Origin: an uncultured Spirochaetales bacterium
Lineage (GTDB): Bacteria > Spirochaetota > Spirochaetia > Sphaerochaetales > Sphaerochaetaceae
Reading direction: 5' to 3'
Assembly (NCBI GenBank): GCA_947305945.1
Contig: CAMZFA010000004.1
Coordinates: 1 to 35,659, forward strand
DNA length: 35,659 bases
A program made the position numbers and the translations under genes. Below are positions 1 through 35,659 of this stretch, in pieces; position 1 is the stretch's first letter, and each line of letters starts with the position of its first letter. A model generated the notes under the pieces. It made no database searches. It was given only the letters and a program-made list of their open reading frames with translations, and was not told where the DNA came from.

Positions 1-383
1 GCCATGAGTGTAAGAACAACAATTGAGGGAACCTTTCCGCCCATGTGGATTGCAATATAAGAGGCGCAGATTGCACCGAATGTCAGCTGACCTTCTGCTC
101 CGATGTTCCAGAATCTCATCTTGAAGCAGGGGGCAATTGCAAGAGCACAGACCAGAAGCGGAATGGCAATTTTGACTGTCTGCTTGAGATAAATTGCATT
201 GCTGACAGAACCTGTGACCATGATTCCGTAGGCCTGAAGGGGATTTGCACCTGTAAGGGCAATTGGGATGCTTCCCAGAATCAGTGCAAGCACAATTGAG
301 CCGGCTCTGATGGCTGTGGCCTTCTTCGGGTCTATTCCGTCTCTTTTGGCAAGACGGATTAGGGGAGTCTTGTTTTCTTTCAT
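1..383 (-). CDS. ABC transporter permease, BmpA/PnrA- or RbsC-type nucleoside/sugar family (partial, runs off the left edge)
   Basis: Minus-strand translation from ATG at 383: MKENKTPLIRLAKRDGIDPKKATAIRAGSIVLALILGSIPIALTGANPLQAYGIMVTGSVSNAIYLKQTVKIAIPLLVCALAIAPCFKMRFWNIGAEGQLTFGA... Contains the FRMxFWNIGAEGQ motif of this permease family. Start overlaps the stop of the ATPase gene. Confidence 0.85.
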   Translation of the reverse strand, partial: MKENKTPLIRLAKRDGIDPKKATAIRAGSIVLALILGSIPIALTGANPLQAYGIMVTGSVSNAIYLKQTVKIAIPLLVCALAIAPCFKMRFWNIGAEGQLTFGAICASYIAIHMGGKVPSIVVLTLM

Positions 384-1912
384 TTTTCACCTCCCTTGAG
401 ACCGCCTACGGTGGTCATCATGAAACCAATCTCCTCCTTGGTGGTCTTTCTGGCATCTACAATGCCTGAAACCTTTCCGCCGCAGAGAACCAGGATGCGG
501 TCACACAGCTCGAGAAGAACGTCAAGTTCCTCTCCTACGTACATGACTGCGCTTCCGTTCATCTTCTCACGGGTGAGGAGGTTGTAAATTGCATATGATG
601 TATTGATATCAAGACCGCGCACTGCGTATGCGGTGAGAAGTACCGGGGGTCTTGAGGCAATTTCTCTTCCTACAAGAACTTTCTGGATGTTTCCGCCGCT
701 CATGCGTCTTACGGGGAACTCCGTACTTGGGGTAACGACCTCAAGCTCTTCCCAAACCTTGTTTGCAAGATTCTCGGGGTTTTTCCTGTTGAAGAACACG
801 CCCTTGCCCTGTCTCCAGGAGCGCAGCATCATGTTGTTGGTCATACCCATGGAACCTACAAGGCCCATGCCCAGTCTGTCCTCGGGAACAAAACCCATTC
901 CAACTCCGACCTGACGGATCTGCATGGGAGTCTTGCCCACCAGCTCTACGGGAGTGCCGTTGTCATTGATGAACGTAATGGAACCCTTGGTGACATACTG
1001 AAGGCCGGTAATGGCCTCAAGAAGTTCCTTCTGGCCTGAACCGGCAATGCCTGCAACACCCAGAATTTCTCCTGTCCTGGCGGTAAATGATACGTGGTCA
1101 AGTCTGGGAATTCCGTCTGCATCAAGAACAGTAACATCCCTGAGAACAAGTTTGTCCTCCGGTTTCTCGAACACCGGACGGTCAATGTTGAGGGTAACGG
1201 CACGTCCTACCATCATGTCGGTAAGACCCTGCGGGTTTGTTTCCTTTGTATTGACTGTGCCTATGTACTTACCCTTTCTCAGGATGGCAACCTTGTCGGA
1301 AACATCCATAACCTCTGCAAGTTTATGGGTGATGAGAACTATTGCCTTTCCGTCCTTCTTCATATTGCGCAGGACTGCAAACAGCTTGTCCGTCTCCTGG
1401 GGTGTAAGAACTGCAGTAGGCTCATCAAGGATAAGAATTTCTGCGCCGCGGTAAAGCTGTTTGACAATCTCGATTGTCTGCTTCTGTGAGACGCTCATGT
1501 CATAGATCTTCTTTCTGGGGTCTATGTCAAAGCCGTAACGCTCACATATTTCCTTTACCTTGTCGTTTACGGCTCCGAGGTCCATTTTCTCGTCCTCAAG
1601 TCCCAGAATAATGTTCTGAGCTGCCGTAAATACATCTACCAGATGGTAGTGCTGGTGTATCATACCAATGCCGTAGGAGTAGGCGTCTCTCGGGGATCTG
1701 ATGGAAATGACATTTCCGTCCTTGAGAATCTCTCCCTCATCCGGCTGATAAATACCCGAAAGCATGTTCATCAGCGTTGTTTTACCGGAACCGTTCTCTC
1801 CCAGAAGACAGAGGATTTCACCCGAGTTGATCTGGAGATTGATTCCGTCATTGGCAACAACCTTTCCGAACCGCTTAACGATGTTTCTCAGTTCGATTGC
1901 GCAGTTAGACAA
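380..1912 (-). CDS. ABC transporter ATP-binding protein with two fused NBDs (nucleoside/sugar importer type), probable TTG start
   Basis: Two NBDs: Walker A GENGSGKTT, ILILDEPTAVLTPQE, second signature MSGGNIQKVLVGREI. ORF track starts at 2032, but homology begins at SNCAIELRNIVKRFGK. A GGAGGG SD lies just upstream of TTG at 1912-1910 (codon 41 of the listed ORF). Confidence 0.9.
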   Translation of the reverse strand: MSNCAIELRNIVKRFGKVVANDGINLQINSGEILCLLGENGSGKTTLMNMLSGIYQPDEGEILKDGNVISIRSPRDAYSYGIGMIHQHYHLVDVFTAAQNIILGLEDEKMDLGAVNDKVKEICERYGFDIDPRKKIYDMSVSQKQTIEIVKQLYRGAEILILDEPTAVLTPQETDKLFAVLRNMKKDGKAIVLITHKLAEVMDVSDKVAILRKGKYIGTVNTKETNPQGLTDMMVGRAVTLNIDRPVFEKPEDKLVLRDVTVLDADGIPRLDHVSFTARTGEILGVAGIAGSGQKELLEAITGLQYVTKGSITFINDNGTPVELVGKTPMQIRQVGVGMGFVPEDRLGMGLVGSMGMTNNMMLRSWRQGKGVFFNRKNPENLANKVWEELEVVTPSTEFPVRRMSGGNIQKVLVGREIASRPPVLLTAYAVRGLDINTSYAIYNLLTREKMNGSAVMYVGEELDVLLELCDRILVLCGGKVSGIVDARKTTKEEIGFMMTTVGGLKGGEK

Positions 1913-1974
1913 TTTATCCCTCCGGTTTTGTTTATATCGATGTAATTTTATCATCCGATTGCAACAATCCGCAA

Positions 1975-2013
1975 CAAATAAAATAAGGGACCATCGTATT
2001 ATACGACAGTCCC
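1975..2013 (-). terminator. Probable intrinsic terminator after the tmk-fprA unit
   Basis: Minus strand GGGACTGTCGTATAATACGATGGTCCC (1987-2013, ~12-bp stem with two G.T pairs) followed by TTATTTTATTTG. Confidence 0.6.
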
Positions 2014-2020
2014 CGGAAAT

Positions 2021-2046
2021 ATTATCAGACAAGATTATCAGACAAG
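2021..2046. repeat. 13-bp perfect tandem duplication (attatcagacaag x2) spanning the fprA stop codon
   Basis: attatcagacaag at 2021-2033 and again at 2034-2046. Confidence 0.9.
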
Positions 2047-3240
2047 GTCGGAAGCAAGCTCGTCCGCAATGGCCTGAAGTTCCTCAAGATTTGTGTTGCT
2101 TACAGAGGACTTGACCAGAAGGCTCTGCTCAATTACCTGCATGTTCTTCATTCCGGCAAGAATCTCACGGATTTTTGGAGCTGCGGAAGGAGCCCATGTG
2201 CCGTTTTCAAATACTGCGCACTTCCTGTTCTGCAGGTTGTGGAGCTTGAGGTCCGTAACTGCAATCTCCATGGGAGTGAAGATGCCTGCATTATAAGTTG
2301 AGGAAGCAAACACAATGTGGCTGTATCTGAATGCCTCAGAGACAACAACGGAGGGGTGGACTTTTGATACATCAAGTTCCTCAATGTTGGAAACACCCTT
2401 TTCCGCAAGCATGGTTGCAAGGATGTCGGCTGCATTTCCGGTGTTTCCGTAGACTGTGCCGTACAGTACCAGAACACCCTTTTCTTCGGGCGTGTAGGAA
2501 GCCCACTTTGAATACTTGTCAATGAACCATCCGAGGTTTTCCCTCCAGACAGGACCGTGAAGGGGAGCAATTACTGCAATATCAAGAGCTGCAGCTTTTT
2601 TGAGGGCCATCTGAACCTGAATACCGTACTTTCCTACAATGTTGGTGTAATATCTTCTGGCGTCATCAAGCCACTCGGCCTCAAAGTTGTACTTGTCTGC
2701 AAAGACATTGCCGCTCAGGGCGCCGAATGTTCCGAAGGCATCGGCAGAGAAGAGGGTTTTTGTTGTGCTTTCATAGGTCATCATGACCTCCGGCCAGTGG
2801 ACCATGGGAGCCATGAAGAACCTGAAGTTCAGGTCTCCGGTTGAAAGTGTATCTCCTTCCTTCACAAGGAGAAGACGGCTGTCTACGTCAAAGCTGAAGA
2901 ACTGCTTGATCATTGAAACAGTCTTGGCATTGGCAACAATTGTTACTTCCGGGTGTCTTGTTATGAGCTCACCCAGTGTTGCCCCGTGGTCCGGCTCCAT
3001 GTGGTTGATGATCACATAATCAAGTTTTCTTCCGTCAAGGACATAGTCTATGTTCTCAAAGAAAACGGAGGAAACAGCTTTGTCAGCCGTATCCAGAAGA
3101 ACTGTTTTCTCATCAAGGGCCAGATATGAGTTGTAGGAGATTCCGCGCGGGATGGGGTAGGCGTTCTCAAAGAGCTCAAGGCGACGGTCACTTGAACCTA
3201 CATAATGAAAATAATTGTTGATTTTAGTCGTACAGTGCAT
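2038..3240 (-). CDS. Flavodiiron protein (A-type flavoprotein, FprA/NorV-like)
   Basis: 400 aa; metallo-beta-lactamase-like diiron motif HMEPDHGA plus flavodoxin domain VLVLYGTVYGNTGNAADILA. SD AGAGAGG upstream of ATG; start overlaps the tmk 3' end. Confidence 0.92.
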   Translation of the reverse strand: MHCTTKINNYFHYVGSSDRRLELFENAYPIPRGISYNSYLALDEKTVLLDTADKAVSSVFFENIDYVLDGRKLDYVIINHMEPDHGATLGELITRHPEVTIVANAKTVSMIKQFFSFDVDSRLLLVKEGDTLSTGDLNFRFFMAPMVHWPEVMMTYESTTKTLFSADAFGTFGALSGNVFADKYNFEAEWLDDARRYYTNIVGKYGIQVQMALKKAAALDIAVIAPLHGPVWRENLGWFIDKYSKWASYTPEEKGVLVLYGTVYGNTGNAADILATMLAEKGVSNIEELDVSKVHPSVVVSEAFRYSHIVFASSTYNAGIFTPMEIAVTDLKLHNLQNRKCAVFENGTWAPSAAPKIREILAGMKNMQVIEQSLLVKSSVSNTNLEELQAIADELASDLV

Positions 3241-3844
3241 GTAAGCCTCTCTTTATTGTATTGAAAATCTGTTCTATTTCCGAAGTTCCGTCAACCCTGA
3301 TAAGGATGCATCCTTCAGGCAGGGATGAGAAACAGTTCTCGTAGTTTTCACGGACCCTGTTCAGGTAGTCCTTTTTCTCATAAATCTCCTTCTCGGAGCC
3401 GCGGGATTCAATGCGGTCCATGCAGGCCTGAACGGGTGTATCAACGTAGATCACGTAGCGGGGAAGGGGGAATACCGAGTTCAGGTTTTTTACTGCATCC
3501 AGATTATAACCTATTCCCTGATAAGCAATTGAGGAGAAGAGGTAACGGTCTGAGATCACAACATCGCCGGCTTTGAGGCGGGAGATGATTCCGTACTGCG
3601 GGTTGTATAAATGGTCATCCCTGTCCGTGGCAAAAGCGTGGGCAATTGTTGACTGGGAAGCCGGCAGTTCACCGGAGAGAAAGCGCCTGATCAGTCTGCC
3701 GGTGGGGTTGGATGTGGGCTCCTGGGTGATGAAGGCCGGAATGTTGTTCTGCAGGAGGTCTTTCTCAAGCAACCTGAGCTGTGTTGTGGTGCCTGCCCCG
3801 TCAAGTCCTTCAAGAACCGCAAAATTATCAAGAATTTCTGTCAC
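3224..3844 (-). CDS. tmk: Thymidylate kinase (GTG start)
   Basis: FAVLEGLDGAGTTTQLRLLEKDL...TQEPTSNPTGRLIRRFL...DRYLFSSIAYQG; TMK-family order of motifs (P-loop, EPT, DRY). GGGGG upstream of GTG at 3844. Confidence 0.9.
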   Translation of the reverse strand: MTEILDNFAVLEGLDGAGTTTQLRLLEKDLLQNNIPAFITQEPTSNPTGRLIRRFLSGELPASQSTIAHAFATDRDDHLYNPQYGIISRLKAGDVVISDRYLFSSIAYQGIGYNLDAVKNLNSVFPLPRYVIYVDTPVQACMDRIESRGSEKEIYEKKDYLNRVRENYENCFSSLPEGCILIRVDGTSEIEQIFNTIKRGLHALYD

Positions 3845-3869
3845 AAATTGCCCCCGGTGTTGTTTTGAG

Positions 3870-3897
3870 TTTATAACAGGATAGTCATATTAATCAA
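3870..3897 (-). promoter_or_regulatory. Candidate sigma-70 promoter for tmk-fprA
   Basis: Minus strand TTGATT (3897-3892), 16-nt spacer, TATAAA (3875-3870). Confidence 0.45.
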
Positions 3898-3926
3898 TTG
3901 AGCACTTTCAATTCAATTGATAAAAT
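3898..3926 (+). promoter_or_regulatory. Candidate sigma-70 promoter for tamB-bamA-mutS
   Basis: TTGAGC (3898-3903), 17-nt spacer, TAAAAT (3921-3926); adjacent to the divergent tmk promoter. Confidence 0.5.
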
Positions 3927-3947
3927 TATACGGAAAACCGGTTGAAC

Positions 3948-6900
3948 ATGAAACTCAGAAAGACGTTGGCCGCTGTTATTGTTTCTCTTGCCATTGTCAT
4001 GGCTGTTACCCTGGGGGTGTTGCTGTATGCACCGTCTTCATTCGGTGAGGACTTTCTTGGCAGATTCATCGAGTATGCTTCTTCCGGTACAGGAGAACTC
4101 AAGATCAGACTTGGCAAGGTTGAGAAGAACCTGCTCAAGACACTTGTTATCTCCGATGTGAGCGTTGATCTGGGGGAACAGAATGTTTTCCATGCGGACA
4201 ACGTGAGGTTCTCGGTCGGTCTTGCAGACCTGTTCAGAATAATCAGGGGAAAACCCGTAAAAAGCATTCTGGTCTCAACGGACGGCGGAAGGGCCTTTGT
4301 TTCGGACAGCCTTCTGGATTACTTCAAGGAGCACATGGGCTCCCGGTCATCAAAGCCCTCCATGTTCAGTTCGGTCGGATACACGGTCAATCTCACCGGT
4401 TTCACCGTTTCCGCTGACCTCATGGGGTACTCAATGGAGCCGTCGGTCTTTGACGTAAATGTCAGGACGGATGAGAACTTTGATGTGAAATCCATGAAGG
4501 TGGGGACAAACGGGATAAGCATAAGAAGCAATGAAGGCGGTGATGAACTGACTTCAGGCCGCATTGTTGCCTCAACCTCCGGTGATTATGCGGTTATTAT
4601 TTCCGCCCGGAATCTGAAGGGCAGCTCCGAGTCTCTGGATGCCGTTGTTTCCCTGGACAGTCTCAATGCGGACCTGGGAAACTTCAGGGAATTTCTGGTC
4701 AATCCGAGGGTTTCTGCAAAGCTTGGCGGTATTTATGCACAGATGGATGACAACTATGTCAGGCTTGGCAGCCTTGATGTCGATGCCTCCTATTCGCTTA
4801 CCGAGTTCATGGCAAAACTGAACATTGACCTTACCGGTCTTGACGGTCTTTACAATGAGCTGACAATTCTTTCTGAATCCGTAAATGTCTATGCCACGCT
4901 TGAGAGGGAACAGGACACTGTTCTTTCCATAAGCACCTCACGTGCCGATATTGCCTCACAGTGGGCAGATCTTTCACTTAAGGAGGCAAAAGCAGTTGTA
5001 AATATCTCAACTGTGCAGAGGAGCTTCATTAACGCCCGTGTGAATTCCGGGCATTTACTTGTCAACAACGTTTATGACAGTACTTTCTCCGCATATCTGG
5101 ACAGACTGGAATCAGAGGATATAGATATTACTTTCCGTATGGAAGGGCAGGACCCGGAAACAAGGAAAATGGCATTCAGTTTTGATTCCAACTATGTTTC
5201 CGGAAACTCATCGGTGGAAGCCGTGGGAGTCTTCAGCACTGCATTCAGTGCCAAAGCGGAACTTACAGGCCCGGAGCTTTCCTCTGCTGACATTAAGATT
5301 GAATCGGCCGTGTGCAGGGCTGTTCCTGTTCCCGTTTCCCTGAACGGCACTTTCAGAAACGGAGGCATTACGGCCGAGCTCAGAAGCAAGGGCCTTTATG
5401 CCGTACTCAACCATGATGCGGACAGCGTTGAGTCCGATATCAAGCTTAATTTCACTGACTTCAGACCTGATCCCTATACGTATCTTCTTGATTCATATGG
5501 AAAGAGCGTTTCCGGCAATATTACTGAAAAGACACATATTGACGGTTCAATAGCCCTCTCGGTGAACAGAAGCGGTGTTCTTGTCGGAGATCTTTCCATG
5601 GACCTTACAGGAAGTGATTTCAAAGTAGGCAGCGTGGAAGACATTCGGGCCAATATGACAACAACGGTCAGTCTTGATGAGCAGAAGATGGATGTTCCTG
5701 TTTTTTCCGTTGAAGTTATGGGATTCAGGGCCTCCTATACCGGTGTCATAGACAGGGATACAAAACTGCCCCAGGGTGTTTTCTCAATGGTGAATACAAA
5801 GAACGGAAGCACCGTGGCCGATATTGATTTCTCCCTTGCGGAAAACGGCAGATCCTATCTGTACAACGGTACTTTCTCCTTCATTCCGCGCAGCAGTATT
5901 TCAGGTAACGTGGAGTGGAGCAGTGAGCACATCATTTCCGCAAGTTCCTACTACAAGAGCCCTTACCAGACTGTTCCCGTTGAGATAGTCATTGATACTG
6001 AGAATCTCATAATGACTGCAAACGGACCCATAATCCAGGCCGGTTTCTCCCTGTCAGAGAACTCCGTCATTACAGGCAGCGGTGTCATCAGGGACACAAT
6101 GTTCCATCTGGAAAGAAATAACCTTGTTGTAAAAAGCTCTGCAGCCTTCAGCGTGATGTACAGCTTTGCCGACAGCAGGTATGAGATAAAACTTGACGAT
6201 GCGCGGATTGCACTTTCAGATATTGCCGAACTGGGTTTCAGCCTGAGTATTCTGAACAACAGGGTTGAGGCAACATACTTCAGTTTCGGCCGTCTGGATA
6301 CCAAAATTGAATATGAGGGGTTCGGATACCTGGAGTACAGGAGCCTTTCCGATGTCATAAATTTTGATACATCGGCTTTCTCAGGCTATGCCCGTTTCAG
6401 CCAGAAGAATGCGGACGGTCACGTGAACCTCATTCTCAGCAACAACAACTACAGTGCGGATATCAAACTGGACAGTGACATTCCCGTTGTCCTGAACATG
6501 CTGGGAGAGAGAGGAGAGGGCTTTTATGCCGACATGTCCCTGTGGGATACCCAGTTCCAGGCGGAGTTCAGGAACGGAGTTCTCACATTCACCGGAAAGG
6601 AAGGTTTTACAAAACTGGTCAACTACAGAGACCTCAATATTGCCGTGGATCTTGAGACCAGGAACCTGAACGGCTCGGCACATCTTTTCAGGACGGTGGA
6701 ATCCGAACTGGGAGACCGGATGCTGTTCACTGCCACACTTGATATTGCCTCCACGTTTGAGTCCATCAGGGCTCTGTTCCTCACTTATACGGGAATTGAT
6801 GCATACGGAAGCATTAGCCTTGGACTCAGAAACGCCGGAATAGGGGATAAGATAAAACTCAATGATTCCGTTACCGAGGTTTCATTCAGACAGAATGAGT

Positions 6901-8504
6901 TGAATCTTGACGGTGACTACATAAGCGGAAGCATCAAGCCGTCCAGCGGTTTGATTGATATTTCAATAAGTCCTGATTTTGTCTTCTCCTTCAATGCCAG
7001 GGGTCAGGTCGGCAAAAATGTTGACCTGATGGTTACGGATGTGGTTCTTCCTCTTCCTGTCGTCTCGTTTTTCCTTCAGGAGCCGCGTTTTGATATCTCC
7101 GAAGGCGTGATTGAGGGTGACATTCTTGTAAAGGGCCCGGGTACAGACCCGTCATTCTACGGAATGTTCTATCTGTCAAAACTCAAACTCGGGCTCTACT
7201 GGGTTCCAGGTCAGGATATTATCTCCAACAGCATGATTATTTCCGTCAATGATCATACCCTTACAGTTGCACCTACGCCGGCATTCGGATACAACAGCGA
7301 AACCGAGAAGTTCTTCAATGCCGTCATACAGTTCAACATGGAAATCCAGAACCTGAAGATTCATGATTTCAATCTCGATATAGATGTAGGCAGTGATCCT
7401 CTTCTGATCTGGATTCCAATCTATGTACAGAAGAAGTTCCCGCTCACTCTGAGAGGTCTTGTAACCGGAAAACTCCGACTGTCACAGAATATGGACGCAG
7501 GTCCCATTCTCATTGCCGGAGACATAAAGGCGGATAATCTGGATATAGGATTCACGTTCCCTGACAACATGCCGGACTGGTTCTTCAATATCAAGGGTGA
7601 ACCTGAGGTCAATATGTTCATTACAACCGGAAAGGACGTGGAGTTCTCATATCCGGCCAGGGAAAACCCCATACTTAACTTCACTCTCAACGAGGGGGAA
7701 AGGGTGAATCTGAAGAGTGACCCAACCACAAGGACATTTGAGGCCGAAGGTTCCCTGTCCTTCAAGACGGGCCGTATCTTCTATTTCCAGAACGATTTCT
7801 ATATCACAAACGGAAAGATCACCCTTAAAAAGCCGTACGAATCCAACAAGGTTATTGACGTAAACCTTGATCTGGAGGCACGGCTGCGTGAGTACGATTC
7901 TGACGGAAAACAGCTGGACATCTACCTGATTCTCCAGAATGCAACCCTGGACAACATGGTCCCGCGTTTTGAAAGCACGCCTGCCATGAGCCAGAATGAA
8001 ATAATGCAGTTCCTGGGCCACACGCTTGTGCCTGAAACCTCTGACGGCATTACGCTGCAGTCTCTTGCCAGCGTTGCTTACGCCGCTGCCGATGCCTTCT
8101 CCGCCCTCGGTTATTTCAACAACGGTTTCTCGGTTACATCGGGCATGAGAGATGCCCTTAAACTGGACATGCTGAGCATAAGATCGTTCGTACTGCAGAA
8201 CATGATAATAAATTCCCTTCCGGGAAAGAATTCAAACAACAGAAACTTTGTTGCAAACTATCTGGACGGAACGTCCCTGTTTGCAGGCAAATACTTCGGA
8301 TCGGGATTGTTCGGAAGAACATCCCTCATTCTCAGCTCTTCGGGTACGGAGTACTCGGACAGCCTGAAAATAGACGTTGAACTCAGTGTTGACTGGGAGA
8401 ATGTGCTGGGCAGTTTCAGTGTGTTCACCAGACCGGCCGAGTTGTCTATATTCAGCTTTTTGGATAATATTGGTTTCAGTTTCACTAAGAGATTCTTCCT
8501 GTGA
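3948..8504 (+). CDS. tamB: TamB/DUF490-family translocation and assembly module protein
   Basis: ~1518 aa; N-terminal signal anchor, long repetitive beta-rich body, C-terminal region (ARLREYDSDGKQLDIYLILQNATLDNMVPRFESTPAMSQNEIMQFLG) typical of TamB. Immediately upstream of bamA. ATG at 3948 preferred over the listed TTG at 3942. Confidence 0.88.
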   Translation: MKLRKTLAAVIVSLAIVMAVTLGVLLYAPSSFGEDFLGRFIEYASSGTGELKIRLGKVEKNLLKTLVISDVSVDLGEQNVFHADNVRFSVGLADLFRIIRGKPVKSILVSTDGGRAFVSDSLLDYFKEHMGSRSSKPSMFSSVGYTVNLTGFTVSADLMGYSMEPSVFDVNVRTDENFDVKSMKVGTNGISIRSNEGGDELTSGRIVASTSGDYAVIISARNLKGSSESLDAVVSLDSLNADLGNFREFLVNPRVSAKLGGIYAQMDDNYVRLGSLDVDASYSLTEFMAKLNIDLTGLDGLYNELTILSESVNVYATLEREQDTVLSISTSRADIASQWADLSLKEAKAVVNISTVQRSFINARVNSGHLLVNNVYDSTFSAYLDRLESEDIDITFRMEGQDPETRKMAFSFDSNYVSGNSSVEAVGVFSTAFSAKAELTGPELSSADIKIESAVCRAVPVPVSLNGTFRNGGITAELRSKGLYAVLNHDADSVESDIKLNFTDFRPDPYTYLLDSYGKSVSGNITEKTHIDGSIALSVNRSGVLVGDLSMDLTGSDFKVGSVEDIRANMTTTVSLDEQKMDVPVFSVEVMGFRASYTGVIDRDTKLPQGVFSMVNTKNGSTVADIDFSLAENGRSYLYNGTFSFIPRSSISGNVEWSSEHIISASSYYKSPYQTVPVEIVIDTENLIMTANGPIIQAGFSLSENSVITGSGVIRDTMFHLERNNLVVKSSAAFSVMYSFADSRYEIKLDDARIALSDIAELGFSLSILNNRVEATYFSFGRLDTKIEYEGFGYLEYRSLSDVINFDTSAFSGYARFSQKNADGHVNLILSNNNYSADIKLDSDIPVVLNMLGERGEGFYADMSLWDTQFQAEFRNGVLTFTGKEGFTKLVNYRDLNIAVDLETRNLNGSAHLFRTVESELGDRMLFTATLDIASTFESIRALFLTYTGIDAYGSISLGLRNAGIGDKIKLNDSVTEVSFRQNELNLDGDYISGSIKPSSGLIDISISPDFVFSFNARGQVGKNVDLMVTDVVLPLPVVSFFLQEPRFDISEGVIEGDILVKGPGTDPSFYGMFYLSKLKLGLYWVPGQDIISNSMIISVNDHTLTVAPTPAFGYNSETEKFFNAVIQFNMEIQNLKIHDFNLDIDVGSDPLLIWIPIYVQKKFPLTLRGLVTGKLRLSQNMDAGPILIAGDIKADNLDIGFTFPDNMPDWFFNIKGEPEVNMFITTGKDVEFSYPARENPILNFTLNEGERVNLKSDPTTRTFEAEGSLSFKTGRIFYFQNDFYITNGKITLKKPYESNKVIDVNLDLEARLREYDSDGKQLDIYLILQNATLDNMVPRFESTPAMSQNEIMQFLGHTLVPETSDGITLQSLASVAYAAADAFSALGYFNNGFSVTSGMRDALKLDMLSIRSFVLQNMIINSLPGKNSNNRNFVANYLDGTSLFAGKYFGSGLFGRTSLILSSSGTEYSDSLKIDVELSVDWENVLGSFSVFTRPAELSIFSFLDNIGFSFTKRFFL

Positions 8505-8528
8505 TTCTGAATCGGAGGACTGGTTCAT

Positions 8529-11063
8529 ATGAAGAAAAAATTACTTACGGCACTTGTTGTTTTCCTCTTGTCTTTCTGCCTTTTTGCAGAAGATCCGTGG
8601 TGGGTCGGAAAGAAGATTACCGGTTTTGACCTTGAGGGCCTCAAAAACGCTAGTTCCGTTGATGTAGGAAATATTCTCTACAGCTACAGGGGACAGGTTC
8701 TTACGGAACAGGTCATTACCGAGATAGAAAAGAAGATGCTTGAGGTCAACGGCATTGCCTCAATGAGTGCCGGTGCCATTGAATCAACTGATACAGAGGT
8801 ACGTGTATACATAAGCATTACCGAACTTCCCTTTATTTCCGAGGTGAAGTTCGAGGGTAATTCCAAGGTCAGAAAATCAGACCTTCTGGGTGCTCTCACA
8901 ACCGTAAAGGCCGGAAGTTTCATCAATCTCTCGGATACGGCTGTTCTTGATACTTCTCTCTCAGAGATCCAGAGTGTCTACACAAAGAAGGGATTCGGAA
9001 CCGTTCCTGTAAAGTACTCTCATGTTACAGATCCGCAGACAAACAAGGTTTCCATTCTTTACACAATTGAGGAGGGAATCCAGTCCAGGATTGTTGAGAT
9101 TGACTTTGAGGGAAATGACAACGTCACTCCTTCGGTTCTCAAGAAGAACATCTCCTCAAAGGCAAAGAGCCTTTTCAACCAGGGTTATCTTGATCTGGCA
9201 AAGCTCAATACGGATGCAGTTTCAATTGTAACATATTACCAGACAATAGGTTATGTTGATGCTGAAGTGACGGATACCAGAATTGAGGATGTACCGCCCA
9301 AGGAGGGCAAGGAGTCCTCCTACCGTGATGTCAAGGTGACCTTCGTAATAAAGGAAGGTGAGACCTGGTACTACGGCGGAATGGATGTAAGCGGAAACAC
9401 AATCTTTCCCGATGAAGAGTTTGCAAAGGTCCTTACTCTCAAGGAAGGCAACATACTCAACCTCTCGCTGGTTGAGAAGCAGTACAACGCCGTTGCCGAC
9501 ATTTACTATGACAACGGTTATATCTCCAACAGAATCCAGATCAACGAGGAAAGGAATGAGGAGACAAAGACAATCAAATTCCACGTGAGCATTGTGGAAG
9601 GTCCCCAGGCCGTTATTGAAAAGATTATCATCAGCGGTCTTACAAAGACCAGGGAATATGTAATGAGAAGAGAGCTTTCCTTCAGTGAAGGCGATATCTT
9701 CTCCAAGGCAAAGCTCCAGACTAGTGCCCAGAACCTGTACAACACCGGTCTTCTTTCAAACCTTAACTACGATATGTACTACGGTGAGAAGGAAAACTCC
9801 GTTGTCATTGAGTTCAAGGTTGAGGAGGGCAACCAGATGGATGTCCAGTTCGGTGCCACCTTCGGCGGAACCGTAAAGGGCTTCCCGGTCTCCGGCTTCC
9901 TTCAGTGGGCAGACCGCAACCTCCTGGGAAGAGGTCAGAACCTCAGTGTCTCAACAACTCTTTCCCCGGATTCTCAGTCTGCTTCAATCACCTTCGGTGA
10001 CAGCTGGATGTTCAACCGCAGATGGTCCAACTCCATCTCGCTCAGTGTTGCAAACACAAACTACACGGATGAGCTTCAGAAGGGAACCAACAGCGCACAG
10101 TACTCCGGCTGGAACGATGAGTCAGTATGGCCTCTGGGTTACAACAGCTATGCAGACTGGAAGAAGGACAAGTTCGCAACTCCGGCAAAGCAGTATCTGA
10201 TGAAGTACAAGCTCATCAACATAACTTTAGGCTGGAACACGGGTTACACATGGATTTTCGACAGCGGAAGACTTTCTGTCTCAGGTGGAGTGAGCATTGG
10301 TATCAACCATGCCACATTTGACAGCAAGTTCATTCCCTATGAGAAACTCATCTCCAAGTATGCCGAAGACGGTTTCAAGTTCTCCAACAAGATTTCTACC
10401 GGTGTCCAGTGGGACGGAAGAGACTACATAACCAACACAACCAAGGGCTATGTCCTGGGTGCAAACGTGACATATGCCGGAGGTATTCTTGGCGGTCTTT
10501 CCAACTACATAAAGCTCAGCGGATCGGCCGCAGGCTATGTGAAGCTCACGGAAGTGGGTAAGGAGGGAAATGAAAAGAACATCATGATGGCCCTTTCTTC
10601 CAACATGAACTTCATGTTCCCGCAGTACTACAATGCCAGTGCCGAGGATGATCCGTCCAATCCGGGATTCGGATTCCATGACGCCAAGCTCGGTGCAACA
10701 AAGTATGAGATGCTCTACATTGACGGTATGACAATTGCCCGCGGACACAGTTCAAAGACAGGTCAGTCCTTCCTCTGGGACAACATGCTTGAGATAAGCT
10801 ATCCGCTGGTGAAGAACATTCTCAACTTCGAGGTGTTTGCAAGCGCAACGGCCATTTCAGAGAAGCTTGAGAACTTCAACAAGCCGGACTGGTATTTTGC
10901 CGCCGGTGCAGGACTGAGGCTCAAGATCTCCGGTTTCCCGCTGGGACTGTACCTTGTCAAGGATGCCGTCTATACAAACAGCACGGACAGTTTTGAATGG
11001 CTCAACGGTTCGGTTTTCAACAGCCTGAATCTTGTCCTTGCCATTTCAACTTCAATTATCTGA
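8529..11063 (+). CDS. bamA: BamA outer-membrane protein assembly factor (five POTRA-like repeats plus barrel)
   Basis: Signal peptide MKKKLLTALVVFLLSFCLFA; POTRA-like segments (e.g. ISEVKFEGNSKVRKSDL, IVEIDFEGNDNVTPSVL, YGGMDVSGNTIFPDEEF, IEKIIISGLTKTREYVM); barrel motif WADRNLLGRGQNLSV. GGAGG SD. Confidence 0.93.
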   Translation: MKKKLLTALVVFLLSFCLFAEDPWWVGKKITGFDLEGLKNASSVDVGNILYSYRGQVLTEQVITEIEKKMLEVNGIASMSAGAIESTDTEVRVYISITELPFISEVKFEGNSKVRKSDLLGALTTVKAGSFINLSDTAVLDTSLSEIQSVYTKKGFGTVPVKYSHVTDPQTNKVSILYTIEEGIQSRIVEIDFEGNDNVTPSVLKKNISSKAKSLFNQGYLDLAKLNTDAVSIVTYYQTIGYVDAEVTDTRIEDVPPKEGKESSYRDVKVTFVIKEGETWYYGGMDVSGNTIFPDEEFAKVLTLKEGNILNLSLVEKQYNAVADIYYDNGYISNRIQINEERNEETKTIKFHVSIVEGPQAVIEKIIISGLTKTREYVMRRELSFSEGDIFSKAKLQTSAQNLYNTGLLSNLNYDMYYGEKENSVVIEFKVEEGNQMDVQFGATFGGTVKGFPVSGFLQWADRNLLGRGQNLSVSTTLSPDSQSASITFGDSWMFNRRWSNSISLSVANTNYTDELQKGTNSAQYSGWNDESVWPLGYNSYADWKKDKFATPAKQYLMKYKLINITLGWNTGYTWIFDSGRLSVSGGVSIGINHATFDSKFIPYEKLISKYAEDGFKFSNKISTGVQWDGRDYITNTTKGYVLGANVTYAGGILGGLSNYIKLSGSAAGYVKLTEVGKEGNEKNIMMALSSNMNFMFPQYYNASAEDDPSNPGFGFHDAKLGATKYEMLYIDGMTIARGHSSKTGQSFLWDNMLEISYPLVKNILNFEVFASATAISEKLENFNKPDWYFAAGAGLRLKISGFPLGLYLVKDAVYTNSTDSFEWLNGSVFNSLNLVLAISTSII

Positions 11064-11078
11064 TTACCGGAGAAGAAA

Positions 11079-13655
11079 ATGGCTGATACACCGCTCATGA
11101 GACAGTACCGCGAAATGAAGGCATCCTATGCCGACATGGTGCTGTTTTTCAGGCTCGGTGATTTTTATGAAATGTTTGATGAGGACGCCGTGGAGGTGTC
11201 CTCACTGCTTAATCTCACTCTGACGCACAAGGGAGATTCCCCCATGTGCGGAATTCCCTTCCATGCAGCCAGAAACTACATTAAAAGACTTCTGGAACTG
11301 GGTAAGAAGATTGCAGTCTGCGAGCAGACTTCAATTCCGGCTGACGGAAGAACACTTGCAAAAAGGGAAGTGGTAAGGATCATTACTCCTGCTACTGTTG
11401 TTGATGAGGATTTTCTGGGAAGTCCCGACTACAACTTTGTGCTCTCTGTTTTCAGAGCAGACTGTGCCTACTGTGACATTTCCACGGGAGATTTCATTTT
11501 AAGGCCCCTGGACAAGGACAACAGGATACAGGCTCTGAGAAGTGTGATTGAACAGATTTCACCCAGGGAAATTCTTGTCTGCGATGATGAATATTTTCTG
11601 GACGCCAAACTGAAAGACGCCCTGGACGGTGCCGGTGTAATGGTCACAAAGCTTCCGCCCTGGCATTTCACACGTAATACCTGTTACAAACTGCTCTGTG
11701 AAGAAGCCCGTGTGAACAGTCTGGCCTCATTCGGTATTAAACCCACTGACAACGTGGTCTGTCCTGCAGGTGCCCTTATGAGGTACGTGAAGGAGACCTC
11801 CATGGGTTCTGTCAGACATCTTACGGACTACAGGCTTTTCAGCGACATGCAGTACGTTGGAATTGATGAGTCCAGCAGAAGGAACCTGGAGCTGTTTTCC
11901 AACCTTCATGACGGAAGTTCAAGGGCAAGCCTTTTCTCCACAATCAACAGATGCAGAACATACGGAGGAACCAGACTGCTCAGGTCATGGATTTCATCTC
12001 CGTTGAGGGACATTGCTCAAATCAGGGAAAGACAGGACCACGTCCGTTATTTTTATGAAAACGGTGAGGAACTGAAGAGGGTCAGAAACCTTATCCACGG
12101 TGCCATGGACCTGAACAGGCTCACAACAAGGGTTTTCCTGAGAAGGGCCGTTCCTCATGACCTTACTGCAATCAGGCAGAGTGTCCTTACATTCATTGAA
12201 ATAGTGGGAGAGAATCCTGAAAGATACAGAAGCATGTTCACATCCCTTCTCTGTGATGATGAGAAGGTGGGCAGGGCCGTGGAGCTTGCCGCCGGGATAG
12301 GAAGAGCCGTGAATCCTGAGTTTCTGGGCCAGTTCAACGCCGGAGAGGTGATTCTTGACGGCTATGATTCAGATTTGGATGAAAAGAGGCAGCTATACAG
12401 AAACAGTGATGAGATTCTAAGGCGTTATCTTGAGGAAGAGAAGACAAACAGCGGTCTTACAATCCTGAAACTGGGCTACAACCGTGTCTTCGGCTATTAT
12501 CTGGAGGTCCCCAACGGACAGCTTTCAAAGGTTCCGGACTACTTCATAAGAAGACAGACCCTTGTCAACGGAGAGCGCTTCACAACAGAAAAACTCAGAA
12601 CGTTTGAACATGAAATTCTTTCTGCACAGGCACTTGCCGAGGAGAGGGAAAGGGAGCTTTACAGGCATCTTCTTGAGCTTACCGATCAGGTTTCGGATGT
12701 TCTCAATGAAATGGGCTCTTTCATGAACCTTACGGATGTCTATCAGGCACTTGCCACACTTGCCGTTGATTCCTCCTACACCTGTCCTGAGGTTTGCGAG
12801 GATGATGTTCTTGAAATAGAGGAAGGCAGGCATCCGGTTGTTGAGAAGATGCTGGGTCCGGGCAAGTTTGTTCCCAATGATCTGGACATGAGTGTGCGCT
12901 TTTCACTCATCACAGGTCCCAATATGGCGGGAAAATCAACATACCTCAGGCAGAATGCCCTGATTATTCTCCTTGCCCATGCGGGAAGCTTTGTTCCGGC
13001 AAAAAAGGCCAGAATAGGGCTTGTAGACAGAATCTTCTGCCGCGTGGGAGCATCTGACAATCTCTCGGGCGGAGAATCAACCTTCCTTGTCGAGATGCAG
13101 GAAACTGCTTTCATCCTCAGAACCTGCACTTCGAGAAGTTTTGTCATTGTGGATGAGATTGGAAGGGGAACCAGCACTCAGGACGGTATGTCAATTGCCT
13201 GGGCTGTTATGAAAAACCTTTCGGAAAAGTCCTGCAGAACACTCTTTGCAACACACTACCATGAACTGACAATGGTTGATACAAGCGGAATCAGGCTTCT
13301 TACACTTCAGGTTGAGGAGAAGGGTGACAGCATAGTGTTTTTGAGAAAGGTCTGTGAGGGTGTTGCAAACTCAAGTTACGGCATACATGTTGCAAAGATG
13401 GCAGGAGTTCCCAATACGGTGATAAGGGATGCAAGGTCTTTCCAGAACCGTCATTTTGCAGACTACGGTCCCCAGACTTCAAGCCTGTTCACTTCCGATG
13501 CTCCGGAAACTACGCTTTCTTCATTCCGCGACCCTGCGGAGGAGGAGATTCTCAGGACCCTGAGGGAGTGCAACACGGATTCCCTTACGCCCATCCAGGC
13601 CATGCTCCTTCTTTCAAAACTTGGTGAGGATGTCAGAGCTCTGCCATCAGAGTAA
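11079..13655 (+). CDS. mutS: DNA mismatch repair protein MutS
   Basis: MRQYREMKASYADMVLFFRLGDFYEMF; Walker A TGPNMAGKSTYLRQ; SGGESTFLVEMQET; FVIVDEIGRGTST; FATHYHELT. Confidence 0.98.
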   Translation: MADTPLMRQYREMKASYADMVLFFRLGDFYEMFDEDAVEVSSLLNLTLTHKGDSPMCGIPFHAARNYIKRLLELGKKIAVCEQTSIPADGRTLAKREVVRIITPATVVDEDFLGSPDYNFVLSVFRADCAYCDISTGDFILRPLDKDNRIQALRSVIEQISPREILVCDDEYFLDAKLKDALDGAGVMVTKLPPWHFTRNTCYKLLCEEARVNSLASFGIKPTDNVVCPAGALMRYVKETSMGSVRHLTDYRLFSDMQYVGIDESSRRNLELFSNLHDGSSRASLFSTINRCRTYGGTRLLRSWISSPLRDIAQIRERQDHVRYFYENGEELKRVRNLIHGAMDLNRLTTRVFLRRAVPHDLTAIRQSVLTFIEIVGENPERYRSMFTSLLCDDEKVGRAVELAAGIGRAVNPEFLGQFNAGEVILDGYDSDLDEKRQLYRNSDEILRRYLEEEKTNSGLTILKLGYNRVFGYYLEVPNGQLSKVPDYFIRRQTLVNGERFTTEKLRTFEHEILSAQALAEERERELYRHLLELTDQVSDVLNEMGSFMNLTDVYQALATLAVDSSYTCPEVCEDDVLEIEEGRHPVVEKMLGPGKFVPNDLDMSVRFSLITGPNMAGKSTYLRQNALIILLAHAGSFVPAKKARIGLVDRIFCRVGASDNLSGGESTFLVEMQETAFILRTCTSRSFVIVDEIGRGTSTQDGMSIAWAVMKNLSEKSCRTLFATHYHELTMVDTSGIRLLTLQVEEKGDSIVFLRKVCEGVANSSYGIHVAKMAGVPNTVIRDARSFQNRHFADYGPQTSSLFTSDAPETTLSSFRDPAEEEILRTLRECNTDSLTPIQAMLLLSKLGEDVRALPSE

Positions 13656-14325
13656 AGGCCTGTACCTTTTCAAATCCGTTATCTTTGAGAAGATTCATGC
13701 AGCTTCTGATTGTGGAACCTGTGGTAACTGTATCATCTATAACAATATAGGTCTTTGAGGTATCGGCCGTTGAGGCCGTTTTCATGTTGATTGAGTATTT
13801 GCCCTCACTGGCGTTTATCCTCTGGCTTCTGTCCAGTGTTTTCTGCTGTCTGTCAGCGCTGCGGTTGTTTTCAATCAGAAACAGGCATTCAAGCCCGTGT
13901 TTTCTTTTAAGGCAGAGGGCAATGTCCTTCATCTGGTCCCATTTCCTCTTCTTCAGGCTTTCACGGGAGCAGGGAACGGGGACAATGACAATGTTCTTAA
14001 GGTCCCGGAAGTCCTGTTTAAGTGCCGTGTAAAACTCCTCTGCTATCAGCGTTGAGAAGTCCCTTCTTTCCTCAAATTTCCACTGCTCGAGTATGTGCCG
14101 GAAAAAGGGTGATCTGTAGTCATAGATGCTGAAGATGCGCTGTGTGTTGCCTCCGGTGCAAGCAGGGCATTTGTACAAGGTTGATACAAGGGGCCTTGCG
14201 CACCCGGGGCAGCGTACGGCAAAGCTGTCAAACTTTCCGGCATCTGCAATTGTGCGGCAGGAAGGGCAGAGGGAAGCGGGAAAGCTGACCGTGGAACTGC
14301 AGAAAAGGCAGCGGTTTATAAACAT
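13633..14325 (-). CDS. comF: ComF-family phosphoribosyltransferase-like protein
   Basis: Cys pairs CLFCSS/CPSC/CPGC/CPAC at the N-terminus and PRTase motif YIVIDDTVTTGSTI. 3' end overlaps mutS by 23 bp. Confidence 0.9.
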   Translation of the reverse strand: MFINRCLFCSSTVSFPASLCPSCRTIADAGKFDSFAVRCPGCARPLVSTLYKCPACTGGNTQRIFSIYDYRSPFFRHILEQWKFEERRDFSTLIAEEFYTALKQDFRDLKNIVIVPVPCSRESLKKRKWDQMKDIALCLKRKHGLECLFLIENNRSADRQQKTLDRSQRINASEGKYSINMKTASTADTSKTYIVIDDTVTTGSTIRSCMNLLKDNGFEKVQAFTLMAEL

Positions 14326-14331
14326 GTACCA

Positions 14332-14360
14332 AAGATAGTTATATTGACACTTTCCGGCAA
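14332..14360 (-). promoter_or_regulatory. Candidate comF promoter; would give a leaderless mRNA
   Basis: Minus strand TTGCCG (14360-14355), 17-nt spacer, TATCTT (14337-14332); six nt separate the -10 from the comF ATG and no SD is visible. Confidence 0.35.
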
Positions 14361-14372
14361 TAGCATTAAATT
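14344..14372 (+). promoter_or_regulatory. Candidate strong sigma-70 promoter for rimP-nusA-infB
   Basis: TTGACA (14344-14349), 17-nt spacer, TAAATT (14367-14372); predicted start ~14379. Confidence 0.6.
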
Positions 14373-14403
14373 TATCAACGTAGATAGATTAAAACTTTGT
14401 TTT

Positions 14404-14436
14404 AAGGAATCGGCAAATAGCACGGTTCCTTTTTTT
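14404..14436 (+). terminator. Leader intrinsic terminator/attenuator between promoter and rimP start
   Basis: AAGGAATCG-gcaaatagca-CGGTTCCTT (9-bp stem, one T.G), with a run of seven T at 14430-14436, ending just before the rimP SD (GGAG). Confidence 0.6.
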
Positions 14437-14445
14437 ACGGAGAAA

Positions 14446-14925
14446 ATGCTTAAGAACGAACTTAAAGACAATGAACTTTACAAGCTCCTGAAGCCCACGG
14501 CCGACGGACTGGGAATGACAATCGTGGAGGTTCAGAAGAACATCTGCGGGCCTGCCGAGACAAAGGTTGTCATAACGGTCATGAAGAATGACGGGGAAAC
14601 TTCCATAGATGACCTGGAAACCTTCCACCGTGCCGTCCAGAGCCTGCTTGAGCTGACCATAGGACGTGACATTCTTTCAATGGAAACCGGTACGCCGGGC
14701 CTTGAGAGGAACTTCAGGGACTATGCGGAGTTTGAGATTTTCCGCGGCAGACAGGTGAAGATCTACAGCACTGCCGCCGGGGACTGGATCAGCGGGACCA
14801 TTGGCCCGTGCACAGGAACCTCAGTTGTCCTTACGGACGATGACGGTAACGAAATTGTTGCAGAATATAAAGATATCCACAAGGCAAGACTTGATTACAA
14901 GTGGATTAAAAACACAGGGAGATAG
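14446..14925 (+). CDS. rimP: Ribosome maturation factor RimP
   Basis: MLKNELKDNELYKLLKPTADGLGMTIVEVQ...LEVGTPGL-like SMETGTPGLERNF; directly upstream of nusA. ATG at 14446 (codon 35 of the listed ORF), since the TTG at 14344 is the -35 box. Confidence 0.9.
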   Translation: MLKNELKDNELYKLLKPTADGLGMTIVEVQKNICGPAETKVVITVMKNDGETSIDDLETFHRAVQSLLELTIGRDILSMETGTPGLERNFRDYAEFEIFRGRQVKIYSTAAGDWISGTIGPCTGTSVVLTDDDGNEIVAEYKDIHKARLDYKWIKNTGR

Positions 14926-14927
14926 AG

Positions 14928-16409
14928 ATGTCCGAGTTTAAAGCTGCCGTAGAGGCAATGATGAATGAAAAAGGTATGACACGTGAGCTTGTTCTTGAAA
15001 CCATAGAACAGACACTGAAGGCTACCTATAAGAACAAGTACAAGACAGACGAGAATGCGGTTGTCACATTTGCAGATGACCTCTCATCATTTGAGCTTGC
15101 TTCAAGAAGAACGGTTGTCAAGGATGAGGACTATGAAGAAGGCAACATTCTTGAGATTCCTCTCTCGGAGGCTCTTGAACTTTCCGATGAGGCAGAACCC
15201 GGTGATGAGCTTCTCATTCCCATTGATCCGCGCAGTTTCAACAGAAGCAGCGTCCAGACCGGAAAGCAGAGAGCAACAAGCAGGATAAGGGAAATCCAGA
15301 AGGAAGAACTCTACTCCGAATTCAAGGGCAAGGTGGGTGAGATCATCAACGGCTATGTCCAGGCCATTCATGACAACGGAGACATGATGGTTGACCTTGG
15401 AAGGACTTCCGGTTATCTGCCCAAAAAGAACCAGAGCCCCAGGGAAACATATCAGAAGAATGACAAGATCCGCTGCTATGTTGAGAGCGTGAAGCCGGAT
15501 GAGAAGAATGACAAGAACATCCGCGTTCTGCTTTCAAGAACACATGAGAACTTCATCAAGAAGCTCTTCTACCTCAACGTTCCCGAACTTGGTGCCAAGG
15601 AGCCCAGTCTTGAAATAATCAAGATTGTCCGTGAGCCCGGTTACAGAACCAAGGTTGCAGTATGGCCCATCAAGAGTGATGTTGATGCCGTAGGAACCTG
15701 TGTAGGTCTGAAGGGTGCAAGAATCCAGGCTGTCATGCGTGAGATTGATGATGAGCGCATTGACGTTGTCCGCTGGGATCCCAATCCGCTTGAGTACATT
15801 GCCAACGCCCTTTCTCCGGCCAAGGTCGAGAAGATCTACGTTACGGACTTTGACAAGAAGATGGCCGTGGCTATTGTAGATCCCGGTCAGCTTTCACTTG
15901 CAATTGGAAAGCAGGGCCTGAATGTGCGTCTTGTCAACCGGATGTGTGACTGGATTGTAGACGTCAAGACACAGGAAGACTTTGAAGCTATGGATATCTT
16001 TGAGCAGGCACGTTCTGCTGCAGATGCTGCATTTGAGATTCCCGAGGAGCAGGAAGAGCCTCAGATTGAGTATGCTTCCGATACGGAAGAGGGTATTCCC
16101 CTTTCTGATCTTCCCCTTGATGCTGCAATTATCAAAAAGCTTGAAATCCATGACATTCTCACTGTTGAGGAGTTCCTTGAGTATTCAGAGGATGAACTCA
16201 GGGAGATGGGTGACATTTCCGATGAGGAGATTCAGACCATCAACACCGTAATCAGGGAGAACATTGACATAGTTGAAGATGAAGAACAGACCGAAGATGC
16301 AGGCTTTGTATGTCCCAACTGCGGACATCCGCTGTCAGAGGGCATGACAGAGTGTCCCAACTGCCACGTTGGCATCAGTTTCGAGTCCGTTGATGATAAT
16401 CAGGAGTGA
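14928..16409 (+). CDS. nusA: Transcription termination/antitermination protein NusA with C-terminal zinc-ribbon-like tail
   Basis: NusA N-terminal domain, S1 domain (IINGYVQAIHDNGDMMVDLG), KH domains (PGYRTKVAVWPIKSDVDAVGTCVGLKGARIQAVMREI); tail CPNCGHPLSEGMTECPNCHVG. Confidence 0.97.
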   Translation: MSEFKAAVEAMMNEKGMTRELVLETIEQTLKATYKNKYKTDENAVVTFADDLSSFELASRRTVVKDEDYEEGNILEIPLSEALELSDEAEPGDELLIPIDPRSFNRSSVQTGKQRATSRIREIQKEELYSEFKGKVGEIINGYVQAIHDNGDMMVDLGRTSGYLPKKNQSPRETYQKNDKIRCYVESVKPDEKNDKNIRVLLSRTHENFIKKLFYLNVPELGAKEPSLEIIKIVREPGYRTKVAVWPIKSDVDAVGTCVGLKGARIQAVMREIDDERIDVVRWDPNPLEYIANALSPAKVEKIYVTDFDKKMAVAIVDPGQLSLAIGKQGLNVRLVNRMCDWIVDVKTQEDFEAMDIFEQARSAADAAFEIPEEQEEPQIEYASDTEEGIPLSDLPLDAAIIKKLEIHDILTVEEFLEYSEDELREMGDISDEEIQTINTVIRENIDIVEDEEQTEDAGFVCPNCGHPLSEGMTECPNCHVGISFESVDDNQE

Positions 16410-16411
16410 GA

Positions 16412-19021
16412 ATGGCTGAAGAGAACAAAACCAAGGTAACACTTATCAAACAGACTAAGATTCCACAGCAGGCTCCGGTAGCTCCCGCAGCTCCGGCCCC
16501 GGCTCCGGAAAAGAAGAAGGTTCTTCTGGTGAAGAAGAAACCGGTGGTTGTTGTAAAAGCCCAGCCGGCTCCGGCTCCCGCTCCTGAGCCTGTACCTGCA
16601 CCGGCTCCCGAGGCTCCTGTTGTCAAGGAAGCACCCGCTGCCCAGCCGGCTCCCGCAAAACAGGCACCTGCTGCTGAAGTTCGTACAGAGCCTGTCAAAC
16701 CCGCTCCCGCAAAGGCTGCCCCTGTAAAGGAACAGCCTGCACAGCGTGTTGTAAGAAAGCCCTCCGCTGCGGCAAATACCACAATCAACAACGGCCCGGT
16801 CATCATCAAGGCGGCCGGAAATCTTCCGCCCATCAATCCCACCGCTCCTGCAAGATCCTCAGGTTCAAGACAGGTCGGCTCAGTAGGCGGTGTTACATAC
16901 GGAAGGGACGGACAGCGCATCCAGGTCAACAGACAGAGAAATTCAAACCAGCCCAACCAGGGTGTATATACTCCCAAATCCAGCCAGGGCGGCAACAGAG
17001 GAATGAAAACCGACAGACAGGGCGGTTTCCAGAAACCCGGTTTCGGCGGTCCCAAGGGTAACGGTCAGGGCGCAGGCCGCGGCGGCTTCACCCCTGCAGC
17101 ACCCATGGCAGACGGCAAGAACAAGCGCGTCTATTCAAAGGACAAGGGCAAGGACAGAAGACACGAGACCACAGAGGACGAGTTTGAGCTCAAACAGTTC
17201 GGCAAGAAGAAGTCCTCCGAGCCTACTGCCGTTGTGGCAAAGAGCATTGACATCATGAACACAATCACGGTCAGTGATCTTGCCAAGAAGATGAATATCA
17301 AGGCTTCCGAGATAATCAGCAAGCTCTTCTCAATGGGAACCATGGTTACTATGAATGAGAGCATTGACAGTGAGACAGCACAGATCATTGCAAGTGAATA
17401 CGGCTGTGAGGTACATATCATTGATCTTTACGAGGAAACCGTCATAACCCGTGAAGAGGACAGGGAAGAGGATCTTGTTCCCCGCGCTCCCATTGTCACG
17501 GTCATGGGTCACGTTGACCACGGTAAGACAAAACTTCTGGATGCCATAAGGCAGACAAACGTTGTTGCCGGTGAGTTCGGCGGAATTACCCAGCACATAG
17601 GTGCCTACAAGGTCAACATTCCCGGAAAGGGAGATGTTGTATTCCTTGATACTCCGGGTCACGCAGCCTTTACCCTCATGAGGGCAAGAGGTGCACAGCT
17701 GACTGATATTGTAGTACTTGTTGTAGCCGCAAATGACGGAGTCATGCCTCAGACTCTTGAGGCAATTGACCACGCCAAGGCTGCAAAGTGTCCCATAATT
17801 GTTGCAATCAACAAGATAGACCTTCCGGAAGCCAAGCCGGAAAGGGTCATGCAGCAGCTTTCCGAAAAGGGCCTTATCCCCGAGGAATGGGGCGGAGACA
17901 CAATGTATTGCCAGATTTCAGCATTGAAGAAGGAAGGTATAGACACACTTCTTGAAACCATTCTTCTCCAGGCCGAGATCATGGAACTCAAGGCAAATCC
18001 CGACTGCCGTGCCGAAGGAAAGATTCTTGAAGCAAGAATAGACCAGGGCCGCGGTACTGTTGCCACGGTCATTGTCGAGCGCGGTACACTCAAGCAGGGT
18101 GACTACTACGTTGCCGGAATCTACTCCGGTAGGGTAAGAGCCATGTTCGACGACAAGGGACGCAAGATCAAGAGCGCCGGTCCCTCAACCCCCGTTGAGG
18201 TCATAGGTCTTTCGGATGTTCCCAGCGCAGGTGATCCGTTCCAGGTCTGTGAAGACGAAAAGCAGGCCAGACAGATTGGTTCCAAGAGACAGGAGCTTGA
18301 GCGCCTGAACCAGGCCAACAAGTTCAAGAAGGTTACACTGGACAACATGTTCGACGTCATGCATGAAGGCGACAAGCAGGAACTCAACATTGTCATCAAG
18401 GGTGACGTTCAGGGCTCTGTTGAAGCACTTCAGCTGGCTCTTGAGAAACTCAGCAACAATGAGATCAATGTCAGGGTCATCCGTGCCGCAGCAGGTGCAA
18501 TTATTGAAGACGATATCAACCTTGCATCAGCTTCAGAGAATCCTGCCATAGTAATTGGATTCAACGTAAGGCCCACGCCCAAGGCACAGGCCCGCGCCGA
18601 TGAGGAACATGTTGAGATCAGAAAGTACAACATCATTTACAACGTTGTTGATGATGTGAAGGCTGCAATGGAAGGCATGCTGTCTCCGGAGAAGACGGAG
18701 GTGGATATAGGTACCGCACAGGTACGTCAGGTCTTCAAGGTACCCAAGGTGGGTCTTGTTGCCGGATGTTACATTCTTACAGGTCTTGTCAAACGCAACA
18801 GCTGGTGCCGCGTAGTGCGTGACAACATCCAGCTTTCCAAGGATCTTCTCAAGATCTCCTCACTCAAGCGCTTCAAGGACGATGCCCGTGAGGTTGCCGC
18901 AGGCTTTGAATGCGGTATAGGAATTGAGAATTTCCAGGACCTCAGGGAAGGGGATATCATTGAGTTTGTTGAGATTCAGGAAGTTGCCAGAAAACTTGAG
19001 ACCACCGGAGAGTATATCTGA
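16412..19021 (+). CDS. infB: Translation initiation factor IF-2
   Basis: G domain [43 protein letters not shown]; long Pro/Ala/Lys-rich N-terminal region. ATG at 16412 with GGAG SD. Confidence 0.98.
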
Positions 19022-19368
19022 TGGACAACTACAACGCACAGAGGCTTGAATCCAGGATTCAGGAGGCCGTGAACACCTTGATTGTAAGCGGTGACATCAA
19101 GAATCCGTTCCTCAGCAGATTTACATCCGTAACAGGAGTAAGTCTTTCCAAGGACAACAGTTATGCAAAGCTGTACGTTTCATGTCTGGAGGACAGCAGG
19201 CTTGAGAAAAGTACTGCGGCCCTTCAGAGTGCCTCGGGTTACATCCAGAGCAGACTTGCAAAGATTCTCAAGACACGCAACACCCCCAGACTCACATTCA
19301 TTGCAGATACCACTCAGCGTGAGGCGGCAAGGGTGAATGACCTTCTGGAGTCTGTTAAAAGTGAATGA
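19021..19368 (+). CDS. rbfA: Ribosome-binding factor A
   Basis: 115 aa, RbfA-like (VTGVSLSKDNSYAKLYVS...SGYIQSRLAKILKTRNTPRLTFIAD), start overlapping infB stop, between infB and truB. Confidence 0.92.
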   Translation: MDNYNAQRLESRIQEAVNTLIVSGDIKNPFLSRFTSVTGVSLSKDNSYAKLYVSCLEDSRLEKSTAALQSASGYIQSRLAKILKTRNTPRLTFIADTTQREAARVNDLLESVKSE

Positions 19369-20062
19369 CAGGAATACGGTGACCCTCATCCGCAAGGAAA
19401 GCGGGGTCACTTCTTTTTCAAGCCTCAGATACGTCAAGAAATACGTAAACAGAAAGACCGGTCACTGCGGCACCCTGGACAAGTTTGCCACGGGTCTTCT
19501 TATTGCATGTTGCGGAAAATACACCAAAAAGGTTCCGCTATTCATGGGACTGGACAAGGAGTATGTCGCGGTGATTGAGTTCGGCGTTGAGACGGACACC
19601 CTGGATCCTGAGGGAAACATAATTTCACGTGCAAATGTTCCTTCTTTTGAGACAATCAGGGATAACGTGGCCCGCATGACAGGAATGATCATGCAGGCTC
19701 CTCCTGCATTCAGCGCCCTCCATATTGACGGAAAAAGAAGCTATGAGCTTGCCAGAAAAGGAGTTGATGTTCAGATTGAGAAGAGACCCGTTTACATACA
19801 CAGTGCGGAGATACTGAACTGGAGTTCTCCCTATCTGACCGTAAGACTCAATGTCTCAAAGGGAACATACGTAAGATCCTACGCCCGTGATCTGGCACTT
19901 GCCTGCTCTTCAAGGGCTTATGTATCTGCTCTTGAGAGAACAAAGATAGGGCCGTTTTCCCTGGATGATGCTGTTTCATGGAACAATACCGGTGCTCTTG
20001 AGAAACTTGATGAAGGCACGGCGGAGGCTCTGCTTTCACGTCTTGGGGAGTACGGAAAGTGA
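19361..20062 (+). CDS. truB: tRNA pseudouridine(55) synthase TruB (probable GTG start)
   Basis: GHCGTLDKFATGLLIACCGKYTK catalytic motif; KEYVAVIEFGVETDTLDPEG; start overlaps rbfA. Confidence 0.93.
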   Translation: MNDRNTVTLIRKESGVTSFSSLRYVKKYVNRKTGHCGTLDKFATGLLIACCGKYTKKVPLFMGLDKEYVAVIEFGVETDTLDPEGNIISRANVPSFETIRDNVARMTGMIMQAPPAFSALHIDGKRSYELARKGVDVQIEKRPVYIHSAEILNWSSPYLTVRLNVSKGTYVRSYARDLALACSSRAYVSALERTKIGPFSLDDAVSWNNTGALEKLDEGTAEALLSRLGEYGK

Positions 20063-20877
20063 GGATCTTTGATTTTGCCGATCCGGCATACGGAAACAGA
20101 AGATGCGTGCTCACCATAGGGGTCTTTGACGGCCTTCACAGAGGTCATGAGAAGATAATAGACACCTGTGTTGCAAGGGCGCGTGAAAAGGGTGTTGAAA
20201 GTGTTGTTGTCACCTTCAGTTCCAACCCAAAGATGGAAAAGGGCAGGGAGGAGAAACTGCCGGCCCTGATGTCCACTGGGGATTTCAGTCAAATTCTTTC
20301 GGAAAAAGGCGTTGACAGCCTTGCTGTAATTGACTTTTCCGACAATATGAGTAAACTTTCAGGAGAGGAGTTCATGGCCCTGCTCTGTACGTCGTACAGG
20401 CTTGAGGCAATGATTGTAGGAAACAGTTTCCGTTGCGGAAATCCTGCACAGAGTGCCGGTCCCGCAGAACTGGAGAAACTGCTTCGGAAATACACTTCAT
20501 CTGCTTCTCTGGAGGTTGTTCCCCCGGTGCTTGTCAAGGGAACCGAGGTAAGCAGCACTCTGGTGCGCAGATGTCTCCTTACAGGTGATACGGAGTATGC
20601 ATCCGTATTGCTTGGCAGAGCGTACAGTCTTGACCTCAGGTCCGTGGATTTTGAGAGAAGGGCTGATAACCGCCTGTTTTACAGTATCCGTGCTTTCAGA
20701 CAGCTTCTGCCCAAAGCGGGAGCCTATGAGGTGAAAGCTGCAGGGATTGCTGAATCTGCACCAATGTCCGGTCCTGCGGACTGTGATGCAGAAGCGGTAA
20801 TCGGAAAAGACGGTCTGGTTCTTGACCTGCATGCACGGATCATACCGGACAGAATATCATTTCCTTCAGGAGAGTAA
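20059..20877 (+). CDS. ribF: RibF-family FAD synthetase; flavokinase half shortened/divergent
   Basis: [19 protein letters not shown] nucleotidyltransferase motif; [32 protein letters not shown] start overlapping truB stop. No recognisable GxPTAN flavokinase motif. Confidence 0.87.
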
Positions 20878-20882
20878 CAAAG

Positions 20883-21149
20883 ATGGTTACAAAGGAACAG
20901 AAACAGGAACTTATTGTCAAATTCGGCGGCAATGAGGCCAACACAGGTGCTGCAGAAGTTCAGATTGCACTTCTCACAGCAAGAATCAATGATCTGCAGG
21001 GGCATTTCAAGGCCAACCCCAAGGATCACGCATCAAACCGCGGTCTTCTCAAGATGGTCGGTCAGAGAAGAAGACTTCTCAAGTATGTCAGAAACAATGA
21101 CATTGAGAAGTACCGCAAGCTCATTGCAGAGCTCGGACTCAGAAAATAA
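20883..21149 (+). CDS. rpsO: 30S ribosomal protein S15
   Basis: 88 aa; [50 protein letters not shown]. Confidence 0.98.
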
Positions 21150-21157
21150 GAGATTAC

Positions 21158-21181
21158 CAGGGGCCGTTCATATGGCCCCTG
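21158..21181 (+). other. Perfect hairpin between rpsO and pnp (processing/attenuation candidate)
   Basis: CAGGGGCC-gttcatat-GGCCCCTG, 8-bp perfect stem; no U-tract follows (TATCTTGTG). Confidence 0.7.
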
Positions 21182-21235
21182 TATCTTGTGTCCGGTGAAA
21201 GAAAAAAGAAGTTAAAGAAGTTAAGGAAGAAATTT

Positions 21236-23446
21236 ATGTCAGAAGTAAAAACAGTTTCAGTCCGGCTTGGAGATGACGAGCTTGTCTTTGAGACAGGCAG
21301 AATTGCCAAGCAGGCAAACGGAGCAGTATTTGCACACTATGCAGGCTCCGCAGTAATAGCCACTGTCTGTTGTTCGGATGAACCCAGCCAGTTGCTTGAT
21401 TATGTCCCGGTTTCAGTGGAATACAATGAAAAATATTATGCAGCAGGCAAGATTCCCGGAGGTTTCCTCAAGAGAGAATCAAAGCCCAAGGACAAGGAGA
21501 TTCTTGTCAGCCGTCTTATAGACCGCCCCATGAGACCTCTTTTCGAGAAGGCCTTCTCAAGAGAGATCCAGATTGTACCTACTGTTGTTTCAACAGACCA
21601 GATCAATACACCGGATATCATAGCAATCAACGCCGCCAGCGCGGCTGTAACTATTTCGGATATTCCCTTCAACGGACCCATTGCAGGCGTGCGTGTGGCC
21701 CTCATTGACGGTGAATATGTAATCAACCCCACGTTCCAGCAGATTGAAATTGCTGACCTTGACATTGTAGTTGCAGGAACAAGGGACGGAATCACAATGG
21801 TTGAGGGCGGTGCCCATGAAGTATCCGAGCAGAACATGCTCGATGCCATTGCCGCCGCACAGCCGGTCATCACAAAACTCTGTGATGCACAGCTTGAGCT
21901 CAGACGCATTGCCGGAAAGGAGAAACTTCCCGTTCTCACAGCTGAGGAAAAGGACCTCTCATGGCTCGAACCCGTAAAGGAGTACACAACCCCGCTGGTA
22001 AAGGAAGCATTCTTCGTAAAGGGCAAGCAGGTCAGATCCCTTGCAGTAGGAAAAGTCAAGGAACAGGTGAAGGAACACTTTGCAGATCTTCTTGCAGAGC
22101 ATGAGGATGCAGGTGAAGAGCTTGCCAAGATGTTCGATGACATGGAATACAACATGCTCAGGGCATCAATTCTCAATGACGGAGTCCGTATCGACGGAAG
22201 AAAGGTCAACGAGATCAGACCCATTACATGCGAGGTAGGTGTTCTTGACAGGACACACGGAAGCGCACTCTTCACAAGAGGAGAGACACAGAGCCTTGCA
22301 GTCACAACACTCGGAACAGTTCAGGACGAGCAGCTGTTTGACAACATTGACGGTGACAAGAACTACAGCAACTTCATGCTGCACTACAACTTCCCGCCGT
22401 ACTCTGTAGGTGAGACAGGTCGTCTTACAACAGGCAGAAGGGAAATCGGTCACGGACATCTTGCACAGCGTGCCCTCCAGGCAGTTGTTCCTGCAAAGGA
22501 TGAGTTCCCGTACACAGTACGTGTTGTTTCAGAGATCATGGAATCAAACGGTTCATCTTCAATGGCCTCCGTCTGCGGCGGATGTCTCTCCCTCATGGAT
22601 GCAGGTGTTCCCATTGACAAGCCCGTTGCCGGTATTGCCATGGGTCTGATCACCGAAGGTGCAGACTACAGCAGATATCAGATTCTTTCAGATATTCTGG
22701 GTGAGGAAGACCACCTCGGAGACATGGACTTCAAGGTTGCAGGTACACGTGACGGAATCACAGCTTTCCAGATGGATATCAAGATTGCCGGCGTTACACC
22801 TGAAATCATGAGCAAGGCACTTCAGCAGGCCAAGGAAGGACGTTACCACATTCTGGGCATCATGGAGCAGACACTTGCAGCTCCCAGAGCGGAAATCAAC
22901 AAGTACGCCCCCAAGATTCTGACAACCAAGGTTGATGAGGACAAGATCGGTGCCGTTATCGGTACAGGCGGAAAGACAATCAAGGGTATTGCCCAGGTAA
23001 CCGGAGCTGAGGTCAACATTGACGATGACGGAACAGTCATCATCTACGGCAAGAACACAGCCAGCGCCCAGGCAGCTCTTGAAATGGTTAAGGCCATAAT
23101 CGAGGAGCCCGAGGTAGGCAAAATCTACCAGGGTACCGTTAAGCGCATCATGGACTTCGGTGCATTTGTAGAGATTCTTCCCGGCAAGGAAGGTCTGTGC
23201 CACATCTCAAAGCTTGCCAGAACAAGGGTTGAGAATGTTTCGGACGTTCTTTCAGTCGGTCAGGTAATCCCTGTGAAGCTTGTTGAGATTGACCGCACCG
23301 GCGGAAGACTCAGCCTGTCCTATATTGATGCAATTGATCCGGACGGAGAGAAGAAGGAAGCTCCCAGGTCAGACAGACCCAGAAGAGACTCCAACAAGCC
23401 CCGCTTCCCGAGAAAGCCAAGGACTGAGTCCAAGAACAATGACTGA
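21236..23446 (+). CDS. pnp: Polyribonucleotide nucleotidyltransferase (PNPase)
   Basis: [36 protein letters not shown]-type core, KH ([15 protein letters not shown]) and S1 ([26 protein letters not shown]) domains. ATG at 21236 with AAGGAAG SD; the listed upstream start is not supported. Confidence 0.97.
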
Positions 23447-23885
23447 AAACTGTACAGTGAGAATAATGCTTGAGGACGGAGCGCGTGAACCTGTTTACGC
23501 CTCCGGCCTTGCAGCCGGTGCAGACCTCTGTGCATTCCTTCCGCAGGGCAGTATCGAGATACCGCCCATGGGAAGAGCCATGGTCCCCACCGGAATGAGA
23601 ATGGCTTTACCGGAGGGTTATGAAGCCCAGGTAAGGCCGCGCTCGGGTCTTGCCGCAAAGAAGGGTATTACGGTTCTCAACACACCGGGTACCGTTGATG
23701 CGGATTACAGGGGAGAGGTCAAGGTTATCCTTGTGAATCTCTCCGAAAGTCCCTTTACCGTCAATGACGGGGACAGAATTGCCCAGATGGTCATTGCACC
23801 GTGTACAAGGGCCGGTTTTCTTAAAACCGAAACACTTGATGATACGGAAAGAGGAACGGGAGGATTCGGTTCAACCGGAGTCTGA
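23439..23885 (+). CDS. dut: dUTP diphosphatase
   Basis: [56 protein letters not shown] motifs; start overlaps pnp stop. Confidence 0.96.
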
Positions 23886-23887
23886 GA

Positions 23888-25165
23888 ATGAGAAATAAAG
23901 GCAGATACACCTTACTTGACCTTTATGTGGGGCGTGAGTACGTTCTGTCTTTTTTTGTGTCCTTTGCCTTTTTCTTCTTCATCTTCTTCATCAACCAGAT
24001 CCTGGTTCTTGCCCAGAAGATAATTATAAAGAACGTAAGCATTTCCGACATGATTACACTGGTGATTCTCTATATTCCCCAGTTCCTCATGTACACCATG
24101 CCCTTCAGTTCCCTCACATCCGCCAGCATGGTCATAGGAAGCTTCTCATCCCAGAATGAGATCCTTGCCATGCGCGCAAGCGGAATCAATACACGCCGTA
24201 TCTTCCGTCCCATACTTGTCATCTCCATTGTGCTTTCGGCAATTACGTTCCTTATTGCCGATTTCTTCATTCCCTACACCGCAAAGCAGTACCGCACCCT
24301 GTACGGTGAAATACTGCAGAAGATTCCCACCGTTGAGCTTCAGAGCTACAGCTCTGCAAGGTTCGGTGACAGGGTCATATCCAACGGAGTGGTGGAGGAC
24401 AATGTCCTGCATGACGTTCTTATCTTTGATGACAGTGACAGGAATGACAGCAGGGTGATATCGGCCGAAGAGGCCAGCATTTCAATAGTTGACTTGGACC
24501 GTTTCATCTACAGGGTTGACCTTGAGAATCCGCGCATCCTGATTACCGATGCGGATTCACAGCAGACTTATTCCCTGTCTTCGGCCAGACATATGACACT
24601 TTTTCTTGACCTTTCATCCTCGGCTTCCGGCTACAGTCCCATCACACCTTCCCAGATGTCCATCAGGGAGCTTTCAGGAGTAATTGCCGAGCGCAGGGAG
24701 GAAGACAGGCAGATCAAGGTCCAGCACGGGGAGCGTGTGTCCGGTTCAGCCGGAAATCTGGGTGATGCTCTGTATGAGATTGAGAACAAGGAGCATGTTG
24801 ATATTGATGATATTATGAATATCAACTACCTGCTTGATTCATATGAGAGGGATAACAATTACAGGGCTTTTTCCTTCTATTATCAGTATTACAGGGCTGA
24901 GTTCAACAAAAAGCTTGCCCTTTCTGCTGCGTGCACCTTCCTGGTGCTCATCGCATTTCCTCTTTCCTTTGTGAGAATGAAATACGGAAGGCTCACGGGC
25001 TTCGGGCTGTCAATGTTCGCTGCCTGTATCTACTGGTTTCTGCTCTATTATCTTCATACAAGGGCAATTGTCAGTCCGGCAAACCCGGCATGGTTCCTCT
25101 GGGCTCCCAATTTCCTGGTACTGATTGCATCCATGCTTCTTCAGAAGAGGAACTCAAAGTCATGA
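23888..25165 (+). CDS. LptF/LptG (YjgP/YjgQ) family permease
   Basis: N-terminal LLDLYVGREYVLSFFVSFAFFFFIFFINQILVLAQ, central soluble domain, C-terminal TM helices; paired with a second family member. Confidence 0.88.
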   Translation: MRNKGRYTLLDLYVGREYVLSFFVSFAFFFFIFFINQILVLAQKIIIKNVSISDMITLVILYIPQFLMYTMPFSSLTSASMVIGSFSSQNEILAMRASGINTRRIFRPILVISIVLSAITFLIADFFIPYTAKQYRTLYGEILQKIPTVELQSYSSARFGDRVISNGVVEDNVLHDVLIFDDSDRNDSRVISAEEASISIVDLDRFIYRVDLENPRILITDADSQQTYSLSSARHMTLFLDLSSSASGYSPITPSQMSIRELSGVIAERREEDRQIKVQHGERVSGSAGNLGDALYEIENKEHVDIDDIMNINYLLDSYERDNNYRAFSFYYQYYRAEFNKKLALSAACTFLVLIAFPLSFVRMKYGRLTGFGLSMFAACIYWFLLYYLHTRAIVSPANPAWFLWAPNFLVLIASMLLQKRNSKS

Positions 25166-26250
25166 AGATACTGCGGCGTTACATAGTATTTTCAATTCTC
25201 TCCGTAGGTCTTCTGGTAACACTGTTTGCCTCCGTAATGATGATGGGCGTGGATCTGTTCAGGAATCTGGATACCTATGTCTCCTACAATGTAAGTTCCT
25301 CTGATGTGGTCAGGCTTACCTTTCTGTATCTGCCTGAGTCCATACTTTTCACCATAGGACCGTCTTTTCTCTTCTCGGTGACATATTTTCTGTCAATGCT
25401 TCATGCAAACAACGAGATAATTGCGGTTCTCAACTCAACTATCAACTACAGAAAAGTCCTCATTCCCATTATTGCCTGCGGAATAGCGGTTTCACTGTTC
25501 TGGTTCGGTTTCAATGAGAGGGTGGGACTGCCGTGTTCCTCGCAGAAGGAAAAGCTCAAGGAGGCTGTGACAACGGGGGAGAGCGGACCTGATGACAACT
25601 ACCGCATAGCCCTCAGTGACATGACACAGTCCTACATGGTCTATGCCTCAAGATATGTGAACTCCACCCAGACTCTTTACAATGTTACATTCATCCGCAG
25701 TTTCTCAGACAACGTCATTGAAAGAACGGATGCCAGAAGGGCTGTCTGGAATGACGAGAAGCAGATGTGGGAGTTTCAGGATGCCAAGGTCTACAAATCA
25801 TCGCCGGACGGCAGCATGCTGAACACCGAGGTCATTTCATCCTACTATGAGGAGCATCTGGGTCTTGAACCGGATATGTTCAAGAACCTTTCCAATGACA
25901 TTTCAAAAATGCCTTTGGGAATTGCCAAGGCCTATGTCAACAGAATGAAATACCTCAATCCCGAACAGTATGCCGAAATGGCCTCATCATACTATGAGAG
26001 GGTGCTGGGCGGACTGACGGTTCTGGTGCTTGTAATTATTGCCTGTACAATGAACTACAGGTTCAAGAAGAATATACTGTTCTTCAGTCTTGTATTCTCT
26101 GTTGCCGTGGCCGTTGTATACTATGTTGTCAGAATGATGACTATGATGATGTCCAGACAGGGCATTATTGCCCCTTATCTGGGAACTCTGATTCCGTTTA
26201 TTGTTGTTCTAATTCTCAGCGGAGTTGCCGCCTATCTTACAAGGAATTGA
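25162..26250 (+). CDS. LptF/LptG (YjgP/YjgQ) family permease, second copy
   Basis: MKILRRYIVFSILSVGLLVTLFASVMMMGVDLFRNLDTYV...LPESILFTIGPSFLFSVTYFLSMLHANNEIIAVLNS; ATG overlaps stop of the preceding gene. Confidence 0.88.
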   Translation: MKILRRYIVFSILSVGLLVTLFASVMMMGVDLFRNLDTYVSYNVSSSDVVRLTFLYLPESILFTIGPSFLFSVTYFLSMLHANNEIIAVLNSTINYRKVLIPIIACGIAVSLFWFGFNERVGLPCSSQKEKLKEAVTTGESGPDDNYRIALSDMTQSYMVYASRYVNSTQTLYNVTFIRSFSDNVIERTDARRAVWNDEKQMWEFQDAKVYKSSPDGSMLNTEVISSYYEEHLGLEPDMFKNLSNDISKMPLGIAKAYVNRMKYLNPEQYAEMASSYYERVLGGLTVLVLVIIACTMNYRFKKNILFFSLVFSVAVAVVYYVVRMMTMMMSRQGIIAPYLGTLIPFIVVLILSGVAAYLTRN

Positions 26251-26252
26251 TT

Positions 26253-27407
26253 ATGTCGGATTTTTTCATACAGAAACATAAAGATGCAAAATGCAGTGCA
26301 AGAACAGGTGTCATCAACCTGGGACACGGAAGTGTGCAGACTCCTGCGTTCATGCCTGTGGGAACAAACGGTACGGTCAAGGGTATGTACCACAGTACCG
26401 TCAGGGATATAGGGTACAACCTTATTCTCGGAAACACATACCATCTTTATCTGCGTCCGGGCTGTGATGTCCTGTCCATGTTTGACGGTCTTCACAGGTT
26501 TTCGAACTGGGACGGCAATATTCTGACGGACAGCGGCGGTTTTCAGATCTTCTCTCTTTCAAAACTCAGGAAGATCTATGATGAGGGAATCAAGTTCCAG
26601 AGCCACATTGACGGTAGCCGTCATGAATTCACTCCTGAGAAGGTTGTGGATATCCAGCAGGTCATAGGCTCGGACATTGCCATGGTTCTTGATATTTGTT
26701 CTCCTCCCGGAATTGACTGGAGAAAGACTCTCAAGGCCATGGATATAACACATGCATGGGCCGAGAGGTCAATTAACAGACGTGACAGCCTTGAGGAACT
26801 TACAGGCAGAGCCTTCAGGGGAAACCTTTTCGGCATAGTGCAGGGCGGTTTCTATGAGGACCTGAGAATCCGGAGCGCAAGGACCATAAGTGCCATGGAT
26901 TTCCCCGGTATTGCAATTGGCGGGCTCAGTGTAGGGGAGACCAAGGAAGAATTCATAAAATTCCTTGAGATCACCGCTGCCGAAGTAACATATGCAAAGC
27001 CGCGTTATGTCATGGGAATAGGTACGGTTGATTATATTCTTGAGGCTGTATCCAACGGAATAGATCTTTTTGACTGCGTTCTTGCCACAAGGGAGGCCCG
27101 TCACGGCACTGTGTTTACAGATGACGGAATGCTCAACCTCAAGCGTGCCTCAAACCGCTTCAATGACGGTCCCATTGATGAAGGATGCAACTGCACCGCC
27201 TGTTCAAAGTACAGCAGGGCATACATGCACCATCTTTTCAAATGTAATGAAATGCTTGGAGGAATGCTTGCCTCCGAACATAATCTTACGTACCTTTACA
27301 ACCTCATGCTCAGGGTAAGAAAGGCAATTGAGGAAGACCGCTTCCTGTCTTTCAAGCAGGACTATCTTGCACGTTTCTATGCAGACGGAGGCCTGAACAG
27401 AAAATGA
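26253..27407 (+). CDS. tgt: tRNA-guanine transglycosylase
   Basis: TPAFMPVGTNGTVKGM, LTDSGGFQIFSLSKLRKI, GGLSVGE, zinc motif CNCTACSKYSRAYMHHLF. Confidence 0.96.
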   Translation: MSDFFIQKHKDAKCSARTGVINLGHGSVQTPAFMPVGTNGTVKGMYHSTVRDIGYNLILGNTYHLYLRPGCDVLSMFDGLHRFSNWDGNILTDSGGFQIFSLSKLRKIYDEGIKFQSHIDGSRHEFTPEKVVDIQQVIGSDIAMVLDICSPPGIDWRKTLKAMDITHAWAERSINRRDSLEELTGRAFRGNLFGIVQGGFYEDLRIRSARTISAMDFPGIAIGGLSVGETKEEFIKFLEITAAEVTYAKPRYVMGIGTVDYILEAVSNGIDLFDCVLATREARHGTVFTDDGMLNLKRASNRFNDGPIDEGCNCTACSKYSRAYMHHLFKCNEMLGGMLASEHNLTYLYNLMLRVRKAIEEDRFLSFKQDYLARFYADGGLNRK

Positions 27408-27787
27408 GGTTTCCGTACAGGGGTGCAGGCGCAGTAATAGTCTGCAACGGCATGGTTTTACTCGGAACAAGGGCAAAAAAGCCTTTTACAGGCACGTGGT
27501 GCATACCCGGCGGCGGTAATGAGAAGGGTGAATCCGATCTTCAGACAGCAATCAGGGAAACCATGGAGGAGACAGGCATATCCCTTGATAAACCGTCTTC
27601 GGAAAAATCCTGGTCCCTGAAAATTCCGTTCTTCTCCTGGACAAGTTATTACTTTGAAATAAAAAAGATGCCTGAAACAAAGGCCTGCGAGTTCAATGAA
27701 CTGCGCTGGATTCCCGTTTCAGACATCCGTACCCTGAAGGGCCGTTTCAGGCCATTTCTCAGGAAAGAACTTGCCTTTTATTTCTGA
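27404..27787 (+). CDS. NUDIX hydrolase
   Basis: Nudix box GGNEKGESDLQTAIRETMEETGI; start overlaps tgt stop. Confidence 0.92.
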   Translation: MRFPYRGAGAVIVCNGMVLLGTRAKKPFTGTWCIPGGGNEKGESDLQTAIRETMEETGISLDKPSSEKSWSLKIPFFSWTSYYFEIKKMPETKACEFNELRWIPVSDIRTLKGRFRPFLRKELAFYF

Positions 27788-27800
27788 TTATTATCTCTGA

Positions 27801-30482
27801 TCAGAAGTCTGCAAGCTCAATGCTGTCTACCGTAAGGTCATATTTCACACCGTTGATCTCAAACTTTCTGTTCTCACCAACGGTCATATTGTAAATCTTC
27901 TGTCCGAGCGGAGCCTGGAAGTTGAGAACGTTCTTCTCCGGGTTGGACTCCCACGGACCGAGGAGGGTCTGGACCATCTTGCCTCCGTTCAGATTATCCG
28001 TGAACACGGCCTTTGTTCCGAACTCCACATAAGTGGTGTCAACATCTTCCTTCTCAATGATCTTGGCCATGTCAATCTCATCCGTGAGTTTGTTCATCAT
28101 GGCGTTGAGGTTGGTCTGCTTGTCCTTTGCATACTGGTACTCGGCATTCTCCCTCAGGTCTCCAAGGTCTCTTGCAACACCTATTTCCCTTGAGTTCTCC
28201 GGAATCTCAACGTTCATAATGTGCTCAAGCTCTGCAGTCTTGGCAACGAACATGGACCTTGTACAGAGGAAGCCCTTGGGGATGAGCCTTGCAGCTGCAG
28301 GTTCTGCCTTCATGTCCAGAACTTCCTTGGCGTCACTTCTGGTTGAGAGAATGACGTGCTTGACCTCAAGAAGGTATTTCTCCTCAAGACCAGGGACGTT
28401 GGAAACATAAGAGTAGACCCTTCTGGCCTGTGATGTCTCGCAGTTCTTCAGATAGTCGGTGATGGGGTTCTTTCTGAACAGATCCTCAATGAGAACCTTC
28501 TGTCTTGCCTTGTTCTCCTGTGTATCAACGTTATGGGAAACCTTTCCGCTGACATAGATGAGAAGTGAAAGCTTGGACTCGAGAATCTCCTCATATGAAT
28601 ATCTGGCCTTCTTCCAGTCTTCATCCGTGTAGTTTCTGAAGAAGAACAGGGCAAGGTCCGGATCGGACTGGCAGTTCTGCACGGCATCTGCAAGAATATC
28701 CGAAAGAATTCTCTTCTTGGGTCCTTCCTGAATTGTCTCAAGAAGCTGCATTGAGGGATTTACGTGAAGAAGGGCTGCAAGTGAAGCCTGCCATGAGGGG
28801 TCATTCTCAACAACACTCTCAACGTAGAGTTTTCTAAGCTCCGCATCATCAATTGAGCCGTAAACCTCATTGCGTTTCTCAGCATCAAGGTCATTGTACA
28901 GGTCTGCAAACTCAACAATGGTATGGATGTAGGTCATTCCGAGCTTGTTTCTGCACCAGTTGAGAATGAGCAGTGCGCAGATTGCATTGTTGGAGTTCTG
29001 TGAGACTTCCTTCTCAAAGTATGAAAGAATCTTGATGAACTCCTCGGAATCCAGGTCTCCGTCATTCTTGATGAAGTCCTTCATGACACCGTACTTTCCG
29101 AAGAAGCTCTTTTCCCTCTGGAAGAGCTGTAATTCTTTCTCTTCGTAGGTTATGGGAGTTTCCCTGAGTACATATTCATTTGCGTTATCCGCGGAAAGAC
29201 CGAAGTACGGGTTGGATGCAAGCTCCTTCTTGGCAGCACTCTGCCATGTTGACCACTCGCTCTCACTGAGGACGGAGGGAACAAGTTCCTCCTTGATCTG
29301 CTTGAGGGATGTATGTCCGTTGAAGGAGGTGAGGAGCATCCTGAGGCCCCATTCGGTATTGCCCATGAGTTTTTCCTTGATTGCCTCGGGCTTTGCACCG
29401 GCCTTGAGGACCCAGATGTGCTGCTTGGGCAGAACCCTGAGGCTTGAGAAGGCCATTTCACAGCTCATCTTGTGGGGTTCCTTACGGGTCATGAACTGGA
29501 TTATCATATCATCCTTCTCAATACTCTTGATACGGCCCAGTTTCCAGGAGTTGTGCCATACAAAGGCGTTTACAACAAACTGGATTTCCTTCTCAAACTT
29601 CTGAACGGCAAGGTTGCTGTTCATGTAATTGTGAGTAAGTCCTGTATTCTCAAGGCAGTATTCAAGGCGCGGATTGTCCTTGTACTTTTCCTTGAACAGG
29701 GCTGCAATCTGCTCGGAAGCCTGGACGTTGTCATTGTCAAAGTCCAGAACGGTCTTGAGGATATGGATCTTGGAATTGAGGTCGAAATTGCCCTGTTCAT
29801 AGACTTCCATGAGGAACTGCACTCCAAGGTAATTGCCCATTGCACGTGCAATTCTCTCCGCAAGCTGGGTAAGGTAAACGGAGTTCTCGCCCTTGAGGGC
29901 CGATACCTTGGGCCATAGCTTTTTCACATCCTCAAGCTGTGAGGCGTTTATATGTCTGAGAATGGCCCTGTGGTAGCAGTTGAATGCCTGCTGCTCGTCA
30001 CCGGCTTCCTCATAGTATTTTGCAAACTTGTAGAATACCTCGGTCTCGTTATGGTCGGCCTTGATAAGACGCTCCCACATCTTCACCTTGTTCTCCTGGT
30101 CATCCTTTATCTCATAGGCCTCTGCAAGCGCTCTGAGAATATAGGGACTCTCGTTGAAGGAGAGAATCTTGTTGCCCAGATAGAATACCTCGTTCCATTT
30201 GTTGTCATGGAAGTACTCGTCAAAAACACTGAAGATGAAACGATCATCAACCGGATGCTTGCCCAGAACCGAGCGGAGGTAGCGGGGAATGACGGGAGAT
30301 TTGACATTCTCCTCATCGGTGTCCTGTGCACACAGCTCCCTGAAGTCAGCCTTTTCCTCGGGAGTTTTGATTTTCTTTATGGCTTCCTCAACACTCTCAA
30401 AGTCTCCCAACTTTACGTTGGAAGTATTTGTTGCATTCCATAATTCGTTACCTATTAAGTCTTTGACCTTCTTAGCATTCAT
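27801..30482 (-). CDS. greA: GreA-domain transcription elongation factor with very long TPR-like N-terminal extension
   Basis: C-terminal GreA coiled-coil and FKBP-like domain (ARDLGDLRENAEYQYAKDKQ...VEFGTKAVFTDNLNGGKMVQTLLGPWE...PLGQKIYNMTVGE). ~740 aa of helical TPR-like repeats precede it. Start at ATG 30482 with AGAGGTGG SD rather than the listed 30503. Confidence 0.92.
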   Translation of the reverse strand: MNAKKVKDLIGNELWNATNTSNVKLGDFESVEEAIKKIKTPEEKADFRELCAQDTDEENVKSPVIPRYLRSVLGKHPVDDRFIFSVFDEYFHDNKWNEVFYLGNKILSFNESPYILRALAEAYEIKDDQENKVKMWERLIKADHNETEVFYKFAKYYEEAGDEQQAFNCYHRAILRHINASQLEDVKKLWPKVSALKGENSVYLTQLAERIARAMGNYLGVQFLMEVYEQGNFDLNSKIHILKTVLDFDNDNVQASEQIAALFKEKYKDNPRLEYCLENTGLTHNYMNSNLAVQKFEKEIQFVVNAFVWHNSWKLGRIKSIEKDDMIIQFMTRKEPHKMSCEMAFSSLRVLPKQHIWVLKAGAKPEAIKEKLMGNTEWGLRMLLTSFNGHTSLKQIKEELVPSVLSESEWSTWQSAAKKELASNPYFGLSADNANEYVLRETPITYEEKELQLFQREKSFFGKYGVMKDFIKNDGDLDSEEFIKILSYFEKEVSQNSNNAICALLILNWCRNKLGMTYIHTIVEFADLYNDLDAEKRNEVYGSIDDAELRKLYVESVVENDPSWQASLAALLHVNPSMQLLETIQEGPKKRILSDILADAVQNCQSDPDLALFFFRNYTDEDWKKARYSYEEILESKLSLLIYVSGKVSHNVDTQENKARQKVLIEDLFRKNPITDYLKNCETSQARRVYSYVSNVPGLEEKYLLEVKHVILSTRSDAKEVLDMKAEPAAARLIPKGFLCTRSMFVAKTAELEHIMNVEIPENSREIGVARDLGDLRENAEYQYAKDKQTNLNAMMNKLTDEIDMAKIIEKEDVDTTYVEFGTKAVFTDNLNGGKMVQTLLGPWESNPEKNVLNFQAPLGQKIYNMTVGENRKFEINGVKYDLTVDSIELADF

Positions 30483-30502
30483 TGTTTCCACCTCTGCGTA
30501 CA

Positions 30503-30541
30503 ATGTAAAACAAACCGGGCAGACGGTTTCTGTCTGCTCGG
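30503..30541 (-). terminator. Leader intrinsic terminator/attenuator upstream of greA
   Basis: Minus strand CCGAGCAGAC-agaaacc-GTCTGCCCGG (10-bp stem, one wobble) followed by TTTGTTTTA, between the predicted promoter and the greA SD. Confidence 0.6.
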
Positions 30542-30569
30542 AAAACTTCTACTTCTTGCGTACATCAAT

Positions 30570-30598
30570 AATATACACCAATCGGGCAAAACAATCAA
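30570..30598 (-). promoter_or_regulatory. Candidate sigma-70 promoter for greA
   Basis: Minus strand TTGATT (30598-30593), 17-nt spacer, TATATT (30575-30570). Confidence 0.55.
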
Positions 30599-30689
30599 CT
30601 TTTATAAATGTTATCAATTGTTAAGATTTTTTACCAAAAATGCCTTGTTGAATATTCTCAAAATGAAAACTAAATGTTAGTATTAGGAC

Positions 30690-31340
30690 ATGGAAAAAAT
30701 AATGGTCGCACCTTCGGTGCTTTCTGCTGATTTTTCGGACATAAGGGGAGCCCTTGTACAGATTAAGGACTCCGGAGCACCCTGGGTTCATCTTGATGTC
30801 ATGGACGGTTCTTTTGTTCCCAACATCACCTTCGGCCCCAAGTTCATTGCCGACATAAGGCCGCATTCTGACCTGTTTTTCGATGCACATCTCATGATCC
30901 GCAATCCGCAGGATCATCTTGAGGCATTTGCAAAGGCCGGTGTTCAGGCCATTACCGTCCACAGTGAGGCATGCCTGCATCTGGACAGGACTCTCATGAA
31001 GATCAAGAGCCTGGGTTGTCTTGCAGGTGTTTCAATTGTTCCTTCAACTCCGGTAAGTGCAATTGAGTGCGTTCTTGATATTGCGGACCTTGTTCTTGTC
31101 ATGAGCGTGAACCCCGGTTTCGGCGGCCAGAGCCTTATTCCATATACTTTGAAGAAGGTTTCACAGCTCCGTGACATGAGAGGTGACAGGAAGTATCTCA
31201 TCTCGATTGACGGCGGAGTGAATGAGAAGACAGCACTTGATGTGAAGAAGGCCGGAATTGACGTTGCAGTTGCCGGTTCGGCATTCTTTGCAAATCCCGA
31301 CAAGAAGGCCTTTACCGAAAGTCTCTCAAGGAGAGTCTGA
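30690..31340 (+). CDS. rpe: Ribulose-phosphate 3-epimerase (start may be ATG 30702)
   Basis: APSVLSADFSDI, WVHLDVMDGSFVPNITFGP, DAHLMIRNP, MSVNPGFGGQ, SIDGGVN. Confidence 0.97.
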   Translation: MEKIMVAPSVLSADFSDIRGALVQIKDSGAPWVHLDVMDGSFVPNITFGPKFIADIRPHSDLFFDAHLMIRNPQDHLEAFAKAGVQAITVHSEACLHLDRTLMKIKSLGCLAGVSIVPSTPVSAIECVLDIADLVLVMSVNPGFGGQSLIPYTLKKVSQLRDMRGDRKYLISIDGGVNEKTALDVKKAGIDVAVAGSAFFANPDKKAFTESLSRRV

Positions 31341-31342
31341 TA

Positions 31343-31792
31343 ATGAGGGCTGTTGTCCAGCGTGTTGTCAACGCTCAGGTTACCGTTGACGGACAGCTTA
31401 TCGGAAAGATTGATTCGGGACTCCTGATTTATCTCGGTGTTCAGGATTCCGATGATGAGAGTATATGCAGGAAGATGGCTGACAAGATAAGAAGGCTGCG
31501 CATCTTCCGTGATGAGAATGACAAGATGAACCTCAGCGTTCAGGACGCGGGAGGTAGTGCTCTTGTTGTAAGCCAGTTCACCCTCTATGCAGACCTGCAC
31601 AAGGGAAACAGGCCTTCCTTCGACAGGGCCGGAAAGCCCGATCATGCAGATTACCTCTATGAAAAGTTCATTGAGATGATGAAGCAGGAAGGAATCCACA
31701 CCGAGCACGGTCAGTTCGGAGCCGACATGATGGTCAGTTATACCAATGCAGGACCTGTCACCGTCATTGCGGATTCGGATGAACTGTTCTGA
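31343..31792 (+). CDS. dtd: D-aminoacyl-tRNA deacylase
   Basis: MRAVVQRVVNAQVTVDGQ...LVVSQFTLYADLHKGNRPSFDRA. Confidence 0.95.
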   Translation: MRAVVQRVVNAQVTVDGQLIGKIDSGLLIYLGVQDSDDESICRKMADKIRRLRIFRDENDKMNLSVQDAGGSALVVSQFTLYADLHKGNRPSFDRAGKPDHADYLYEKFIEMMKQEGIHTEHGQFGADMMVSYTNAGPVTVIADSDELF

Positions 31793-31827
31793 TAAGACCG
31801 CACTACTGTTTATACAGGAGATTATAA

Positions 31828-32880
31828 ATGGCAAAAGAAAAAACTGCCGTAACAGATGATGTTACAAGACTCAAAATGGAGGCTCTTGAAGCCGCTCGCG
31901 TACACATTGACAAGGAGTTTGGAAAGGGCTCCCTGATGAAACTGGGGGAAAGCTCAATTGCAAAGAACATTGAGGTCATACCCTCCGGTTCAATTCTCCT
32001 TGATGAAGCTCTGGGAGTAGGCGGCTATCCCCGCGGAAGGGTCATAGAGATTTACGGACCCGAGTCCTCCGGAAAGACAACACTGGCTCTTCATGCCATT
32101 GCCCAGGCACAGAAGGCCGGCGGAATTGCCGCTTTCATTGATGCCGAGCATGCCCTTGACCCCGTCTATGCTGCAAAGATAGGCGTAAATACTGATGATC
32201 TTTGGATTTCACAGCCGGACAGCGGAGAGCAGGCCCTTGAGGTTGCCGAGTCCCTTGTAAGAAGCGGTGCCGTGGATATTATTGTTGTGGACTCTGTTGC
32301 AGCCCTTACTCCCCAGGCGGAGATTGAAGGCGAGATGGGAGATTCCCACATGGGTCTTCAGGCCCGTCTTATGAGCCAGGCTCTGAGAAAACTCACAGGT
32401 ATTCTTGCAAAGAGCAGGACAACCATCATCTTCATCAACCAGATAAGAATGAAGATAGGTGTCATGTTCGGCAATCCGGAGACCACCACAGGCGGAAACG
32501 CACTGAAGTTCTATTCATCAGTCAGAATGGATGTCAGGAGAATAGAGTCCATTTCCAAGGGTTCGGACGAGTTCATAGGAAACAGAATCCGCGTGAAGAT
32601 TGTGAAGAACAAGGTTGCACCTCCCTTCAGGAAGGTTGAGCTTGACCTGTTCTTCAACGAGGGCCTTTCCTATGCCGGCGGTATTCTTGACGGTGCTGTA
32701 AGGTGCAACCTGATTGAGAAGACAGGCTCATGGTTCTCCTACAACGGAGAGAAGATAGGACAGGGCAGGGAAAATGCCATAAACTATCTCAAGGCCAACC
32801 CGCAGGTTCTCAGTGATCTTGAGGCCCGGATCAGAAGCATTTTTTTCAATACTGACAACAAACAGGAAGCCGAAGGCTGA
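31828..32880 (+). CDS. recA: Recombinase RecA
   Basis: [69 protein letters not shown]. Confidence 0.99.
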
Positions 32881-33608
32881 TGTCCGTAAGGTTTCATATA
32901 GAGGGTCATGACGGCCCTCTTGATGTATTGCTGGCTCTGATTCAGAAGAATGAGGTCAGTATTTATGACATTCCCATTGCTCGGATAACCGAGCAGTTTC
33001 TGGATTATATCCACCGTGAGGAACAGGTGGGCCTTCAGGACCTGTCTGATTTCTACCGCATGGCTGCAGACCTGATCTGGATCAAGAGCCAGATTCTCCT
33101 CCCGAAGGAAGTTGAGTTCCCGGAAGACTATACCGACCCGCGTGAGGAGCTTGTTGAAAGGCTGCTCGAGTATTCACGCTTCAAGAAGTATTCAGAGCTT
33201 CTCATGGGAAACGGGACTGACAACAGTCTTTCAATCGACAGAAAACCTTCAGAGTTCATTCTGCCTTTCTCGGACAGTGAGCTGTGGGACAACATTGAGG
33301 CCAAGGATCTTCTTGATACCTTCCTGAGGCTTCTCAAAAGCAGGGTGGCCGATGAGAAGGTTTTCAATGTTTATGAAGAGGTTACCGAGAAGGAGAAGAC
33401 TGCACTCATGCTTGAGCTTCTGGATAAATATCCGAGCATTAAGTTCTCCAGTCTGTTTTCGGAAGATAATTCTCCCATGCACATAATCTGTGCCTTCATG
33501 GCCGTTCTTGATGCGGTGAAGGACAAGACCATACATGTGAGACAGGATGAGCCTTTCTCTGATATGATAATCACCAGACGTGAGGAGGAAGAGTATGGCA
33601 CTGAGTGA
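32880..33608 (+). CDS. scpA: Segregation and condensation protein A
   Basis: GHDGPLDVLLALIQKNEVSIYDIPIARITEQFLDYI...IWIKSQILLP; start overlaps recA stop; followed by scpB. Confidence 0.95.
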   Translation: MSVRFHIEGHDGPLDVLLALIQKNEVSIYDIPIARITEQFLDYIHREEQVGLQDLSDFYRMAADLIWIKSQILLPKEVEFPEDYTDPREELVERLLEYSRFKKYSELLMGNGTDNSLSIDRKPSEFILPFSDSELWDNIEAKDLLDTFLRLLKSRVADEKVFNVYEEVTEKEKTALMLELLDKYPSIKFSSLFSEDNSPMHIICAFMAVLDAVKDKTIHVRQDEPFSDMIITRREEEEYGTE

Positions 33609-34146
33609 CAATGCAAGACTTGTCGAAGCGGTTCTCTTTATAGAAAACCAGCCCCTGTCAGTTGAGAGAATAGAGGAAATGACAGGAATAAGTGCTCTTG
33701 AAGTAAGAAATTGCCTTGATGAGATTTCCGAGGAATACTACAAGTCATACCACGGTCTTGCATTGATTGAGAATGCCGAGACCTGGTCCTTCATTCCGTG
33801 CTCGGACCTCAATGATGAACTGAGGCGCTGCTACGGCAAGAAGGTTGACAGAAGGCTGACACGCTCTGCTGTTGAGACTCTTTCCATCATTGCCTATTCC
33901 CAGCCGGTGACCAGAGCAGAGGTCACAAAGATAAGGGGCGTTGCCTCTGATGCCGTCATAAGGCTTTTGAGAGAAAGAGATTACATAAAGGTTGTGGGTA
34001 GAAGGGATGTTCCGGGACACCCGTGTCTGTATGGAACCACAAAGAAGTTTCTCTACACATTCAACCTTGACTCCATTCAGAACCTGCCCAGACTGTCTGA
34101 CATAGACAGGCAGCGTTTTGAGAAGGAAGTGTCTGATGAAAATTGA
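33595..34146 (+). CDS. scpB: Segregation and condensation protein B
   Basis: VEAVLFIENQPLSVERI...RLTRSAVETLSIIAYSQPVTRAEVTKIRGV...LYGTTKKFLYTF; GAGGAGGAAG SD before ATG 33595. Confidence 0.95.
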   Translation: MALSDNARLVEAVLFIENQPLSVERIEEMTGISALEVRNCLDEISEEYYKSYHGLALIENAETWSFIPCSDLNDELRRCYGKKVDRRLTRSAVETLSIIAYSQPVTRAEVTKIRGVASDAVIRLLRERDYIKVVGRRDVPGHPCLYGTTKKFLYTFNLDSIQNLPRLSDIDRQRFEKEVSDEN

Positions 34147-34855
34147 TTATCCTGTACGCCTTCAGGTTTACCTTGCCAAATGCGGTGCCGGATCCAGAAG
34201 ATCCTGCGAGCAGTTTATACAGGCAGGCAGGGTGAAGGTCAACAACAAAAGGGTTACCGAGGCCGGTACAAAGGTTGAGGAAAACGACATTGTCTATGTA
34301 GACGATGTTCTCATGGAAGTACATGAACGTGACTACTATTTTGCCCTGAACAAACCGCGCGGCTATGTCTGCACAAACAAGGATCCTTTTGAGACGCAGT
34401 ACGCCAGAGACCTGATTGATATTGAGGACAGGGACCTTCTGTTCAGTGTGGGACGTCTGGACAAGGATTCCCAGGGCCTTATTTTCTTCACCAATGACGG
34501 TGACTGGGCAAACCTCATCACGCATCCTTCCTCGCAGACGGAGAAGGAGTACATTGTGCGCACAGACAGGGACCTTGTGAAAAAGGATCTGGACAGTGCT
34601 TACAGAGGTGAGATAAAACCTTATAGAATAAAATCTTACAAACTTGTTTCAAAGAGAGAGGTTCACATTGTCCTCACAGAGGGAAAGAACCGTGAGATAA
34701 GAAACATGTTTGACCTTATGGGATACAATGTCAAACGCCTTATCAGAGTCCGCATAGGCAGCGTTGAACTTGCAGATCTTCCTTCCGGAATGTACCGCAA
34801 GCTCACACGTGCTGAAGTTGAGGGCCTGAGAAGGGCAGCGGAGGGGAGAATATGA
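34136..34855 (+). CDS. RluB/RsuA-family pseudouridine synthase
   Basis: S4 domain RLQVYLAKCGAGSRRSCEQFIQAGRVKVN; catalytic VGRLDKDSQGLIFFTNDGDWANLITHPS. Confidence 0.93.
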   Translation: MKIDYPVRLQVYLAKCGAGSRRSCEQFIQAGRVKVNNKRVTEAGTKVEENDIVYVDDVLMEVHERDYYFALNKPRGYVCTNKDPFETQYARDLIDIEDRDLLFSVGRLDKDSQGLIFFTNDGDWANLITHPSSQTEKEYIVRTDRDLVKKDLDSAYRGEIKPYRIKSYKLVSKREVHIVLTEGKNREIRNMFDLMGYNVKRLIRVRIGSVELADLPSGMYRKLTRAEVEGLRRAAEGRI

Positions 34856-35659
34856 TTATTGCAATTGACGGACCTGCCGGAGTAGGGAAAAGCACCATTG
34901 CAGGAGCCATTGCGGACAGACTGGGAATCTACTATCTGAACTCCGGTAATTTTTACCGCGGAGTAACACTGAAGGCAATTCGTGACAAAATTGACATGAA
35001 GGACCCTCAGGCGTGCATTGATACAGCTCAAAACGCTGTTTTCGATGTTGTCAACGGCCGTTTCAATCTTGACGGAGAGGACGTTCAGGACCTTCTTCAT
35101 ACACCTGAAATCGACCTCAATGCATCCTATATTTCAGTCATTCCCCAGGTCAGGTCCATTGTCAACAAGAGGATTCATGAACTGACGGACAGGATGAGCA
35201 TCATAGCCGAAGGCAGGGATATGACCACCGTTGTTTTCCCGGATGCCGACTACAAGTTTTTCTTTGATGCACGTCCGGAAATCAGGGCAAAACGCCGTTA
35301 CGACCAGAATCCGGATGCCATGCCCTATGAGAGAGTTCTCGCAGAGCTTGCCGAGCGTGATGAAAATGATAGAAACAAGCCTGTTGGAGCGCTGAAAATG
35401 GCCGACGGAGCCGTATATGTGGATACCTCGGACTTGACCATTAAGGAAGTTTGTGACAAAGTGTTATCTTGTATAAATAATACTACTGAAAATGTAGTAA
35501 GAGGATCAGGAGAAAAGAAAATGGAAGAAAAAATTGAAAACAAGGATACTGAGATGCAGTCACTTATGCAGGAGGAGTATCTGAAGTCTCTTGATGGAAT
35601 CGAAGACGGTCAGCTCGTTACCGGTACTGTTGTTCAGGTCAATAACGAGTATGTGTTTG
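34852..35659 (+). CDS. Cytidylate kinase fused in frame to ribosomal protein S1 (partial, open at right edge)
   Basis: Own translation: MIIAIDGPAGVGKSTIAGAIADRLGIYYLNSGNFYRGVTLKAI...EGRDMTTVVFPDADYKFFFDARPEIRAKRRY... continues without a stop through ...NNTTENVVRGSGEKKMEEKIENKDTEMQSLMQEEYLKSLDGIEDGQLVTGTVVQVNNEYVF (start of an S1 domain). Absent from the ORF track because no stop lies in the window. Confidence 0.88.
   Translation, partial: MIIAIDGPAGVGKSTIAGAIADRLGIYYLNSGNFYRGVTLKAIRDKIDMKDPQACIDTAQNAVFDVVNGRFNLDGEDVQDLLHTPEIDLNASYISVIPQVRSIVNKRIHELTDRMSIIAEGRDMTTVVFPDADYKFFFDARPEIRAKRRYDQNPDAMPYERVLAELAERDENDRNKPVGALKMADGAVYVDTSDLTIKEVCDKVLSCINNTTENVVRGSGEKKMEEKIENKDTEMQSLMQEEYLKSLDGIEDGQLVTGTVVQVNNEYVF

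Follow-up and report, generated by a model that had tools for sequence, protein, structure and literature searches.

The rimP-nusA-infB operon of an uncultured spirochaete raises the question of what an intrinsic terminator does between the promoter and the first gene of an operon that encodes NusA itself. The stretch of DNA that we analysed (35,659 nucleotides, hereafter the window) is contig 4 of an incomplete genome of 1.33 Mb; uncultured Spirochaetales/Sphaerochaetaceae genomes, including one from horse faeces, are the closest named relatives of this genome. The features that bear on the question are the following:

13633-14325, minus strand: comF-like phosphoribosyltransferase gene, divergent, the immediate upstream neighbour of rimP
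14344-14372, plus strand: sigma-70-type promoter of the operon, TTGACA-17-TAAATT (sequence reading and promoter scan)
14379-14436, plus strand: predicted attenuated leader RNA, about 58 nt (from the promoter and terminator positions)
14389-14405, plus strand: small AU hairpin UUAAAAC-UUU-GUUUUAA (TTAAAAC-TTT-GTTTTAA in the DNA), -1.3 kcal/mol
14404-14436, plus strand: leader terminator (putative attenuator), AAGGAAUCGGC-AAAUA-GC-A-CGGUUCCUU, then the U-tract (reading, folding, scan, covariance model, conservation and covariation)
14439-14442, plus strand: Shine-Dalgarno GGAG of rimP, 3 nt before the ATG (direct reading)
14446-14925, plus strand: rimP, 159 aa, operon gene 1 (RimP_N above the Pfam cut-off; relatives in 128 of 139 family genomes)
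14928-16409, plus strand: nusA, 493 aa (NusA N-terminal, S1 and KH domains; C-terminal zinc-ribbon-like segment)
16406-19021, plus strand: infB (IF-2), the next operon gene after nusA
19021-23446, plus strand: the remaining gene run of rbfA, truB, a ribF-like gene (FAD synthetase), rpsO (S15) and pnp

Promoter, leader and terminator in the window

By direct reading, the -35 hexamer TTGACA (14344-14349) is separated by a 17-nt spacer from the -10 hexamer TAAATT (14367-14372), and a promoter scan recovers the same promoter with a score of 10/12. With transcription taken to start 7 nt after the -10 hexamer, the predicted leader RNA has a fold z of -2.94. A first-pass annotation made from the letters alone had reported this promoter, both hairpins, the T7 run, the Shine-Dalgarno sequence and the start codon, and each was confirmed to the base. 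It had also seen no room for a promoter between terminator and rimP, which is correct: 9 nt lie between the U-tract and the rimP ATG (14446). Since the promoter is upstream of the terminator and only these 9 nt follow the U-tract, the operon must be transcribed through the terminator. Next to rimP on the upstream side is the divergent comF-like gene and not mutS, which is located beyond it, seen from rimP. The encoded NusA has a zinc-ribbon-like end at residues 460-479 (CPNC...CPNC), with Pfam zinc-ribbon matches just below the cut-offs; to our knowledge, such a C-terminal segment is unusual for NusA.

The stem arms of the terminator read AAGGAATCG (14404-14412) and CGGTTCCTT (14423-14431), followed by T7 at 14430-14436. 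The first-pass annotation had taken this for a short AT-rich stem of 9 pairs with a 10-nt loop, of the weak kind. Folding instead gives 11 pairs (six of them G-C, with GGAAUCG/CGGUUCC in the stem), a 1-nt bulge and a 5-nt loop at -13.1 kcal/mol, a value matched by 0 of 200 shuffles, so that here the hairpin does not appear to be particularly weak or AT-rich; the group median across relatives is -11.7 kcal/mol, compared with -13.1 kcal/mol and T7 in the window. In our own scan it is the only plus-strand hairpin at -13 kcal/mol with a full U-tract in the 35.7-kb window, the other two plus-strand matches being weaker (-9.7 and -10.1) with interrupted T-runs, and an equally stable hairpin arose in 0 of 300 Markov-shuffled copies of the intergenic stretch. 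A packaged terminator scan of the window missed the rimP leader hairpin because its loop limit is 8 nt. Across relatives, a purine (98%) and then a T (80%, both group-weighted) come directly after the U-tract, as in U7-AUG; the window itself has AC.

The small hairpin at 14389-14405 is present as first described, and outside the window's genus it was seen in just one or two neighbouring genera. Over 58 groups, shuffled sequence folds as well as the stretch before the stem (mean z -0.09 +/- 0.11), and the AU hairpin, not being conserved, was rejected as a functional part of the element and is probably not functional. Pairing of the leader with the 5' arm gave no signal over the same 58 groups (z -0.05), so an antiterminator was rejected as well, and no larger conserved structure besides the terminator was found in these groups. 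A known riboswitch or r-protein leader was dismissed for want of an Rfam match in the window at E up to 1; 19 relatives compared with RF01770, the gammaproteobacterial rimP leader, did not match it at E values up to 5. An AUG or GUG often follows the U-tract, but as a short upstream ORF it has no consistent frame or stop on reading the sequences. In the read-through RNA, CUUUGU (14395-14400) can pair with ACGGAG (14437-14442), covering the rimP Shine-Dalgarno sequence; by eye, this pairing is not kept in one related genome (G001).

Conservation of the leader and of its stem sequence

Conservation in relatives, on which the first-pass annotation had let its proposal of a NusA autoregulatory attenuator depend, is extensive for both the hairpin and the T-run. 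RimP was found in 128 of the 139 genomes of the window's family, and when all upstream stretches were read, a hairpin with U-tract preceded rimP in 128/128 (126 placed automatically, two, G023 and G082, by eye). All but one or two of the 128 have a TTGAC promoter before the hairpin (the contig of G096 starts before the -35). Stems differ by genus: GGAAUCG in g1 and g18, GGGAUCG in g5-g10, g12 and g21, GGAACC in g2, GGGGAUCGCC with a 3' bulge in g16, and GGGACC in g11, where nearly all leaders have the interrupted U-tract UUUAUU (e.g., L042 554-585). At the level of the class, 276 of 297 genomes have RimP, and the promoter, hairpin and U-tract precede rimP in 60 of 61 sampled loci from more than 40 other families, with rimP followed by nusA in all 61. 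Automatic placement failed for G153 and G176, in which the element is plain in the sequence or was found by pattern; stems in G144 and G156 are divergent. The one sampled class locus without the element belongs to G211, a reduced genome of 1.1 Mb, so that at least one genome can do without it. In other classes of the phylum, a leader terminator is clear in about 22 of 40 sampled loci, some with GAGUGG/CCACUC. Most groups keep at least six T in the U-tract, and the distance from stem to start codon ranges from about 10 to 200 nt across relatives. Recurrence before rimP across family and class means that the hairpin is not a chance occurrence, and these comparisons strongly support reading the order promoter-terminator-rimP as a conserved leader attenuator.

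The spacing between promoter and stem is likewise regular. An exact TTGAC stands at the same distance from the stem in 125 of 126 scored family genomes and 53 of 58 scored class genomes and is rare in other upstream bins, and the promoter spacer is 17 nt in 50 of 58 class loci. From the end of the -10 to the stem the median distance is 27 nt in the family and 29 nt in the class (interquartile range 25-32), which puts the predicted transcription start about 20 nt before the stem.

Most sampled class loci outside the window's family have the stem GAGUCG/CGRCUC. In an alignment of 71 sequences, all 8 stem pairs have changes on both sides, with 84 double-changed cells (counting sequences, not independent events) compared with 22.3 +/- 8.3 in shuffles; 95.8% of cells are paired, and slid controls drop to 37-68%. 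The covariation in related spirochaetes that the first-pass annotation had named as a check is thus present at every pair. Of the 297 class genomes, 71 contain the exact pattern GAGTCG-N(2-8)-CGRCTC-T6, almost always as a single copy. Among 66 distinct exact sites that were checked, 63 share the strand of rimP and are no more than about 210 nt upstream of it, showing that the GAGUCG/CGRCUC stem is essentially rimP-specific. Two exact terminators of this type were seen away from rimP (L325 and L334, in G165 and G301). With a covariance model, the rimP site is the best match in the window's genome and in many others, the model's training sequences matching by construction. By itself the model does not single out rimP: the scores of other terminators come within a few bits, and in some genomes an ordinary terminator outscores the rimP site. 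The exact pattern is specific, and rimP is marked by the stem sequence and not by the fold alone. Most of the other good model matches that were inspected follow genes or fall between them, in two cases downstream of an apparent tRNA, so that no regulon sharing the element was seen; one match, a similar GGGAUCG terminator before a pyrB-like gene (L305 335-367, in G025), is a possible separate attenuator.

Relation to known rimP and nusA leaders

The kind of element is already known, and what we describe is a spirochaete variant. Naville and Gautheret (2010, PMC2965389) presented the rimP-leader as the most ubiquitous attenuator and reported a rimP-specific stem and no antiterminator; they argued for a protein sensor, with NusA as the best candidate and RimP feedback also considered, and cited autoregulation of the E. 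coli operon by NusA. Judged by its sequence, the spirochaete element shares its place in the 5' UTR of rimP, the first gene of rimP-nusA-infB, as well as the short intrinsic terminator hairpin with U-stretch, the unusually conserved and rimP-specific stem sequence, the lack of an antiterminator or larger leader structure (in most species there) and NusA as the proposed sensor. The stem itself differs: the majority of species there have GGGc(...)gCCC, compared with GAGUCG(...)CGRCUC in the spirochaete class and GGAAUCG, GGGAUCG or GGGACC in the window's family. As this signature is absent, we call the window's element a variant of the rimP-leader and not a plain member. The main text of that paper makes no mention of spirochaetes.

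The gammaproteobacterial rimP leader (RF01770) and the E. coli K-12 leader likewise have a terminator just upstream of rimP, and the E. coli hairpin GGGCUUUAGGCCC followed by U7AUG has the same arrangement as in spirochaetes; E. coli differs in having two tandem terminators and metY upstream, and the RF01770 covariance model matches neither the window nor the 19 relatives, even at lax thresholds. In B. subtilis, too, the 5' leader of this operon, the nusA leader, contains an intrinsic terminator, through which NusA autoregulates by stimulating termination (PMC12288461). NusA dependence there is experimental, whereas in spirochaetes it is inferred, and the B. subtilis leader is about 180 nt long (PMC2965389) compared with a predicted 58 nt or so in the window. 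An interrupted U-tract, the type reported as most NusA-dependent in B. subtilis, is widespread within the family only in g11 (UUUAUU), while the window has T7. The operon is absent from the main text of a Borrelia RNA-end paper, and neither the literature searched nor Rfam holds a description or recognition of a spirochaete form of the rimP leader. By sequence and by analogy, the element is probably the spirochaete form of the known NusA feedback brake; its near-universal presence in the class, the GAGUCG/CGRCUC signature and the tight promoter-to-stem geometry appear to be new within that literature.

What the leader may sense

In the mechanism that we favour, polymerase would begin transcription from the promoter (14344-14372) and, in the first 58 nt or so, make the hairpin and U-tract, which would release part of the polymerases before rimP, the remainder reading through into rimP, nusA, infB and the genes behind. 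Polymerase-bound NusA, by favouring hairpin formation, would raise termination at this point, such that high NusA would lower expression of its own operon and low NusA would relieve it. Termination itself, its partial character and the role of NusA as sensor are inferences, and a transcription attenuator with NusA feedback is to our mind the best explanation and a reasonably probable one. Published work on the same operon in other phyla makes NusA control of the leader plausible (PMC12288461; PMC2965389). Some observations speak against it. In B. subtilis, NusA dependence is strongest at weak hairpins or interrupted U-tracts (PMC12288461), while the window has a long T7 and a fair stem (-13.1 kcal/mol); G211 is without the element, which is clear in only about 22 of the 40 loci from other classes. 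Moreover, about 75% of B. subtilis terminators are stimulated by NusA (PMC12288461), so NusA stimulation alone would be no proof of a dedicated feedback.

The leader could instead be an attenuator with a different sensor, namely RimP, IF-2, S15 or another operon product, NusG, Rho or the speed of early elongation. A conserved stem sequence would be suitable for any regulator that binds RNA, several RNA-binding proteins are encoded in the operon, and RimP feedback was considered for the published rimP-leader (PMC2965389); nevertheless, we think such a sensor rather unlikely, given that the literature searched reports no control of this leader other than attenuation stimulated by NusA (PMC12288461) and that NusA autoregulation of the E. 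coli operon is cited too (PMC2965389). Nothing in the RNA alone makes the leader switchable, as no antiterminator or second conserved structure was found, and this would fit a partial terminator of fixed strength, which sets how much the operon is expressed and responds to nothing. Such a terminator needs pairing only, however, while here the stem sequence is conserved beyond what pairing requires and is specific to rimP, and different stems serve the other terminators of these genomes, leaving this explanation with a small chance.

A role mainly in the read-through mRNA, either in 5' protection or in limiting rimP translation, we regard as quite improbable: the CUUUGU/ACGGAG pairing in the window's genus would be in keeping with it, but the conserved U-tract is unneeded for translation or stability, and the variable distance from stem to start codon does not fit either. 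Finally, the hairpin might be the 3' terminator of an upstream comF left before rimP, considering that comF lies upstream in the same direction in most relatives (at least 44 of 61 class loci). Since the hairpin is kept where comF is inverted, as in the window's genus, and the rimP promoter stands between comF and hairpin at a fixed spacing, we rejected this origin as extremely improbable. The inversion was seen in the window's genus only; elsewhere, where detected, comF is upstream and in the same direction, and its stop codon then often overlaps the rimP -35.

Returning to NusA feedback, NusA, or NusA in complex with polymerase, might recognise GAGUCG/CGRCUC as a clade-specific signal, and with the stem at a fixed position about 20 nt after the start, the leader might sense how quickly NusA joins polymerase after sigma leaves. 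We offer this as a tentative idea that may well not hold. A terminator with a conserved stem sequence, and not just conserved pairing, is unusual and raises the question of what reads the sequence; the class-wide alignment provides a ready set of natural variants with which reading of the stem could be tested in vitro. The promoter-to-terminator geometry in spirochaetes is very regular, and with this element the feedback on the NusA/IF-2 operon, proposed to be near-universal, would reach an ancient phylum that has a stem signature of its own.
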